Virus record (IMG/VR): IMGVR_UViG_3300046170_000355
Coordinates: 1-56,872 of that record
Origin: a virus
DNA: 56,872 nucleotides
Direction: 5' to 3' (one strand)
Position numbers and translations under genes: made by a program. How positions within the stretch are numbered: the stretch's first letter is position 1; every line of letters begins with the position of its first letter. The notes under the pieces are model-generated. The model was not told the origin of the DNA. It saw only the letters and a program-made list of their open reading frames with translations, and made no database searches. Of this stretch, positions 1 to 56,872 are shown piece after piece.

Positions 1-1
1 G

Positions 2-208
2 CAAAGGGTCGCTTCTTCAAGGGAGGTTTTTCTATATAGATCAAAAGATTTTGATTTTTTGAAGGGCAATCAGAGCTTTTGCCACGTTGCAAGAGCCGAG
101 GTCGGTGGTTCGTGGTGTGCAATTAAAGCACAACTAGAAAACAACCCCCCATATGTGGTATGTCAAAACACGAACAACGAGCCGAGAGCAGATAATGGCG
201 AAAAATAA
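2..208 (+). CDS. VRR-NUC nuclease, 3' fragment (same gene as at 56256)
   Basis: Partial copy created by the terminal repeat. It is the last 68 codons of the gene that starts at 56256, in the same frame and ending at the same TAA. It carries the GAT (Asp) variant where the right copy has GAG (Glu). It is not a separate gene if the genome is circular. Confidence 0.8.
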   Translation, partial: QRVASSREVFLYRSKDFDFLKGNQSFCHVARAEVGGSWCAIKAQLENNPPYVVCQNTNNEPRADNGEK

Positions 209-219
209 GGCTTTTTACG

Positions 220-248
220 TTGTTTTTTTGCCCTGTAATGTATATTAT
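220..248 (+). promoter_or_regulatory. Candidate promoter for the head genes
   Basis: A TTGTTT -35-like box (220-225) and a TATTAT -10-like box (243-248) are separated by 17 bases, just after the nuclease stop and upstream of the terminase. Duplicated in the right terminal repeat. Sequence match only. Confidence 0.4.
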
Positions 249-261
249 GCAACAAATATTT

Positions 262-278
262 GTTTCACATTGTGAAAC
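262..278. promoter_or_regulatory. Perfect 17-bp palindrome, operator-like
   Basis: GTTTCACATTGTGAAAC has 8-bp arms around one central base. It lies about 14 bases past the candidate -10 box, where a repressor would block early transcription. No U-run follows, so it is unlikely to be a terminator. A second copy is at 56759-56775. Confidence 0.5.
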
Positions 279-409
279 GCTAGGTACTTAGAGAAAAATG
301 AACAGAATACGAACAAAATTTTACCCCCACCCACGAAAAACCGCCCCACAGTTTGCACAAGGTCACAAGGGTAAGCAGCATTTTCACACTAATAGGATTA
401 AATCTGTAT

Positions 410-1888
410 ATGGATATTGAAAAATACAAAACACTAGACAAAGAGCAGCTAAAAGCAATGGTTTTGCTTCGTCAAAAGATCGAACAAGAGGGTGCACGCA
501 CTAATTTTATGCGTTTTGTTAAAGCGGTGTGGCCAGAATTTGTCGAAGGACCACATCATCTACGAACATCAGAAAAATTTCAAAAATTTTCTACCGACAA
601 AGCTTGTCGCTTAATAATCAACATGCCACCTAGACATACAAAGTCAGAATTCGCTAGTTATTTGTTTCCGGCATGGATGATGGGACTTAATCCAAAATTA
701 AAAATTATTCAAGCAACTCACACTGGTGAACTTGCAGTTAGATTTGGTAGAAAAATTCGTAACCTAATGAATACAAAAGAATATAAACGTATATTCCCTA
801 GTGTAACGTTGCGAACAGATAACCAAGCTGCAGGTCGTTGGGAAACGAATCATGGAGGCGAATACTTTGCAGCAGGTGTAGGCGGTGCAATCACCGGTCG
901 TGGTGCTGATCTGTTAATTATTGATGACCCTCATTCAGAACAAGATGCTTTATCAGAAACTGCAATGGATAATGCCTATGAATGGTACACCTCAGGTCCT
1001 AGACAACGTTTACAACCTGGTGGATCAATAGCTATTGTGATGACTCGCTGGTCTCAAAAAGATTTAACAGCTCAACTTGTGAAAAAGATGGGAGACCTTA
1101 AAGCTGATAAATGGGACTTGGTAGAATTTCCTGCCATCTTAGAAGATGAGGATGAAGAGAAAAGAAAACCTATTTGGCCTCAGTATTGGAAACTTGAAGA
1201 ACTTGATAAAGTAAAAGCTTCTTTGGTTCCTAGTAAATGGAACGCTCAATGGCAACAAAATCCTACGTACGATGGTACGAGCATCATTAAACGCGAATGG
1301 TGGAGGGTGTGGGACAAGGAAACCACCCCTGAATGTTATTTTAAGATTCAAACATACGATACTGCATTTTCAAAAAAAGAAACTGCGGACTATTCTGTTA
1401 TTGCTACTTGGGGAATATTCTATCCAAACGAGGGTGACGAGCCTCATATCATTTTGCTAGATATCGACAAAGGTCGATGGGACTTTCCTGAACTCAAAAA
1501 AATGGCTATGGAAAATCTTAGGTACCACGACCCTGAATTAGTAATTATTGAAGCAAAGGCAACCGGGATGCCCTTGATACATGAGCTTAGACGAGCTGGC
1601 GTGTACGCCACTGCCTATTCCCCGAACCGCGGTCAGGACAAACATGTTCGTGTTAATACAGTCGCCCCTATATTCGAAGCGGGCCACGTGTGGCGGTCCA
1701 ATGACGACTTCGCAATTGAAATGATGGAAGAGTGTGCGTCCTTTCCTTTCGGAGAACATGATGATTTAGTTGACGCAATGACATTGGCTTTGTTAAGATA
1801 TCGTCAAGGAAACTTGGTGGAATTAGCTGATGACGAAGATGACTATATACCAAGGAGTAAACGAAACTATGAATACTATAACGGTTAA
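410..1888 (+). CDS. terL: Terminase large subunit
   Basis: Packaging motor ATPase and nuclease that threads phage DNA into the prohead through the portal. From the ATG at 410 (492 aa) an atypical Walker A, PPRHTKS, is at residues 73-79, and Walker B LLIIDD at 168-173. The RNase H-like nuclease domain starts at YDTAF (316-320) and ends near HDDLVDA (about residue 460). The frame stays open to a TTG at 353, but the ATG follows an AGGA and fits family length. The gene precedes the putative small subunit, an inverted order. Confidence 0.93.
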   Translation: MDIEKYKTLDKEQLKAMVLLRQKIEQEGARTNFMRFVKAVWPEFVEGPHHLRTSEKFQKFSTDKACRLIINMPPRHTKSEFASYLFPAWMMGLNPKLKIIQATHTGELAVRFGRKIRNLMNTKEYKRIFPSVTLRTDNQAAGRWETNHGGEYFAAGVGGAITGRGADLLIIDDPHSEQDALSETAMDNAYEWYTSGPRQRLQPGGSIAIVMTRWSQKDLTAQLVKKMGDLKADKWDLVEFPAILEDEDEEKRKPIWPQYWKLEELDKVKASLVPSKWNAQWQQNPTYDGTSIIKREWWRVWDKETTPECYFKIQTYDTAFSKKETADYSVIATWGIFYPNEGDEPHIILLDIDKGRWDFPELKKMAMENLRYHDPELVIIEAKATGMPLIHELRRAGVYATAYSPNRGQDKHVRVNTVAPIFEAGHVWRSNDDFAIEMMEECASFPFGEHDDLVDAMTLALLRYRQGNLVELADDEDDYIPRSKRNYEYYNG

Positions 1889-2420
1889 AAAAATAAATCC
1901 TGAGGATAGAAGACTCAAACAAAAGCTAACGCCCAAGCAAATGTTGTTCGTCACGAACTACGTCCAACAAACTTTAACAGGCAAAATTTCGGCAAGCGAA
2001 GCGGCTAGACTCGCAGGCTATTCTTCTAATCGTGCAAGACAAACGGCACATGAATTATTAAATCCCAAATTAAATCCTTATATTGTGGAAGCGATCAATG
2101 AGATAAAACAAGACCTGTATGAGACATCAGGTGTTTCGATGGCTTCTCATTTGACGGCGTTAAAAGAAATGCGGGACGAAGCTCGTGGAGATAAGCATTA
2201 CTCAGCAGCCATCAACGCAGAAGTGGCCAGGGGCCGTGTGGCAGGATTCTATGATCTGAAAAATAAATCCGAAGAAACAATGGATCAGATGTCAAAAGAT
2301 GAGCTCATTGATTTGTTGGAAAAGTATGATTCACAAGGTATAACTCATGATAGAGGTCTGATTGTAGATGATGACAAGAGGTCATTGACTAATGAACCGC
2401 GGACCATGGAGGGTGAATAA
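1869..2420 (+). CDS. terS: Putative terminase small subunit
   Basis: 183 aa. Such subunits recognise phage DNA and load the large subunit. The N-terminal part (LTPKQMLFVTNYV, then SASEAARLAGYS) resembles the helix-turn-helix of small terminases of the Terminase_2 type. The ATG at 1869 follows AAGGAG and overlaps the end of the large-subunit gene by 20 bases, so the two are probably translationally coupled. An earlier in-frame ATG at 1830 has no such site. Function inferred from the motif and position. Confidence 0.65.
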   Translation: MNTITVKKINPEDRRLKQKLTPKQMLFVTNYVQQTLTGKISASEAARLAGYSSNRARQTAHELLNPKLNPYIVEAINEIKQDLYETSGVSMASHLTALKEMRDEARGDKHYSAAINAEVARGRVAGFYDLKNKSEETMDQMSKDELIDLLEKYDSQGITHDRGLIVDDDKRSLTNEPRTMEGE

Positions 2421-2458
2421 CCCTTGTATGATACTAAAAAAGATATATTTTAAAAATT

Positions 2459-4840
2459 ATGGCAGATAATATTGATAAAGGTTTAGACCTAGGTGGTAAA
2501 CCTGAACTTGAAATTTTAAAAAAAGAAACGGAAGTAATAGTTGATGGACAACAAATTCCAACACCTGAAGGTTTAGAAATTGAAATGGACGAAGAGGGTG
2601 GTGCCACTCTTGATTTTGATCCAAGAGAAGCTTTACCTGAAATAGAATTTTACTCTAACTTAGCAGAAGTTATTGATGATCGTGATTTAGATCAATTATC
2701 AGATGAACTAATGGGAGATTTTGAAAGTGATAAATCTTCTCGTAAAGAATGGGAAGACGCTTATATCAAAGGATTAGATCTTCTAGGTTTAAATTACAAA
2801 GAGAGAACAAACCCGTTCCGCGGAGCGAGTGCCGCTAGTCATCCTCTTCTAGCTGAGAGTGCTACACAGTTTCAAGCGACAGCGTTTAAAGAGTTGTTAC
2901 CTGCAGGCGGACCTGTGCGAACTATTATCATGGGAGAAGAAACACCGGACAAGTATGCAAGAGCTGGACGTGTTCAAGAGTTTATGAATTTTCAGTTAAT
3001 GAATAAAATGGAAGATTATACTCCAGAGTATGATCAGATGTTATTTTATTTACCTTTAGCGGGATCGACCTTTAAAAAAGTTTACTACGATGAGTTAATG
3101 GACAGACCTGTTTCTAAGTTTGTTCCCGCAGAAGATTTAGTTGTTAACTATATGGCAACAGACCTAGATGGCTGCGAAAGAATTTGTCATGTCATTAACA
3201 TGAGTTACAATGATTTTCGTAAAAAACAAGTTTCTGGTTTCTACAAAGATGTAGAAATACTTCCTCAAGAAGCAGAGGCAGATAGAGTCAAACAAAAGTA
3301 TGATCAGATTGATGGTCAAAGACCTAGTTATGCAGATAAAGTTATAAAGCTTTATGAGTTTCATACTTCTATAGATTTAAAAAATTTCGAAGACCAAGAT
3401 GAAACAGGAGAAATGACAGGAATAAAAATTCCTTACATTGTAACTATAGAAGAGGGATCTAGTAGGGTCGTAGGTATTCGTAGAAATTTTGAAAAAGATG
3501 ATCCGAAGAAAATGAAGAAACAATACTTTGTTCAATATAAGTTTTTACCTGGTTTAGGTTTTTATGGTTTTGGTTTAATTCACATGATCGGTGGTTTATC
3601 TAGAACAGCTACTGATATTTTACGACAACTAATTGATGCCGGTACTCTATCCAATCTACCCGCAGGATTTAAAGCCCGGGGTATCCGTATGAGAGACGAT
3701 GCTGATCCTTTACAACCCGGAGAGTTTAGAGATATTGATGCACCAAACGGTGATTTAAGAAACTCTTTTATGCCCCTTCCTTATAAGGAACCTTCTCAAA
3801 CATTATACAGTCTTTTAGGTTTTGTCGTGCAAGCCGGACAACGATTCGCTAGCATCGCAGATATGCAAGTGGGAGACGCTAATCAAAATGCTCCTGTCGG
3901 AACAACAATAGCTTTATTAGAACGTGGTTCCAAAATTATGTCAGCGATTCATAAACGCTGCTACTATTCTCAAAGAAAAGAATTTAAATTATTATATAAA
4001 GTTTTTGGTGATTATTTACCAGAAACATACCCTTATTCTGTAGAAGGTGCTGATAGAACTATTAAAGCAGAAGACTTTGATAGTAGTTTAGATGTACTGC
4101 CTATAGCGGATCCTAACATTTTCTCCACAGCACAAAGAGTTACTTTAGCACAAACTGAACTACAGCTAGCACAAAGTGCCCCTGATTTACACAACATGAA
4201 AGAGGCATATCGCAGAATGTATGAAGCTTTAGGTGTAAAAGATGTGGATCAAATTTTACGAAAAGATACTCCAGTAGCTCCAAAAGATCCTGCTATGGAA
4301 CATTCAGATTTACTCGATGGTAATTTAATGCGTGTTTACGAAGGACAAGATCATGATGCACATATTCAAAACCATTTAATTTTTGGAACTAATCAAATGA
4401 TTTTAAGTAACCCTGCTATGGCTATGAAACTACAGAAACACATTTTGGAACATGTATCTTTAAAAGCAAAAGAACAAGTATCATTCTTAATTAGTCAAGG
4501 ACAACTTCCTGAAGAAGACATGGATCAGGCTATTGCTAGATTAGAAGCTCAGTTCATGGGAGAATTAAAACAAACATCTCAACAACTTTCTGGAGGAGGA
4601 CAACCTGATCCTGCTATACAATTAAAACAACAAGAACTACAACAAGATGCACAAAAAGATCAAATGGATTCTCAAAGAGATCAAGCAAGAATACAATTAG
4701 ACGCTGAAAGACTTAGACAAAGAACTGCAATTGATCAAGCTAGAATACAAAAAGATTATGATATTGCAGATAGGCGAGCTGAAGTTCAGTACGACAAAAT
4801 GACTACGCAAACATTAAATCAGAGAAATAAAAATGCCTAA
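2459..4840 (+). CDS. Portal protein (large, P22-like)
   Basis: 793 aa. Forms the dodecameric ring at the capsid vertex through which DNA enters and leaves. The length is near that of P22-type portals, not the roughly 500 aa of siphovirus portals. An acidic N-terminus is followed by the region NPFRGASAASHPLLAESATQ, recurrent in marine phage portals, and a glutamine-rich coiled-coil C-terminus (about 690-790) like the portal barrel helices. It sits directly after the terminase genes. Confidence 0.85.
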   Translation: MADNIDKGLDLGGKPELEILKKETEVIVDGQQIPTPEGLEIEMDEEGGATLDFDPREALPEIEFYSNLAEVIDDRDLDQLSDELMGDFESDKSSRKEWEDAYIKGLDLLGLNYKERTNPFRGASAASHPLLAESATQFQATAFKELLPAGGPVRTIIMGEETPDKYARAGRVQEFMNFQLMNKMEDYTPEYDQMLFYLPLAGSTFKKVYYDELMDRPVSKFVPAEDLVVNYMATDLDGCERICHVINMSYNDFRKKQVSGFYKDVEILPQEAEADRVKQKYDQIDGQRPSYADKVIKLYEFHTSIDLKNFEDQDETGEMTGIKIPYIVTIEEGSSRVVGIRRNFEKDDPKKMKKQYFVQYKFLPGLGFYGFGLIHMIGGLSRTATDILRQLIDAGTLSNLPAGFKARGIRMRDDADPLQPGEFRDIDAPNGDLRNSFMPLPYKEPSQTLYSLLGFVVQAGQRFASIADMQVGDANQNAPVGTTIALLERGSKIMSAIHKRCYYSQRKEFKLLYKVFGDYLPETYPYSVEGADRTIKAEDFDSSLDVLPIADPNIFSTAQRVTLAQTELQLAQSAPDLHNMKEAYRRMYEALGVKDVDQILRKDTPVAPKDPAMEHSDLLDGNLMRVYEGQDHDAHIQNHLIFGTNQMILSNPAMAMKLQKHILEHVSLKAKEQVSFLISQGQLPEEDMDQAIARLEAQFMGELKQTSQQLSGGGQPDPAIQLKQQELQQDAQKDQMDSQRDQARIQLDAERLRQRTAIDQARIQKDYDIADRRAEVQYDKMTTQTLNQRNKNA

Positions 4841-5090
4841 ACCACAGTATATTATGAGTATGATTGATAAAAAAACAGAAGCAAGAGTTCAAAAAATAAT
4901 AGATGAAACAAGAGTCTTTATTCAAGGTCAAGCAGAAAAAGGTGTTGATCTTGTTGAATTAGCTCAAGTAATGTTAAGTATGAGTCGTGAAGCAATGGTA
5001 GACGCCTATGGAGAGTATGTTGCAGATACTTACATAACTACTCAAATTAGTAGGTTGAAAACAGAAGAAAATAGTTTAACATTACACTAA
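4833..5090 (+). CDS. Small hypothetical protein
   Basis: 85 aa, mostly helical by eye (KTEARVQKIIDETRVFI, then LVELAQVMLSMSREAM), with no membrane segment. It overlaps the portal gene by 8 bases and the next gene by one, so it belongs to the portal operon. No family recognised. Confidence 0.75.
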   Translation: MPKPQYIMSMIDKKTEARVQKIIDETRVFIQGQAEKGVDLVELAQVMLSMSREAMVDAYGEYVADTYITTQISRLKTEENSLTLH

Positions 5091-5260
5091 TGACTAAACG
5101 ATTAACAAAAACTATTCCTCCTAAAAAAGGACCTAAGTCACAAGGAATGGATATTCCTTATGGAAAAATAGTGCCAGTAGGTTCTGTACCAGAAGACACA
5201 AAGAAAAAAAAGGGATATGGAATAGCTTCTAAAGGACTCAAATTCGAAGGAGTATTTTAA
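5090..5260 (+). CDS. Small basic hypothetical protein
   Basis: 56 aa starting MTKRLTKTIPPKKGPKSQG, rich in Lys, Gly and Pro. The ATG overlaps the previous TAA (TAATG) and its own TAA overlaps the next ATG, a tight coupled chain. Similar short lysine-rich proteins occur at 10198, 13092-13883 and 14427. No known function. Confidence 0.6.
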   Translation: MTKRLTKTIPPKKGPKSQGMDIPYGKIVPVGSVPEDTKKKKGYGIASKGLKFEGVF

Positions 5261-5358
5261 TGCAAAAATGGATTAAGGACCTTTGGGATAAACACCCAAA
5301 GAAAAAATGGCTTGTAATCGGTGTAGTAATCGGTTGGGTAGCTGCTCAATACATCTAA
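5260..5358 (+). CDS. Very short membrane protein
   Basis: 32 aa: a charged N-terminus (MQKWIKDLWDKHPKKKW) followed by one hydrophobic stretch (LVIGVVIGWVAAQYI) long enough for one membrane pass. Coupled to the previous stop (TAATG) and just upstream of the holin gene, so it may belong to the lysis set. Small size keeps confidence moderate. Confidence 0.5.
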   Translation: MQKWIKDLWDKHPKKKWLVIGVVIGWVAAQYI

Positions 5359-5361
5359 TCA

Positions 5362-5775
5362 ATGTTATCTAAATTATTAGGCGGATCTTTAGTAGACACT
5401 GTCGGTAAAGTTATTGACAGTGTCCACACTTCAGAAGAAGAAAAAGGTCAGATTAAAATAAAACTTCAACAATTAGAAAACGAGATTAACTCCAAGCAAA
5501 TGGATATCAACTTAGCTGATGCTAAGTCTACTGCCACAGGTATCGGTGGTATCATGCAGCGGTCGTGGCGCCCCCTCATCGGGATGTCCTGTGCGTTAGC
5601 AATACTTTGGGAATATGTACTAAAACAATTTATTATGTTTGGTTTAGCTGCATTTAGTGTAGATCATGCACCTTTACCTGAGCTTGACATGTCGACTTTA
5701 TTCCCGCTTGTCACAGCCTTGCTCGGAATGGCCGGCCTTCGCAGCTTCGAAAAATCTAAGAAAATTATAAAATAG
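5362..5775 (+). CDS. Holin, GTA_holin_3TM type
   Basis: 137 aa. Holins perforate the inner membrane to time lysis. The N-terminal half is an amphipathic coiled-coil region (about 20-55). RSWRPLIGMSCALAILWEYV and the C-terminal LFPLVTALLGMAGLRSFEK match the family pattern of W-RPLIG followed by hydrophobic segments and a GLRSFEK end. The endolysin candidate is far away at 36936. Confidence 0.75.
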   Translation: MLSKLLGGSLVDTVGKVIDSVHTSEEEKGQIKIKLQQLENEINSKQMDINLADAKSTATGIGGIMQRSWRPLIGMSCALAILWEYVLKQFIMFGLAAFSVDHAPLPELDMSTLFPLVTALLGMAGLRSFEKSKKIIK

Positions 5776-5963
5776 TGGATCGTTTCGATTACAAAGTAAA
5801 AAAACTAATTCAACAAAAGATAGAAGAAAGAAAAGAAGATCTTTTATCTAGGGCTTTAAAGTCGTTTGATGAATACCAATATCAATTAGGTAAGCTACAC
5901 GCTTTAGAACAATTTTTATTGGACTACCAAGACTTACATAATGAGGTAATGAAAGATGAGTAA
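5775..5963 (+). CDS. Small hypothetical protein (coiled coil)
   Basis: 62 aa, GTG start overlapping the holin TAG (TAGTG), overlapping the next gene by 8 bases. Almost entirely charged helix (KVKKLIQQKIEERKEDLL, ALEQFLLDYQDLHNEV). No family recognised. Position between holin and co-chaperonin suggests a head-assembly or lysis accessory role. Confidence 0.65.
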   Translation: MDRFDYKVKKLIQQKIEERKEDLLSRALKSFDEYQYQLGKLHALEQFLLDYQDLHNEVMKDE

Positions 5964-6366
5964 ACTAATACTTCCTAAAGGTTTTCAAAAGAAAACCAAA
6001 ACAAATGAAGAAAAGAATAAAGAACCTGCTATGGAAAGAGTTCCTCAAGCGACAGGTTGGAGAATGGTAATTCTACCTTATAAAGGCGTAGAAAAAACAA
6101 AGGGTGGTTTATTACTTACTGATAAAGCCATCGAGGAACAACAGCTCACTACTAATGTGGGTTTAATATTAAGTATGGGTTCTGATGCTTATGCTGATAA
6201 GAATAAATTTCCTAATGGACCTTGGTGTAAAAAAGGTGATTGGGTAGTATTTGCTAAATATGCTGGCTCTAGAGTCAAAATTGAAGGCGGAGAAATACGT
6301 ATTCTTAATGATGATGAAATATTAGCAAAGTTGAAAGATCCAAAAGACGTACTAACTATCTATTAA
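5956..6366 (+). CDS. GroES-like co-chaperonin
   Basis: 136 aa. Phage GroES homologues (T4 gp31 type) cap host GroEL to fold capsid proteins. After a charged N-terminal extension, GWRMVILPYK matches the first GroES strand, KTKGGLLLTDKA the GroEL-contacting mobile loop, and VVFAKYAGSRVKIEG with ILNDDEILAKL the C-terminal barrel. No GroEL is encoded, so it would work with the host chaperonin. It sits just ahead of the scaffold and capsid genes. Confidence 0.85.
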   Translation: MSKLILPKGFQKKTKTNEEKNKEPAMERVPQATGWRMVILPYKGVEKTKGGLLLTDKAIEEQQLTTNVGLILSMGSDAYADKNKFPNGPWCKKGDWVVFAKYAGSRVKIEGGEIRILNDDEILAKLKDPKDVLTIY

Positions 6367-6376
6367 GGAGATAAAA

Positions 6377-7288
6377 ATGACTGAAGAAAAAATGGTAGAC
6401 CTTGACACTACAGGAGAGGGTCAAGAGGTTGAACTTCAAGGCGAAGAATCTACTAAAGAAGAAAAAGTCGAAGAAGAAAAAGTAGAGACTTCATCTGAGG
6501 ATAAAACAGAAGAATCATCTGAAGAAGATTCTAAAGATGATGGTTTAGATAAATACTCTAAAAATGTTCAAAGAAGAATTAAAAAACTTTTAGATAGAGT
6601 AGAAAAAACTGAACAACGTGAACAAGAAGCTCTTCGTTTTGCAGAAAACGCTAAGAAAAAATACGAAGATTATGAAAATAAAATAAAGTCTTTAGATGAG
6701 AATTATATTAGTGAATACGAAAGTAGAGTTAAATCTCAAATAGAACAAACTAAAAAATCTTATCAAGATGCTTTGTTGAACAATGATGTTAATGCTCAAG
6801 TTGAAGCTCAAAGAGCCTTGACTAGATTAGCTATTGAAGAAGAAAGAGCATTAGCTTCTAAGCAACAACGAGAAGCTTTACAAAAACAACAAGAAGGTTT
6901 AATGGCTGAAAAACCACAGGAGCAGCAACCTGTTCCTAGACAACCTGATGTAAAAGCAGAACAATGGGCGCAGGATAATAAATGGTTTGGTCAAGACGAA
7001 GCTATGACTTTTACTGCTCTTGCTCATCATAAAAATTTATTAAAAGAAGGATATGACCCTAAAAGTGATGAATATTATGGTGAAATAAACTCTTACATGA
7101 GGAATCAATTTCCTCATAAATTTGGAGAAGCAAAATCCGAAACAAAAGAAAAAGCACCTGTAATGGTGGCTTCTGCTTCTCGTTCACAAAAAACAAGCGG
7201 TTCTAAAAAAGTAAAACTAACCCCTAGTCAAGTAGCAATTGCAAAAAAACTAGGTCTTACTCTTGAACAATACGCTAAATATGTATAG
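6377..7288 (+). CDS. Putative capsid scaffolding protein
   Basis: 303 aa, behind AAGGAG. A very acidic first 60 residues, a long charged coiled coil (about 65-185), then a Lys-rich C-terminal helix (KKVKLTPSQVAIAKKLGLT). This composition and the place between portal and major capsid genes are typical of scaffolds that shape the prohead and then leave it. No protease motif is visible. The call rests on context. Confidence 0.6.
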   Translation: MTEEKMVDLDTTGEGQEVELQGEESTKEEKVEEEKVETSSEDKTEESSEEDSKDDGLDKYSKNVQRRIKKLLDRVEKTEQREQEALRFAENAKKKYEDYENKIKSLDENYISEYESRVKSQIEQTKKSYQDALLNNDVNAQVEAQRALTRLAIEEERALASKQQREALQKQQEGLMAEKPQEQQPVPRQPDVKAEQWAQDNKWFGQDEAMTFTALAHHKNLLKEGYDPKSDEYYGEINSYMRNQFPHKFGEAKSETKEKAPVMVASASRSQKTSGSKKVKLTPSQVAIAKKLGLTLEQYAKYV

Positions 7289-7300
7289 ATTGGAGATAAT

Positions 7301-7756
7301 ATGGTAAATAAAACGTCAAGATCTAATGAGACTAGGGAAAAGACAGCTCGTAAAACAGGTTGGACTAGACCCTCTTCATTAGACGCACCCCCAGCACCTG
7401 AAGGTTTTAAACACAGATGGATTAGGGAATCAGTCAGAGGTTATGATGATACTAAAAATATCATGGGAAAATTACGAGAAGGTTGGGAATTAGTCCGAGC
7501 TGACGAGTATCCTGATTGGCAACTTCCTACTATTGATGATGGAAAACACGCTGGTGTGATAGGGGTAGGTGGGTTACTGTTAGCTCGTATGCCAGTAGAA
7601 ACTGTTGAAGAGAGAAACTCTTATTACAAAAATTTAACCGAGAGCCAAAAAGAGGCTGTCGACAGCGATCTACTGAAAATTGAGGATCCTCGGATGCCGA
7701 TCAGTAAACCCCATAGGCAAACCAATGTAACATTTGGTAAAGGAAACAAGTCGTAA
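7301..7756 (+). CDS. Hypothetical head-region protein
   Basis: 151 aa with a conserved-looking core FKHRWIRESVRGYDDTKNIM and GKLREGWELVRADEYPDW. Such proteins recur beside scaffold genes in marine phage genomes, but I know no established function. Soluble, no signal peptide. Confidence 0.6.
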   Translation: MVNKTSRSNETREKTARKTGWTRPSSLDAPPAPEGFKHRWIRESVRGYDDTKNIMGKLREGWELVRADEYPDWQLPTIDDGKHAGVIGVGGLLLARMPVETVEERNSYYKNLTESQKEAVDSDLLKIEDPRMPISKPHRQTNVTFGKGNKS

Positions 7757-7812
7757 TCGGCACGGTTTGTTGAACGACCAATACTAACAACGTATTACAA
7801 AGGAGTAATATT

Positions 7813-8391
7813 ATGGCAAATCAACAAGGCAACTTTGGATTTCGTCCAGTGCTAATGCTAGGTTCTGCATATCAGGGCCAAGGTCAACAACAGATGACCA
7901 TAGCTAGCAACGAAACGAATTCCATTTTTATGGGAGATCCTGTCGTGCTAAACGCAAACGGATCAATCTCTCGTGGGTCCTCTGCTGGTGCTGAGATTGT
8001 TGGTGTTTTTAACGGTTGTTTCTATACAGACCCAACTTCACAAAAACCAACTTTCTCAAACCACTATCCAGGGGCAATTGTAGCTGATGATATCGTTGCA
8101 AACGTAATCAGTGACCCAGACGTAGTGTTTGAAGTCAAATGTGACGATGCAAACGCTGGACGAGCGCAAGTCGGTTCAACTGCTAATATCGCAACTTATG
8201 CAGCAGGATCTACCAAATCAGGTATTTCAGGCGTATCAATTGACGGTAGTACATTTGCAACTAGCAACGCTTCAAACTTCGCTGTTTATGATCTTTCAAC
8301 AGATCCTGACAACAGTGACTATACTGCTGCTAACGCTAACATTCTTGTTAGAATTAACAAACATCAGTATAGAGATACCACAGGAATCTAA
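7813..8391 (+). CDS. Putative head decoration or minor capsid protein
   Basis: 192 aa, strong ribosome binding site (AAAGGAG), directly before the major capsid gene. It begins MANQQGNFGFRPV and is rich in Gly, Ala, Ser, Asn and Thr with few charges, as in beta-rich capsid surface proteins. The function is inferred from composition and place. Confidence 0.55.
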   Translation: MANQQGNFGFRPVLMLGSAYQGQGQQQMTIASNETNSIFMGDPVVLNANGSISRGSSAGAEIVGVFNGCFYTDPTSQKPTFSNHYPGAIVADDIVANVISDPDVVFEVKCDDANAGRAQVGSTANIATYAAGSTKSGISGVSIDGSTFATSNASNFAVYDLSTDPDNSDYTAANANILVRINKHQYRDTTGI

Positions 8392-8394
8392 ACT

Positions 8395-9318
8395 ATGGCT
8401 ATATCTAGAAGTCAACTCGTTAAAGAGTTAGAACCAGGTCTAAACGCACTGTTTGGCTTGGAGTACGCAAGGTATGAAAACGAACACGCAGAAATCTTTG
8501 ACAACGAATCTTCAGACAGAGCGTTTGAAGAGGAAGTAATGTTATCAGGTTTCGGTTCTGCACCATCAAAAGCAGAAGGTGCCGGCATATCTTATGACAC
8601 AGCGGTCGAAGCATACACTTCACGTTATACACACGAAACAATTGCATTAGGTTTTGCAATAACAGAAGAGGCGATCGAAGATAATCTTTATGATCAGCTT
8701 TCATCTCGTTACACAAAAGCTCTTGCAAGATCAATGGCAAACACAAAGCAAGTAAAAGGTGCTGATGTTCTAAACACAGCCTTTGCTGCTGCGGGTGCTT
8801 CAGGAACTAATCCTGGTGGTGATGGTGTATCACTTATTAATACACAACACCCACTAGCACAAGGTGGTCTTTTATCAAACAGATTAGCAACAGATGCTGA
8901 TTTGAATGAAACATCACTTGAGCAGTCATTAATTGACATTGCTGCATTCGTGGATGAGCGTGGTCTTAAAATAGCCACTCAAGGTAGAAAACTTATAATT
9001 CCAAAAGAATTACAGTTTACTGCTGACAGATTAATGGCTTCAGCTTTAAGAACAGGAACTGCTGATAACGACATTAACGCAATCAGAAATATGGGAATGA
9101 TTCCTGAAGGTTATGTAGTGAACCACTTCTTAACTGACGTGAACGCATTCTACATTAAAACTGATGCACCTAATGGCTTAAAGCACTTCACAAGAACTGC
9201 ACTTTCTACAAATATGGAAGGTGATTTCGATACAGGTAACGTAAGATACAAAGCTAGAGAGAGATACTCATTTGGTTTCTCAGATCCTAGAGGTATTTTC
9301 GGAACTTCAGGCGCATAG
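8395..9318 (+). CDS. Major capsid protein
   Basis: 307 aa. Forms the icosahedral shell. The length, the N-terminal helix (MAISRSQLVKELEPGLNALF), the YTHETIALGFAITEEAIEDNL segment region (about 77-95) and the C-terminal RERYSFGFSDPRGIFG resemble HK97-fold head proteins of the Mu gpT-like group. It follows scaffold and decoration genes and is closed by a strong terminator, as expected for the most expressed gene. Confidence 0.8.
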   Translation: MAISRSQLVKELEPGLNALFGLEYARYENEHAEIFDNESSDRAFEEEVMLSGFGSAPSKAEGAGISYDTAVEAYTSRYTHETIALGFAITEEAIEDNLYDQLSSRYTKALARSMANTKQVKGADVLNTAFAAAGASGTNPGGDGVSLINTQHPLAQGGLLSNRLATDADLNETSLEQSLIDIAAFVDERGLKIATQGRKLIIPKELQFTADRLMASALRTGTADNDINAIRNMGMIPEGYVVNHFLTDVNAFYIKTDAPNGLKHFTRTALSTNMEGDFDTGNVRYKARERYSFGFSDPRGIFGTSGA

Positions 9319-9343
9319 TCTATAACAACTAATTTAATAAGAG

Positions 9344-9374
9344 GGGCGTATGTCTTTGACTGCGCCCTTTTTTT
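9344..9374 (+). terminator. Rho-independent terminator after the capsid gene
   Basis: GGGCG (344-348 of the 9 kb block) pairs with CGCCC (363-367), followed by seven T residues (368-374). A classic intrinsic terminator 25 bases after the capsid stop codon. Confidence 0.85.
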
Positions 9375-9438
9375 ATGTCAAAATACAACTTTATTAACCC
9401 TATGACCCTTCGGGGACTATTAACAAAAGGAGATAGAC

Positions 9439-9915
9439 ATGGGAACAACTACATTTTCTGGACCAGTAAAGTCTGGAACAATTAAAGACACAACAGGAAC
9501 TACTCTTGGATCAGATGTCAAGAACACAGGTTTTGTTGTAATGGCACAATCAGCAATTGCTGATATTATTGGTGCTTCTCACTTAAACCAAGTGATAGCA
9601 ACAATTCCTGCAAATTCACAAATTACCGATGTGGTATTGAACGTCACCACAGTAAACAATGACTCTGGTGCTGCAACTGTTTCAGTGGGAACAATAGCTG
9701 ATGCCAATGCTTTTATTGATGCTGCGAATGTTAAAGCATTAGGTACTACTTATGGTACTCTTGACACGGAAGCTACCGATATTGGCACAACCGATATTCA
9801 AGTGGTAGCTGATTTTACAGGAGCTAGTGGTGATGCAACAACAGGTGCTGCAACAGTGACTGTGAAATATTTACAAAATAATTCAATAGCACTTGCTGGC
9901 GATGTACCTGCGTAA
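9439..9915 (+). CDS. Structural protein, unknown
   Basis: 158 aa behind AAAGGAG. Composition is Thr, Ala, Asp, Gly and Val with almost no Lys or Arg after residue 30, typical of secreted or virion beta-sandwich proteins. The pattern of 9-12 residue hydrophobic strands suggests a jelly-roll-like fold. Likely a virion surface component by place. Confidence 0.55.
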   Translation: MGTTTFSGPVKSGTIKDTTGTTLGSDVKNTGFVVMAQSAIADIIGASHLNQVIATIPANSQITDVVLNVTTVNNDSGAATVSVGTIADANAFIDAANVKALGTTYGTLDTEATDIGTTDIQVVADFTGASGDATTGAATVTVKYLQNNSIALAGDVPA

Positions 9916-9925
9916 GGAGTAAATT

Positions 9926-10198
9926 ATGATTAACTATAGATCGGCTAAAGTAACAGCAACAGGAAATGTAGGAACAGGTCCTGCAAGACTTATTGCTATT
10001 CATGCTATCTGTGGTGCATCTGCTGGAAGCATTGTTTTAAAAGATGGTAGTGGAGGATCAACTTTATTAGATCTTGACACTCCTGCTTCTGCTACAGCGG
10101 TAATTGAAACTTACATCGGTGATACAGGTATGAGATTTCAAGATAGAATACATGCTACATTGACTAATGTAACTTCACTGACTTGCATCTTCGGGTAA
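9926..10198 (+). CDS. Structural protein, unknown
   Basis: 90 aa, AAGGAG upstream. Gly/Thr/Ala-rich (NVGTGPARLIAIHAICGASA, LKDGSGGSTLLDLDTP). A similar pattern recurs in the 117-aa protein at 27512. Probably a small virion protein. Its stop overlaps the next start. Confidence 0.5.
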   Translation: MINYRSAKVTATGNVGTGPARLIAIHAICGASAGSIVLKDGSGGSTLLDLDTPASATAVIETYIGDTGMRFQDRIHATLTNVTSLTCIFG

Positions 10199-10530
10199 TG
10201 GCAGACAAACAGCCACCAAAAACTAAAAAATATTTCCGCTCCACTAAATCTGGAGCGGGAATGACTAAAGCAGGTGTTGCTAAATATAGAAAAGACAATC
10301 CTGGTTCTAAATTAAAAACAGCAGTCACAGGTAAAGTAAAGAAAGGTAGTAAAGATGCAAAAAGAAGAAAATCTTTCTGTGCTAGATCTGCTGGTCAAAT
10401 GAAAAAATTCCCAAAAGCAGCAAAAGATCCAAATTCAAGATTACGTCAAGCTAGAAAAAGATGGAAAGTGTTAGATGAAACTACTTATAACAATTCTTTT
10501 TTTCTTTACATTAGTAGCTACAATAACTGA
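10198..10530 (+). CDS. Lysine-rich basic protein
   Basis: 110 aa. The core, from TKKYFRSTKSGAGMTKAGV through NPGSKLKTAVTGKVKKGS to RRKSFCARSAGQM, is a motif series I recall from many marine and cyanophage genomes (an unassigned DUF family). Strongly basic, so it may bind nucleic acid or be packaged with DNA. The ATG at 10198 overlaps the preceding TAA. The 3' end overlaps the next gene by 56 bases. Confidence 0.65.
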   Translation: MADKQPPKTKKYFRSTKSGAGMTKAGVAKYRKDNPGSKLKTAVTGKVKKGSKDAKRRKSFCARSAGQMKKFPKAAKDPNSRLRQARKRWKVLDETTYNNSFFLYISSYNN

Positions 10531-11023
10531 TATAAAAGCTGAAACCAATACCGTGTCGAGTACGGTTGTAACCAATTCAACACCTCCTACAGCATCTGCT
10601 CCAACTATCATGAATAATAATAGTGATATATGTAAAATTGGAATTGGAGCTAGTGTACAAAATAATGTTTTAGGATTAGCTTCAGGCTATGTCGTTACAG
10701 ACGAATTTTGTGAGACTCTCCGTGCTAGTCGTGCTATGTACCAATATGGCATGAAAGTTGCGGCGGTGGCATTATTATGTCAAGACCCTCGTGTCTGGGA
10801 CAGCATGCTCGATGCAGGGACTCCGTGCCCAGCAGAAGGAGCCATAGGCGCTGAAGCGGCTACTTATTGGAAGACTAATCCTAATAAGATCCCTGTTGGA
10901 TCTAAATTTAGAGAAGACTATATAGCTCAAACAAAACCGCAAACACAGGAGTTTAGTGATGTACAACAAGCTGCTTTATTTAAAACTTTGTTTATTCTTA
11001 CTACTGGTCTCCTTTTATTCTAA
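10475..11023 (+). CDS. Exported protein, unknown
   Basis: 182 aa with an N-terminal signal peptide (MKLLITILFFFTLVATITD, cleavage likely after IKA at about residue 22). Four Cys in the mature part (DICKIG, DEFCETL, ALLCQDP, GTPCPAE) could form disulphides. A hydrophobic C-terminal end (LFKTLFILTTGLLLF) may anchor it. It overlaps both neighbours. Possibly acts at the host envelope. Confidence 0.6.
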   Translation: MKLLITILFFFTLVATITDIKAETNTVSSTVVTNSTPPTASAPTIMNNNSDICKIGIGASVQNNVLGLASGYVVTDEFCETLRASRAMYQYGMKVAAVALLCQDPRVWDSMLDAGTPCPAEGAIGAEAATYWKTNPNKIPVGSKFREDYIAQTKPQTQEFSDVQQAALFKTLFILTTGLLLF

Positions 11024-12422
11024 AGCAGATACTTGCTTACCTGATGTAGAAGGACTTTGTACTCCTGGTGTCACTATTGAAGAAGATGTTACTGTAGAAA
11101 AAACAGAAGAAGATAAAGGTACAGAAATTATCTATACCACCACAACCACCACAACCACCACTACAACAACTGTTACTAATGAAGATTCAGGAGACATTCT
11201 TGATGGTGATAATGATTATGTCACTACAAGCAAAGAAGGTGATATGGATTACGATTGGGGTGGTCAAGGCCCTGCAAATATTCCTAGTGGTAATTCTTGT
11301 TATGGCCTCGGTTCTGATAAGTGTGCTCAGATTACAGGTGGAGGTAATTCAACTTCTAATATGGGTGTTGATGGTATGGGTACAACATTTGTTAATACAA
11401 TTGACATTTCTGATTTAAGTATAGATAAGGGTGGTCAAGTTAGATATTCCATAAAGGTTGATAAACAAGATGCTCAAGATCGAATCTACATGCACATTAC
11501 AGGAACTAATGGAGGGACTACAGTCTTTTCAGGCACTGATGTTTTGTCTGAATCTGGAGTTTCGTCAGGCTATCAATCATACAATGGAGCTTTCGATTTC
11601 AGTGGCGTTTTAAAAAGTTTAACAATTGAAATAGGGGGTAGGGATATTAATCTTGCTATAGGTCCTTTATTTGACGATGTATCGGTCAATGTATTCTACA
11701 ATGTTATCAATACGATTATTGAACAACAAATCACTTCAGTAGAAGAAATAGTTTATCTCAATATCTTTGATCCTGTAGAAATAGAATATGCTACAGAGAT
11801 TATTGAATTTAATGATGTCGTTGTTGATGATGCGGGAGACGTGAGTTTTGAACCTATAGAACCTCAACAAGAAGAAGTTTCTTATGAAACGGTTGAGGTA
11901 GAAATACAAGAAATACAAACAGATTTTGAAGTAGATATACCAGAACCTGAAACACAAATGGCAGAAGTAGAAATGGAAATTGAAGCAGAATTAGAAGAGA
12001 CAATTGAAGTAGCTAGTGTCGAAGAGACCAAAGAAGAACCTTCAGAAAAGCCTGTTGAAGAAACTAAAGAAGAGGTTCCTGTAGAAAGTGAAAATAGTCC
12101 TAAAACTGTAGAAGAAAAACCTGAAGAGGTTGAAGAACCAGAAGAAAAACCTGCAAAAGAACCTTCAGCAAAAGAAAAAGCAGCTACAAAAATAGTTAAA
12201 GATATTGATGATAAAGAACGTTATGACGACACTGCTCAAACAAAAACATTACTTGTAATGCAGATATTAGGTGATACAAAAACCTTCTTTACTCCTACTC
12301 AAAGCTTTACAGAAGTAGATGTAGGGGAGTATTTAAACAAGACATTAGAGGATCAATATGGTATGTTATTTGATATGGCACAAGAAAATACAATTCAGGA
12401 GATGATAAATGGCCAGTATTGA
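10959..12422 (+). CDS. Exported acidic protein with Thr repeat
   Basis: 487 aa from the ATG at 10959 (AGGAG ahead). A signal peptide (YLKLCLFLLLVSFYSKA) is followed by Cys-containing mature sequence, a run of 12 Thr (about 60-72), a beta-rich Gly/Ser/Asp middle, and a Glu/Val/Pro-rich acidic tail (about 290-410). The C-terminus has a helical end. The layout suggests an extracellular or periplasmic structural protein. No known family. A GTG three bases upstream is an alternative start. Confidence 0.6.
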   Translation: MYNKLLYLKLCLFLLLVSFYSKADTCLPDVEGLCTPGVTIEEDVTVEKTEEDKGTEIIYTTTTTTTTTTTTVTNEDSGDILDGDNDYVTTSKEGDMDYDWGGQGPANIPSGNSCYGLGSDKCAQITGGGNSTSNMGVDGMGTTFVNTIDISDLSIDKGGQVRYSIKVDKQDAQDRIYMHITGTNGGTTVFSGTDVLSESGVSSGYQSYNGAFDFSGVLKSLTIEIGGRDINLAIGPLFDDVSVNVFYNVINTIIEQQITSVEEIVYLNIFDPVEIEYATEIIEFNDVVVDDAGDVSFEPIEPQQEEVSYETVEVEIQEIQTDFEVDIPEPETQMAEVEMEIEAELEETIEVASVEETKEEPSEKPVEETKEEVPVESENSPKTVEEKPEEVEEPEEKPAKEPSAKEKAATKIVKDIDDKERYDDTAQTKTLLVMQILGDTKTFFTPTQSFTEVDVGEYLNKTLEDQYGMLFDMAQENTIQEMINGQY

Positions 12423-12871
12423 GTATCAGGGAATTAAGTTTTCTGGAGGAAAATTCTTTATTATCTTATCCTTATTAGGCGCAATCCATCGGCGGTGGTT
12501 GGACAGTATATAAGTTCTATGATGATTATCTTGATATGAAAGCCAAAATAGAAGAATATACAGCTCCTGATCTATCTAAATATGATGAAGAAATAGCAGT
12601 TTTAAAATCAGAACTAGATATAATATTGGACGAAATTACCATAATCAGTGATGTGGCACGTGATATGCGTTCAGATATGAAGGCTGATTTACGTCAACAA
12701 GCTAATGATATTCGACACATAACTGAAATTGTAAATGACGTGGAAGATAGACAAAAAGAAGATACAAGAGAAGTATTTGATGAGTTAAAGCTCATTGAAG
12801 AAAGTCTTGACTTACAAATTAATAAGGCTTTAAATAACCCTTTAAGTAATATGAGTGCTAAAACAAAATGA
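12409..12871 (+). CDS. Membrane-anchored coiled-coil protein, frameshifted
   Basis: Read as one gene with a frameshift. Frame 1 from the ATG at 12409 gives MASIEYQGIKFSGGKFFII and a hydrophobic segment to LSLLGA. Frame 2 continues GGGWTVYKFYDDYLDMKAK into a coiled coil ending at 12871 (111 aa from the internal ATG at 12536). Dropping one C of the CC at 12486-12487 joins them as LSLLGAIIGGGW, about 153 aa, a single-pass membrane protein. Translated separately, the first part is only 34 aa. Confidence 0.55.
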
Positions 12872-13092
12872 AACTAGAAATTAAAACAGTATTACCTTAT
12901 TTAGTGTTATTTGGAACATTAGCCATGACATGGGGTATGTGGTCAGAACGTTTAAATGCAGTAGAAGTTAAAGCAGACAGTGTTGCAAAAATGCAACAAG
13001 ATGTTGCTGTTATAAAAGTACAAATTCAAGCAATTGATGAAAAAATGGCTTGGATGGAAGAATTCTTAATTAAGAATTATAGTGAGTTTTAG
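12868..13092 (+). CDS. Small membrane protein, spanin/lysis-like position
   Basis: 74 aa. One N-terminal membrane segment (VLPYLVLFGTLAMTWGMW) followed by a coiled coil (VEVKADSVAKMQQDVAVIK). It overlaps the preceding coiled-coil gene by 4 bases (ATGA). The pair looks like interacting membrane-anchored coiled coils. Function unknown. Confidence 0.6.
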   Translation: MKLEIKTVLPYLVLFGTLAMTWGMWSERLNAVEVKADSVAKMQQDVAVIKVQIQAIDEKMAWMEEFLIKNYSEF

Positions 13093-13256
13093 TGGTCATA
13101 TCACGAGCACAAATGCAAAAGGAAGTATCTACAGGAGATAAGAAAATGAATAAAAAACTAAAACCAATACCATCAAAAAATAAAGGTCTTAAAAAATTAC
13201 CTAAAAAAGTAAGGAATAAAATGGGCTTTAAGAAAAAAGGTGGAATAGTAAAATAG
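13092..13256 (+). CDS. Short lysine-rich protein
   Basis: 54 aa from a GTG that overlaps the previous TAG (TAGTG). It reads VISRAQMQKEVSTGDKK, then NKGLKKLPKKVRNKMGF, a pattern I recall from short basic proteins in marine phages. An internal ATG at 13146 has a better AGGAG site and would give 36 aa. Both starts are possible. Confidence 0.5.
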   Translation: MVISRAQMQKEVSTGDKKMNKKLKPIPSKNKGLKKLPKKVRNKMGFKKKGGIVK

Positions 13257-13328
13257 ATGTGTAAGTGTAATGAAGATTACGAATGTATATGTGGACTTGA
13301 AATAGAAGAGAACAATAAAAATGACTAA
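13257..13328 (+). CDS. Very short Cys-rich peptide
   Basis: 23 aa with a CKC and a CIC pair (MCKCNEDYECICGLEIEE), which could bind a metal. It starts directly after the previous TAG and overlaps the next gene by 8 bases. Tight spacing supports it. Size limits confidence. Confidence 0.35.
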   Translation: MCKCNEDYECICGLEIEENNKND

Positions 13329-13599
13329 ATTATGTAAAAGAGGAAAAGAAGCCGCAAAGAGAAAGTTTGACGTTTATCCTTCAGCGTATGCAAATGCGTA
13401 TGCTTCTAAAATTTGTGCTGGTAAAATAAAAGACCCTAGTGGTAAAAAAAGAAAAGATTTTAAAGGACCTAAGCCAATGGCAAAAGGTGGTTCAATTTCT
13501 CAACAAAGAAAAAAGATATCTAATTATGATCAAGGTGGAATAGCTAAAGGATGTGGAATGATTATGGAAAATAAAAGAAAAGTAACTCAAAAAATGTAA
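13321..13599 (+). CDS. Lysine-rich basic protein
   Basis: 92 aa. Starts LCKRGKEAAKRKFDVYPSAY, then YASKICAGKIKD, a motif set shared by many marine phage proteins of unknown role, followed by a basic tail with AKGGSISQQRKK. Its stop overlaps the next ATG. Confidence 0.65.
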   Translation: MTKLCKRGKEAAKRKFDVYPSAYANAYASKICAGKIKDPSGKKRKDFKGPKPMAKGGSISQQRKKISNYDQGGIAKGCGMIMENKRKVTQKM

Positions 13600-13883
13600 T
13601 GGCTAAATCTGGCTTAAAAAAGTGGTTTTCTCAAGAATGGGTTGATATAGGTTCTCCAAAAAAAGGAGGAGGATTTGCCAAGTGTGGTAGATCGAAACAA
13701 AAGAAAGATGCTAAAAGAAAGTATCCAAAATGTGTTCCTAAGTCGAAAGCCACAAGTATGTCAAAGGGAGAAAGAAAATCAGCAGTGTCAAGAAAAAGAG
13801 CAGTGGCTCAAGGAGTTGGTGGTAAACCAACTAATGTGAAAACTTTTGTCAAGAAAAAAACAAGCAGAAAAAATAAAGCTTGA
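13599..13883 (+). CDS. Lysine-rich protein (KKWF...GGGFAKCGRS type)
   Basis: 94 aa, highly basic. LKKWFSQEWVDIGSPKKGGG and FAKCGRSKQKKDAKRKYPKC are recognisable from a widespread phage and giant-virus family of unknown function. Possible DNA or RNA binding by charge. It overlaps the next gene by 38 bases. Confidence 0.65.
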   Translation: MAKSGLKKWFSQEWVDIGSPKKGGGFAKCGRSKQKKDAKRKYPKCVPKSKATSMSKGERKSAVSRKRAVAQGVGGKPTNVKTFVKKKTSRKNKA

Positions 13884-14430
13884 TGTAGTTAATTGGTCCA
13901 AGACTGTCTTGGAACCAATGAATAAACATATAGGTTTTCCAGCGTGTCCTTTCGCTGCTAAATGGAGAAAAGATAAAAAAGTGCGAATTGAAGTTCGCAT
14001 GGATAAGTCTAAATATGAAAAACACTTAACTTCAGTCATTAAGTCTTGGAATAAAAAAGAACATGATATTATAATTTACTGCGATCCTTTTTTTGAACAA
14101 TATAATCCTGAACAATTTCAAGAAAAAATAGATTTTTATAATAAAACCTATAACAGAAGAGATGTATACTTTATGGGATTTCATCCTGAAACACCTGCTG
14201 ATCCTGATAGTGAAGCTTTTCTTTGTGACCCCACTGAGGAACCTGTAAAACATGGCGACTTAGAATATTCTATGATGCTTATACAAAAATTTAAACAACT
14301 GTATGATGCAAGTTGCAAACTACATAAGATAGGCTATTATAAGAAATGGCCTAAGGAATACTACGATGAAGTAGTAGCTGAAAGGCAAAATACGTACGAA
14401 AAACTTTTTAAAAAAGGAGTAAAATCATGA
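13846..14430 (+). CDS. Hypothetical protein
   Basis: 194 aa from a TTG at 13846. ATGs further in (first at 13918) would shorten it. Conserved-looking stretches VNWSKTVLEPMNKHIGFPAC, DVYFMGFHPETPAD and a C-terminal helix with IGYYKKWPKEYYDEV. Proteins of this type occur in marine phages without assigned function. The three Cys/His clusters do not form a clear metal site. Confidence 0.6.
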   Translation: MSRKKQAEKIKLDVVNWSKTVLEPMNKHIGFPACPFAAKWRKDKKVRIEVRMDKSKYEKHLTSVIKSWNKKEHDIIIYCDPFFEQYNPEQFQEKIDFYNKTYNRRDVYFMGFHPETPADPDSEAFLCDPTEEPVKHGDLEYSMMLIQKFKQLYDASCKLHKIGYYKKWPKEYYDEVVAERQNTYEKLFKKGVKS

Positions 14431-14645
14431 TGGCAAAAAAGAAACAAGTAATGAAAAAAGGTGGCATGGCCAAAAAGCGTGGCGGTGGCATGATGAAGAA
14501 AATGAGTATGGGTGGAAATGTTTCACCAAGAAAAGCAATGGCCATGGGAATGATGGATGGTGGTCCAGCAAAGAAAAAATCTGTCGTTAAAAAACGTGGC
14601 GGTGGCATGGCCAAAAAACGTGGCGGCGGAATGATGAAAAAATAA
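14427..14645 (+). CDS. Met/Gly/Lys repeat protein
   Basis: 72 aa behind AAAAGGAG. Built from repeats of KKRGGGM(M/A)KK: three GGMAKKRGGGMMKK-like units around a short linker (SPRKAMAMGMMDGGPAKK). Low complexity, strongly basic, no acidic residue except one Asp. Possible nucleic-acid-binding or virion-packaged protein. Confidence 0.55.
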   Translation: MMAKKKQVMKKGGMAKKRGGGMMKKMSMGGNVSPRKAMAMGMMDGGPAKKKSVVKKRGGGMAKKRGGGMMKK

Positions 14646-14646
14646 T

Positions 14647-15327
14647 ATGGCTACCTCTGGTACAACTACTTTTAATTTAGATATAGATGACGTTGTAGAA
14701 GACGCTTACGAAAGATGTGGCGTTGAAACACGTTCAGGCTATGATTTAAAATCAGCTAGAAGAAGTTTGAATATTCTTTTTCAAGAGTGGATGAACAGAG
14801 GTATTCATTTATGGAAAGTAGAAAATGAAACTGCTAATTTAACAGCAGGCACAACTACCTATACTGCTCCAAGTGATGCAAGTGATGTTTTAGAAATGAC
14901 TTTTAGACAAATATCAAGCGGCACAACAACTGACACTACTATGACTAAGATATCACGATCAGAGTATCAGGCTTTGCCTAATAAATTTTCTCAAGGACAG
15001 CCTACTCAATATTATGTTGAGAGAAATTTGTCTAACGTTCAAATTAATCTTTATCAAACACCTAATACAACAGATACTCAAATTAATTATAACTACATAG
15101 GTAGAATACAGGACGCTGGAGCTTATACAAATCAGCCTGACGCTCCTTTTAGATTTCTTCCTTGTATGGTTTCAGGCCTAGCTTTTTATTTATCGCAAAA
15201 GAAAAACCCTCAAATGACTCAATCTTTAAAATTATATTATGAAGATGAATTACAGAGAGCTCTCACCGAAGATGGACAAAGAGCTTCAGTGCATATAGTT
15301 CCTCAAAATTATTATGTAGGGTCATAG
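14647..15327 (+). CDS. Neck adaptor, P22 gp4-like position
   Basis: 226 aa. N-terminal helices (DIDDVVEDAYERCGVETRSG, LKSARRSLNILFQEWMNRG) followed by a beta-rich domain (TAGTTTYTAPSDASDVLEM) and a helical C-terminus. The helical start resembles head-completion proteins that extend the portal. It lies in the head-to-tail gene block with the similar 228-aa protein at 15658. Call from architecture and context. Confidence 0.55.
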   Translation: MATSGTTTFNLDIDDVVEDAYERCGVETRSGYDLKSARRSLNILFQEWMNRGIHLWKVENETANLTAGTTTYTAPSDASDVLEMTFRQISSGTTTDTTMTKISRSEYQALPNKFSQGQPTQYYVERNLSNVQINLYQTPNTTDTQINYNYIGRIQDAGAYTNQPDAPFRFLPCMVSGLAFYLSQKKNPQMTQSLKLYYEDELQRALTEDGQRASVHIVPQNYYVGS

Positions 15328-15328
15328 T

Positions 15329-15661
15329 ATGTCTACTTTTGCAACAGGTAAATATGCCTTAGCACTTTGTGATCGTTGTGGTCAACAATATAATTTTCTT
15401 CAACTAAAAAAAGAATGGAATGGTTTGGAAACCTGCCCTGAGTGTTTTGAACCCAAACACCCTCAACTAGATCCTCCTTATCATAGTGCTGATGCACAAG
15501 CTTTACCTTGGGCCAGACCAGCGAGACAAGAACCTATGACTGTTTTTGTTGGAGCTTCAGGAGACTCATCTTTTGAATCAAATGGAATGCAACCGTCTGA
15601 ACCAAGTAGAGCATTGATTATTGGTTCAAGTGTTGGTAAAGTGACAGTGGAGATATCATGA
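15329..15661 (+). CDS. Zinc-ribbon protein
   Basis: 110 aa. CDRCGQQYNF (Cys 16 and 19) and TCPECFEPKHP (Cys 37 and 40) give a CxxC-CxxC zinc ribbon. This is followed by LPWARPARQEP and a beta-rich tail. Located between two neck-adaptor-like genes and overlapping the second by 4 bases, so probably a small virion or assembly protein. Confidence 0.6.
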   Translation: MSTFATGKYALALCDRCGQQYNFLQLKKEWNGLETCPECFEPKHPQLDPPYHSADAQALPWARPARQEPMTVFVGASGDSSFESNGMQPSEPSRALIIGSSVGKVTVEIS

Positions 15662-16344
15662 ATTATTCAGAACTTTTAGATAATGTAAGAAATTACACAG
15701 AAGTAACAAGTGATGTATTGTCTAATTCTGTGATTAATGTTTTTTTAACTAACATAGAAAATAAAGTAGCTAGACAATTAGATTCTGATGATCAAAGAAG
15801 ATATGCCACTACAACCTTTGAAGCTAATAATGCTTTTCTAGATGTCAGTGGTCCAGAAGGTGGATTTAGATTTGCTAGAGCCTTACAAATCGTAGCTGAT
15901 GATGGAACAAGAACTTGGTTAGAGCAAAGAGATGCCACTTTTATGGACGAATATTCGGTAGAAAGATCCACGACAGATACAAATTTTACAGGGCAACCCA
16001 AGTATTGGGGTAATTGGGACGCAACAACCTTGATTGTAGCTCCTACTCCAAATGTAGCTTATACAGTGGAGATGTGGTATGATGAAACAGCCGAAAGATT
16101 AGGGAATGGTTCAGGAACAACCTCCACCACAACATTTTTGTCTAATAACGCTCCTGAAGTTTTATTATTTGGAACTTTATCGGAGGCTTTTTCTTACTTG
16201 AAAAACCCACAAGATATGCAATTATACGAAAGTAAGTACCAAGTAGCTCTGCAAGATTTTGCACAAGAGCAAATGGGTCGTAAACGTAGGGATGAGTATC
16301 AAAATGGTGTGTTACGAATTCCGATGAAATCGCTAACACCATAA
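15658..16344 (+). CDS. Neck or tail adaptor protein
   Basis: 228 aa. N-terminal helices (MNYSELLDNVRNYTEV, then NVFLTNIENKVARQLDSDD), a beta-rich middle (residues 50-150) and a helical C-terminus (LSEAFSYLKNPQDMQLYESK). The layout matches phage adaptor proteins that attach to the portal ring. Same block as the 226-aa adaptor. Confidence 0.55.
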   Translation: MNYSELLDNVRNYTEVTSDVLSNSVINVFLTNIENKVARQLDSDDQRRYATTTFEANNAFLDVSGPEGGFRFARALQIVADDGTRTWLEQRDATFMDEYSVERSTTDTNFTGQPKYWGNWDATTLIVAPTPNVAYTVEMWYDETAERLGNGSGTTSTTTFLSNNAPEVLLFGTLSEAFSYLKNPQDMQLYESKYQVALQDFAQEQMGRKRRDEYQNGVLRIPMKSLTP

Positions 16345-16359
16345 GGGAGTAACTAAAAA

Positions 16360-16803
16360 ATGACAATAAATCAAGCAGTCTGTGCTTCATTTAAAAAACA
16401 GTTATTAGAAGGCGATCATGATATTGATAACGATACAATCAATCTCGCTCTGTACACAAACTCTGTAACTTTAAATGGAAACACAACAGCCTATTCCGCA
16501 ACAAACGAAGTAGGCGCATCAGGAACATACGCAGCAGGTGGTATAACTTTAACAAGTCCAACTATTGGCTTAACAGCAACTAGCGCAACAGCTTCAACAG
16601 CATTTGTTGATTTTGCAAACGCAAGTTTTACATCAGCAACAATATCTGCTCAAGCAGCTTTGATCTATAATAGATCATCAACTGCTACTAACGCAGCTAT
16701 TTGTGTTCTTGATTTCGGTGCAGTAAAAACATCAACAAACGGTACATTCACAATCGCATTCCCAACCAATGATGCTTCAAGTGCTATATTAAGATTATCT
16801 TAA
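16360..16803 (+). CDS. Structural protein
   Basis: 147 aa behind GGGAG. Rich in Thr, Ser, Ala and Asn with regular beta-strand patterns; INLALYTNSVTLNGNTTAYS and TFTIAFPTND are like phage virion surface proteins. No Cys-rich or enzyme motif beyond one Cys pair. Function unknown. Confidence 0.55.
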   Translation: MTINQAVCASFKKQLLEGDHDIDNDTINLALYTNSVTLNGNTTAYSATNEVGASGTYAAGGITLTSPTIGLTATSATASTAFVDFANASFTSATISAQAALIYNRSSTATNAAICVLDFGAVKTSTNGTFTIAFPTNDASSAILRLS

Positions 16804-16820
16804 TTTAGAGGAGCATTACC

Positions 16821-17807
16821 ATGGCAGATGCTTGGGGTGAAAATAATTGGGGCGAAGGCTTTTGGGGCCAACAAAGCTCGATCACAGTATCTGTTACTGG
16901 GTTATCGACTACAACAGCATTAGGCACGGAAAGTGTCGTAGCTGATTGCTTAGTCACATTAGATTCATTACAAGTATCTTCTGCTTTAGGCACTGCAACA
17001 GGTGAACCTGAACACGTTATTTCTGTAACACCTGTTACATTTGAAACACAACTCTCTGGAGCATTAGCAATTGAAGAAGGCGCAGGTGTCGTTCTTGGAA
17101 GTTTATCCACATCATTTGGTTTAGGCACGGAAGTAGCAGACGGAACCGTTGATGCAGGTTGGGGAAGAGGATCATGGGGATCTTTTGCATGGAATGAGAA
17201 TATAGAATTTATTACTAACGTCACAAGTGTGGCGATGTCCACGGACTTAGGTACTCCTACAATTGAAGTAGGTTCAGGTGTCATAGTTTCTGTAACAGGC
17301 TTAGAGATGACAAGTGCTCTAGGTGATACAACTGAAACAGGAACATCTCTTGTTACTTTAGATAGTCAATTAGTAAGTGTAGCTTTATCAGGAGCGACTG
17401 TTTCTGGTGAAGGAAGTGTTGCAGTTATTGCACCTTCCGATCAATTAGACTTTGCTATTGGAACTCCTACTATTGAAATATTTACACAAGTAGATCCTGT
17501 TCCAGTAACAATGACTTCTGCACTTGGAACTGCTACTGTAGAGGCCGATGCTCTTGTACAACCTACAGGAGTTTCAATGACCTCTGCTTTAGGTACGGAA
17601 ACAGTAGAGGTAGGAACGGGTGTAATTGTAAGTGTTTCCACAGTTGCCATGAGTTTTGCTGCAGGAACAGCAACAGCTACGGGTGGAGCTATTGTTAACG
17701 TAACAGGACTTGACTTATCGATAGTCACAGGAAATCCGTTTGCCACACCTTGGGCAAATGTAGTAACAGGTGCAAGTAATACTTGGACAGGGGTAGACGC
17801 AGCATAA
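16821..17807 (+). CDS. Repetitive structural protein
   Basis: 328 aa behind AGAGGAG. Opens WGENNWGEGFWGQQ and contains at least eight degenerate repeats of the form VTGLxMTSALGTxTVExG, about 25-30 residues apart, from residue 20 to 310. A second W-G cluster (WGRGSWGSFAW) is near residue 115. The repeat beta structure suggests a fibrous virion component. The repeat number may vary between strains. Confidence 0.6.
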   Translation: MADAWGENNWGEGFWGQQSSITVSVTGLSTTTALGTESVVADCLVTLDSLQVSSALGTATGEPEHVISVTPVTFETQLSGALAIEEGAGVVLGSLSTSFGLGTEVADGTVDAGWGRGSWGSFAWNENIEFITNVTSVAMSTDLGTPTIEVGSGVIVSVTGLEMTSALGDTTETGTSLVTLDSQLVSVALSGATVSGEGSVAVIAPSDQLDFAIGTPTIEIFTQVDPVPVTMTSALGTATVEADALVQPTGVSMTSALGTETVEVGTGVIVSVSTVAMSFAAGTATATGGAIVNVTGLDLSIVTGNPFATPWANVVTGASNTWTGVDAA

Positions 17808-17857
17808 AAAGTGTTGCTTGAATAACAAAAAAAGATATATTTTAGTGAGGTAAAAAC

Positions 17858-18916
17858 ATGGCAAGTACATTTTCAGATAGACTTAAATTAGAGCTCATGG
17901 AGACAGGCGCAAACGCCAATACATGGGGCACAAATACCAATAATAATTTAGACGTAATAGACGCATTTTCTGCAGGATATTTAGCTAAATCTGTTGCTGG
18001 TTCTGCCAATATAACTCTTTCAACTGCAAACGCTTCCGATACTGCTGAGGCTTCAAACAAAACAATTGAATTAACAGGTGCTCTTACAGGAGACATCGTA
18101 GTTTTTATTCCTGCTGTTGAGAGTCAATATACTTTTTTTAATAACACATCGGGTTCTCAAACTTTAACTATCGCAGCAACAGGACACACAGCCAATGGTA
18201 CTGCTATTACACAAGGAGCAAAATCAACTGTCTTTTGTGATGGTTCAGCTAACTTTAATGTAGAGATTGCTTCTTCCACAGATTTAGGTTCTCAGACAGG
18301 AACATTACCTCAAGTATCAGGAGCTAACTTAACAAATTTAAACGCTTCTAACGTTGCTTCAGGTACAATTGCTAACGCTCGATTAGATGCACAACTTCAA
18401 GATGTAGCGGGACTCGCAGTGACCAACGGTGGTTTTATTGTCGGTGATGGTGCTAATTTTGTTTTAGAAACTGGTGCAACCGCAAGAGCATCATTATCAT
18501 TAGATACAGGTAATGACGTTCAATTTGATTCACTTGGTGTTGCAACCGCAGCGTCAGGAACAAGTGGTGAGATAAGAGCAACAAATGATATTACTGCTTT
18601 TTATTCTTCAGATGTCTCACTCAAAGAAAATATTCACAACATATCCTCTCCAATGGATAAAGTACAAAATCTTAATGGTGTTCTTTTTGATTGGAAACAA
18701 TCATTTATTGATTCCAAAGGTGGAGAAGATGGTTATTTTATGCGCAAAACAGATGTAGGTGTTATCGCTCAAGATGTTGAAAAAGTTTTACCAGAGGTCG
18801 TGGGCACAAGACCTGATGGTGTGAAAGCCGTCAAATATGATCGTCTATGTGCTTTATTAATCGAATGCGTAAAGGATTTACAATTACAAGTTAATGACCT
18901 CAAGAAAGGACATTAA
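17858..18916 (+). CDS. Tail fibre with S74 intramolecular chaperone
   Basis: 352 aa. N-terminal LKLELMETGANANTWGTNTN is a common phage fibre start, followed by a Ser/Ala/Thr-rich shaft. From residue about 248 the C-terminus is a Peptidase S74 domain: SSDVSLKENI, VGVIAQDVEKVLPEVV and VKYDRLCALLIECVKDL. This domain trimerises the fibre and then cuts itself off at the Ser of the SSDVSLKEN motif, using the nearby Lys. Confidence 0.85.
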   Translation: MASTFSDRLKLELMETGANANTWGTNTNNNLDVIDAFSAGYLAKSVAGSANITLSTANASDTAEASNKTIELTGALTGDIVVFIPAVESQYTFFNNTSGSQTLTIAATGHTANGTAITQGAKSTVFCDGSANFNVEIASSTDLGSQTGTLPQVSGANLTNLNASNVASGTIANARLDAQLQDVAGLAVTNGGFIVGDGANFVLETGATARASLSLDTGNDVQFDSLGVATAASGTSGEIRATNDITAFYSSDVSLKENIHNISSPMDKVQNLNGVLFDWKQSFIDSKGGEDGYFMRKTDVGVIAQDVEKVLPEVVGTRPDGVKAVKYDRLCALLIECVKDLQLQVNDLKKGH

Positions 18917-18919
18917 TCA

Positions 18920-19924
18920 ATGACTACACCTACAGGTCAAATTAGTCTAGATGACGTTAATGCAGAACTAGACATTTCTCCAGGCACACAAATCAATATG
19001 AATGCTGCTCCTGTTCGAGGATTAGCAGAAGTTCCTTCAGGAGCTATTGCTATGTCTAATCTACAAGGTAAATCCAATGCACAATTTGTTGCTGCAACAG
19101 GTGGTTCTATAACAACTTCTGGTGACTTTAAAATCCATACTTTTGATTCGAGCTCTTCCTTTTCAGTTTCTAGTGCGGGTAATGCTGCTGGATCAAATAC
19201 TGTTGAATTTATGGTTCTAGCTGGAGGTGCTGGTGGTGGCGGTTATCGAGGTGGCGGTGGCGGTAGTGGTGGGCAATTATCTAATTATCCAAGTCCAGTA
19301 ACAGGAGGACTTCCTGTAAGTGTCACAAGTTATCCAATAACTGTTGGTAGTGGTGGAAGTGCAGGATCAGGTTCTACCAACGGAGGCACTGGATCGAATT
19401 CAGTTTTTAGCACCATAACAAGTAATGGTGGAGGCGGTGGCGCTTCAAATCAAAATAGTGGTAATAGTGGTGGTTCAGGTGGTGGTGGATCATATGGTCG
19501 CCCTGATTCCTCAGCGGGGAGTGGTAACTCTCCTCCAAAATCTGCTCCCGCAACTCCTCAACAAGGATTTAATGGTGGACCAGGTGGGCAACAACAAGGT
19601 GTTCAAGCTGGTGGCGGCGGTGGAAGCGGTCAAGCTGGTCATCCCTATGTGACATCACCCACACAAGCAAGAGGTGGTGATGGAAGATCAATTTCTATAA
19701 CAGGATCCCCTGTCGCTCGAGGCGGCGGTGGTGGTGGAGGCACTGGTTCTTCAAGTCCTAGACCAGGTGGTGCCGGTGGCGGCGGATCAGGTGGTAGACC
19801 AGGCAACCCAGGTGGTGCTGGTTCAGCAAACCTTGGAGGTGGCGGCGGTGGAGGAACAACCAATCCACAAGACGGTGGATCAGGTGGCAGTGGTAAAATA
19901 ATTATAAGGTATAAATTTCAATAA
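18920..19924 (+). CDS. Glycine-rich tail fibre tip protein
   Basis: 334 aa. The N-terminus (GQISLDDVNAELDISPGTQI, then AIAMSNLQGKS) is the repeated attachment module seen in marine phage fibres. From residue 100 it is mostly Gly with Gly-Gly-Ser and Gly-Gly-Gly runs, resembling the polyglycine-II receptor-binding tips of T4-like adhesins. It ends in a beta strand (KIIIRYKFQ). Likely receptor binding. Confidence 0.7.
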   Translation: MTTPTGQISLDDVNAELDISPGTQINMNAAPVRGLAEVPSGAIAMSNLQGKSNAQFVAATGGSITTSGDFKIHTFDSSSSFSVSSAGNAAGSNTVEFMVLAGGAGGGGYRGGGGGSGGQLSNYPSPVTGGLPVSVTSYPITVGSGGSAGSGSTNGGTGSNSVFSTITSNGGGGGASNQNSGNSGGSGGGGSYGRPDSSAGSGNSPPKSAPATPQQGFNGGPGGQQQGVQAGGGGGSGQAGHPYVTSPTQARGGDGRSISITGSPVARGGGGGGGTGSSSPRPGGAGGGGSGGRPGNPGGAGSANLGGGGGGGTTNPQDGGSGGSGKIIIRYKFQ

Positions 19925-20346
19925 TGGCAAACTTTGCAAAATTAAATTCTGACAACATTGTTATGGCTCTTAATGTTGTAGATAATGATATTCTTCTTGA
20001 TGAAAATAATATTGAGCAAGAATCAAAAGGAATTACTTTTCTTCAAGAAATTCACGGTTGGACAGATTGGAAACAAACTTCTTATAACGCAAGTATAAGA
20101 AAAAACTACGCAGGAATTGGTTATAAATATGATTCAACGAGAGATGCTTTTATACCTCCACAACCTTTCTCTAGTTGGACACTAAACGAAACAACTTGTC
20201 GATGGGAGCCTCCTGTGGAGTTTCCTACCATTGATGAAAATTACTATGTAGAATGGAACGAAACCAATTTAAAATGGAATGCTACTGATAACGATAATAA
20301 TAATTTTATATGGAATTCAACAACACTTTCTTGGGACGCATCTTAA
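19924..20346 (+). CDS. Tail fibre-associated protein
   Basis: 140 aa, ATG overlapping the previous TAA. NYAGIGYKYDSTRDAFIPPQ followed by PFSSWTLNETTCRWEPPVEF is a motif I recall from cyanophage and pelagic myovirus proteins next to fibres. Three Trp-rich repeats (W-N-x-x-x-L-x-W-x-A) close it. Likely fibre assembly or structural. Confidence 0.65.
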   Translation: MANFAKLNSDNIVMALNVVDNDILLDENNIEQESKGITFLQEIHGWTDWKQTSYNASIRKNYAGIGYKYDSTRDAFIPPQPFSSWTLNETTCRWEPPVEFPTIDENYYVEWNETNLKWNATDNDNNNFIWNSTTLSWDAS

Positions 20347-20353
20347 ACCATAG

Positions 20354-20905
20354 ATGAAACACAAAAAAACATTGGTATCTCAATTTGTTCTTTGGGATTA
20401 TTTTCCAGTGCTGCAATCCTTAATTGATTTTGAAAAAGTAAAATTTAATGCTTTAAAAAATTATTGGGGAAATTATCGACAATCCGATAACATAAACGAT
20501 TGGAGACATAATTATTATAATCTATCTGATGATAAAAATATTACTTGGATAGTAGATTATGTAAGGGACTCTTATAACTTAATATCAAAAAATCCTTTGA
20601 GACCCATACAAAGAAATAGAAGTGTAGTTCTTTCTCAGAATGAAAGTTTAAATACACATAATCATATAGACCCTTATAACTTAGAAGGATCTCCTATAAT
20701 TTCAGGAGTTTTTACTTCTCAAATAGGAAAAAATAAAGTAAACTTAGTTATAGAATATGAGACAGGAAAATTAAAGTCTAAGAAAATTAGAATTCCAATG
20801 GAAACAAATAAAATTATTTTGTTTAATTCAGAGTTAAATCATTATTATGAGGTCAACAATAACAAAGAACATTTAATAAATGTTTGTTTTAGTTTTTCTC
20901 AATAA
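20354..20905 (+). CDS. Putative 2OG/Fe(II) oxygenase-like protein
   Basis: 183 aa. A possible metal triad: the HNHID segment (HxD) near residue 98 and a distal His in ELNHYYEV near residue 163, with beta strands between, as in aspartyl/asparaginyl hydroxylase-like double-stranded beta helices. The 2OG-binding Arg is not clear. Overlaps the next oxygenase gene by one base. Family assignment tentative. Confidence 0.5.
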   Translation: MKHKKTLVSQFVLWDYFPVLQSLIDFEKVKFNALKNYWGNYRQSDNINDWRHNYYNLSDDKNITWIVDYVRDSYNLISKNPLRPIQRNRSVVLSQNESLNTHNHIDPYNLEGSPIISGVFTSQIGKNKVNLVIEYETGKLKSKKIRIPMETNKIILFNSELNHYYEVNNNKEHLINVCFSFSQ

Positions 20906-21534
20906 TGAACCTTGATAGTTATTACTATATCTTTGAAGAAGCTTTAACAGAAAAGTTTTGTGATGATCTTATTCGATATGGTGAAGAACAAACACAAGAA
21001 ATTGCTTTAACAGGAAATTTTGATGGATCTCCTAGTAAAATAACAAACGAAAAAGACATAGCAAAATTATATAAAACAAGAAATTCGTCTATTATATGGA
21101 TGAATGAACCTTGGATTTACAGACAAATACATCCTTACATTAATGAAGCTAATAAAATATGTAATTGGAACTTTGATTGGGAATTTTCTGAATCTGCACA
21201 ATGGACTAAATATTCTAAATCACAACACTATACTTGGCATCAAGATGCTTTTAGTAAACCATACAATAGACCACGCTCTCCAGATCATGGATTAGTTAGA
21301 AAATTATCTGTAACTGTTTCTTTAGAAGACGGTGACGAATACCAAGGAGGAGATTTAGAATTTAGTATTGAAGGAGATAGGTATAGTACAAATAGAATAA
21401 TAAAGGCTAAAGAAGCTAGAAAAAAAGGAACTATTACTATTTTTCCTTCTTTCGTATGGCATCGAGTAACCCCTGTAACACAAGGAACTCGTTATTCTTT
21501 AGTTATTTGGAATTTAGGTTTTCCATTTAAATAG
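20905..21534 (+). CDS. 2OG-Fe(II) oxygenase (PKHD/prolyl hydroxylase type)
   Basis: 209 aa. The iron triad is HQD in YTWHQDAF (about residue 111-113) and the distal His in SFVWHRVTPV (about 190). The 2-oxoglutarate Arg is in GTRYSLVIW. Catalyses hydroxylation of a protein or small substrate with O2 and 2-oxoglutarate. First clearly intact member of a seven-gene group placed among tail fibre genes. Confidence 0.75.
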   Translation: MNLDSYYYIFEEALTEKFCDDLIRYGEEQTQEIALTGNFDGSPSKITNEKDIAKLYKTRNSSIIWMNEPWIYRQIHPYINEANKICNWNFDWEFSESAQWTKYSKSQHYTWHQDAFSKPYNRPRSPDHGLVRKLSVTVSLEDGDEYQGGDLEFSIEGDRYSTNRIIKAKEARKKGTITIFPSFVWHRVTPVTQGTRYSLVIWNLGFPFK

Positions 21535-21543
21535 GAGATTGAA

Positions 21544-22197
21544 ATGAAAAAAAAGAAAAAAGAACCAATATCAAAATTTTTTAAAGACAATAATTATATT
21601 ATTGTAACAGGAGCAGTTCCTTTTGAATTAGTTAATTTTATTTATATCTATTTTCAAAATAAAAGAACAGCAGCTAACTACTTGTATCAAAATAAACTTA
21701 TTTCTCCCTATGATGAAGCGTGGGGAAATTGGAACGATACTCAAATGCCAAACACTTATTCTCATTACGCTGATCCTGTAATGGAAACTTTAATGCTAAA
21801 GCAGTTACCTATTATGAATCAAGTAACGGGATTAGAATTATTACCCACTTACACCTATGGTAGGATTTATAAAAACGGTGATACTTTAGAAAGACACAAA
21901 GATAGGCCTTCTTGCGAAATATCTTGTACTATTAATTTAGGTGGAGATGCTTGGCCAATTTTTTTGGAACCTTCTGGAAAGGAAGGAGCTGAAGGAATTA
22001 GTGTAAATTTAAAACCTGGAGATATGTTAGCTTATCGAGGAACTCATGTAGAACATTGGAGAGAGTCTTTTCAAGGATATGACTGTGGACAAGTTTTCTG
22101 TCACTACAATGATTCCAATGGAAAATTTAAAAATGAAAATATGTTTGATGGAAGACCCATGATATGTCTACCAGCTTATGTAAAAAATAAAATATGA
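21544..22197 (+). CDS. 2OG-Fe(II) oxygenase
   Basis: 217 aa, start behind AGGAG. Iron ligands HKD (LERHKDRPS, about residue 118-120) and His in GTHVEHWRES (about 168). The segment ISCTINLGGDAWPIFLEP is typical of the family. The substrate-binding Arg is probably in the REs following the distal His. Overlaps the glycosyltransferase gene by 4 bases, so co-expressed with it. Confidence 0.7.
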   Translation: MKKKKKEPISKFFKDNNYIIVTGAVPFELVNFIYIYFQNKRTAANYLYQNKLISPYDEAWGNWNDTQMPNTYSHYADPVMETLMLKQLPIMNQVTGLELLPTYTYGRIYKNGDTLERHKDRPSCEISCTINLGGDAWPIFLEPSGKEGAEGISVNLKPGDMLAYRGTHVEHWRESFQGYDCGQVFCHYNDSNGKFKNENMFDGRPMICLPAYVKNKI

Positions 22198-23009
22198 TTA
22201 AACCAGAAGAACTGAAAGATAAAAATTTTAAAATATTTTTAGGTATGCCCATGTATGGTGGTATGGTCTCAGAGGCAACAGTGCATGGATTATTAGAGAT
22301 ACAACAATGGTCAATGGCCAAAGGTGTTGGTCTTAGATTTCAATCTATGGGTAATGAAAGTTTAATAACTCGAGCCCGTAATACAATTGTTTCTATGATG
22401 ATGGATGATAAAGATTTTATAGCTACACACTTACTATTTATTGATGCTGATATTGGTTTCAACTGGCAAAACATTGAAAGATTATTATGTGTAGATAAAG
22501 ATATAGCTTGTGGTATTTATCCCAGAAAACATCTTTATTTAGAAAAGGTAAAAGGAATTTTAGAAGAAAATCCAAATGCTACTCCTGATGATATTGAAGC
22601 TAGGGCTTTAGGATACAATGTAAACTTTGATGACCCTTTAAATTTAAAAGGTGAGGGAGGTTTTTTTCCAGTACAAGAAGCAGCCACAGGTATGATGCTT
22701 GTGAAAAGAGAAGTATTTAGAACTATGATGAAGAAGTTTCCTGAAAGAAAATATGAGTCTGATCAAATTGTTAATGGTGGATCTTATAAGTCTGATAACT
22801 GTTATGACTTGTTTGCTGTTGGACCATACAAAACAAAGACAAAAGAGGGTCAACCACAAATAAGATATCTATCCGAAGATTATTATTTCTCTCGTTTATG
22901 GCAGGAGTGTGGCGGGCAGATTTGGGCTGACTTAGCTATGCCTCTAACTCACTTTGGTAATAGAGCGTTTAGAGGCCATGTTGGGACTCTAGTCGCTAAA
23001 AAAGATTGA
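22194..23009 (+). CDS. Glycosyltransferase-like protein
   Basis: 271 aa. GT-A-like features: FKIFLGMPMYGGMVSEATVH at the N-terminus, SLITRARNTIVSMMM, and the LLFIDADIGF (DxD, about residue 81-86) that would bind a nucleotide sugar with metal, followed by CGIYPRKH. A common gene type in marine phages. It may glycosylate a virion or host envelope component. The acceptor is unknown. Confidence 0.7.
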   Translation: MIKPEELKDKNFKIFLGMPMYGGMVSEATVHGLLEIQQWSMAKGVGLRFQSMGNESLITRARNTIVSMMMDDKDFIATHLLFIDADIGFNWQNIERLLCVDKDIACGIYPRKHLYLEKVKGILEENPNATPDDIEARALGYNVNFDDPLNLKGEGGFFPVQEAATGMMLVKREVFRTMMKKFPERKYESDQIVNGGSYKSDNCYDLFAVGPYKTKTKEGQPQIRYLSEDYYFSRLWQECGGQIWADLAMPLTHFGNRAFRGHVGTLVAKKD

Positions 23010-23521
23010 ATAAGTTCTTACAAATAAATTATGAATTCTTGCCTTATGTTCAAGACATTTACGAAATATGTAAAAACAAAATAAAGTTATATAACTATAA
23101 AAAACACCCAGACTACATTACTCCAAATACTAAATGGCCAGGTTTAAGATCTCAAAAACTTAATCATATCGAACCTTTTTTACATTTGTTGGCATTAAAA
23201 GAAGCCGAAAATAAATTTACATTTGATCCTAAAGCATACAGAGAAATACATAGCTACGTACATTTGAGATCAGAAGAATCAAACGATGGAGAATTTATAC
23301 ATCAAGATACTTGTGACACTATGTTAATATATCTTTCTGATACTAATTTAACATCAGGAACTCGTTTTTATAGTAATCAACAAGAACCCATATCCGAAGT
23401 TAATTTTGTTCAAAACACAGCTATTTATTTTGATGGAAGTATATTTCATGGTTCTCTTAAAAATTACGGAGATTCTGTTAACAATGGAAGAATGACTATT
23501 AATATTTTTTGTTTTCGTTAG
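23006..23521 (+). CDS. 2OG-Fe(II) oxygenase
   Basis: 171 aa, overlapping the glycosyltransferase by 4 bases. HQD in GEFIHQDTCD (about residue 98-100), distal His in FDGSIFHGSL (about 149) and the candidate 2OG-binding Arg in NNGRMTINIF. SGTRFYSNQQ sits between, as in fibre-linked phage oxygenases. Unknown substrate. Confidence 0.7.
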   Translation: MNKFLQINYEFLPYVQDIYEICKNKIKLYNYKKHPDYITPNTKWPGLRSQKLNHIEPFLHLLALKEAENKFTFDPKAYREIHSYVHLRSEESNDGEFIHQDTCDTMLIYLSDTNLTSGTRFYSNQQEPISEVNFVQNTAIYFDGSIFHGSLKNYGDSVNNGRMTINIFCFR

Positions 23522-23529
23522 CTAATAAT

Positions 23530-24147
23530 ATGATCGCTCAAAAATTAAACAACATAGGATATATTTTGGATGATGTACCTAAACCCTTGTTAAAAAAATT
23601 AAACAAAATTGTACAAGAAAAAAAATTGGAATCGCATAATGAAAGTTTAGCGGGTAACATAAAAAAAGAATTTGTAATACCAAAAGCAAAACCTGTTTTT
23701 GATAAATACTTGTTTAAATTAATTCAAAAATTTGAAGATTCTTTTAATTTTTTAGATACTCCTCTTAGTTTTTTTTCCAACAATGATGTTCCATTAAAGT
23801 TAGATAATATGTGGGTTAACTTTCAAGAAAAACATGAATTTAATCCTATTCATACACATAAGGGGGTGTATAGTTTTGCTTTATGGTTAAAGGTTCCTTA
23901 TGATATCGAAGATGAAAAAAAATACGGTCCTGGTAAAAAAAGTAATACTAATGTACCAGGGGTTTTTTCTTTTTATTATACCAATAGTTTAGGAAGAATT
24001 TGCACAGTAGATCTCGAAGTGGATAAAACTTGGGAAGGTAAAATTGCTTTTTTCCCTGCCAACATGCCTCATTCCGTGAATCCTTTTTACACCTCTGATG
24101 ATTACAGAATATCTGTTTCTGGAAATATTGCATTTGACACAGCTTAA
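23530..24147 (+). CDS. 2OG-Fe(II) oxygenase-like, 2OG-FeII_Oxy_5 type
   Basis: 205 aa from the ATG at 23530; a TTG at 23509 is less likely. MWVNFQEKHEFNPIHTHKGV and YSFALWLKVPYDIED match the 2OG-FeII_Oxy_5 pattern, with HTH in place of HxD, and the distal His in ANMPHSVNPFY followed by YRISVSGNI. The HTH triad variant suggests a modified metal site. Confidence 0.65.
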   Translation: MIAQKLNNIGYILDDVPKPLLKKLNKIVQEKKLESHNESLAGNIKKEFVIPKAKPVFDKYLFKLIQKFEDSFNFLDTPLSFFSNNDVPLKLDNMWVNFQEKHEFNPIHTHKGVYSFALWLKVPYDIEDEKKYGPGKKSNTNVPGVFSFYYTNSLGRICTVDLEVDKTWEGKIAFFPANMPHSVNPFYTSDDYRISVSGNIAFDTA

Positions 24148-24201
24148 CTATGAAATAGAATATCTATAGATTTTGTAAAAAATCCATAGTATATTGGCAA
24201 A

Positions 24202-26028
24202 ATGCCATTAGTAAATTTTAGACCAGCTCCCGGTATCAATAAAGAAGTAACCGACTACACAGGCGAAGGCAAGTGGACAGACGGTGATAATGTACGCTTT
24301 TTTCAGGGATTACCTCAAAAAATTAAAGGATGGGAGAAGTTTATCTCCACAACCTTGGTGGGTGTTGCTCGTGATATGCATGCATGGGTGGCTTTAGATG
24401 GTACCAGATACAATGCTATTGGCACTGATAGAAAATTATATGTTCTTGAAGAAGGACTAGCTTACGACATCACTCCTATTAGAGAGACACAGGCTTTAAC
24501 TAATCCCTTTACTACAAATGCAACCACATCTGTTGTTGTGACAGATACAACTCATGGAGCAACGAAAGGCGACTTTGTTACTTTTGATTCTTTCTCAGCT
24601 ATTGATGGCTTAGATATGAATAAAGAATTTGAAATTACATCAATTGCTAATACCGATGCCTATGTAGTGACAACAACCGCGGCTGCCTCAGGATCAACAG
24701 CAAATGGTGGTGGTTCTGGTAATGCTAAATATCAAATATCAATTGGACCTGAAACATCTGTACCCGCTTTTGGTTGGGGAACAGACACGTGGGGAGCTTC
24801 AACTTGGGGTACACCAAGATCCACCTCTAATGTCACACTAGAGGCAAGACAATGGTCACTTGATAACTTCGGTGAAGATTTAATTGCAACAGTTTTAAAT
24901 GGTGGCGCCTTTAGGTGGGATACATCAACAGGTGTAAGCACAAGAGCGGCTGCTATATCAGGTGCACCAACCGCATCAAGAATAAGTTTAGTTTCAACTC
25001 CTGATAGACATTTACTTTTTATGGGAACAGAAAATACAATTGGCACACCCAATTCACAAGACGATTTATTAATAAGATTTTCAAGTCAAGAGGATATTAC
25101 TACATATCAACCTACAGCAGAAAATACTGCTGGTTCATTGAGAATTGCTGACGGATCACGAATCGTGGCAGCAGAGCGATCAAGAGGTCAAATACTTGTA
25201 TGGACAGATACATCATTGCATTCAATGCAGTTTATTGGTCCTCCTTTTACTTTTGGTTTACGACAATTAGGTCAAAACTGTGGAATCATTGGTAGTCATG
25301 CGGGGATTGATTTGAACGGTGTTGCCTATTGGATGTCGCAAGATTCTTTTTATCTTTTTGATGGTACAGTTAAAAAACTACCATGTACCGTGGAACAGTT
25401 TGTTTTTGACAATATTAATATAACAGGATCTGAAAATGCTTTTGTAGGTCACAACGGTGAGTTCAATGAAGTGTTATGGTTTTACCCAAGAACAGGATCT
25501 GACACAATTAACGCAGTAGTGGCTTATAACTATCTAGAGCAAACCTGGTGGACAGGAACACTAGATAGAACAACTTGGATTGATAGAGAAGTCTATGATA
25601 ACCCTGTAGCCTCGGACTACTTACCAACGACCACGGCCAACAATGAAGTTATCTCTGGTTTAACTGATGGTGCCACTCAAATGTTTTTACATGAGACAGG
25701 AAATAATGCAGATGGTCAAGCCATGACCGCTTTTGTCAAATCAGGATCTGTAGAAATAGGTGATGGTAATGATATTCTTTTTGTACAAAAACTAATACCT
25801 GATATTCAAAATCAAGAAGGTACTTTAAACATGAAATTAGAATTTAAATATTATCCAAACAATACGACAAGTGTCATTAAGACAGCAACCTTTACTGATA
25901 CTACAGAGTTTGTAAGCTTACGAGGAAGAGGTAGAGAATTTACAGTCAACGTTGTCTCTAATACAACAGGTACCTCTTGGAGATTAGGAACACAACGTTT
26001 TGATATACAACCCGATGGTAGAAGATAA
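24202..26028 (+). CDS. Tail hub or stabilisation protein (P22 gp10-like place)
   Basis: 608 aa, beta-rich with repeated Trp-Gly motifs (WGTDTWGASTWGTP). It opens VNFRPAPGINKEVTDYTGEG and GDNVRFFQGLPQKIKGWE, a pattern common to large marine podovirus neck or hub proteins. The length and mode fit the packaged-DNA stabilisation or hub protein of P22-like tails, but homology cannot be shown here. Confidence 0.55.
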   Translation: MPLVNFRPAPGINKEVTDYTGEGKWTDGDNVRFFQGLPQKIKGWEKFISTTLVGVARDMHAWVALDGTRYNAIGTDRKLYVLEEGLAYDITPIRETQALTNPFTTNATTSVVVTDTTHGATKGDFVTFDSFSAIDGLDMNKEFEITSIANTDAYVVTTTAAASGSTANGGGSGNAKYQISIGPETSVPAFGWGTDTWGASTWGTPRSTSNVTLEARQWSLDNFGEDLIATVLNGGAFRWDTSTGVSTRAAAISGAPTASRISLVSTPDRHLLFMGTENTIGTPNSQDDLLIRFSSQEDITTYQPTAENTAGSLRIADGSRIVAAERSRGQILVWTDTSLHSMQFIGPPFTFGLRQLGQNCGIIGSHAGIDLNGVAYWMSQDSFYLFDGTVKKLPCTVEQFVFDNINITGSENAFVGHNGEFNEVLWFYPRTGSDTINAVVAYNYLEQTWWTGTLDRTTWIDREVYDNPVASDYLPTTTANNEVISGLTDGATQMFLHETGNNADGQAMTAFVKSGSVEIGDGNDILFVQKLIPDIQNQEGTLNMKLEFKYYPNNTTSVIKTATFTDTTEFVSLRGRGREFTVNVVSNTTGTSWRLGTQRFDIQPDGRR

Positions 26029-26365
26029 AAATCAAAAAGAAATTATTAAGATCTACAACGACTTGAAATTAAAACCTTATAAAAAAACTAATTTGGAAGG
26101 TGTGGATATCTATTATGAAGACAAGAAATATTTAAGAATTCATCCCAAATCTTTAGTAAATCTTACTCCAGGAAACATACTAATAATTTTAAAAAAAACA
26201 AAAAAATGGGTAGCACAAATTATTGAAACATTAAAGGATACAACCTTAATAAATGAAACTAATCAATTTATGTATGTTACATTAGATAAATCTTTATTAG
26301 ATAAGGAAGAGAAACAATTAAAATTTACTATAAAACAAGGAATTTCAAATAATGAACTTTTCTAG
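26015..26365 (+). CDS. Hypothetical protein
   Basis: 116 aa from the ATG at 26015, overlapping the hub gene by 14 bases; an upstream non-ATG start at 26000 adds 5 aa. The sequence is AT-rich and lysine-rich (LKLKPYKKTNLEGVDIYYED). No family recognised. Lies in the oxygenase run and overlaps the next gene by 14 bases. Confidence 0.55.
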   Translation: MVEDKNQKEIIKIYNDLKLKPYKKTNLEGVDIYYEDKKYLRIHPKSLVNLTPGNILIILKKTKKWVAQIIETLKDTTLINETNQFMYVTLDKSLLDKEEKQLKFTIKQGISNNELF

Positions 26366-26900
26366 TTCTTTTTTGTATAAGTTTATTAAAAATAAAAAAG
26401 TAAATATTAATGAAAAAGATATTTATGAAAGATTAAAAGACAGATTACGTTGGCCAAGAACTTATACTTGGGGACAGCCTTCAATTGAAATAATAATAAA
26501 CAATAATAATAAATTACATGAAGAGATTTTTAAAGAAGACGGTTATTTAAACGTAAGTAAATGCATTGAATTAGTAAAGGAGGGACATACTTGTATTTTA
26601 TCTAATATTGGTTATTTCAATAAAGATACAACCGATATTCAAGATAAACTTAACTTAGAGTTTGGAAATATAAATTGTAATTTTTATTTCGGTAATGGTA
26701 AAAAATCTGTCTCTTTTGACAAACATCGACATTCTTATCCTGTGATAGTTAAAAATATATTTGGTCAGTCTAAATGGATTATTAATAAAAAAGAACTTAC
26801 GCTTAAAAAGCAAGAGGTAATTTTCTTTGATAAAAATATTGATCATCAAGTTGTAGATATAAACAAACCCAAACTATCAATGACTTGTAATATAAAATGA
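26352..26900 (+). CDS. Cupin-like or 2OG oxygenase-like protein
   Basis: 182 aa. The His-rich segment SFDKHRHSYPVIVKNIFGQS (about residue 122-141) and a distal DHQVVD (about 164) fit a JmjC/cupin-like double-stranded beta helix, although the exact HxD is unclear. Overlaps the next oxygenase by 4 bases (ATGA). Activity uncertain. Confidence 0.5.
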   Translation: MNFSSSFLYKFIKNKKVNINEKDIYERLKDRLRWPRTYTWGQPSIEIIINNNNKLHEEIFKEDGYLNVSKCIELVKEGHTCILSNIGYFNKDTTDIQDKLNLEFGNINCNFYFGNGKKSVSFDKHRHSYPVIVKNIFGQSKWIINKKELTLKKQEVIFFDKNIDHQVVDINKPKLSMTCNIK

Positions 26901-27328
26901 ATAAATTTTTTACTTGTGTAGATAACTATATTTCTGATGAAGAGTGTCTAAAGTATATTAACACTTACAATGACAACATAGCTTCGTCCTACATATATAA
27001 TAATACAAAACCTCTTCCTATAGCTTCCGATCACACTGTTCAAAAAATATATAATGATTTTAATATTCAAAATAGATTAGATAATTTAGAAATTGTTATG
27101 AGAGAAAAAGGCTCTTTTATGGACAATCATTTTGATACTGGAGATAGTTTAGCTTTTATACTTTATTTAAACAATGATCTAAAAGGAGGACAAACTGTTT
27201 TTGAAAATGAGACAGTGATTTACCCTAAAGTAGGTAGATTGATTTTATTTTCAAATGGTCAAATTTTACATAAGGTAAAAAAGATAACTCAAGGTAAAAG
27301 GTATGTTCTTGCAGGATGGTTTATCTAA
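26897..27328 (+). CDS. 2OG-Fe(II) oxygenase (prolyl 4-hydroxylase-like)
   Basis: 143 aa, minimal core. HFD in MDNHFDTGD (about residue 76-78), distal His in GQILHKVKKI (about 125) and the 2OG-binding basic residue in QGKRYVLAGWF. LKGGQTVFEN is the usual strand between them. Smallest member of the oxygenase set. Confidence 0.7.
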   Translation: MNKFFTCVDNYISDEECLKYINTYNDNIASSYIYNNTKPLPIASDHTVQKIYNDFNIQNRLDNLEIVMREKGSFMDNHFDTGDSLAFILYLNNDLKGGQTVFENETVIYPKVGRLILFSNGQILHKVKKITQGKRYVLAGWFI

Positions 27329-27343
27329 CGATATAGTTATATA

Positions 27344-27511
27344 ATGGCAAAATTAATATTACAAAGATTTCCTGATCCTAGACCTGAGTATGATGCTCAA
27401 CAGTCTGCTGAATTAATTCGACAATTAGAGGAAATGATACAACAATTAAATACTCAATATACACAAGACACTCAAGAGGAGTCCACAAGAAGAGTGTGGT
27501 TTTTTAGATAG
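27344..27511 (+). CDS. Small hypothetical protein
   Basis: 55 aa: LQRFPDPRPEYDAQQSAELI, a Gln-rich helix, and RRVWFFR at the end. I recall such short proteins with this N-terminus and terminal Trp-Phe-Phe in other marine phages ahead of the next structural gene. Directly abuts the following ATG. Confidence 0.55.
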   Translation: MAKLILQRFPDPRPEYDAQQSAELIRQLEEMIQQLNTQYTQDTQEESTRRVWFFR

Positions 27512-27865
27512 ATGGCTGACGTATTTAAAAGGTTTACACAAAAAGCAGCTAACACTGCAGCTATAACAATTTTTACAGTTCCTGTTGCAAATGTGGCAGC
27601 AACTCCTCCAACACCTGTTTCTACCTTTATAGTTCAAACGATAGTTCTTCATAATGATTCAGGATCAGGCACTGTTAATGTTAAAATTACTCATAACAAT
27701 GGATCTACTGACGTAGAGATCAACAACATTGATGTAGCTCATGGATCTACTCAACAACTTAATGGTCCTTTTGTGTATGAGGGTGGAGACTCTTTAAAGA
27801 TTCAAGCGTCTTCAACAGATCTCACCTCTGATATATCTGTATTAGAAGTCAAGCAACAGCAATAA
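27512..27865 (+). CDS. Structural protein, unknown
   Basis: 117 aa, beta-rich (TIVLHNDSGSGTVNVKITHN, STQQLNGPFVYEGGDSLKI). It looks like small virion surface proteins with a jelly-roll-like strand order. Position between tail and ejection-type genes supports a virion role. Confidence 0.55.
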   Translation: MADVFKRFTQKAANTAAITIFTVPVANVAATPPTPVSTFIVQTIVLHNDSGSGTVNVKITHNNGSTDVEINNIDVAHGSTQQLNGPFVYEGGDSLKIQASSTDLTSDISVLEVKQQQ

Positions 27866-27905
27866 ACCTATTGATTTCCTAGCTTTCTATCTATAAAAAT
27901 AGAGT

Positions 27906-28157
27906 ATGGCAAAGATTGTAGATGAGCCAAAGATTTTGCGTTATGACGTGATCAATGGTGAAAAAATTCCTGTGTATAGTGCAAAAGTAGAGACAACTGT
28001 CACTAACACTAAAACAGGTCAAGAGTATACTTCACACGAGGATTGTCAGGCAGATATTGACAATCCAGATACAGACACAACAGAAGCAGATATTAGAAGA
28101 GATGTTCACGTAACAGCTCCCAATGTATTTGCAGGGGCACATACGTTGCCAGAGTAA
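27906..28157 (+). CDS. Hypothetical protein
   Basis: 83 aa. GEKIPVYSAKVETTVTNTKT and GQEYTSHEDCQADIDNPDTD are recognisable from many marine phage genomes, always near tail or ejection genes, function unassigned. Acidic, soluble. Confidence 0.55.
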   Translation: MAKIVDEPKILRYDVINGEKIPVYSAKVETTVTNTKTGQEYTSHEDCQADIDNPDTDTTEADIRRDVHVTAPNVFAGAHTLPE

Positions 28158-28163
28158 AAAATT

Positions 28164-29231
28164 ATGCAAGAAAAGGAATACGCACAGGTTTATGAAATGG
28201 GTCTCGGATCGCTGATCGGTGACTTCTTTCAAAATGTTAAGGACACAGTTTCTGGTGTTGCCAAAGCAGTAGCACCTATCGCTCCTTATGTATTACCTTT
28301 TATTCCGGGTATAGGTCCTATAGCTAAACTAGGTATAGGTGCGGGTATTAATTTAGCAGCAGGACAAAAACCTGCTGATGTTGCAAAAAATTTAGCTTTA
28401 CAAGCAGCACTCACAGGGATCACTGGTGGATTTAAAGGAACAGCAACTAAAGCCCCTATTGCTACAGGTGCACCTACGGTAAGTGCTGATCAAGCTTACA
28501 GAAATGAGTTATTAAGTTTTTTTGATGAAAAAGTTCCGGGTATAGTTAAGACTCCAGGTATTGAAAGCATAACACAAGACCCTACTTTTTTTGAAAAATT
28601 AGGTGGAACGACTAAAGACTTTTTTACAGATGGTTATGGAGCAAGATTAAATCCTTTTAGTCAAGCTTCTAAATTTAAATTAAATTCTGCTTATGCAGGT
28701 ATGGATCAAGCCCTTATTGATAAGATTATAAAGAACCCCTTTGCCCCAGAATATTCTAGTTTTGTCAGCAAGTTTGGTATGCCTATGTTAGAGAGAGGTA
28801 TTGCAGGTCAGATTGGTCCATTAGTTGCTGCGGGTAGTGCGTTTGCACCTTTTGTGTTACCTCAACCTAAAGTAGATGATACTGATTATGTTCAACAGGC
28901 AAGGGACGATTTTCAAATTCGTTACTCCGCGGACGGCGGACCAGTGACCGGGTTTGCTGCAGGTAGTGGTCAAAAAATAGAACACCCTGATGGCAAAGTA
29001 AAAGAACATCCAAAGCGTATCGGTGAAATTGCAGGAGCTGGAACGGGAACTTCTGATGATATTCCTGCAATGCTATCGGATGGAGAATTCGTCATGACCG
29101 CTCAAGCTGTGAGAAACGCGGGCGGCGGATCGCGGAAAGCGGGAGCAAAGAATATGTATAAATTAATGAAAAGTTTAGAAAAAGGTGGTAGTTTATCTGA
29201 ACAAAGTATGGGCATGGTAGGGAGAGCATAA
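28164..29231 (+). CDS. Virion protein with hydrophobic N-terminus
   Basis: 355 aa. A Gly/Ala/Pro-rich hydrophobic stretch (APIAPYVLPFIPGIGPIAKL, about 34-53) could insert into a membrane. The C-terminal part carries SADGGPVTGFAAG and IGEIAGAGTGTSDDIPAMLS, then DGEFVMTAQAVRNAGGG, a pattern I recall from marine phage tail or internal proteins. An internal ATG at 28197 is a possible start. Confidence 0.6.
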   Translation: MQEKEYAQVYEMGLGSLIGDFFQNVKDTVSGVAKAVAPIAPYVLPFIPGIGPIAKLGIGAGINLAAGQKPADVAKNLALQAALTGITGGFKGTATKAPIATGAPTVSADQAYRNELLSFFDEKVPGIVKTPGIESITQDPTFFEKLGGTTKDFFTDGYGARLNPFSQASKFKLNSAYAGMDQALIDKIIKNPFAPEYSSFVSKFGMPMLERGIAGQIGPLVAAGSAFAPFVLPQPKVDDTDYVQQARDDFQIRYSADGGPVTGFAAGSGQKIEHPDGKVKEHPKRIGEIAGAGTGTSDDIPAMLSDGEFVMTAQAVRNAGGGSRKAGAKNMYKLMKSLEKGGSLSEQSMGMVGRA

Positions 29232-30154
29232 TGGAAGAAGAGATTCAAGGTAAATATTTAGGATACTTAGACAGTATCAAAGCTCTTCTTGATGATATTA
29301 AAGCGGGTAATGTCCAAGGAATTCCAGATCAAAAATTAGCTGAATTAAACGACCTTTATTCGAAAGCTCAAGATCAGTTTACTCAAGGTATTGGAGCCTT
29401 TGAACCCTATGTTCAAACAGGACAAGAAACAATGGCCGAGGGAGTATCATCTATTGGAGCAGGTCAAGAGGCTTTAGGTCAGGCTGCAGATATCTACAAA
29501 GGATTAGGAACTGCCCCTACAAGAGAACAAATAGATCCTTTTATCAACCCTTATCAATCAGCTATTCAAGATGAAATTAATCGTGCTTATGATATTGCTG
29601 CTAATCAAGCAAGCGCTAGTGCTATTGGAGCAGGTGCTTTTGGTGGTGGTCGTGAAGGTGTTCAAAGAGCTCAACAGGATAGAGACAGAGCAGGTGCTTT
29701 GGCTCAAGCGCAAGGACAGGCTTTTGAAAAAGGATTACAACAGTATTTAGCTTCTCAATCAGCCGCTGCTGGTGGCTTGGGAAATGTCGCTAGTCAGTTT
29801 GGTAGTTTTGGAACACAATTAGGTCAAGCAGGTGCAGGTCAAGCAGGTCTTGGTTTTGATGTACAAAAAGCAGGAATTGCTGATGTCAGCACTTTATTAG
29901 ATTTTGCAAACTTACAGCAACAACAACAACAAAAAGGTTTTGATGTTGATTATGCTAATCAATTGGCTCAGTATCAACGACCATTTACAGAATTAGGTTT
30001 CTTAGGATCAGGGTTTGGTTATGCTCCATCCATACCTTCTTTTAGCGCTGCTGGTGGTGGAGGATCTGTATCCCCTCTACAACAAATGATTGGTTATGGT
30101 TCATTAGGGTTAGGAGCTCTTAGTGGATTGAAAGGGATTCAAGGGTTGTTTTAA
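29231..30154 (+). CDS. Gln/Gly-rich virion protein
   Basis: 307 aa, ATG overlapping the previous TAA. Coiled-coil N-terminus (LDSIKALLDDIKAGN, LNDLYSKAQDQFTQ), then Ala/Gln/Gly-rich repeats (AQAQGQAFEKGLQQYLASQS). Ends in a hydrophobic Gly-Leu-rich segment (GSLGLGALSGLKGIQGLF). Probably internal virion or tail component; no enzyme motif. Confidence 0.55.
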   Translation: MEEEIQGKYLGYLDSIKALLDDIKAGNVQGIPDQKLAELNDLYSKAQDQFTQGIGAFEPYVQTGQETMAEGVSSIGAGQEALGQAADIYKGLGTAPTREQIDPFINPYQSAIQDEINRAYDIAANQASASAIGAGAFGGGREGVQRAQQDRDRAGALAQAQGQAFEKGLQQYLASQSAAAGGLGNVASQFGSFGTQLGQAGAGQAGLGFDVQKAGIADVSTLLDFANLQQQQQQKGFDVDYANQLAQYQRPFTELGFLGSGFGYAPSIPSFSAAGGGGSVSPLQQMIGYGSLGLGALSGLKGIQGLF

Positions 30155-32971
30155 TGGCTACTCAATCAGAATTAGAAATTTTATTAGATAGATCTATAGA
30201 CCGTTCCTACTTCTTTAGGTAGGGCTGTGGGTAAAAGAAGTTTCTATGAAATATTAGGAGAAGATTATGATTTCGATAATACTCCTATTGAAATAATAGA
30301 AATGGATTTACTTCAATTTAGTGAATCTTCTCAATTACCTAGCCCTTATAGTAGTGATCAATTACAGTTGATTTATGATGAAGCAATTAAAAAAGGTTAT
30401 GATGGTACTTACAGAGATTTTTTAAGTGACTTTGGAAATGTTTCAGAGGATTTTGTCAGTATACCTATGGCTAGAAGTGGCGGAGAAGTTTTAGCACGTT
30501 CTATGTTTCAACCACAGATTGTGAGAAGACAAACGGGTACCCCTATAACAGGTGAAATGAAAAATGTTTTAAGAGATGAATTTCAAGCTAGTGAAAATAA
30601 TATTAAAAATTTATCTTCTTTAACTCCTGATGCTAGAGACGTTTTAATGGAAGCGTTATCTATGAGAAACATTGGGGTTTTTAAAGAAAAACCTGAATTA
30701 GATGATTATGGAAAGACTGTTATTGATCCTGAATTTCAAAACTTTTTATTAAGCACTTATGGAGAAAGAGGCCAAAGTATTTTGGACACTCTTTTACAAG
30801 GTAATAACTCAGAAAACTTCAGCATGTTAACTGGTTTAATGAATGAGTTTACTAATTTTAAAATTTCAAATGAGATGAAAGAAAAAGAAGCTGTCCCCTC
30901 TAGAAGCGATGGTTTATCTGAGGCAGAAAAAAACTTTTTAAATAGATTAAAAAATAGAGCTGAAGGATCACCTATGGAAGGTGAAAGATCAGATGCTGTT
31001 GGTATTGCTGATGGATTAGATCAAGAGACAATGCAAGCAGATCCTAATACTGAAGGTGTTGCAAAAGTTTCTCCTGAGCAATATGTCGAACTCATGAACC
31101 AAGTTCGTGGTGATGAAGTTCCTATGGAAGGAAGAGTTCAAGAACTAGCGATGACTGTTGGAGAGAAAGACGCTCAAGATACTCCCTTATCTGTCTTAGC
31201 TTTAGTTCAGCCCGTCTTTGAATTACAAGAGCAACAAGGAGGGTTAGCCGCGGCCCCCGGAGCGCAACAAATGATGCAACAACAAGCTCCTATGATGATG
31301 GCAAAAGACGGAGGCATTGTTCATCGTTTTAATGGTAGTGATCCAATGGGTGAAAATGCACAGAATTTATTTTCTGCTTTAGGTGGATCAGGGGTTTATG
31401 ATCCTGCAAAATTACAAATAGCAGATGCTTTGGCGAAAGTTTATGGAGTAACTGCTGACCCTTTTGATACTCAAGGTGCTCGTCAAAAGTATGAACAAAT
31501 GTTAATAGATAAAGAAGGTTTAAGAGACGAAGCTTTCTTAGCAGCCGCACCAGAATTCTTACAATTAGGAGCTGCAGCTTTAACTCCGGGCGCTACAATG
31601 GCAGATATACTAACACAAGCAGCCACAGGTGTGGCTAGGTTTGGTACAACACAAGGTAAAAAACTTAAAAATCTCGAAAATCAGGCATTAAAAATGGCTT
31701 TAGCCGATAAGGCAACACAAGATAAATCAAAACAAGCTTATATTGGAGCCATTACAGGTCCTCTTTTAGAAGATGCTTTAAAGACTTCAGCAGAAAGTGA
31801 CTTAGAAAACTTAACTATTGAGGAACTAAGTGTAAAAGTAGCGGGAGATAAATTAAATAATCTATTAACAGACACTGACCTAACTGCTAAAAATCTTGAA
31901 TTAAGTTATATGGATGAAAATTTAAAAACAGATTTATTAGCTAAAAAAGCAGAGTTACAAACAACTTTAACACTTTTAGAAAATTTACCAGAGAAGCAAA
32001 GATTAGAAAACCAAGGATTAATCAATCAAAATAAATTAGCTATCGCTCAGATTGAAGCGGCAGATTTAACTAATCAATTAACTCAGTTTGATATTGATAA
32101 GAGACCGATTACTGATGCACTAGCTATTGAAAATCAAACAATTGCTAACCTTAGTGCACAATTAGATCTTAACCAAAAACCTGAATTATTAGAACAACAG
32201 TTATTACAATTAAAAGGTAACAACGAAAAATTATACAAAGAATTAGATGTATTTGATCAGGTAACCGCACAAACCTTCTACAAAAATCAGTTGGATATAG
32301 AGAAAATTGAAAAAGAAATAAACGATCCTTCAAAAGACAAAGATCAAATAAAAGGTGAAGCTGATTTAAGAAAGGAATATAACAAAAATGCTTCTATTGA
32401 AGGTTTAGTTAAAAGGAATGGTTATTACACGCAAATACGAAACGCATTATTAGAGCCTATTTCTGAAGAACAAGCACTTAAAATGGCAGAAGGAACAAAT
32501 AATGAAGACTTCAAAAAAATGCTTAGAGATAACCCTAGTGGTGCAAAAGATTTGATTATTATGTTCAACTTCATGAAGATGTTAGATCCTGACTCTGTTG
32601 TTAGAGAAGGTGAGCAGTTATTGTTAAAGAAAACAAATCCTATTACACAAAAATATCAAACATTTATTGATACTATTAATGGTGGTGGTTTCCTCGGACC
32701 GAAGCAAAAACAAATGTTATTACAAGAAACAAAGATATTAATGGATACATCTTTCAATGATTTCTTAGAACAAAGAGAAAACTACGTTAATATTGGAATA
32801 GATAATTTTGGAGATAAGTTTAACGCAGAAACTCAATTACCAATGCCTAGTCTTGATGTTTATCAGAATGATGTGACTAGTGGAATAATAGAAAAATTGA
32901 TATCAGGCGATGGTCAAGATTTAACGGTTGGTGGAACGAATTATTCAGGATATTTAGGAAGATTTAATTAA
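30154..32971 (+). CDS. Large internal virion-like protein, frameshifted
   Basis: Read as one gene of about 938 aa. Frame 1 starts at the ATG 30154 (MATQSELEILLDRSID), overlapping the previous stop. Frame 2 continues VPTSLGRAVGKRSFYEILGE to 32971 (914 aa from a GTG at 30227). Dropping one C of the CC at 30201-30202 joins them. Mostly helical, with KDGGIVHRFNGSDPMGEN around residue 360 and a long coiled coil (about 560-730). Likely an ejection or internal virion protein. Confidence 0.6.
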
Positions 32972-35424
32972 TGGATGTCAACAAATTATTATCTTATGAA
33001 TATTTTGGTCTTCTAACCGATGAAGAAACAGAAGGAGTTAATTCTTTAAGAGGTGCAAATAAATTACCTGCACCTTACGCCTTTGGACAAGAAAAAGATC
33101 CTCAAGAAAATTTAAATGCTTTTAAAGAACTAATAAACTCTTCTGCTGTAGGAGATTTACAATTAAACTTAACAGACGAGGAATATGCTGACCTTTTCTC
33201 TAGTACTCAAAAATTAAATCAATGGTTTGAAAAACCCGAAAACAGAGCAATGGTCGGTGCTACTGTAGGAGGAGTTGTTCTTCCCACTCTTTTACCAGGA
33301 GCAGGTCCCGCAACATTACCTGCTAGAATTGTAGCATTAATAAATAAGTACCCAAGAATGGCAAAAGTATTTGCAGCTATAACAGGAGGTTTTGGTGGAT
33401 CAGCTCCTTTTATTGAAGCAGATTCTGCTCAAGAATTCATTCAACAAGCGGGTAAGTATGGTTTAATAGAGGGTGTAGGAGAAGGAGCTATTCAAACAAT
33501 AGCTAAATTTTTTCCTTTGTTTAAAGATTTCATTAAATCAAGAGTTAAAAAATTTCCAGAAAAAGGAGCGGAAGAAGCGATAGAACAAGGAGTAATTTTA
33601 AGTCCTGCTCAAAGCACATCAGACAGAATAGTCGACACTATACAAAACATAGCAGACAATTCTTGGAGTGGTGGCGGTACAATGGCACAAGGCAGAGCAA
33701 GAGGAATAGAGACTGCGACTGAAAATATTGGAAATTTATTATTAAATAAATTAGATCCAAAAGTAACAAAAGTTTTAGACAACTCTGTTGAAGATTTTGT
33801 AGCAAATGCATCTGGTAAAGATTTTGCGGGAGTAATGCAGAATTTTTTAAAAAATGGAAGATTAGCTCAAGATATATATATTGATCAAGCATATAAAAAT
33901 TTAGACAAAGCTGTTGCAGGAACTATAGGCAATGCAAAAATAGTAGATATTTCAGGTTTAAAAAAATATGTAATGAATTTACAAAAAGACGTTCCTACCG
34001 ACTCTACTTTAGCGACTGTGTATAAACAAATTGCTGATCTTCCAGATTATGTTGACTTTACTTATGCAAAAAATTTACGTTCAATGTTTTTAGGAAATAC
34101 AAAAGCATTTCAAGAAACAGGTATACCTGTTTCTACTTTCTCCACAAAAGTATCAGGAGCTGCTTTTGCAAAAGTAAATAAAGAAATGGAAAACGCTGTA
34201 AAAGCTATCGCAGATAGTCACGCTAATAAATTAATAAATGAGGGTATGGATGAAGTTTTAGCAAAAGAAGCAGGACAAAAATTATTTCAACAATTAAATG
34301 GATCTTTTAGATCTGCACAAGATTTTTTCTCATTAAGTAAAGATACATTCAATGGAACAATGGTGTCTAAAATTATAAACGCAGCACCTGATCGTGTTTA
34401 TAATATGTTGTTAAAATCAAGATCACCAAACTTAGTTAAATCTTTTAATCAGTTATTAGACCAAGCTGTTAAAGATGGGTCTATAAAATTATCAGAAAAA
34501 TTAGGTTTAAAAAAACAAGTTCAAGGAGAATTTTTTGCAAAAATTTTAACAGATAGTCTTGACCAAGGAACTGGAATTGTAAATGCATCTAAGTTATTTC
34601 AACAAATGAGAACTTTTGGCGGCACAGCCAATAGAGCACTAATAGAGTTATTTGATAATGACCCTGGTTTGTTAAAAGATTTTAGATCTTTAACTAGGTC
34701 TCTTCAATTAGCTCAATCAAAAGGTATGGAAGGGGCAAACGGTGGTTTTTTAATTCAATTATTAAGTGCAGGCGCTTTAGGAGAAGTTGTAGGTCCAGAG
34801 GGACTAACCAACTTAGGGTGGGGTGACGCTGCTGCATTTGGTTTAATTTTTGGAGGACCGAAAGCTGTTGCTGATGCTTTTACTAATCCAAACTTTATTA
34901 AAAATATTTTTAAAGTTAATAAATTAAAACCAGGAAGCGATATGTACACTAGAGCAGTCGTACAAACTGTAAGCGATCTTGTAGAAAAAAACTTTATAAG
35001 CAATGAAAATGTTAATGACTTCATTGATGAGGGTGTTCAAAAAAATTATCTAAATGAAAACGCAAAAAAATATTTTGAAAATAAAACTAAAAAACAAGGA
35101 ACCGATAATAGTTCTACTCTTGTTACATCTCCAGAAGAATTAGAAGCAAAAGCAGATTTATTAAAACAATTAGATATTCAAACTTTAGATGATGACGAGC
35201 CTCTAGCTGTTGCTTCTCTTGACTCTCCTCCATCTAGATCCGTGTCTATGGCACCACTAGACTTAGGACCGCTTACAGCTGCTTCAGCACCTCCTTCACA
35301 GTCTATTAATCCAGAAACTATAGCTAGTTTAGATTCTGTTGGACTACCTTTCTTTCAAGCAAAAGATGGTGGATTAGCGAGTATTGAGCAAAAGAAATTT
35401 AAAAAACCACAGGTGGTATCGTAA
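32971..35424 (+). CDS. Large internal virion-like protein
   Basis: 817 aa, ATG overlapping the previous TAA. A hydrophobic pair of segments (MVGATVGGVVLPTLLPGAG, about 91-110, and KVFAAITGGFGGSAPF) could cross a membrane; the rest is helical. Ends QAKDGGLASIEQKKF. Large helical proteins with membrane segments in this position are typical of podovirus ejection proteins. No lytic transglycosylase motif seen. Confidence 0.55.
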   Translation: MDVNKLLSYEYFGLLTDEETEGVNSLRGANKLPAPYAFGQEKDPQENLNAFKELINSSAVGDLQLNLTDEEYADLFSSTQKLNQWFEKPENRAMVGATVGGVVLPTLLPGAGPATLPARIVALINKYPRMAKVFAAITGGFGGSAPFIEADSAQEFIQQAGKYGLIEGVGEGAIQTIAKFFPLFKDFIKSRVKKFPEKGAEEAIEQGVILSPAQSTSDRIVDTIQNIADNSWSGGGTMAQGRARGIETATENIGNLLLNKLDPKVTKVLDNSVEDFVANASGKDFAGVMQNFLKNGRLAQDIYIDQAYKNLDKAVAGTIGNAKIVDISGLKKYVMNLQKDVPTDSTLATVYKQIADLPDYVDFTYAKNLRSMFLGNTKAFQETGIPVSTFSTKVSGAAFAKVNKEMENAVKAIADSHANKLINEGMDEVLAKEAGQKLFQQLNGSFRSAQDFFSLSKDTFNGTMVSKIINAAPDRVYNMLLKSRSPNLVKSFNQLLDQAVKDGSIKLSEKLGLKKQVQGEFFAKILTDSLDQGTGIVNASKLFQQMRTFGGTANRALIELFDNDPGLLKDFRSLTRSLQLAQSKGMEGANGGFLIQLLSAGALGEVVGPEGLTNLGWGDAAAFGLIFGGPKAVADAFTNPNFIKNIFKVNKLKPGSDMYTRAVVQTVSDLVEKNFISNENVNDFIDEGVQKNYLNENAKKYFENKTKKQGTDNSSTLVTSPEELEAKADLLKQLDIQTLDDDEPLAVASLDSPPSRSVSMAPLDLGPLTAASAPPSQSINPETIASLDSVGLPFFQAKDGGLASIEQKKFKKPQVVS

Positions 35425-36872
35425 TGTCAGTAGCTGATTCTAGTAGAAGACTGTCTAGAGAAAAACTAGAAAGTCGTTTAGCTAATGAACCCATGAATCC
35501 TGCTGGGTCAATGGCCATGGCAGGTAATTATGGACTTGCAGGTCTTTCTCAAAATCAAGCTAATCAAATAAAACAAGCTCAACAGACTATTAATCAGTTT
35601 AAAGGAAATACCTCTGAACCTGTTACTTTTAAAGATATAGGTCAACAATTTGGTGAAATGGGCTCTAAGTATAGAAGACCTGTGGATAAAGATCGATACG
35701 CAAATAAAGCTAATTTGTTTAATCAAGGAATACTCGGTGGAGGTAAAATTTTTGTGGGTCCAGATGGTATTCCTCGTTTATCTTTTGATAATCAAGTTGT
35801 TCGTGATCCTAAAACAGGAGCACAAATGATGTCAATGATGTTACCTTACATGACTGCTTCAGCACCTACATTAAGTCAATTTGGTGGTGATATTGGAAGA
35901 GCCTTTACAGGTTATAATAGTTTGAAATATGTTGATGATGATTTTCAAGGCCCTTTTCCTTTGAGTAAATCACCAAATTTTACTTCTAGAGACTTACCTT
36001 ACATGCAATATACTCCAGGAATGTTCGAAGGTGTTAATCCTTTGTCTTTGATTCCAGGAGTAGGAACAGCGATGAAAGCTGCTGAAGTAGTTAAAAGTGG
36101 TGTCGAGCAGTTATGGGATAAAGTTAGAGAAAAACCCTCTCAACAAACATTTCCTGAGTTCAGAGGTGAATCAGAAAACTATTTCAATAACATTGATACT
36201 GGAACATCCCAAGTAGACCCTAATAACATGTTAGTTCAAATCGCCAAAGCAAATGAAGGAAGATTTGATGACAAATCAAACTTTCAAGAACAATTAGCTA
36301 ACGCTACTGCTATGAATCTTAATATTCCAAGTCCTACAGAAGCCGCACAAACCATTGCTGATTATTACACTGCTGCTGCACAAGGTGTTGATGTAAATAC
36401 TCCTATAGGAAATGTTAATGTAAATCCTTTAGCAGGAAAACTTTTTTTAAGTGGAGGGACAGATAATATAGGGTATGGAGGTTCTTTTGATCCTAACACT
36501 TTGGATTACAATGTTGGTATTAACGCAGCTTTACCGGGTGATTTCAAATTATCAGCGGGTGCCTCTTCAAGTGATCTTCCAGGGGTAAGTTTGTCTAATA
36601 TATATAAACCAGAAATTTTTGGTAAGAATATACCAGGAATTAGTAATGTTACACCTTCTCTAAATATGTCAGGACGAGGAGATTTAAGCCTAGGGGTGAA
36701 TACAATTGTAGATCCTTTAAGGACTATTTTTCCTGGTTCAGCTATAGGAACACCTTTAAATATAGGGGCTTCTGTTGATTCTAGAGGCAATATTACTCCT
36801 AGTATCTCTTTATTAAAAAGCTTTAAAGATGGTGGCGCTGTTAACAGTGGTTTAGGGTATATGTTTAAATAA
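35424..36872 (+). CDS. Virion protein, C-terminal KDGG motif
   Basis: 482 aa. Gln-rich N-terminus (LSQNQANQIKQAQQTINQF), beta-rich Gly/Asn/Pro middle, and a C-terminal segment (NITPSISLLKSFKDGGAVNS). Third large gene of the ejection-like block, with overlapping start. Function unknown. Confidence 0.55.
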   Translation: MSVADSSRRLSREKLESRLANEPMNPAGSMAMAGNYGLAGLSQNQANQIKQAQQTINQFKGNTSEPVTFKDIGQQFGEMGSKYRRPVDKDRYANKANLFNQGILGGGKIFVGPDGIPRLSFDNQVVRDPKTGAQMMSMMLPYMTASAPTLSQFGGDIGRAFTGYNSLKYVDDDFQGPFPLSKSPNFTSRDLPYMQYTPGMFEGVNPLSLIPGVGTAMKAAEVVKSGVEQLWDKVREKPSQQTFPEFRGESENYFNNIDTGTSQVDPNNMLVQIAKANEGRFDDKSNFQEQLANATAMNLNIPSPTEAAQTIADYYTAAAQGVDVNTPIGNVNVNPLAGKLFLSGGTDNIGYGGSFDPNTLDYNVGINAALPGDFKLSAGASSSDLPGVSLSNIYKPEIFGKNIPGISNVTPSLNMSGRGDLSLGVNTIVDPLRTIFPGSAIGTPLNIGASVDSRGNITPSISLLKSFKDGGAVNSGLGYMFK

Positions 36873-36958
36873 TGATTAGTAAAATTAAAGCATTTATAAT
36901 AAGGTTATTTAAAAAACAAGACGAAAGGGACGAACATGAAATATTTCCAGGAATCTGA
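36872..36958 (+). CDS. Very short basic/amphipathic peptide
   Basis: 28 aa (MISKIKAFIIRLFKKQDERD...). ATG overlaps the previous TAA, and its end overlaps the endolysin start by 23 bases. It may be a real coupled leader or lysis peptide, or only an overlapping frame. Confidence 0.35.
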   Translation: MISKIKAFIIRLFKKQDERDEHEIFPGI

Positions 36959-37325
36959 ATTAGCCTGTCCTACAACAGGTGTGTTTCAGTTACAAGATGG
37001 TTTTGCAGATGATCTTGATCAATTAAGAGAGGCTTATGGGCAGCCTATCGTGGTTACTTCAGGATGCAGAACAGAAGAACATAATGAATGGTTACAATCA
37101 CGAGGCTATCCTGCTTCTAATAATTCATTACATTTAATTGATAATGACAAGTATGGAACAGATACTTGCGCAATTGATATGAAAAGACCTGATGGGGTTT
37201 TATTAGTAAAACTTTTTCAAACAGCACTAGAACTTGGATGGACAGTCGGTTTAGCTAAGACTTTTGTACACCTAGATAAAAGAGCAAAATATACAGATCT
37301 TTCTCAAATTATTTATAGTTATTAA
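36936..37325 (+). CDS. Endolysin, M15 peptidase family
   Basis: 129 aa. Zn peptidase of the M15 (VanY/D-Ala-D-Ala carboxypeptidase or L-Ala-D-Glu endopeptidase) type that cuts peptidoglycan peptides. Core residues: SGCRTEEHNEWL, His in NNSLHLIDND, Asp in DTCAIDMKR, and His in KTFVHLDKRAK. Length fits a single-domain phage endolysin. Holin is at 5362. Confidence 0.75.
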   Translation: MKYFQESELACPTTGVFQLQDGFADDLDQLREAYGQPIVVTSGCRTEEHNEWLQSRGYPASNNSLHLIDNDKYGTDTCAIDMKRPDGVLLVKLFQTALELGWTVGLAKTFVHLDKRAKYTDLSQIIYSY

Positions 37326-37528
37326 TGAAGTTCTTTCTCATAGGTTGGATATGCCTAGGAGTAGGGATAGATGAGAAATGCGTAAGAATGGGGTCGGAAG
37401 TTATCCACCCCTCTTACGAACTGTGTAACGAATATTACACTATAATACGAGAAGAATTCTCTGATGTTAAAGATTTAAAAATGAGCTTTACTTGTGTTCA
37501 AGCAGGTTTATTGGAAGATTTATTATAG
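37325..37528 (+). CDS. Small Cys-containing protein
   Basis: 67 aa, ATG overlapping the endolysin TAA. Hydrophobic start (MKFFLIGWICLGVGI) and four Cys (ICLG, KCVR, LCNE, TCVQ). May be exported or membrane-attached, and by place could aid lysis. No family recognised. Confidence 0.55.
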   Translation: MKFFLIGWICLGVGIDEKCVRMGSEVIHPSYELCNEYYTIIREEFSDVKDLKMSFTCVQAGLLEDLL

Positions 37529-37542
37529 AGTTCTTCTAATAA
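37508..37542. terminator. Bidirectional terminator between convergent genes
   Basis: TTATTGGAAGA (37508-37518) pairs with TCTTCTAATAA (37532-37542), 11 bp with one G-U, around a 13-base loop. It spans the two convergent stop codons, and A/T runs flank both sides. Weak GC content, so moderate confidence. Confidence 0.45.
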
Positions 37543-37699
37543 AATTAGGGAACTGACCTTCTTCTTTATAACATCTATAAGCTGCATACCAGTCTTTTTT
37601 ATATTCTGCTTGGCAGAAGTCTTTGATTGATTTGTCTTTGTCGTCACTTTTAAAAAAATTTAAAAAATGATTTTTTGCTTTGTTGGTTAAATTAAACAT
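37523..37699 (-). CDS. Small hypothetical protein
   Basis: 58 aa from an ATG behind AAAGGA. KDFCQAEYKKDWYAAYRCYK is a motif I recall from other marine phage genomes, in a small gene near the polymerase. Convergent with the + strand lysis genes. No function known. Confidence 0.65.
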   Translation of the reverse strand: MFNLTNKAKNHFLNFFKSDDKDKSIKDFCQAEYKKDWYAAYRCYKEEGQFPNFIRRTL

Positions 37700-37886
37700 A
37701 ATTATTTTTTCCTTTCAGTTTAGTTTTTAATTAAATGTCAAGAAAAAAGAATTGTTGTTTATGCACAACTGATATGATAAATTTTTAATTAGAATGGTAA
37801 CGACTAAAATGTACAGGAAGGTAACTTAATGTATATTGCAAAAGTTTTTAGATTTAGTGTCTCTTGCGAATAACTATAGTAATTTA
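37700..37886. other. Non-coding interval
   Basis: 187 bases between the 58-aa and 72-aa genes. Two pairs of 9-base inverted matches (GGTAACGAC near 37796 with GTCGTTACC near 37892; GAAGGTAAC with GTTACCTTC) could fold over about 90 bases. No clear promoter or gene. Confidence 0.3.
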
Positions 37887-38105
37887 TTAACTGTCGTTAC
37901 CTTCTTCTTTCCATTCTGATAACTCTTTTTTCATCTGAACATATCTTAAATATTGTGTGACACATTTAGATATATCTTCATGTAAAACAGTTAAACTACC
38001 AATATCCAATTTTATTGGTTTACCCGCATCATCATGAACTCTTTTTACTTCATCACGTGTTAAGCTTAAATACAGCTTTCCATCTTGATATATAATTCTA
38101 CTCAT
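37887..38105 (-). CDS. Hypothetical protein
   Basis: 72 aa from the ATG at 38105, which overlaps the polymerase TGA (ATGA), so the two are coupled. YQDGKLYLSLTRDEVKRVHD, then a C-terminal helix. Reading from an earlier start would run into the polymerase gene. No family recognised. Confidence 0.6.
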   Translation of the reverse strand: MSRIIYQDGKLYLSLTRDEVKRVHDDAGKPIKLDIGSLTVLHEDISKCVTQYLRYVQMKKELSEWKEEGNDS

Positions 38106-39983
38106 TGTGTTTTTCCCCAATTATCTGCTATTGCTACATCTACTTTTGAAGGTATTTCCATCTCCAAACAGTTTTCCATAACTTCTATTATTTTTTGTTG
38201 CCTCTCTTCAGAGCCGTCAACACTAATAGCTAGCTCATCATGTATTTGTATCATTGGTATAATACCTTCCTTATGTAATTCTACCATAGCTTTTTTAATT
38301 TGATCAGCAGCAGATCCTTGAATTAACCTGTTCAAAGATTTATAAGTTCCAGCTCTTTTTAGACCAATATTACTACCATATTCCTCTATTGCTTTATCAT
38401 GAGGATAAGCCTTGTGTGCACCAAAACTTTTAGGTTCCCACAAATCAAAACGACATTGCCTTCCAAGAATTGTTCTTACTCTTCCTTTTCGTTGAGCGTG
38501 ATCAGAAACTTTGTCTGCAAGTTGTCTTACAAAAGGAACTCTTTCATTATATTGCCTAATTAATGCTTTTGCTTCATTAGGATCAATTCCTAGTTGATCT
38601 GACAGTTTTCCAACACCCATTCCATAAAAAAGTCCTAAATTTATGGTTTTAGCGCTCTTACGTGGTATATTGGCTATTTCAGCCATGATCGTATGGAAGT
38701 CGGTGTTTTTGTCCTCTCTATACGCCTCTAAAAGCTTTTTTGATCCTTCAAGTCCCACTTTATTCGCATAATGAACCACTAAACGTGGCTCTTGTTGTGA
38801 GTAATCAAATGAACCCCATTTTTCTCCTTCATTTGGTAAAAACAAACTTCTAATTAAAGTTCCTATCTTTAATTCAGCATTAGCTGAGTCTCTTGCAGGA
38901 ATTTGTTGTAAGTTAGGATTATTATAACTAAATCTACCGGTAACAGTTCCACCACTATCACTTCTTAATTGATTAATATTAGCATGTATCCTTCCATTAT
39001 GATGAAATTTATTAATCATATTAGTAAAAGTGGTTCTAGCTTTATTATAACTCCTAGCTTCTACAATAGCTTTAGGAATTTTATGAGGATGGTTCTCTAA
39101 AAAACTTTTTGTAAAACTAGGGTTCCCTCTTTCTGTTTGAGGATAATCAATCCCACATCCTTTAAAAACTTCTTCAATCGATCTAGCTGCCCAAATATCA
39201 CATTTCATCCCTGTTTCATCATTAACATATTTTAAAAGTTTATTTTCTCTTCTTATTAAATCTTTTTCTGCTTTATCAACTGCCTCTAAATCAACTCGTA
39301 CACCTTTCATTCTCATTTCAATAAGAATAGGAAGCAAGTCTAATTCTAGATCTAAAATTGTTTGTAAATCATTTTTAGTAATTTCTTCTTGTAAGCGATC
39401 CCACAAACGTAGACAAAGAGCTGCATCTTGTTCAGCATATTCACCTACAAACGTGGCAGGCATTTTATACATCTCTGATTTAGCATCAACGCCAAACTGT
39501 GCGGCTGCCTCATACAATCCCCCATTCTGATTTAGAATCTACTAAATATTCTTTAGACAAAGCATTTAAAGAGTAACTAAATTTGTTTTCGTCCACTAAG
39601 GGAGCGGCTACCATTGTATCGACAATACGACCATTCCATTTTATTCCTTCTGCTTTTAACCACCCAAAATCATAAGAAGCATTATGAGCAATTTTATCAC
39701 AATCAGTCGATAGCATTTCCCTTAACCAATCAAAAGTAACTGTAGGGTCAAAGTTAAAACTATTCTCGTGTCGAATAGGGTAATAGCCCTCCCAACCATC
39801 TATAGCTACAGCGACACCAATAATATGTCCATCGTTGGTAGCCCATCCTGGGCCTTTTGACATAATATTCGGATCTTTAGTTTCTAAGTCGATGGCAATT
39901 CTTTTCGCATCTTTAATGTCTTTAAATTCCTGTGGTGGGAGCCACTCTGATTTTGGTTTAAACATTCCTATTTGTTTACTCAT
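38102..39983 (-). CDS. polA: DNA polymerase I (family A), frameshifted
   Basis: Replicative polymerase, about 627 aa if joined. First part (39510-39983): 3'-5' exonuclease motifs AIDLETKDP and KIAHNASYDFGWL. Second part (38102-39517): YAEQDAAL (Exo III) near its start, then polymerase motif A (SFDYSQQEPRL), motif B (KTINLGLFYGMGVGKL) and motif C (IHDELAI). Removing one G from the five-base run at 39519-39523 (+ strand C) gives ...SKSEWGLYEAAAQFG in one frame. The second frame would otherwise start at a TTG. Confidence 0.85.
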
Positions 39984-41567
39984 ACTCTGTAAGCCTCCTT
40001 GCTTGTTGGCGTGATTATATAGAGATTTTCTTTTGCTCTCGAAAAGGCTACATAAAATAGTCGATGCTCATTGATAGGATTCTTCTTATATTCGTCATAA
40101 GACATCTTTCCTATATCTAAAGAAACAACGACATTATCAGCTTCCCCGCCTTTTTGCTGATGAATTGTTGATAAAGTAACTCTTGGTTCTTTACCTATAT
40201 CTTCTCCTCTTGATTCTAAGTTTTCTAAATACGCTCTTGTTTCTGTATTTAAGGTACTCATGACCTTCTACCCATGATTGATCAATGTTGGCCACAAGAC
40301 CAAAATCTTGAACCAATTCTTCAAAAGAAACTTTTTTATCTGGTAAAGCTTTTCTCTGTTCCGATACTATTTTTTTATAACCTCTCGTCACAAAATCCTT
40401 ACCTAAAACTTTGTACATATTCTCGATCATCTTCAGTGATACAGAATTTTTGTAAATTGTTAAATCTTTCCAAGTCAATATAGCATTTCTTTCTTGGGCT
40501 TTGATTGAGTATCTATATTTATTGTCTCTCATCTTGACTCTAAAAAAAACATTTTTCTTTACTAACATTTCCTCTAAGTCTTCTCTAATAGATCTCGTTC
40601 TCCCCATTATTAACCATGAGCCTTGGCTCATATCTAGATGATAAATATTTCTAATAAACTCGACTTGACCATCACGCTCCGCGGGTCGCCATTCGATATC
40701 CTCGGAGTTTGTAATCTGTTCTTCTACTCTATTAACTACTTCCCAAACTTTTCTTGGGACTCTCTTCGATTGATCTAGAACAATTAAATTTTCTGCATTT
40801 TCCTTGAGTTCTAAAGCCTTCGATACATCAGCATCTGCCCAAGTATATATAGCTTGATTAGGATCCATCGCTATATAACTAGTATCGGAGTGAGAATAAA
40901 TTTTCTCTGCCATCTTCCATTGAATTGTTGACATGTCTTGTGCCTCGTCAAAGAAAACAACTTTAAATTTTTTAATTTTTGGTGAGTCAACATAATCTCG
41001 AATAAGGTCAGTAAAGTCTTTCTTTGGTCCCACATCTTTGACCATATAACCTGTCACACCATCAGTGAAATTTTCATACCCATAGTCCTTATATTCTTGT
41101 AGTCCTTTGGCAATATAGTCTAATTTATGTTTTACAATGTCTTTAGCGTATATTGCCCATGCCTCATCTAAACTTATATTTCTTCTTTTAGCTTTTTCTA
41201 TAAGATGAATATACTTTTCATCATAGCTGGTGAAAAAGCTATCGTCATCGTTACTAACATTAATACTAATCCTGAGTACATTTGATACATTCCTCCAATC
41301 ATTTTTACTCATAATATATTCTCTCGACAAACTCATTTGGCGAAGTGCGAAAGAATGAAGTGTTGAAAAATTCTCTAGTTGATTTGTAGGCACTTTAAAG
41401 CGGCTAGCAGCTCGTTGCTTTGCTTCATCAACTGCTTTATTAGAAAAAGAAAAGAAACCAATGTCATTGATATTGACTTCATCTTTTAGATATTCTTCTA
41501 TCTTATTTAAAATGAAAGTGGTCTTACCCGTTCCCGGTGGACCGATGACCACGATAGGTTTACTCAT
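39980..41567 (-). CDS. UvrD/Rep-like SF1 DNA helicase, frameshifted
   Basis: ATP-dependent helicase of about 528 aa if joined. Frame 1 (40191-41567): Walker A GPPGTGKTTFI (residues 8-18) and Walker B FFDEAQDMS. Frame 2 (39980-40261): LSTIHQQKGGEADNVVV and RLFYVAFSRAKENLYII, the last helicase motifs. The join lies near 40264-40265, where removing one C of CC (+ strand) gives SWVEVMSTLNTE. ATPase and last motifs are in different frames as assembled. Confidence 0.8.
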
Positions 41568-42972
41568 TTTCTATTGTTTTTCTAATACTTACCCCTAACA
41601 AATAAGGTATTTGAGGGACTACGGAATTTCCTAAGCATTTAAGTCTGTCCACCCTGTTGGGTATCCCATGAGCCACTCGACCCACGTTGGGTTCAAACTC
41701 CCACCACCCTTGATCCATTGTTCCTTGTCCTTCTTCGCTACTTTCTGTGGTAGTAAATTGCGGTCTGAATTTATTACGGCTTTGCCACTGTCTTTGTAGT
41801 CTCTCGCTGTCGGAGTCGGCCATCTCTCTGTTGGAAACATTTCTATCGCCATCTCCTCCTCTAGTTTGCCCCTTAACTTTCCTTTCCTGTCGATTCTCTT
41901 CTTGACTGTTTCCAAGTTCTCGTTCATTGCTGCTGATGCTCTCGGAGTCGGCCATCTTTTTATCTCCTCTTCTTGCACTGCTAGTGTCAGAGGTTTCCCC
42001 CCTTGAGCGTATTTCTTCGTTCTCTCCGTTGCTGAGTCTTGTGTCGGAGTCGGCCACAATTTTGCTGCTCGATCTAGGGTTATTTGAACATGTTTGCCTG
42101 TTTTCGGATTGTAGGCTCTTTCGTTCGGTTGAACTGGTTTGCCCTCTTTCGTTACCAAAGTTTCCATCATAGGACCTTTTCCTGCTGTTTGATTTGTCGG
42201 AGTCGGCCACATTAGATTGGGATGTGCCACTTGATCGTTGATGCTGATCGGCATTCCCTTTTCCAACTTCATTGTCATTCTCTCTTTGCTCGAAGGCCCT
42301 CGACCGCAATGAGCGTCTGGTGTCCTCCATAATTGGACTAGTCTCCCCAATCCGATTGACCCGTCCACCCCGTTCTGATTGACCTTTCTGAGAGTCCCGT
42401 TCTTGGTCATGTGGAACTTGTCGTTCTTCCCAATGATTGAACCTGTCGTTCCGTCCGCGCTCATTGGAGTGGGCAATAATCCATACCCTTTCTCTTTGGT
42501 GGTTTGCACCGATGCTCGAAGCTGAAATACTAAATGTCCTTGTGGAGTAACCTTCACTCGCCAAGTTCTCAAGTACGGTGTCGAGACCGAGTTTAATGTG
42601 TCCACCAACGTTTTCTCCAATAACCCAAGAGGGCCTAAGTTCTTGGACAAGTCTAAACATTTCTGGCCAGACGTGTCTCGGATCTTGCTCACCTTTTTGC
42701 TTACCTGCAACGGAGAAAGGTTGGCAAGGATATCCTCCTGTGATGATGTCGATTCCTTTTTCTCCTGAAATAATTCCGTCTGATTTAAGTCTGTCATAAT
42801 TTAACTCCTTTACATTATCATAAACAGGCACTTGAGGCCAGTTCTTATTTAAAATCTTTTTGCAATATTTATCAAAATCACAAAAAGCGACTGTTTCTAC
42901 TAATTCGGCACTTTCTAATCCTAAAGAAAATCCTCCAATGCCACTAAATAAATCTAAATGTCGTAAGGTCAA
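41560..42972 (-). CDS. DNA (cytosine-5) methyltransferase
   Basis: 470 aa, TTG start overlapping the primase TGA, GAGGAG upstream. Motif I DLFSGIGGFSLGL (7-19), catalytic PCQ in GGYPCQPFS (Cys 83), ENV (120-122), QRERVWII (159-166) and the C-terminal LGNSVVPQ. The unusual region between QRERVW and the last motif (about 170-430) is hydrophilic with six xADS/xAHS boxes. It is fully overlapped by another gene in the +1 frame (41631-42797). Methylates phage DNA, probably against host restriction. Confidence 0.85.
   Translation of the reverse strand: MTLRHLDLFSGIGGFSLGLESAELVETVAFCDFDKYCKKILNKNWPQVPVYDNVKELNYDRLKSDGIISGEKGIDIITGGYPCQPFSVAGKQKGEQDPRHVWPEMFRLVQELRPSWVIGENVGGHIKLGLDTVLENLASEGYSTRTFSISASSIGANHQRERVWIIAHSNERGRNDRFNHWEERQVPHDQERDSQKGQSERGGRVNRIGETSPIMEDTRRSLRSRAFEQRENDNEVGKGNADQHQRSSGTSQSNVADSDKSNSRKRSYDGNFGNERGQTSSTERKSLQSENRQTCSNNPRSSSKIVADSDTRLSNGENEEIRSRGETSDTSSARRGDKKMADSESISSNERELGNSQEENRQERKVKGQTRGGDGDRNVSNREMADSDSERLQRQWQSRNKFRPQFTTTESSEEGQGTMDQGWWEFEPNVGRVAHGIPNRVDRLKCLGNSVVPQIPYLLGVSIRKTIENE
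41631..42797 (-). CDS. Protein encoded inside the methyltransferase gene, +1 frame
   Basis: 388 aa, same strand, one base out of frame. ATG at 42797 follows AAAGGAG by 7 bases, a strong site inside the methyltransferase coding sequence. Repeated boxes LLPTP, LWRTP, MWPTPT, LWPTPT, RWPTP, RWPTPT correspond exactly to the xADS/xAHS boxes of the other frame. Ends LNPTWVEWLMGYPTGWTDL, a C-terminus I recall from separately annotated phage and prophage proteins beside cytosine methyltransferases. Function unknown; expression inferred. Confidence 0.7.
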   Translation of the reverse strand: MTDLNQTELFQEKKESTSSQEDILANLSPLQVSKKVSKIRDTSGQKCLDLSKNLGPLGLLEKTLVDTLNSVSTPYLRTWRVKVTPQGHLVFQLRASVQTTKEKGYGLLPTPMSADGTTGSIIGKNDKFHMTKNGTLRKVNQNGVDGSIGLGRLVQLWRTPDAHCGRGPSSKERMTMKLEKGMPISINDQVAHPNLMWPTPTNQTAGKGPMMETLVTKEGKPVQPNERAYNPKTGKHVQITLDRAAKLWPTPTQDSATERTKKYAQGGKPLTLAVQEEEIKRWPTPRASAAMNENLETVKKRIDRKGKLRGKLEEEMAIEMFPTERWPTPTARDYKDSGKAVINSDRNLLPQKVAKKDKEQWIKGGGSLNPTWVEWLMGYPTGWTDLNA

Positions 42973-44528
42973 AATGGTATCTCCTCCTCTTCTTTCTCTT
43001 CTCTTTTCATATCTGGTACATCCAATTCAATGTCATCAGATATAATTTCGTTTATTTTCCAAAGCCTAACTTTGATTTTCTTTATCATTTTAGTTAAATC
43101 TTTTGCTTTATATTCTTCTCTTAATCTTACTGTAACCCATGCTCGTGATTCTTTAAAATCATTTCTTTTCAAATGATCCATTAAATCTTTTAAAGCAAAA
43201 TATGTTTCTCCATTTTCAGAGTAAGATTTTCCTAAGAAAATATCTTCAAACGATAATGCTTCTCCTTGATGTAAAATAAATTCTTCCAGTAACTCTTTAA
43301 ACTCACCTTTCTTCGTCACTTCTTCTGGTGGATAGTCGATAGAAATATGTTCCAACAATTCTGTATAAGCCTGATTCCATTCATTCATAGCCATATTTGG
43401 AATGCCTCTATTAAGCTGCTCAATACATGCTTGAATGACTTTCTTATGTGTCATTAGATCTTCTGTTGAAGATAATTCAATTCTGAAATCATCGACATTG
43501 AGAAAGTAACGAGGTGGGTCAGATTTATAAACCTTGAGATCAGAATAAACTGGATGCTCACGATCATTTTCTCCGCCCACCCCGTACTTTCTCTTCTTAC
43601 AGAGCCTCTTGTTACAGAGGGATTCAATAGGAGGCTGAGTGCATCTGTAAGAATATCTTGGTGCCCCATTTGAGTCACTTTGAGACACCTGCTTAATGAC
43701 AACTAAAACCTCGTCAGATTTTAAAGGAGGCTGTACGTACTGACGATTATAGTCCTCAATAAGATTTTTATAATTATCGGGATCAAATTTACGATAATAA
43801 ACCCCAATATTAAATAACGCATTATTTCTACCACCTTCTCCGATACCATCTTCAGTTAAAATTTGAAGACAAGGTGGGCCATCTTTAATAACTTCATTTT
43901 TGAAATCTGTTTTTATTTTACTCAGATTAGAAACAACATATTTTTCATATAATTGAAAAAATTCCTCTAAAGTAGCTGCTGTACCATCTTCTTTAATCGC
44001 ATATCGGTTACGTCCATGATAAGGAAGATTAATCCAACTACCTGTATCTCTTTTTTCCTCTCCCTCTCTTTGAAAAAGTTTAATTTGTTTAGGAAAAACT
44101 TCTGCACTAGGATAACCTAAAGCTGTCGTCATTTCACTAAGCTTCATTTGTATTTCTTTGGCAGTTACCTTTTCTTTCGTAAAAAGATAAAGATGTGCTC
44201 CTCCACTTTTTGATAAACACATGGTTAAAGGAAATTTTTTCTTTTGAATATTTACTAATAACTTTTTATGATCTAAAGGATAAACATCAATATCAATTGC
44301 ACCGAATAAACATTCATTATTATCATCAATAGGAACGATACCCATAGCCGGATATTCTCCTTTTAAATGTTGTTCAAATTTTTGAATGGTCGGCGGCTCG
44401 TGGACCGTCTTCATATGAGCCTCTACCTTTTTACCATTTTGAGGTTCATTTGATTTTTCAAAAACTCCATGAGCTCTCTCTAAACCCGTAAAAATATTTT
44501 TAAATTTATTTACTAATTCTAAATTCAT
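42969..44528 (-). CDS. Archaeo-eukaryotic-type primase
   Basis: 519 aa behind GGAGG. The AEP core is at about 80-175: FGAIDIDVYPLD (DxD metal site), CLSKSGGAHLYLF (the SxH element) and GSWINLPYHGRN. It resembles the primases of TOTE-type and some marine phages. The middle and C-terminal parts are helical. The last residues are EEEEIPF, an acidic tip like the SSB C-terminus. Stop overlaps the methyltransferase start. Makes primers for the polymerase. Confidence 0.7.
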   Translation of the reverse strand: MNLELVNKFKNIFTGLERAHGVFEKSNEPQNGKKVEAHMKTVHEPPTIQKFEQHLKGEYPAMGIVPIDDNNECLFGAIDIDVYPLDHKKLLVNIQKKKFPLTMCLSKSGGAHLYLFTKEKVTAKEIQMKLSEMTTALGYPSAEVFPKQIKLFQREGEEKRDTGSWINLPYHGRNRYAIKEDGTAATLEEFFQLYEKYVVSNLSKIKTDFKNEVIKDGPPCLQILTEDGIGEGGRNNALFNIGVYYRKFDPDNYKNLIEDYNRQYVQPPLKSDEVLVVIKQVSQSDSNGAPRYSYRCTQPPIESLCNKRLCKKRKYGVGGENDREHPVYSDLKVYKSDPPRYFLNVDDFRIELSSTEDLMTHKKVIQACIEQLNRGIPNMAMNEWNQAYTELLEHISIDYPPEEVTKKGEFKELLEEFILHQGEALSFEDIFLGKSYSENGETYFALKDLMDHLKRNDFKESRAWVTVRLREEYKAKDLTKMIKKIKVRLWKINEIISDDIELDVPDMKREEKEEEEIPF

Positions 44529-44547
44529 TTTGCCTCCGAATTTAAAA

Positions 44548-44570
44548 GCTAGCCGAGTTTATCGGCTAGC
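44548..44570 (-). terminator. Hairpin between SSB-like and primase genes
   Basis: GCTAGCCGA (44548-44556) pairs perfectly with TCGGCTAGC (44562-44570) with a 5-base loop. Reading the minus strand it lies between the upstream primase start and the SSB-like gene end, followed toward the primase by TTTTAAATT. This could end or attenuate the transcript that begins upstream of the SSB-like gene. Confidence 0.5.
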
Positions 44571-44583
44571 CATACCTTTATGT

Positions 44584-45420
44584 TTAAAATGGTAAGTCAG
44601 TGTCTGCTTGTGCAGATGACCCTTGTGGGGCAACTTTCTCATCATCTCTTTGAGGTGTTGAATCTACCTCTCCCGCGTGTATTTGTTTTTCAAACATCAT
44701 CGCATCTTCATAAATGGCTTGTATGCTTTTGTGACTCAATTCATCAATCCATTTTCCTTCAGAGATAATCCAACCAAACCATTTACCCTTATCATTTTTT
44801 TCTCTCACAGTTTTAAGAGAATAAGAACGAGCAAAATCTTTTGGTTGATAAACTTCATCACCATCTACTCTTCTTTGATTAGACATAATGGAGTTCCATG
44901 TTCTTGATTTTTTTAGTTGTGTTGATTTCATTTTAATAATTGCTTTTGTCCACATTCCTTCTGGTTCCAATACAATTACGTAATGTTCAGCAGTGTTCTC
45001 AATATAAGTATCTCCTCCGACAATTCTTTCTTTATTGTCTTCGCCACGAACAACTTTTCCTTCTCTTTTCATTTGTTCGAATTGACTTGAAGTGTATATA
45101 TTAATAGGAGCTCCTGTACCTTCTCCTCTTTCTGCCCATTCAACGTATCTTCTTCTATAGTAAACAGGAAGAACAGTTAATTCTTCGTATGCTTTTTTTG
45201 TGACAGTATTAAATATCATCCCAGGTTTAGCATCTTTTATATAATCTTCATCAGTATCGTCTACTTGAGGAGATGTGTCCCCAATGATGTTTAAATAAGG
45301 TATTGCAAAGTCTTCTGCACCTCTCTCTGATAATGAAGCACCTGTCTTCTTTAGTAAGTCATTTAATGCTATCGCATTTCCTGTTTCTTTTTTTGCTACT
45401 TGCGCTTTTTTCTCGGTCAT
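44584..45420 (-). CDS. SSB-like DNA-binding protein
   Basis: 278 aa. The C-terminal tail (DEKVAPQGSSAQADTDLPF) is acidic and ends in Asp-Leu-Pro-Phe, the tip by which single-strand-binding proteins recruit partners. The body (about 40-240) is mixed alpha/beta. Placed directly ahead of primase in transcription order. Assignment rests on the tip and context; the fold is not shown. Confidence 0.55.
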   Translation of the reverse strand: MTEKKAQVAKKETGNAIALNDLLKKTGASLSERGAEDFAIPYLNIIGDTSPQVDDTDEDYIKDAKPGMIFNTVTKKAYEELTVLPVYYRRRYVEWAERGEGTGAPINIYTSSQFEQMKREGKVVRGEDNKERIVGGDTYIENTAEHYVIVLEPEGMWTKAIIKMKSTQLKKSRTWNSIMSNQRRVDGDEVYQPKDFARSYSLKTVREKNDKGKWFGWIISEGKWIDELSHKSIQAIYEDAMMFEKQIHAGEVDSTPQRDDEKVAPQGSSAQADTDLPF

Positions 45421-45421
45421 A

Positions 45422-45964
45422 TTATTTACCTTTCTTTATGTTTATTTTATGTCCCACAAAAACTCCAAAAGTTTCCATAGGAAGTTCTTTACCGCTCTCA
45501 ATCATTTCACGAATAAAACCTTTAAGAGTCATAGGCTCAACTTTAATATTACGATCAATATCAAAGCCTTTTTCCAAGAAGCTTGTATACATTTGATTAG
45601 CTTTTTCATCTTCTGCTCTACCAAATTTTACAACAACTTGATTTTTTATAATGTCGTCATAGCCTTTATCACGAAGCCATTGAAAAGCTTCCTCTTGTCT
45701 GTCTTTAGCTATGCTTCCAGTATAAAATGGTTTGATGTCAACTGCTTGACCATCTTTCATCTTAATAGAAGTAACTCCTCGTTCTTCCATTAATTGTACA
45801 ATCAATTCATTCTGCTGACGTAGACTATCTTTTTTTGATTTAATTAATAATTCAAGATTGCTTATCTCTTCTTCTGATTTTAAATAATCTTGACAAGCTT
45901 TAGAAATGGGGTCGACTTCATTAACCTCAAAATCTTTTTTATCTCTTCTAAGATCTAGGGTCAT
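45422..45964 (-). CDS. Hypothetical coiled-coil replication-block protein
   Basis: 180 aa. A charged coiled coil (CQDYLKSEEEISNLELLIKS, about 28-65) is followed by a mixed domain with ERGVTSIKMKDGQAVDIKP. Similar proteins recur in phage replication blocks with no agreed function; a Gam-like nuclease inhibitor is a possibility I cannot support further. Overlaps the next gene upstream by 17 bases. Confidence 0.55.
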   Translation of the reverse strand: MTLDLRRDKKDFEVNEVDPISKACQDYLKSEEEISNLELLIKSKKDSLRQQNELIVQLMEERGVTSIKMKDGQAVDIKPFYTGSIAKDRQEEAFQWLRDKGYDDIIKNQVVVKFGRAEDEKANQMYTSFLEKGFDIDRNIKVEPMTLKGFIREMIESGKELPMETFGVFVGHKINIKKGK

Positions 45965-46439
45965 ATTGCTTCCTCAATTCTTGTTCTTTTTTATTTTTCA
46001 CATCTACCAATTGCTTATCGTAAATCTTTTGTGCAATACCAATTGCCATAAGCTTAGTAAAAGAATCCATCACTTTATCTTTTACTTTTTTTACATCTTT
46101 CTTTTCAAGATTCATTTTGTCTATCTTTTGTAATGCATCTACTGTCATCTTTATGATGTTCTTATCTGATCTAGAAAATTCTTTATCAGAAATTTTAGCA
46201 GCTATTGCATCAGCGACAGCATCTTCTGTACTTACAGTTGCATCACAAATAGTGTAACTAACAATAGGACACTTCTCATAATTTTTAGTGATGTCTTGTC
46301 TGCTTGGAACAGTGTGTAGAATTATTTTTTCATCCTTCTTGACTGTTATGTCATGTTTAGGATAAAAAACTGCCATGCCACCTTTCGTCTTTTTATGATA
46401 CGTTATTACGCCATTTATCTTATCGTGTTTCTCGGTCAT
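45948..46439 (-). CDS. Hypothetical protein
   Basis: 163 aa. Has ITYHKKTKGGMAVFYPKHDI near the start, then an Asp/Lys-rich helical body. Co-transcribed with the SSB-like and primase genes. No recognised family. Confidence 0.5.
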   Translation of the reverse strand: MTEKHDKINGVITYHKKTKGGMAVFYPKHDITVKKDEKIILHTVPSRQDITKNYEKCPIVSYTICDATVSTEDAVADAIAAKISDKEFSRSDKNIIKMTVDALQKIDKMNLEKKDVKKVKDKVMDSFTKLMAIGIAQKIYDKQLVDVKNKKEQELRKQYDPRS

Positions 46440-46453
46440 TTTTTTTGCCTTTC

Positions 46454-46804
46454 TTATTCGTTCATGTCGACTCTGATAGGAAAGTAATCTCTTTCTAATC
46501 TATCATATTTCAACATATTATATCTACCATGAAGAATATATGAAACCACACTTGTGGTCAAGCCAATAAGTGCGGGATCTCCTACTAGTAATATATAGTC
46601 TGTATCTTTTATGTTTTTCAGCATACTTTTTAATTTTCTTATTGTAGGCTGAGGAGACATAACCACCTGTTTTTGACCCTCGAATAAAAATATTACCTCA
46701 CCAAATCTTTTGGCTTTAGAATAATCGAGCGATCGTATTGTACCATCAGGATATTTTCTCATTACATCTTGTACAATATAAACTTTACTTTTTTCATCAT
46801 TCAT
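46454..46804 (-). CDS. Hypothetical protein
   Basis: 116 aa. VYIVQDVMRKYPDGTIRSLD and ALIGLTTSVVSYILHGRYNM are recognisable as a small family in other phages, function unassigned. First gene of the minus-strand replication operon, divergent from the SNF2 helicase across 32 bases. Confidence 0.6.
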   Translation of the reverse strand: MNDEKSKVYIVQDVMRKYPDGTIRSLDYSKAKRFGEVIFLFEGQKQVVMSPQPTIRKLKSMLKNIKDTDYILLVGDPALIGLTTSVVSYILHGRYNMLKYDRLERDYFPIRVDMNE

Positions 46805-46836
46805 AATAATTTCTTCCTTAGAATAATTTTATAATC
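46805..46836. promoter_or_regulatory. Divergent promoter interval
   Basis: 32 bases separate the minus-strand operon start from the + strand helicase ATG. A TATAAT is only 2-3 bases from the + strand ATG, giving a leaderless message if used. No -35 is obvious. Tentative. Confidence 0.3.
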
Positions 46837-48297
46837 ATGTTATTAGAAAAATACAAGTTTAAAACTAAACCTATGCAACACCAGTTAATCGGCTTAGGTG
46901 CAATGATGTCTCAATTTGAGAATCATAGTCCTGAGTATGCTTTATTTATGGAAATGGGTTGTGGTAAAACTAAGGTACTTATTGATGGTGTCTCTATTCT
47001 TTATGATAATGGAAAAATTGATCAATTGTTTGTCGTTTGTCCTAATGGAATTAAATATAATTGGCGTGATGAATTAAAAAAACATTTAGCAGATCATATT
47101 GAATTTGAAGTTCATGTTTGGGAAGGTGCAAAAACTAAGAAAGAACAAAAGGAAATAAAAGAAAAATTATTTTCTATTAATCAAAAATTAAAAATTTTGA
47201 TTATGAATGTTGAAAGCATTATTACTGCCTATGGCTCCAAGATTGCAGATAGTTTTAGTTATTCTGGAAAAACTTTAATGTGTATTGATGAGTCTACAAT
47301 TATTAAAAATATGTCTACGAAGAGGACAAAGCGTTGTATTAAAATTGGCAGCACTGCTAAATATCGTGTTATTTTAACAGGTTCACCTATTACGAAATCA
47401 CCAGAAGATTTATATGGTCAATGTGCTTTTTTAAGTGAAGACTTATTAGGGTTTAGCTCCATTTATTCGTTTAAGGCCAGATACTGTGATCAAGTTAAAT
47501 TATCTTTTGGTGGTCGTAGTTTTAATAAAGTTACCGGATATAAAAGACTAGACGAACTTACAGATAAAATACGGCAATTTTCTTATCGTGTTACTAAAGA
47601 TGAAGCATTAGATCTTCCTGATAAAATTTATATGAAAAGACGTGTTCCCATGAATGAAAAACAACTTAAAGCTTATGTTCAAATGAAGAATTTAGCCTTG
47701 GTTCAGTTAGAAGAGGGGGAATTAACTACGGCCACCTTGATTGCTCAATTAAAACGACTTCATCAAATTGCGTGTGGTTATATGACGACTGATGAAGGTG
47801 ATATTATTGATTTTTCTGAAAATAGATTAAAAGAATTACTCGATACAATTGAGGAGGTCGATGGAAAAGTAATTATTTGGTGCTCGTATCGCCATAATAT
47901 TAGAAAAGTAATTGAAACTTTAGATAAGAAGTTCGGATCGGGGTCCGCGGAGGGTTTTTATGGAGAAACTCCAAGCACAGAAAGACCTAAAATATTAGAA
48001 AAATTTTTAAATCCGAAACATCATATGAGGTTCTTGGTCGGTCACCCTCGGACAGGGGGGTATGGACTGACTTTGACGATAGCCAAAACCATGATTTTTT
48101 ATTCTAATGATTATGACTTAGAGATAAGGGAACAGGCGGAAGCCAGAAATCATCGTATTGGAACAGAAAGTAAGGTAACATACGTTGATTTAGTTTGCGA
48201 AGGAACTGTAGATGAAAACATCTTAAAAAGTCTTCGGCAGAAAATAAATATAGCAACTCAAATAATGGGAGAGGAGTTTAAAAAATGGTTGATTTAG
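46837..48297 (+). CDS. SNF2/DEAD-like helicase
   Basis: 486 aa SF2 ATPase. Walker A MEMGCGKTK (about 37-45), Walker B-like CIDESTIIK, motif III LTGSPITKS, and the C-terminal GGYGLTLTIAKTMIFYSND and QAEARNHRIG arginine finger motif. The SNF2-like spacing and length fit phage helicases that open replication forks or remodel DNA. Divergent from the primase operon. Confidence 0.85.
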   Translation: MLLEKYKFKTKPMQHQLIGLGAMMSQFENHSPEYALFMEMGCGKTKVLIDGVSILYDNGKIDQLFVVCPNGIKYNWRDELKKHLADHIEFEVHVWEGAKTKKEQKEIKEKLFSINQKLKILIMNVESIITAYGSKIADSFSYSGKTLMCIDESTIIKNMSTKRTKRCIKIGSTAKYRVILTGSPITKSPEDLYGQCAFLSEDLLGFSSIYSFKARYCDQVKLSFGGRSFNKVTGYKRLDELTDKIRQFSYRVTKDEALDLPDKIYMKRRVPMNEKQLKAYVQMKNLALVQLEEGELTTATLIAQLKRLHQIACGYMTTDEGDIIDFSENRLKELLDTIEEVDGKVIIWCSYRHNIRKVIETLDKKFGSGSAEGFYGETPSTERPKILEKFLNPKHHMRFLVGHPRTGGYGLTLTIAKTMIFYSNDYDLEIREQAEARNHRIGTESKVTYVDLVCEGTVDENILKSLRQKINIATQIMGEEFKKWLI

Positions 48298-48458
48298 TTG
48301 ATAGAAATAAATTAATATGGCTGAAAGAAAAAGAATTAATAGAGGCAGCAAAAGATGTTTTAAATTATTGTAAAAATAAACCTATTAAAAATTTTAAATG
48401 GTCAATTTTAACAATTGAATTGTTTCTTGAAATGAAAGGAGAAATTATAAATGGTTGA
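48285..48458 (+). CDS. Small hypothetical protein, paralogue of the next gene
   Basis: 57 aa (MVDLVDRNKLIWLKEKEL...). ATG inside the helicase 3' end behind GAGGAG, overlapping the next gene by 8 bases. It shares MVDL-(N-terminus) and the (E/D)ELxxAxxxxLxYCK pattern with the 53-aa protein downstream. Probably an old duplication. Confidence 0.55.
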   Translation: MVDLVDRNKLIWLKEKELIEAAKDVLNYCKNKPIKNFKWSILTIELFLEMKGEIING

Positions 48459-48612
48459 TTTAAGTGAAGCGTATAAATTTGTTAAAGAAGACGAATTAAA
48501 AAAAGCACTTAGAAATATTCTTCTTTATTGTAAATTTGACACAGCAGAAAATTTATTAGAATCTGTTGAAATTGTAGAAAAATTTTTACAAGAAAAAAAT
48601 AGAGAAAAATAG
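48451..48612 (+). CDS. Small hypothetical protein, paralogue of the previous gene
   Basis: 53 aa starting MVDLSEAYKFVKEDELKKAL, behind GGAG. Same pattern as the upstream 57-aa protein. Charged, helical. Followed after 5 bases by the next gene. Confidence 0.55.
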   Translation: MVDLSEAYKFVKEDELKKALRNILLYCKFDTAENLLESVEIVEKFLQEKNREK

Positions 48613-48617
48613 ATATT

Positions 48618-48836
48618 ATGTTGAGTTCTACTAGAAAATATCGCCTTAAAAAAAGACCAGTTTATGAAATTACTGATAAACGTGCTTCAGAGCGTTATAA
48701 AAATGAGGAAAACAAAAGAAGAAGAGCTCGTAAGTTAGCAGAAAAACTTATGGGTAAAAATTATTTTACTAATATGCAAGAAATAATACTTAAAACTGCA
48801 ATAGAAATGCAGGAAAGGAAAAAAAATGAAACATAA
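48618..48836 (+). CDS. Small basic protein
   Basis: 72 aa, strongly basic helical protein (RYKNEENKRRRARKLAEKLM). Overlaps the methyltransferase by 11 bases. Could be a DNA-binding accessory, but no motif beyond charge. Confidence 0.5.
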   Translation: MLSSTRKYRLKKRPVYEITDKRASERYKNEENKRRRARKLAEKLMGKNYFTNMQEIILKTAIEMQERKKNET

Positions 48837-49455
48837 TTATTTTAAAATCCCAGGATGGTTTAACTACTCAGAAACTTACGACATTATTGTTGATCAAATT
48901 AGTGATGATGGAAAAATAATAGAGATAGGTTCTTTTTTAGGAAGGTCTACTCATTATTTAGCTACCTCTTTGTTTAATGCAAACAAGACGAATGTAAAAA
49001 TTTATTCAGTAGATACTTTTGAAGGGTCTTCGGAACATTCAAACTTAGATTTATCAAAAGATTTTTCATCAACTTTTAAAAATAATTTAGAGTTTTTTAT
49101 TGAAAGAGGAATGGTAATTGTTTGCCAAGGAAGATCGGATGATTCTAAAATTTTAGAAAATTTTAAAGACAATTCAATCGACTATATTATGATAGATGGA
49201 GCGCACGAGTATGAACCAGTTATGGATGATATAGAAAACTGGTGGCCCAAATTAAAAACTGATGGAGTTATGTTTGGTGATGACTATAGTTTAGCCTCTG
49301 TTTCTGAGGCGGTACAAGTTTCTCTATCAAAACTAAAAGCAAGAGGTTTAGGAGTTAATTCTAGTCAAGAACAAACTTGGTATACTGGAAAAAACCCTGA
49401 AAAACTTAAAGTTTTTGAAAAATTAGTTCCGGGGCAGAATACTTTAAAAAAGTAA
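48826..49455 (+). CDS. SAM-dependent methyltransferase (class I)
   Basis: 209 aa. Motif I IEIGSFLGRSTHYLA (about 29-43) for SAM, acidic IYSVDTFEG, and motif IV-like IMIDGAHEYEPVMDDIENW. Resembles Methyltransf_24 enzymes that act on sugars, lipids or natural products. Substrate unknown. Behind AGGAAAGG. Confidence 0.7.
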   Translation: MKHNYFKIPGWFNYSETYDIIVDQISDDGKIIEIGSFLGRSTHYLATSLFNANKTNVKIYSVDTFEGSSEHSNLDLSKDFSSTFKNNLEFFIERGMVIVCQGRSDDSKILENFKDNSIDYIMIDGAHEYEPVMDDIENWWPKLKTDGVMFGDDYSLASVSEAVQVSLSKLKARGLGVNSSQEQTWYTGKNPEKLKVFEKLVPGQNTLKK

Positions 49456-49476
49456 ATAATTTTCTATACTCAAGCT

Positions 49477-49755
49477 ATGGATTATCAACTTGAGTATGTC
49501 GTTTGGAGAGACACTGTCGAAGAAGAGTCTGGATGGCACACGTATGGTGATATGAAAAAATTAAAAACGGCTATATGCGATGAGGTTGGATGGATTCTTC
49601 AAGAAAATAAAGATGAGTTAAAGTTAATGGCTTCGATGATTAGAAAAGATAAAGAAGGTGGTCGTACAGTCGTGCTTTATAAAAGCTCTATTATTTATAG
49701 AATGCAAATACCTTTAAAATTGTATTCTGATGTCAAACAAAAGATATTCAATTAA
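49477..49755 (+). CDS. Hypothetical protein
   Basis: 92 aa, VVWRDTVEEESGWHTYGDMK with central helices. No family recognised. Overlaps the nuclease gene by 26 bases. Confidence 0.55.
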   Translation: MDYQLEYVVWRDTVEEESGWHTYGDMKKLKTAICDEVGWILQENKDELKLMASMIRKDKEGGRTVVLYKSSIIYRMQIPLKLYSDVKQKIFN

Positions 49756-50101
49756 AAACAATTTATTGAATGAAAAACACGCAACAGGTGTTATTTCAGA
49801 ACTCAAAGCAACACAATTTTTAATAAAAAATGGTTTTTTAGTGTTTACGAACACTTCTCCGAATGGATTGATTGATATTATTGCAGTAAATGATGATGGA
49901 GAAGTTTTTTTAATTGATGTTAAGACAATTACTCATAGAAAAAAGTATAAATATCCTTCCAAAAAAGAAATTAATAGATGTCCAACTTCAAATCAAAAGA
50001 AAATGGGGGTAATTTTAATGATGATTGATGACGAAAATATAAAGTTTTCACCAAGTAACTGTAATTTAGCTAAGATTGTGAAAAAAATGAAATGTCAATA
50101 A
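49730..50101 (+). CDS. PD-(D/E)XK nuclease-like protein
   Basis: 123 aa. ATGVISELKATQFLIKNGFL has the motif Glu, SPNGLIDIIAV the Asp, and VFLIDVKTITH the D-x-K, the core of small PD-(D/E)XK endonucleases or Holliday-junction-resolvase-like proteins. Possible role in DNA processing or degradation of host DNA. Confidence 0.65.
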   Translation: MSNKRYSIKNNLLNEKHATGVISELKATQFLIKNGFLVFTNTSPNGLIDIIAVNDDGEVFLIDVKTITHRKKYKYPSKKEINRCPTSNQKKMGVILMMIDDENIKFSPSNCNLAKIVKKMKCQ

Positions 50102-50139
50102 ATTTATTTGATGTTTTTAAAAATAAATGTGTGGAAATT

Positions 50140-50159
50140 TATATCAAGAATTTGATATA
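50140..50159. promoter_or_regulatory. 20-bp inverted repeat upstream of the palindromic promoter
   Basis: TATATCAA-GAAT-TTGATATA, 8-bp arms around a 4-base spacer, 28 bases upstream of the -10 box at 50187. It may be a second operator. Confidence 0.4.
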
Positions 50160-50168
50160 CTAAGATTT

Positions 50169-50192
50169 CGTGCGTACGCACGTATATATAAT
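50169..50192 (+). promoter_or_regulatory. Promoter with overlapping palindrome
   Basis: A 14-bp perfect palindrome CGTGCGTACGCACG (50169-50182) sits where a -35 box would be, followed by TATATATAATG with a TATAAT -10 (50187-50192). The same GCACGTATATATAA core occurs at two minus-strand start regions near 50905 and 52327. Possibly a phage-controlled promoter. Confidence 0.55.
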
Positions 50193-50216
50193 GTAAATTT
50201 TAAAAAGGAGTGAAAA

Positions 50217-50381
50217 ATGGAAACAAAACCATTCAAAGATAATTTAGTAAAAAGATTAACAGAATTAGAAATTAACAAAATGACAGAAAAACAATTACAA
50301 GAGCAATATATTAAATATCTTCAACAAAGATTATTAAAAATGGACGATAAAGTCTGCACTTGTGGTGGAAGTAGGGTATAA
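50217..50381 (+). CDS. Small protein with CxC end
   Basis: 54 aa (METKPFKDNLVKRLTELEIN...), behind AAAAGGAG. The C-terminus is CTCGG. Helical body. Its own hairpin terminator overlaps the stop. Expressed from the palindromic promoter upstream. Confidence 0.6.
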   Translation: METKPFKDNLVKRLTELEINKMTEKQLQEQYIKYLQQRLLKMDDKVCTCGGSRV

Positions 50382-50391
50382 ACCCTACTTC
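50368..50391. terminator. Terminator between convergent small genes
   Basis: GAAGTAGGG (50368-50376) pairs perfectly with CCCTACTTC (50383-50391), loop TATAAA. Both the + and - strand genes end in it (stops at 50379-50381 and 50385-50387). The + side is followed by TTTATTC. A bidirectional terminator. Confidence 0.7.
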
Positions 50392-50546
50392 TTTATTCGT
50401 TCGAACATCATATTGTGATATTCTTCCACAATCATTTCAAGTTCAGTCGGAACAGATCGCCTAGTTTTAAGACACATTTCTTCCAACATTTTTCTTGTTT
50501 TAGCAGATATCATTTGAGATACCCACTTACTTTTATCTTTACTCAT
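50385..50546 (-). CDS. Ribbon-helix-helix DNA-binding protein (candidate)
   Basis: 53 aa. KWVSQMISAKTRKMLEEMCL, then TRRSVPTELEMIVEEYH, matches the strand-helix-turn-helix layout of Arc/CopG-type repressors (K-R-S-V-x-x-E-L-x-x-I-V-E-E-Y). It starts within an ATGA overlap with the upstream 37-aa gene. Such proteins bind palindromes as dimers; the palindromic promoters nearby are plausible targets. Confidence 0.55.
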   Translation of the reverse strand: MSKDKSKWVSQMISAKTRKMLEEMCLKTRRSVPTELEMIVEEYHNMMFERIKK

Positions 50547-50656
50547 TTTTTCTTTTTTCTCCGTTTTTTCTTAGCTGCTCTTTTAATTTTAGCAGCACCT
50601 GTTGGTGGACCATGACGCATTGACACTGCATTACATGATCCAATAGTTTTACCCAT
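50543..50656 (-). CDS. Very basic small protein
   Basis: 37 aa ending in a run of Lys and Arg (KIKRAAKKKRRKKKK). Overlaps the next gene (ATGA) and the previous gene (TAATG). The middle of a coupled three-gene operon that includes a candidate repressor. Confidence 0.5.
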   Translation of the reverse strand: MGKTIGSCNAVSMRHGPPTGAAKIKRAAKKKRRKKKK

Positions 50657-50847
50657 TATATTAAATCCATCAATTTATTGATGTCGTGGAGTTCGTTTTG
50701 TAATTTTGTGATTTCGTGAGTAAAACGATCATTCACTAACTCCACTTTTGCTTTGCCTCGAACTTTAAAATACTTTTCTAATTTTATAAGTATCTCTTCT
50801 TTTCTTTTGGCGTGTTTATTTAGCCATGTTTGTTCTGTTTCGTTCAT
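50656..50847 (-). CDS. Small coiled-coil protein
   Basis: 63 aa, helical (KRKEEILIKLEKYFKVRGKA, KVELVNDRFTHEITKLQNEL). AAAGGAAAG site. First gene after ribozyme site 1, coupled to the basic 37-aa protein. No family recognised. Confidence 0.6.
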   Translation of the reverse strand: MNETEQTWLNKHAKRKEEILIKLEKYFKVRGKAKVELVNDRFTHEITKLQNELHDINKLMDLI

Positions 50848-50892
50848 TCTTCTTTCCTTTCTTATATTATTTTATAGCTTTTTACAATAAAT

Positions 50893-50904
50893 GCTACAGA
50901 CACT
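50893..50904 (-). repeat. Ribozyme target site 1
   Basis: Minus-strand AGUGUC/UGUAGC. Matches the ribozyme arms with one G-U wobble in stem I. No RBS in the repeat here. Lies 46 bases ahead of the 63-aa gene, just after the promoter element at 50905. Confidence 0.6.
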
Positions 50905-50961
50905 TTCTTATATATGTATACGTGCGTATGCGTATGCACTAATGCAATTTTTATTTAATGA
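50905..50961 (-). promoter_or_regulatory. Promoter-like element with ACGCACGTATA core
   Basis: Minus strand: TTGCAT, TGCATACGCATACGCACG and TATACATATATAAG in order, ending beside target site 1. It shares about 45 bases with 52327-52376 and the ACGCACGTATATA core with the + promoter at 50169. Candidate phage-specific promoter with operators. Confidence 0.5.
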
Positions 50962-51030
50962 TAATGTCTTAAAAATTATTATAGTAATAGAGTGTATTTA
51001 TAAAATGCACTCCTCCTTTAATAAGACAAT

Positions 51031-51057
51031 AAGGGGTTTTCCTAATGAAAGCCCCTT
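51031..51057 (-). terminator. Hairpin after the 89-aa gene
   Basis: AAGGGGTTTTC (51031-51041) pairs with GAAAGCCCCTT (51047-51057), loop CTAAT. Located 15 bases past the 89-aa gene's stop. Likely a terminator on the minus strand. Confidence 0.65.
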
Positions 51058-51071
51058 ATACTGATTTTGAT

Positions 51072-51341
51072 CTAAAGACTTGGAATAATTGAAAGATCTC
51101 TCAAATTTGTATGAATTGCCCCAACGTCATTTCCTTCTTCATCTGACATAATCATTAATTCAATATCTTGTTTCATTTGTTTGACACCAAAAGGCTTATT
51201 AAGATGAAGGACAATTCCATGTCCATCGATTTCACCCTCTCCCCATTGGTCATGAGGTTTGAAAGTAACTTTTGTTATTCTCATATTTTTTAAAAAATAA
51301 TTTGTTTTCATTTCCCATTCTTTAATTTTACTTTTTTTCAT
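51072..51341 (-). CDS. Hypothetical protein
   Basis: 89 aa. A mixed alpha/beta look (ITKVTFKPHDQWGEGEIDGH and KQMKQDIELMIMSDEEGNDV). Behind target site 2 with an AGGAGG site. No family recognised. Confidence 0.6.
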   Translation of the reverse strand: MKKSKIKEWEMKTNYFLKNMRITKVTFKPHDQWGEGEIDGHGIVLHLNKPFGVKQMKQDIELMIMSDEEGNDVGAIHTNLRDLSIIPSL

Positions 51342-51347
51342 TTTTGG

Positions 51348-51370
51348 TAGCCTCCTATTGCTACAGACAC
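51348..51370 (-). repeat. Ribozyme target site 2 with AGGAGG
   Basis: Minus-strand UGUGUC/UGUAGC-AAUAGGAGG-CUA. The position before GUGUC is U, so stem III has four pairs, and stem I has a G-U wobble. The RBS feeds the 89-aa gene. Confidence 0.7.
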
Positions 51371-51371
51371 A

Positions 51372-51401
51372 AAGGGAGGGAAAACTTAATTTCCCTCCCT
51401 T
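51372..51401 (-). terminator. Hairpin between 185-aa gene and site 2
   Basis: AAGGGAGGGAAA (51372-51383) pairs with TTTCCCTCCCTT (51390-51401), loop ACTTAA. The upstream gene's stop is 8 bases before it. The surrounding 48 bases are duplicated at 51977-52024. Confidence 0.7.
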
Positions 51402-51409
51402 AAAATTAT

Positions 51410-51967
51410 TTAATGACCATATAAAGAATCAGTCTCGTATTTGGGGACATTGTCCCACTTACTGCCATAAGTAAAGCCATATAAAGCAATATGGTTATTT
51501 CTACCCACTCTTTTTGTCATGGTTTCCCCTTTTTCAATCCTTGTTGGTTGGACTTTGTTTCCATATGACCCATTTTGTTCGACATATTCTTTTTGTACTT
51601 TGACAATTTCAATTGTTTGTTTGCCTTTTAGAGCTACAACTTTAAAAAAGTCAACATTGGTTTGATCATATCCCCAAGAACAGTAAATAAAGTCACCGAT
51701 TTGATAATCGTGCCCTTGGCTTCTTTCTTTTCTTCTTTCGACTACAGATTGTTTTTGTGAAATTCTTCTTTCAATAGCTTTTTTGATTGTTTCATCCATT
51801 TGATTCAAATCTTTAAATCTATAATGCCAAAAAGGTTTTTTTGTTTTTGGTGTATGACAACAAGCAACCATTTTTATAGTATCTGCGAATATTTCTAAAT
51901 CGTTTAAATCATCTTTTATAATATGATCTGTATTATATTTTTCGTAGTTGTTTGGTATTATTCTCAT
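51410..51967 (-). CDS. Conserved hypothetical protein (SWGYDQTNVDF motif)
   Basis: 185 aa. The stretch GDFIYCSWGYDQTNVDFFKV is a motif I recall from many plasmid and phage proteins of unknown function. N-terminal part has CCHTPKTKKPFWHYRF. Behind target site 3 and AGGAGG. Confidence 0.65.
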   Translation of the reverse strand: MRIIPNNYEKYNTDHIIKDDLNDLEIFADTIKMVACCHTPKTKKPFWHYRFKDLNQMDETIKKAIERRISQKQSVVERRKERSQGHDYQIGDFIYCSWGYDQTNVDFFKVVALKGKQTIEIVKVQKEYVEQNGSYGNKVQPTRIEKGETMTKRVGRNNHIALYGFTYGSKWDNVPKYETDSLYGH

Positions 51968-51973
51968 AATTTA

Positions 51974-51996
51974 TAGCCTCCTATTGCTACAGACAC
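51974..51996 (-). repeat. Ribozyme target site 3 with AGGAGG
   Basis: Minus-strand UGUGUC/UGUAGC-AAUAGGAGG-CUA, identical in core to site 2, with the G-U wobble and a four-pair stem III. Cleavage would fall between 51992 and 51991. Confidence 0.7.
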
Positions 51997-52000
51997 AAAG

Positions 52001-52024
52001 GGAGGGAAAACTTAATTTCCCTCC
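52001..52024 (-). terminator. Hairpin with stop codon in loop (gene at 52012)
   Basis: GGAGGGAAA (52001-52009) pairs with TTTCCCTCC (52016-52024), loop ACTTAA, which contains the TAA of the upstream gene (52012-52014 on +). Confidence 0.7.
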
Positions 52025-52296
52025 AATTCTCCTCTTATTGTTTTTATGCAGTCCCAACAAAAAACATTGTCATCAATGTCAAAATTGTTTTTATTCTGAT
52101 AATCTTCAATTTTTTTGTCATCACATTCAAAATTCTCAGAACTTAAATACATAGCTTGTTCTTCTCTTTCTTGATGAGAGCCACCAAGATCAAAATAATC
52201 TTGGCATTTAGAACATTCTCTAAATGAAAATGGTTCATCTGTTAATTCTTCTTGAGTAGATAAAGAAAATGTATCAAATAATTGTTTACTAATCAT
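52012..52296 (-). CDS. Putative zinc-binding protein
   Basis: 94 aa from the ATG at 52296, chosen because it follows AGGAGG of target site 4; the open frame extends upstream through the repeat (SVYSNRRL) but has no RBS. CSKCQDYFD and VFCWDCIKTI form two Cys pairs for a zinc site. Confidence 0.6.
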   Translation of the reverse strand: MISKQLFDTFSLSTQEELTDEPFSFRECSKCQDYFDLGGSHQEREEQAMYLSSENFECDDKKIEDYQNKNNFDIDDNVFCWDCIKTIRGELEGN

Positions 52297-52302
52297 TTTT
52301 AA

Positions 52303-52326
52303 TAGCCTCCTATTGCTATAGACACT
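52303..52326 (-). repeat. Ribozyme target site 4 with AGGAGG
   Basis: Minus-strand AGUGUC/UAUAGC-AAUAGGAGG-CUA, perfect match to the ribozyme arms, next to a TATATAAG promoter-like sequence. Confidence 0.75.
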
Positions 52327-52376
52327 TATATATACGTGCGTATATGCGTATGGCACTAATGCAATTTTTATTTAAA
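52327..52376 (-). promoter_or_regulatory. Second promoter-like element, ACGCACGTATA core
   Basis: Minus strand: TTGCATTAGTGCC, ATACGCATATACGCACG and TATATAAG ending 1 base from target site 4. Shared with 50905-50961. With a -10 at TATATA, transcription would begin near the target site, so the message start would resemble the processed 5' ends. Confidence 0.5.
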
Positions 52377-52425
52377 AAAATTTTTTGAGATCCAGGTTTT
52401 TAAGTAAAAATTTTTGATTTTTTAA

Positions 52426-52440
52426 ATTGCTATAGACACT
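52426..52440 (-). repeat. Ribozyme target site 5, no gene or RBS
   Basis: Minus-strand AGUGUC/UAUAGC-AAU, then AT-rich sequence. The cleavage motif is intact but AGGAGG and a gene are missing. It may define the 3' end of the 89-aa message. Confidence 0.65.
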
Positions 52441-52448
52441 CAAAGAAA

Positions 52449-52465
52449 TGGGGGATTAACCCCCA
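52449..52465 (-). terminator. Hairpin with stop codon in loop (gene at 52456)
   Basis: TGGGGG (52449-52454) pairs with CCCCCA (52460-52465), loop ATTAA, which contains the TAA of the upstream gene at 52456-52458. Confidence 0.7.
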
Positions 52466-52725
52466 AAATCCTTCTTTATTGTTTCAGCTTCTTCGATATC
52501 TCCCCATTGAGTTCTAATCTCATCAAAAGATAATTGAAAAGGATAGTTTGCAAGAAAGGGTTCAAAGTCGTTTATATCTTCCCCTTGCTCTTGGATTTCA
52601 ATGACATTCTCTTGAGCAGAAAAAATAAGATCATTAATTTTTTTCATTTTTTCTAAAAGCTCTAATTTCTGCTCAGTAATATATTTTTGACTTCCTAATT
52701 CTTCTAAAGTTTTATTTATATTCAT
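52456..52725 (-). CDS. Hypothetical protein
   Basis: 89 aa from the ATG at 52725, behind target site 6 and AGGAGG. The in-frame extension (SLSVYSNRRLFN) runs through the repeat and is not used. Helical N-terminus and acidic body. No family recognised. Confidence 0.6.
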   Translation of the reverse strand: MNINKTLEELGSQKYITEQKLELLEKMKKINDLIFSAQENVIEIQEQGEDINDFEPFLANYPFQLSFDEIRTQWGDIEEAETIKKDFGG

Positions 52726-52731
52726 ATTAAA

Positions 52732-52755
52732 TAGCCTCCTATTGCTATAGACACT
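52732..52755 (-). repeat. Ribozyme target site 6 with AGGAGG
   Basis: Minus-strand GAGUGUC/UAUAGC-AAUAGGAGG-CUA. Perfect match; cleavage between 52750 and 52749. Confidence 0.75.
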
Positions 52756-52763
52756 CAGAGAGA

Positions 52764-52783
52764 AAAGGGGTTTAAACCCCTTT
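52764..52783 (-). terminator. Palindromic hairpin with stop codon at centre (gene at 52772)
   Basis: AAAGGGGTTTAAACCCCTTT, a perfect 20-bp palindrome; the TAA of the upstream gene at 52772-52774 is in its centre. Confidence 0.7.
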
Positions 52784-52963
52784 AATTTTCTTTTCAATTT
52801 CTTTTAATTTTTCATCATTCGCTTTTAATCTTTTATTTGCAAAATTTATTTTTCGATGCCAGAAATTTATATAACTTTCAATTTCTTCTTTTTCGTTTTG
52901 AAGCTTGAAAAGTTTTTTTTCTTTTTCTGACATTTGATCAATGTCTTTTTGTGTTACTGTCAT
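52772..52963 (-). CDS. Small coiled-coil protein
   Basis: 63 aa, overlapping the upstream 67-aa gene by 4 bases (ATGA), so it is coupled and has no target site of its own. Starts MTVTQKDIDQMSEKEKKLFK; coiled coil to the end. No family recognised. Confidence 0.6.
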   Translation of the reverse strand: MTVTQKDIDQMSEKEKKLFKLQNEKEEIESYINFWHRKINFANKRLKANDEKLKEIEKKIKGV

Positions 52964-53163
52964 TGGCTTTCTTCCTCATAATGTAAATTAGATAAATGAA
53001 TTTCTTTTTCCCAATCTAATTTAAATAAATCGCAATAATGCCTTAAATCTGCAATGACATCCCCAACCCTTGGATATGTGTTTTTCTGGTTCTTCTCATA
53101 AAGTTTTTCATTTAATCCTAAAAGTTTTTTTACTTTTAATGCTCTTTGTCTATTAGTTATCAT
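52960..53163 (-). CDS. Small hypothetical protein
   Basis: 67 aa, behind target site 7. MITNRQRALKVKKLLGLNEK and DVIADLRHYCDLFKLDW. Possible small DNA-binding fold but no clear motif. Confidence 0.6.
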   Translation of the reverse strand: MITNRQRALKVKKLLGLNEKLYEKNQKNTYPRVGDVIADLRHYCDLFKLDWEKEIHLSNLHYEEESQ

Positions 53164-53169
53164 ATTAAA

Positions 53170-53195
53170 TAGCCTCCTTAATTGCTATAGACACT
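53170..53195 (-). repeat. Ribozyme target site 7, TA insertion before AGGAGG
   Basis: Minus-strand GAGUGUC/UAUAGC-AAUUAAGGAGG-CUA, two bases longer before the RBS than other sites. The UAA here is the stop of the upstream 109-aa reading frame. Confidence 0.7.
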
Positions 53196-53507
53196 CAAGA
53201 CAAAAAGGGCTAAGAAGCCCTTTTCATTCCTTTCAATGATTGATTTTAGTATAAGTTTAGAAGCCTCGTTGATAGTGTCTTCTTTAATTGCTAGGTGTAA
53301 ATCTTCACTAAGCCAATTATATAAAAAATCAAATTCATCTTTTTTTAATATTACTGCTTCATAATTTTTATGAGTAAATAATATTGCTTTTGATTTTCTC
53401 TCATGAGAGACAATATTTAAAAGAGTATCTAAAAGAACTTTCTTTGATATTTTTTCTCTTTCAAATTGTTCGACTAAATCATTTAAATCATTAATTAAAC
53501 TAGTCAT
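53178..53507 (-). CDS. Hypothetical protein, C-terminus crosses the repeat
   Basis: 109 aa, ATG overlapping the upstream gene's stop. Helical. The frame runs through the hairpin at 53203-53224 and the target site, ending SVYSN. A one-base deletion in the AAAA run at 53221-53224 would instead give a stop inside the hairpin loop (ERNERAS), as in neighbouring genes. So the 3' end may be misassembled or real. Confidence 0.6.
   Translation of the reverse strand: MTSLINDLNDLVEQFEREKISKKVLLDTLLNIVSHERKSKAILFTHKNYEAVILKKDEFDFLYNWLSEDLHLAIKEDTINEASKLILKSIIERNEKGFLALFVLSVYSN
53203..53224 (-). terminator. Hairpin after the 109-aa gene
   Basis: AAAAGGGC (53203-53210) pairs with GCCCTTTT (53217-53224), loop TAAGAA (TTCTTA on the coding strand). 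Confidence 0.7.
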
Positions 53508-53799
53508 TAATATTTTCCCCCCATCCTTTTGATTTTCTCACTAAATCATAAGCAGAGTTATCATCTAAAATATTGGCTAATTCATAATTTAAATCGTCTT
53601 TTTCTTCTTGCGTCTTGTCCTTATGTAAATCAATTAATTTATCTTCTAGGGTTTCAATTGTGTTTACTAGATTTTGAATATCTTCATTTTGCTTTTTGAT
53701 TTCCTTTTCAAGATCTTTTTTTATTTCTTCAAGATCAATTACTATTTGATTTACTGAATATTGCACCTCTTCATATTTTTCTTTTTGTTTTTTATTCAT
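53500..53799 (-). CDS. Coiled-coil protein
   Basis: 99 aa behind target site 8. Almost entirely charged coiled coil (VNQIVIDLEEIKKDLEKEIK and IQNLVNTIETLEDKLIDLHK). Likely oligomeric. The stop overlaps the next ATG. Confidence 0.6.
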   Translation of the reverse strand: MNKKQKEKYEEVQYSVNQIVIDLEEIKKDLEKEIKKQNEDIQNLVNTIETLEDKLIDLHKDKTQEEKDDLNYELANILDDNSAYDLVRKSKGWGENIND

Positions 53800-53805
53800 A
53801 TTTAA

Positions 53806-53829
53806 TAGCCTCCTATTGCTATAGACACT
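53806..53829 (-). repeat. Ribozyme target site 8 with AGGAGG
   Basis: Minus-strand AAGUGUC/UAUAGC-AAUAGGAGG-CUA. Perfect arm match; cleavage between 53824 and 53823. Confidence 0.75.
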
Positions 53830-53838
53830 TAAAGAGAA

Positions 53839-53872
53839 CCACGAAGAGAGAAACTCGCCTCGTGGCTCGTGG
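53839..53872 (-). terminator. Larger hairpin before site 8
   Basis: CCACGA (53839-53844) pairs with either TCGTGG copy (53860-53865 or 53867-53872) with an inner GAG/CTC helix. The 40-aa gene's stop is 20 bases upstream, so here the stop is outside the loop. Confidence 0.55.
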
Positions 53873-53891
53873 CTTTTATTATGATTTATAT

Positions 53892-54014
53892 TTATTTATT
53901 GCTTATAAAACTTTTATAAAATTGAATAAAAGCTCTAATTCCCATTTCATTCGGTGCAAATAATTTGCCCCAACCAACATTGGCATTATACATTTCTTGC
54001 ATTTCTTTGGACAT
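53892..54014 (-). CDS. Short hypothetical protein
   Basis: 40 aa (MSKEMQEMYNANVGWGKLFA...), start behind AAAGGGGGTGAT, under target site 9, in the same cassette layout as its neighbours. Small size, but the RBS and the cassette support it. Confidence 0.5.
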   Translation of the reverse strand: MSKEMQEMYNANVGWGKLFAPNEMGIRAFIQFYKSFISNK

Positions 54015-54036
54015 TATCAAAATAAATCACCCCCTT

Positions 54037-54048
54037 TCTACAGACACT
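54037..54048 (-). repeat. Ribozyme target site 9, partial
   Basis: Minus-strand GAGUGUC/UGUAGA. Five of six stem I pairs with one G-U; the last base is mismatched. The usual AGGAGG is replaced by AAAGGGGGU. Confidence 0.6.
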
Positions 54049-54054
54049 CAGAGA

Positions 54055-54074
54055 AGGAGGCAATTAAGCCTCCT
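54055..54074 (-). terminator. Hairpin with stop codon in loop (gene at 54064)
   Basis: AGGAGGC (54055-54061) pairs with GCCTCCT (54068-54074), loop AATTAA; the TAA of the upstream gene is in the loop. Confidence 0.7.
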
Positions 54075-54450
54075 CCTGATTTTCAATAGATATATTTTCG
54101 ATTATTCTATTATCGTGGTTGGGATTATTGGTTTCATAACCGAAACCCTCTTCCTCGTCATCATAATTAATATATTCGTCAATACTTTTCCAAGGTTTGA
54201 AAGAGTATTCAAGGCAGTTAGTTGCATAATGATATGCAATAATATGATCATTATTTAAATGTATAAATAAATGAAAAAAATTACCTCCACTTCCATAATT
54301 ATCAACTTCTTTAATTTCATAAAGAATATCGAAATTATTAAACCAAGGGATATTTTTTTTAATAAGATCAAAGAAATATTCTTTTTTATTTATTAAGTCT
54401 GTTAATCTTAAAAATTCAAAATGTTCTTGTCGTGTTAATTGTAGTTTCAT
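54064..54450 (-). CDS. Hypothetical protein
   Basis: 128 aa from the ATG at 54450 behind target site 10 and AGGAGG; the in-frame extension (SVYSNRRLFI) is not used. Acidic, with LTRQEHFEFLRLTDLINKKE at the start and DEEEGFGYETNNPNHDNRII near the end. No family recognised. Confidence 0.6.
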   Translation of the reverse strand: MKLQLTRQEHFEFLRLTDLINKKEYFFDLIKKNIPWFNNFDILYEIKEVDNYGSGGNFFHLFIHLNNDHIIAYHYATNCLEYSFKPWKSIDEYINYDDEEEGFGYETNNPNHDNRIIENISIENQEEA

Positions 54451-54456
54451 AATAAA

Positions 54457-54480
54457 TAGCCTCCTATTGCTATAGACACT
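54457..54480 (-). repeat. Ribozyme target site 10 with AGGAGG
   Basis: Minus-strand GAGUGUC/UAUAGC-AAUAGGAGG-CUA. Perfect match; cleavage between 54475 and 54474. Confidence 0.75.
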
Positions 54481-54483
54481 CAA

Positions 54484-54507
54484 GAGAAAGGGCTAAGAAG
54501 CCCTCTC
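54484..54507 (-). terminator. Hairpin with stop codon at loop edge (gene at 54493)
   Basis: AGGGC (54489-54493) pairs with GCCCT (54500-54504), loop TAAGAA; an outer GAG/CTC helix extends it. The TAG of the upstream gene is at the loop edge. Confidence 0.65.
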
Positions 54508-54885
54508 CATTGCGTTATTAAATCCAACTATAAAACCTAATAATTCATGCTTAGAATTAAATCTTTTATAGTCTTCATTATATCGACTGTAACCAATATT
54601 GATTGAATAATCGTGGAAAGATATTCCTTGGTTTTCCACTCTGTTCAATAATCTTTGATCATAATCTTTAGTAGATTTTTCTAATAATTTTTTTAAGTTT
54701 CGTTTAAATTGAAAACATTGATCAGCGTAATAATATTTATTATCACCACTCAAACGAAAATTAATATTTTCTTTATTTCGAATAAATTGTAGCTCGTTTA
54801 GTTCAAGATATTCTTCTGTAATGTGTTCGCCTTTTCTTACTTTATCTACTAATTCAATATATCTTTTTTGTTGTTTCTTATTCAT
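54493..54885 (-). CDS. Hypothetical protein
   Basis: 130 aa from the ATG at 54885 behind target site 11 and AGGAGG. Helical, Lys/Glu-rich (KKQQKRYIELVDKVRKGEHI). The in-frame upstream extension is not used. No family recognised. Confidence 0.6.
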   Translation of the reverse strand: MNKKQQKRYIELVDKVRKGEHITEEYLELNELQFIRNKENINFRLSGDNKYYYADQCFQFKRNLKKLLEKSTKDYDQRLLNRVENQGISFHDYSINIGYSRYNEDYKRFNSKHELLGFIVGFNNAMERAS

Positions 54886-54891
54886 AATAAA

Positions 54892-54915
54892 TAGCCTCCT
54901 ATTGCTATAGACACT
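54892..54915 (-). repeat. Ribozyme target site 11 with AGGAGG
   Basis: Minus-strand GAGUGUC/UAUAGC-AAUAGGAGG-CUA. Perfect match; cleavage between 54910 and 54909. Confidence 0.75.
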
Positions 54916-54924
54916 CAAGGGAAA

Positions 54925-54943
54925 GGGGACTTTATAAGTCCCC
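54925..54943 (-). terminator. Hairpin with stop codon in loop (gene at 54932)
   Basis: GGGGACTT (54925-54932) pairs with AAGTCCCC (54936-54943), loop TAT; the TAA of the upstream gene lies at the stem-loop junction. Confidence 0.7.
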
Positions 54944-55273
54944 ATTTAATTTATGGCAATGTAAAGCGTAACCAATGGGGCAACCATGTTTGCCCCATTG
55001 ATCGTCTTTAAAATTATAAAATTCGTTTCTTCTTTGTTCTAAGAAAAAACACTCATACCCATTAAAATCTAATTCATAAGGGTTTAAGTCATCGTCAAAA
55101 TGCCAACATTTGCCAATTTTAACAATGTATCGAATAAAGGCTCTCGCCTCGCTGATCGTTTTAATTTGTTTTCTTATAAAACGATGATAGGGCAATTTTG
55201 TCCAATATTCGTTGGGGTGATCATCTTTTGAAAAACAAAAATCTGCTCTTTGGTTTAAATAATCTTGTTTCAT
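54932..55273 (-). CDS. Hypothetical protein, first gene of the array
   Basis: 113 aa, under target site 12. The stretch DLNPYELDFNGYECFFLEQR and four Cys suggest a compact folded protein. First cassette downstream of the ribozyme. No family recognised. Confidence 0.6.
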   Translation of the reverse strand: MKQDYLNQRADFCFSKDDHPNEYWTKLPYHRFIRKQIKTISEARAFIRYIVKIGKCWHFDDDLNPYELDFNGYECFFLEQRRNEFYNFKDDQWGKHGCPIGYALHCHKLNGDL

Positions 55274-55279
55274 AATAAA

Positions 55280-55301
55280 TAGCCTCCTATTGCTATAGAC
55301 A
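55280..55301 (-). repeat. Ribozyme target site 12 with AGGAGG (nearest the ribozyme)
   Basis: Minus-strand UUGUC/UAUAGC-AAUAGGAGG-CUA. Stem III is shortened (only A15.1-U, C-G and possibly A-U), because GUGUC is UUGUC here. It is only 22 bases from the ribozyme 3' end, so cis cleavage with a GGGGGA hairpin closing stem III is possible. Confidence 0.7.
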
Positions 55302-55302
55302 A

Positions 55303-55319
55303 GGGGGAAAATATCCCCC
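55303..55319 (-). terminator. GGGGG/CCCCC hairpin between ribozyme and first site
   Basis: Minus strand GGGGG (55319-55315) pairs with CCCCC (55307-55303), loop of seven A/U bases. It would sit inside stem III of a cis-folded hammerhead or end the ribozyme RNA. No U-run, so it may be structural. Confidence 0.55.
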
Positions 55320-55322
55320 TTT

Positions 55323-55363
55323 AGTGTTTCGCCTATTTAAGGCTCATCAGTATAGCTTTGGAG
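55323..55363 (-). ncRNA. Hammerhead ribozyme catalytic strand
   Basis: Minus strand: stem I arm GCUAUA (55356-55351), CUGAUGA (55350-55344), stem II GCC/GGC with loop UUAAAUA (55343-55331), GAAA (55330-55327), stem III arm ACACU (A15.1 to 55323). Every conserved hammerhead core position is met. The arms are complementary to the repeated AGUGUC/UAUAGC sites at 50.9-55.3 kb. Just 5' of the stem I arm, CUCC (55363-55360) can pair with GGAG of the site RBS across an internal loop. Activity is inferred. Confidence 0.85.
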
Positions 55364-55531
55364 TGTTTCGACTGTTCAACTTTGGAAGGTGTCACCTTCT
55401 AGGCTCTGTGCCTTAAGGACTATCTATTTATCCTCGCATTAAGTGTTCAATATGTTCGGAACACCTAACGAAATAAGTTCAATACTTACCGACCGAAGTC
55501 GACCCTAATTACCCCAATGACTAAATTATAT
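55323..55531 (-). ncRNA. Structured leader RNA containing the ribozyme
   Basis: About 200 bases with several hairpins: GGUGUUC/GAACAC, GGAU/GUCC, GGCACAGAGCC, GAAGGUGACACCUUC. A second GAAACACUC (55370-55362) and CCAAAG occur just upstream in the same order, as if a ribozyme unit was duplicated and lost its CUGAUGA. Probably the 5' part of the array transcript. Confidence 0.5.
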
Positions 55532-55551
55532 AAATCTAGTGTGGTTGTAAA
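55525..55551 (-). promoter_or_regulatory. Candidate promoter for the array transcript
   Basis: Minus strand TTTACA (55551-55546), 15-base spacer, TATAAT (55530-55525). Spacing is short for a sigma-70 promoter. It would start an RNA covering the leader, ribozyme and cassettes. Confidence 0.35.
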
Positions 55552-55742
55552 AATGGCTTCAATTAAAATCTTCATTACTAATTAATATAAGCATTTTTAT
55601 CATAAATTAAAGTATTTTATTTGAAATAATTGACTGCCTGAAATCGTAAAAAGACTGGTCCGATTTTAAGAGGGCTAGAAGTGTCAAGTTTATTTTTGAG
55701 AGTGATTTTTTTAGAGCTCTGTTAAAATGCTCTGTATGGCTC

Positions 55743-55762
55743 TTATATGATAAATTATGATA
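55743..55762 (+). repeat. 20-base direct repeat, copy 1
   Basis: TTATATGATAAATTATGATA, identical to 55850-55869 at a spacing of 107 bases. AT-rich iteron-like sequence. Confidence 0.7.
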
Positions 55763-55849
55763 TATTTAAAAATAGTTTAATAAACTGCTGCCCTGGTTTC
55801 TCCATTTTAAGACGTTTTTAGATAGGTTGAAAAAGTTCCCCTTATGTTT

Positions 55850-55869
55850 TTATATGATAAATTATGATA
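55850..55869 (+). repeat. 20-base direct repeat, copy 2
   Basis: Second copy of the 20-mer at 55743. The region around both is non-coding. Confidence 0.7.
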
Positions 55870-56255
55870 CCTTCTATGGCCTTTAAAACCGGTTTTTCGC
55901 TTTATGGAAAATTATTCGATAAAAAGAACTAAAGGAGTTTGGCTCGTGGTTCGTGGACAGTGGAACAGTACAAGAGTTTTTTTGAAAAAATTTAGAAAAA
56001 AAAGTTTTTTGAAAAAAAAAGAAGTGTAGCAGTGTAGCAATTGAGTTATAAGTATTGAAAAATATAGCAAAACAGTGCCACAGTTCTTTTTTTTAGTAGT
56101 GTGGTAGTGTAGCAATTTAAACCTTTTCTTCTAGGTAATTGGGGGACTTTTTAAGAAAATTTTATTTATAAAAAGAAGTCCAGAAAAAACACTAGTAACG
56201 ATTTTTGTATAATTGATTTTTGTAATTATATTAATAATGTAACGTTATATTTTTA

Positions 56256-56705
56256 ATGGGCGCAGAAAAAAATCTTTATAAAATGGTCAAAGAAAAATTA
56301 AAAGAATTTAATCCAATTCGTATTGAAACATCAACAATTAATGGATTTCCTGATTTTATATTATTCAATAAATTAAAAGAAGTTTTATTCATAGAATGTA
56401 AGGTTTGCGAGAGTTCTAAATTGTTACAATCTTTGCGACCTCATCAAAAATCTTTTCATCATAAATATTCGAATATTATGAAGGGTTTGTTTATCTTGCA
56501 AAGGGTCGCTTCTTCAAGGGAGGTTTTTCTATATAGATCAAAAGATTTTGATTTTTTGAAGGGCAATCAGAGCTTTTGCCACGTTGCAAGAGCCGAGGTC
56601 GGTGGTTCGTGGTGTGCAATTAAAGCACAACTAGAAAACAACCCCCCATATGTGGTATGTCAAAACACGAACAACGAGCCGAGGGCAGAGAATGGCGAAA
56701 AATAA
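56256..56705 (+). CDS. VRR-NUC nuclease
   Basis: 149 aa. PD-(D/E)XK core typical of VRR-NUC: INGFPDFILFN (Asp), LFIECKVCE (E-x-K), with LRPHQKSFHHKYS helix after it. Stand-alone phage VRR-NUC proteins are used as structure-specific nucleases. The last 68 codons lie in the terminal repeat, and the left copy has one amino acid change (Glu to Asp). Non-coding sequence and the terminase follow. Confidence 0.7.
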   Translation: MGAEKNLYKMVKEKLKEFNPIRIETSTINGFPDFILFNKLKEVLFIECKVCESSKLLQSLRPHQKSFHHKYSNIMKGLFILQRVASSREVFLYRSKDFDFLKGNQSFCHVARAEVGGSWCAIKAQLENNPPYVVCQNTNNEPRAENGEK

Positions 56706-56872
56706 GGCTTTTTACGTTGTTTTTTTGCCCTGTAATGTATATTATGCAACAAATATTTGTTTCACATTGTGAAACGCTAGGTACTTAGAGAAAAATGAAC
56801 AGAATACGAACAAAATTTTACCCCCACCCACGAAAAACCGCCCCACAGTTTGCACAAGGTCACAAGGGTAAG
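56498..56872. repeat. Terminal direct repeat, right copy
   Basis: Second copy of bases 1-375, with two mismatches. One mismatch is synonymous (agg/aga, Arg) and the other changes Glu to Asp near the C-terminus of the nuclease gene that runs into it. Two mismatches in an overlap suggest strain variation in the sample or two diverged physical repeats. Confidence 0.9.

Follow-up and report, generated by a model that had tools for sequence, protein, structure and literature searches.

The question raised by this locus is whether a single hammerhead ribozyme can serve many cleavage sites that have no catalytic core of their own. Natural hammerheads are described as cis-acting in reviews, and, to our knowledge, small self-cleaving ribozymes in nature are taken to act in cis, hammerheads not being known to act on other sites. 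RNase P RNA is a natural ribozyme that, like the one proposed here, acts on other RNAs, but it is unrelated to the hammerhead, is large and protein-assisted, and recognizes its targets by tRNA-like shape, not by base pairing. Engineered trans-cleaving hammerheads likewise consist of separate enzyme and substrate strands, the substrate being read by arms I and III, but these are laboratory constructs. We analyzed a viral stretch of 56,872 nucleotides (IMG/VR record IMGVR_UViG_3300046170_000355; hereafter, the window), in which a first-pass annotation had claimed a complete hammerhead catalytic strand on the minus strand at about 55356-55323. The strand is present there, with CUGAUGA, stem II and GAAA all located, and it has the following parts and neighbors:

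55323..55363, minus strand: catalytic strand CUCC-AAA-GCUAUA-CUGAUGA-GCCU(UAAAU)AGGC-GAAA-CACU, i.e., a 5' substrate arm in two parts, the core, stem II and the 3' arm; conserved in 18 further IMG/VR contigs
55356-55351, minus strand: GCUAUA
55350-55344, minus strand: CUGAUGA
55343-55331, minus strand: GCCU-UAAAU-AGGC
55330-55327, minus strand: GAAA
55326-55324, minus strand: CAC
55301..55321, minus strand: hairpin AAGGGGG..CCCCCUU, which separates the 3' arm from the proximal site and leaves the CAC arm free
55364..55540, minus strand: non-coding stretch 5' of the core, conserved in part among relatives L010, L012 and L025, which probably forms the body of the ribozyme RNA

The core combines CUGANGA and GAAA with the G10.1-C11.1 pair, and the AAA x N3-5 internal loop of stem I and the conserved UUAAU loop II are positioned for a putative stem I/loop II tertiary contact. 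Two Rfam searches of the window returned no hammerhead above threshold (best score 18.3 bits, Hammerhead_HH9, cut-off 52). The core had been described as the only CUGAUGA in the array, and our search for a second core within the array found none. In a sigma-70 scan, promoters were no more frequent than in shuffles.

The other half of the hammerhead is repeated along the array, as listed below, where the slash (/) marks the predicted cleavage point, after GUC:

50656..55273, minus strand: array of small genes, most with a site in front
55292..55302, minus strand: proximal (cis) site UUGUC/UAUAGC, TTGTCTATAGC
54904..54914, minus strand: coreless site GUGUC/UAUAGC, followed by a GGAGG hairpin and ATG
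54469..54479, minus strand: coreless site GUGUC/UAUAGC
54037..54047, minus strand: coreless site GUGUC/UGUAGA, GTGTCTGTAGA, without the downstream hairpin, ribozyme-pairing bases kept
53818..53828, minus strand: coreless site GUGUC/UAUAGC
53184..53194, minus strand: coreless site GUGUC/UAUAGC
52744..52754, minus strand: coreless site GUGUC/UAUAGC
52429..52439, minus strand: coreless site GUGUC/UAUAGC, closing a unit and not followed by a Shine-Dalgarno
52315..52325, minus strand: coreless site GUGUC/UAUAGC, start of the second unit
51986..51996, minus strand: coreless site GUGUC/UGUAGC
51360..51370, minus strand: coreless site GUGUC/UGUAGC
50893..50903, minus strand: distal coreless site GUGUC/UGUAGC

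All twelve sites lie 3' of the catalytic strand and on the same (minus) strand: ten read GTGTCTRTAGC, one reads GTGTCTGTAGA (54047-54037), and the proximal one reads TTGTCTATAGC (55302-55292). The number of sites previously annotated was correct, all of them having been found, but their coordinates were mostly about 12 nt off, since most of those other than 50893 and 54037 marked the start of the surrounding block (51348 for 51360-51370, 54892 for 54904-54914). GUC, claimed for the cleavage point of every site, is there in 12/12. Pfam and PHROGs searches with the array proteins assigned no function. A second apparent transcription unit starts at 52323; it has a site of its own and lacks a core.

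The reading that we favor is a natural hammerhead, putatively of type I descent, that has come to act on sites other than its own. The early transcript would carry, in its non-coding 5' end, one catalytic strand, CUCC-AAA-GCUAUA-CUGANGA-stem II-GAAACAC, and the other half, GUGUC/URURGC-N3-5-GGAG, would stand in front of most array genes, GUGUCUAUAGCAAUAGGAGGCUAU being a candidate substrate of the CUCC..CAC strand. Stem III would be GUGU:ACAC, stem I would be URURGC:GCUAUA, and outer stem I would, at most sites, consist of CUCC and the Shine-Dalgarno GGAG. The ribozyme RNA is predicted to cut after GUH, leaving two kinds of mRNA ends: (i) a 5' end (5'-OH) that would form the covarying hairpin RURGC..GCYAY, whose loop contains the Shine-Dalgarno; (ii) a 3' end made of the hairpin preceding the site and GUGUC with a cyclic phosphate. 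At least part of the cleavage would be intermolecular and involve turnover, and its purpose may be to set, gene by gene, expression and stability within the early operon. Judging from the sequences, it is very likely that one hammerhead RNA cuts the early polycistronic phage transcript at nearly every gene junction. Probably, too, one diffusible, multiple-turnover hammerhead RNA per phage acts as a site-specific trans RNase on about a dozen mRNA junctions, reading ribosome-binding sites and forming the termini of almost all early mRNAs. If so, a marine phage family would possess a natural trans-acting hammerhead, with one enzyme kept and only the targets scattered; mRNA would then be processed by RNA alone, and this might explain the purpose of phage hammerheads. 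It would also offer a naturally evolved template for trans-cleaving ribozymes, with an arm/target code usable in searches for further cases.

For the tandem cis hammerheads that lie between (pro)phage genes, a proposed role is the division of long transcripts into mRNAs of operons or single genes (Perreault et al. 2011, PMC3088659). In that system, every cleavage site comes with a core, whereas here one core accompanies up to twelve coreless sites. The present RNA resembles the type I hammerheads found 5' of many phage genes in its CUGANGA..GAAA, UUAAU loop on stem II, GUH, and stem I strand followed by a start codon; L161-L163, which are type I-like phage hammerheads, have the AGCUAUA arm in common with the family. 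It departs from ordinary cis-acting type I hammerheads in that the sites have no core of their own and stem III is not a closed hairpin in cis, being replaced by a free CAC arm and an independent hairpin, and in that the CUCC arm reads the Shine-Dalgarno. The discontinuous hammerhead of mammalian Clec2 mRNAs, in the secondary account on which we rely (Martick et al. 2008, cited in PMC6155905), has one core and one site in the same 3' UTR and type III topology. Core and cleavage strand are far apart in sequence in both cases, whereas the family described here has many sites and a type I-like order and origin, and the single-site type III arrangement does not describe it.

Co-folding without constraints gave the exact hammerhead at 11/12 window sites, the proximal site (UUGUC) yielding no exact complex as an isolated oligo. 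When the window was scanned on both strands in steps of 3, the exact complex formed at the 11 coreless sites and at one place off the array, plus-strand 35246. It should be noted that the binding energy is unexceptional (net -9.3 kcal/mol, random 25-mers from the array having their first percentile at -10.2), and that a stem III of only 4-5 bp and the site hairpin, which competes with ribozyme binding, also count against one core serving many sites. GTCTRTAGC occurs 11 times in the window, always on the array strand, compared to 0.44 expected from shuffles, and 11 was reached in 0/100 shuffles. We considered, and rejected, the sites as chance matches, promoters or merely duplicated leaders. 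Because CTATAG resembles T7-type promoter cores and terminator-like hairpins precede many sites, the repeats might be read as promoters for a phage RNA polymerase, or as sites cut by a protein endonuclease such as a RegB-like RNase, and their fit to the ribozyme arms as coincidental. This is highly implausible, given that the sites vary as RNA (G-U pairs, hairpin compensation), that the core is conserved together with the array in the 18 other contigs, and that the complex forms at a single place outside the array.

The family differs from ordinary phage hammerheads chiefly in stem III. The median pairing probability of the cis stem III is 0.02 in the family, compared to 1.0 in 165 ordinary phage hammerheads; it is below 0.2 in 8/9 distinct family cores and at least 0.5 in 159/165 of the others. 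As stem III is unclosed in cis, the 3' arm is free for other targets. In folds of the released ribozyme RNA, ACAC was largely open, and the hammerhead co-fold with a trans substrate was obtained in 8/9 cases. Three features were absent from the first-pass annotation: the 3' arm fits the coreless sites (AGUGUC) better than the adjoining proximal site (UUGUC), CUCC pairs with the Shine-Dalgarno GGAG of most sites, and a covarying hairpin follows most cleavage points. Among about 158 ordinary phage hammerhead cores, coreless sites numbered 48 on the same strand versus 29 on the opposite strand, and no such arrays were found; for this family, the numbers are 92 versus 0, a figure that counts some overlapping loci twice. 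Repeats are also missing around L161-L163, cis hammerheads with the same AGCUAUA arm and ordinary cis sites.

The sites vary in the way expected of a hammerhead target. The cleavage nucleotide (position 17) across family sites is C in 81, U in 3-4, A in 2-3 and G in 0, in keeping with the NUH rule. Arm positions of the sites vary as A or G only and hence always pair with the invariant arm GCUAUA, which bears out the earlier remark that the change from UAUAGC to UGUAGC keeps G-U pairing. Owing to the invariance of the 5' arm in the family, arm and site lack two-sided covariation, which counts against the proposal; a search for relatives with other 5' arms found none. UGUGGC is nearly missing (1/107 matches), the lone match probably being chance. 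GUGU of the sites is fully conserved and the upstream flank is near random, whereas the downstream hairpin RURGC..GCYAY covaries; sites without this hairpin (54045; L022, L023, L145) still keep URUAG. It could be argued that cleavage is confined to the proximal site, in cis, and that duplication has spread the remaining repeats as leader cassettes for ribosome binding, as the Shine-Dalgarno and the covarying hairpin inside the repeats would suggest. We consider this quite improbable: GUGU is invariant though without a conserved partner in the leader, GUGUC-URUAG is kept in sites without Shine-Dalgarno or hairpin, position 17 obeys NUH, and the cis stem III is poorly formed in 8/9 distinct family cores.

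In the catalytic strand, double-sided changes at three pairs of stem II occur in 16, 2 and 10 cells, with 99.8% of cells paired, which 0/500 shuffles equaled, and an unconstrained RNAalifold run with 12 relatives paired stem II and the stem I strands. The three-helix hammerhead is thus recovered, with compensatory change in support of stem II, and, apart from these changes, the core varies solely at the tolerant position 7 (CUGAGGA in L155, L160). These data bear on the possibility that the strand is an antisense regulator of translation, covering the Shine-Dalgarno of array mRNAs and blocking ribosomes, with vestigial catalysis. GGAG and URURGC do pair with CUCC and GCUAUA; nevertheless, such a role is very unlikely, because the conserved core, the compensated stem II, the CAC/GUG arm and the H17 rule serve cleavage, not antisense pairing, and the Shine-Dalgarno is absent from some sites.

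In 14 of the 18 further contigs, the records of which were searched whole, we found a single catalytic strand per record, at the array's 5' end, with as many as 12 coreless GUGUC/URURGC sites on the same strand, these rows being related by descent and the site counts not independent. Of 111 Shine-Dalgarno-bearing ORF starts in the 14 arrays, 87 have a site at no more than 3 mismatches, 76 of them perfect. This layout, in which the core lies at the 5' end in the records examined and every such transcript would bring its own core, would also suit purely long-range cis action, the core looping to the sites of its own polycistronic RNA with no diffusible ribozyme and no turnover. We regard this as unlikely, since the second apparent transcription unit has a site and no core, and since the first cut would make the core-bearing RNA a separate molecule with both arms free. 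One core serving many sites, the reading that we prefer, is consistent with what the sequences contain: the anatomy, one core per record, the pairing, compensatory and NUH-compatible variation, the opened stem III, and family specificity. Repeats with a degraded core in related phages, named earlier as the case that would speak against one hammerhead serving many sites, were not found among the relatives, and every comparative test that we ran (core count, NUH, A/G sites, stem II, position 7, open arm, contrast with ordinary phages) points toward that proposal.

Neither the array of the window nor L145 matched any isolate phage in blastn, GTDB genomes yielded no hit, and isolates with related portals (HTVC023P, HTVC027P, 023Pt_psg01, DSL-LC04) have neither the array nor a hammerhead of this family. 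L016, L021 and L026, which have no hammerhead context, were dismissed as chance matches. In L156 and in the record of L158/L159, sites are present and the core is absent, which counts against the proposal; L158 starts 20 bases ahead of its first site, apparently at a contig end.

The single catalytic strand of the hammerhead and its target sites lie on the same strand of the window:

55363-55323, minus strand: hammerhead catalytic strand (core), CUCC AAA GCUAUA CUGAUGA GCCU UAAAU AGGC GAAA CACU

Downstream of the core, there are twelve sites, namely, ten GUGUC-URUAGC, one GUGUC-UGUAGA and the proximal UUGUC-UAUAGC, and nearly all of them directly precede small genes. The first-pass annotation, which proposed one hammerhead acting in trans on twelve repeats, was correct in the number of sites; of its positions, only 50893 and 54037 are those of the GTC element itself, most others being where the surrounding block begins. 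The window has 11 copies of the motif GTCTRTAGC, all of them on the array strand, compared to 0.44 expected.

Co-folded without constraints as two free strands, catalytic strand and site form the exact hammerhead for 11 of the 12 window sites, with a stem I of 5 or 6 bp, stem II of 4 bp, stem III of 4-5 bp and nucleotide 17 unpaired; at most sites, 4 bp more are formed beyond an internal loop, between CUCC and the Shine-Dalgarno GGAG. The proximal UUGUC site, as an isolated oligonucleotide, formed no hammerhead complex in the co-fold. Across both strands of the window (steps of 3), the complex was predicted at the 11 array sites that lack a catalytic strand of their own (coreless sites) and at a sole off-array place, plus 35246. 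This is a perfect GTGTCTATGGC site (plus 35242-35252) within a gene on the opposite strand, probably a chance match and possibly a late target. Taken alone, the binding energy of the catalytic strand and the sites is not exceptional; the case for the complex rests on geometry and evolution.

When IMG/VR was scanned for the catalytic strand, 18 more contigs of this type, possibly fragments, were found; three other matches of the first scan were due to chance. GTDB genomes and related isolate phages were without this hammerhead family. The core was found exactly once in each of 14 records searched whole, at the 5' end of a same-strand array of up to 12 sites, and among 12 records searched whole for sites, stray matches outside the array were found in G002 only. 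In 14 arrays, a site with at most three mismatches is present at 87 of the 111 Shine-Dalgarno-bearing ORF starts (76 of these 87 are perfect). Sites without a core were found in L156 and in the record of L158/L159; L158 starts 20 bases ahead of its first site, at an apparent contig end.

In the family sites, the presumed cut would follow C in 81 cases, U in three, A in three and G in none, as in the hammerhead NUH rule. The contigs are related by descent, and counts of this kind are not independent events. The two variable positions of the site arm are A or G and nothing else, pairing or wobbling with the uridines in GCUAUA, the invariant arm, and the variants coexist within a single genome, opposite one and the same ribozyme. 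As the 5' arm is invariant in the family, two-sided covariation of arm and site is absent. Changes in stem II are compensatory across the family, and the core was seen to vary only at position 7, where L155 and L160 have G in place of U; any base is accepted at this hammerhead position (consensus CUGANGA). The GUGU of the sites is invariant, the sequence upstream being near random. The sites contain a second covarying structure, the hairpin RURGC..GCYAY, whose loop contains the Shine-Dalgarno; however, sites devoid of this hairpin (54045 in the window, others in L022, L023 and L145) retain URUAG, and therefore pairing with the ribozyme is a separate constraint. Both this anatomy and the constraint on it are shown at the level of sequence.

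Stem III closes as a hairpin in ordinary phage hammerheads (165 distinct ones, median pairing probability 1.0). Among the 9 distinct family cores, 8 have a stem III pairing probability below 0.2, since the insertion of a separate hairpin leaves the CAC arm open. The 3' arm is a better match to the AGUGUC of the coreless sites than to the UUGUC of the window's proximal site, and the RNA released by the presumed first cut forms a hammerhead with a separate substrate in 8 of 9 co-folds. For about 158 other phage cores that have a cis site, the number of coreless sites matching the arms is close to background (48 versus 29 on the opposite strand), compared to 92 versus 0 in the window family, where some overlapping loci are counted twice. 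The same AGCUAUA arm occurs on ordinary cis hammerheads of three contigs (L161-L163), with no repeats. The arrays thus accompany the opened form. Five phage contigs (L036, L098, L105, L110, L118) carry several full cis hammerheads before genes; they are among the matches listed from an IMG/VR scan for their core type (at least 120 matches).

Tandem hammerheads between prophage genes have been proposed to cut transcripts to operon- or gene-length mRNAs (Perreault et al. 2011, PMC3088659); in contrast to the window array, each of these has its own core. According to reviews, natural hammerheads are cis-acting, and trans versions are engineered (PMC6155905, PMC12192606). In the open-access literature, no natural hammerhead was found that acts in trans on several sites; as the search covered mainly open-access papers, priority is not proven.

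Probably, all sites are cut by one core-bearing RNA. Transcription would start in the non-coding stretch preceding the core; the core-bearing RNA would pair with each site by stem III, stem I and, at most sites, the Shine-Dalgarno, and cleave after GUH. The downstream mRNA, once cut, would fold a 5' hairpin from the stem I bases, which could aid release of the ribozyme, whereas the upstream mRNA would end in its own hairpin and GUGUC. The expected outcome is that one early operon yields mRNAs of single genes, whose ends are structured; cleavage, turnover and purpose are what we infer from sequence.

A conserved, apparently structured non-coding RNA of ~170-250 nt lies 5' of the core (window minus 55364-55540, L145, L146, L147, L148). 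It has no Rfam match and comprises two subfamilies, one with the motif GGCGAACA..AAGGGCGAACU..GGGUAUC..GAUGCC. In relatives, sub-threshold manA RNAs were detected close to the distal end of the array (L144:5874-6054, L146:1181-1362 on the minus strand, L148:4363-4544, L145:5352-5530). Near-palindromic CGCATACGCACGTATATATAA-like elements recur where units begin (window ~50905-50945, 52325-52360, 50155-50190) and are perhaps promoters or operators.

The window is a virus record of IMG/VR; its portal protein is ~50% identical to those of pelagiphages HTVC023P and HTVC027P, and it is from these portal relatives only that a host would be assigned. A DNA cytosine methyltransferase-like ORF of 470 aa (41560-42972, minus) is overlapped almost fully, in a different reading frame on that strand, by a 388-aa ORF with WPTPT repeats (41631-42797, minus). 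DNA polymerase A (38102-39983, minus) is apparently split into two ORFs overlapping at 39510-39517, which appears to be either a frameshift or a real split.

Follow-up and report, generated by a model that had tools for sequence, protein, structure and literature searches.

Among natural RNAs, RNase P RNA cuts other RNA molecules at numerous sites; it works with protein partners in vivo and leaves a 5'-phosphate. Small nucleolytic ribozymes are regarded as self-acting only in nature, and a 2017 review describes natural hammerheads as acting only in cis (PMC6155905). In prophages, clustered cis hammerheads flank phage genes and have been proposed to process long phage transcripts (Perreault 2011, PMC3088659). 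The mammalian Clec2 mRNAs contain a discontinuous hammerhead, with the catalytic and substrate strands lying apart in one mRNA (reviewed in PMC6155905). In the open-access literature, we found no report of a natural trans-acting phage hammerhead, or of one hammerhead serving many sites.

Here we analyzed a viral stretch of 56,872 nucleotides (IMG/VR record IMGVR_UViG_3300046170_000355, hereafter the window), where a single hammerhead core is found in the leader of an operon and 11 further sites, located between the genes, match the arms of this core. We suggest, with a probability of roughly two in three, that this is a natural multiple-target trans-acting hammerhead, which would free itself in cis and process the operon into hairpin-capped single-gene mRNAs.

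The ribozyme unit and its conservation

Judged from its sequence, the segment 55363-55284 (-), within the 5' leader of a phage operon, contains all the elements of a type I hammerhead, with cleavage predicted (Table 1). It reads CUCC-AAA-GCUAUA-CUGAUGA-GCCU-UAAAU-AGGC-GAA-ACA-CUAA-AGGGGG-AUAUUUU-CCCCCU-UGUC↓UAUAGC-AAUA-GGAG (the arrow marks the predicted cut), and the ATG of the first gene starts at 55273 (-). The first site is composed of UUGUC (55302-55298), UAUAGC (55297-55292) and GGAG (55287-55284), all on the minus strand. Since it reads UUGUC, stem III in cis is reduced to 3 bp, followed by a 4-nt bulge (CUAA) and a 6-bp hairpin. By the order of the elements, the window and 13 relatives are of type I, stem I being the open helix and stems II and III closed, and the triplet at every first site is GUC, in agreement with the NUH rule. 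The conserved loop UUAAU/UAAAU and the internal loop AAA/AAUA are compatible with a tertiary contact between loop II and stem I. The core is matched once in the window, against 0.14 matches expected from shuffles.

A previous sequence-only reading had proposed a cis-acting hammerhead here, and all the elements it named are present on the minus strand where it had placed them, including the spacing of about 22 bases between the ACAC arm and the first site. The type I cis fold, with stem III closed by the hairpin, is allowed by the sequence and conserved in relatives. Stem I is longer than proposed, with six pairs (GCUAUA/UAUAGC), the internal loop AAA/AAUA, and then CUCC/GGAG, a pairing that takes in the Shine-Dalgarno of the first gene. 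The stem III weakness pointed out at this site is indeed peculiar to the window, the only one with UUGUC, while GUGUC is found in 13/13 aligned relatives. Relative to the unconstrained minimum, forcing the cis fold costs 2.2 kcal/mol in the window and 0.6-4.2 kcal/mol in the 13 relatives, values that leave out the stabilisation by the core and by loop-loop (tertiary) contacts. The local hairpin often extends in cis, competing with stem III by 0.6-4.2 kcal/mol. Considering GUGUC in the relatives, UUGUC in the window and these folding costs, cis cleavage at 55298/55297 seems plausible and indeed likely, stem III being weaker in this phage. The GUGU segment showed no significant excess of sequestration at first sites in comparison with other sites (p 0.07). 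Since the upstream hairpin is present at nearly every site of the operon and is not particular to the first one, the first site looks like any other site module, except that it immediately follows the catalytic strand.

Table 1. Ribozyme elements, predicted cleavage sites and their context in the window.
Feature	Position	Strand	Details
Leader domain 5' of the ribozyme	55364..55530 (approximate)	-	alignments A1/A2, RNAalifold
Outer stem I 5' strand CUCC	55360..55363	-	pairs with the site's GGAG (Shine-Dalgarno); invariant in 14/14
Inner stem I 5' arm GCUAUA	55351..55356	-	substrate-recognition arm
Hammerhead core CUGAUGA	55344..55350	-	CUGAUGA or CUGAGGA in relatives
Stem II GCCU-UAAAU-AGGC	55331..55343	-	compensatory changes among relatives
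Core GAA and stem III 5' arm ACAC	55324..55330	-	GAA 55330-55328; ACAC 55327-55324
Hairpin AGGGGG-AUAUUUU-CCCCCU	55302..55320	-	would close stem III in cis; doubles as the site's standard upstream hairpin
First (cis) site UUGUC↓UAUAGCAAUAGGAG	55284..55302	-	predicted cut 55298/55297
Operon; genes small, most without a known function	50650..55273	-	punctuated by sites
Predicted trans site GUGUC↓UAUAGC	54891..54914	-	cut 54910/54909
Predicted trans site	54456..54479	-	cut 54475/54474
Degenerate trans site GUGUC↓UGUAGA	54024..54047	-	predicted cut 54043/54042
Predicted trans site	53805..53828	-	cut 53824/53823
Predicted trans site	53169..53194	-	cut 53190/53189
Predicted trans site	52731..52754	-	cut 52750/52749
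Predicted trans site without Shine-Dalgarno	52416..52439	-	cut 52435/52434; upstream end of the 114-nt non-coding spacer
Predicted trans site	52302..52325	-	cut 52321/52320; downstream end of the spacer
Predicted trans site GUGUC↓UGUAGC	51973..51996	-	cut 51992/51991
Predicted trans site GUGUC↓UGUAGC	51347..51370	-	hairpin partner GCUAC; cut 51366/51365
Operon-terminal site GUGUC↓UGUAGC	50865..50903	-	no adjacent Shine-Dalgarno; own 5' hairpin; predicted cut 50899/50898

Besides the window, pattern scans recovered 18 IMG/VR contigs in which the complete ribozyme unit heads the same operon. Exactly one hammerhead core is present in 14 of the 19 searched records and none has more, with 0 control matches. 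In 14 aligned leaders, RNAalifold recovers stems I, II and III unguided, and the structure described above is paired in 99.6% of the cells versus 28-50% in slid controls. Stem II has compensatory changes at 3 of its 4 pairs, and its 11 doubly changed cells were matched by 0 of 500 shuffles. The leaders of L020, L021 and L022 are closely similar, yet their stem II differs by compensated changes. All three helices are kept, stem I with one-sided G-U changes only and stem III invariant save for the fourth pair of the window. The core C3-U-G-A-N7-G-A9 and G12-A-A14, with A15.1-U16.1, is found in 14/14 leaders. Position 7, where the hammerhead core tolerates any base, is U in 13 of them and G in one, and the CUGAGGA cores of L023 and L061 are changed solely at this position.

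In seven larger contigs, TerL is 84-98% identical to the terminase of the window. This identity places the relatives in one genus-like group of tailed phages, and the site counts are therefore not fully independent. The nearest named phages by TerL (55-60% identity), among them the Pelagibacter phages HTVC027P and HTVC023P, lack the system, and scans of four complete phages with related terminases found neither the core nor the sites. Searches against INPHARED phages gave no match to the operon or to the first 13 kb of L016, and none beyond a chance one to the L016 leader. The two matches from the scan of genome contigs, in Bathyarchaeota and Shinella, look like chance, and L059 is a chance coding match rather than a relative. 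When other arm families with the same geometry were searched, just this family was found, in addition to two coding chance matches and one unrelated core next to tRNA-like sequence. A separate hammerhead-like core (CUGAUGAGGCUUGAAUAGCCGAAAC) adjoins apparent tRNA genes in an unrelated IMG/VR contig (L071 3100-3137 (-)).

The leader has other features of its own. The region 55440-55262 of the window has a fold z of -3.5. A structured domain of ~130 nt precedes the ribozyme, with the conserved sequence GAUAGACC..GGCGAACAAA..AAGUCUAAAGGGCGAAC..ACAGAGACAC..GGUAUCRCAGARGAUGCC (L016 12320-12480; also L004, L013-L015, L018, L020-L023 and L028), and is diverged in the window (55530-55364). It shows compensatory changes in two helices and has no Rfam match. 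Directly upstream of the leader there is a sigma-70-like promoter (TTGANN..TAnnnT) with a constant spacing of 16 bp (L016 about 12300-12335; in the same place in L004, L013, L014, L015 and L020). A palindrome-like GTACC(C)ATATGGTAC, which may be an operator, overlaps this promoter in most cases.

Sites between the genes

Perfect substrate matches (GTCTATAGC) occur 8 times in the window, all within this operon, and matches with one mismatch occur 20 times against 7.6 expected. A lone perfect substrate match, GTGTCTATGGC, lies inside a gene of the structural region (35242-35252 (+)), where about one would be expected by chance. The 114-nt non-coding spacer between two of the sites (52434-52321) would be excised as a small RNA, and a conserved counterpart exists in relatives (AAGGUAAACCAU..GGGUAGGUUUUUAAAUUUUACCC). 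Before certain sites, a CATACGCATATACGCACGTATATATAAG-like repeat replaces the usual hairpin (52350-52325 and 50945-50903 in the window; also L002, L015 and L018). Gene order behind the sites is mosaic, with 28 shared families and 18 singletons among 104 proteins, as if the sites were cassette boundaries for recombination (operons of the window, L002, L014, L017, L018, L020, L022, L023 and L046-L050).

Around 100 sites (A)GUGUC↓URURGC are found in the relatives, and their variation consists of A-to-G changes that keep the pairing to the arm GCUAUA. The sites, 96 in this count, lie on a single strand within each record, with 0 control matches. A pairing-blind finder (GTC-N6-GGAGG-ATG) returned 99 matches in 21 loci, with UAUAGC in 20, UGUAGC in 37, UAUGGC in 37 and UAUAGA in 1; four of the 99 are chance matches. 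In 94 of the 99 (UAUAGC, UGUAGC or UAUGGC), a pyrimidine never occupies the two variable positions. When IMG/VR was scanned with both positions set to N, the real sites carried AG (31), GA (27) or AA (11), the other five matches being chance ones in coding context of unrelated contigs. The partner strand of the local hairpin co-varies with the site, since UAUGGC always occurs with GCC and URUAGC always with GCU. This hairpin alone would also permit C or U, so purine-only variation indicates pairing to the fixed arm GCUAUA. The limitation to A or G is our main argument that the ribozyme reads all the sites. The base 5' of GUGU is linked to the next enzyme base (Fisher p 0.0017), which adds little since the sites are related.

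Two conserved classes of sites have no nearby Shine-Dalgarno, one operon-terminal and the other in mid-operon, opening a non-coding spacer. Sites of this kind retain GUGUCURUAGC, and the terminal class keeps a hairpin with other sequence (e.g. UAUAGCAAAUAAUUUGUUAUA). The element therefore seems to be more than a translation leader.

Each predicted cut sits between the terminal hairpin of the upstream gene and the initial hairpin of the downstream gene. The upstream hairpins have a mean of -15.4 kcal/mol and a mean z of -3.6 (98 sites). On the product side, pairing stands at 0.77-0.90 over positions +2 to +6 and drops to 0.12 at +7 (116 sites), so the 5' hairpin begins at most one base from the predicted new 5' end. 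We paired the strand 55363-55298, corresponding to the cis-cleavage product, with each site in RNAcofold, and the unconstrained minimum was a trans hammerhead at 54912, 54477, 53826, 52752, 52437 and 51368. Binding estimates range from -4.7 to -10.2 kcal/mol at the correctly registered trans sites, versus -4.3 at the first site (the off-register row 54054, for the degenerate site, is left out of these energies), in line with the sequence-only reading, which rated activity in cis as less certain than the trans match elsewhere.

A proposed pathway and its rivals

The architecture, the conservation with compensatory change, the sites with their pairing constraint, the flanking hairpins and the single core per record can be read directly from the sequences. 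From these we infer cleavage, action in trans, the order of cuts and the fate of the mRNAs, which the hairpins would stabilise. Pairing, conservation and cofolding agree on one ribozyme for many sites, with activity predicted. The hammerhead would fold together with the first site, which follows it immediately, and cleave itself off in cis. Either the released leader RNA or a ribozyme that remains part of its transcript would then pair through the same arms with the 11 other sites and cleave them, converting the polycistronic transcript into mostly single-gene mRNAs. We consider this sequence of self-release and cleavage at 11 sites quite likely. After each cut, the upstream mRNA would end just past a strong hairpin and the downstream one would start with another, whose 5' strand begins no more than one nucleotide past the new 5'-OH end. 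Product release from a stem I of up to 10 bp could be slow; the product strand would be contested between the ribozyme and the downstream 5' hairpin, which could aid this release.

Nature's known hammerheads act in cis (PMC6155905), and the one described here could cut just the first site, the others being uncut leader copies spread with gene cassettes. Gene order in the operon is mosaic among relatives, so cassettes with the shared leader seem to move. However, the 5' half GUGUC, useless to a moved leader, is retained at nearly all sites, variation is confined to changes preserving the pairing to the ribozyme, the target is retained at sites lacking a Shine-Dalgarno, and the ribozyme matches its first site less well than the trans sites, all of which make this explanation unlikely. 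The sequence fits pairing in trans and long-range pairing in cis, within one transcript, equally well. As the sites lie on one transcript, ~0.1-6 kb from the ribozyme, the leader may reach each of them on its own transcript and not on another molecule. We regard this as rather improbable, since the first site is so close that self-release would probably come first, and later cuts would then be intermolecular.

Explanations that dispense with catalysis seem less probable still. CUCC can pair with GGAG at most sites, and the leader RNA might be a non-catalytic antisense regulator that hides the Shine-Dalgarno through CUCC and GCUAUA. Antisense pairing needs neither the conserved catalytic core, nor the GUC triplet, nor the compensated stem II, and two conserved site classes have no Shine-Dalgarno to hide, so we find it very unlikely. 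The repeats might also be promoters recognized by an RNA polymerase or sigma factor of the phage, or else operators bound by a protein, with an incidental resemblance to a ribozyme substrate; a conserved repeated element does precede most genes, and GTGTCTATAG loosely recalls T7-like promoters. Such coincidence is hardly credible when the element is matched, over 10 bp plus CUCC/GGAG, by the arms of a hammerhead core that is itself independently conserved, and when RNA hairpin partners co-vary with the sites. No T7-like RNA polymerase was found in 11 records either, although the control likewise gave no match.

Comparison with known ribozymes

If the trans-acting hammerhead is real, a ribozyme with a dozen dedicated sites would be a natural protein-free RNA endonuclease with its own mRNA-processing code, and short RNAs would allow a direct test of the question of natural trans-acting small ribozymes. 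The system would also hint at a way for a phage to exchange gene cassettes, each gene retaining its own processed mRNA.

The motif itself is an old hammerhead, and it is the one-to-many arrangement that is new to us. With type I hammerheads (Rfam clan CL00010), it shares the core CUGANGA/GAAA and cleavage after GUC. The nearest family is Hammerhead_HH9 (RF02275), which has a similar open bipartite stem I with an internal loop and a short stem II. The phage unit differs in having a stem III of 3-4 pairs plus a bulge, and the 18.3 bits of the window fall short of the gathering score of 52, outside the family; neither the window nor any relative reached the gathering score of any Rfam family. It also differs from other type I hammerheads in that its operon contains many more sites matched by its arms. 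The prophage hammerheads of Perreault have a complete ribozyme per cut, whereas here there is one catalytic strand and ~12 sites with the substrate strand only. The Clec2 hammerhead resembles the phage unit in its separate catalytic and substrate strands, but it is of type III, lies in a mammalian 3' UTR and has one substrate per ribozyme, with no multi-site processing. With RNase P RNA, an unrelated RNA, the proposed phage system would share the cleavage of other RNAs at many sites.
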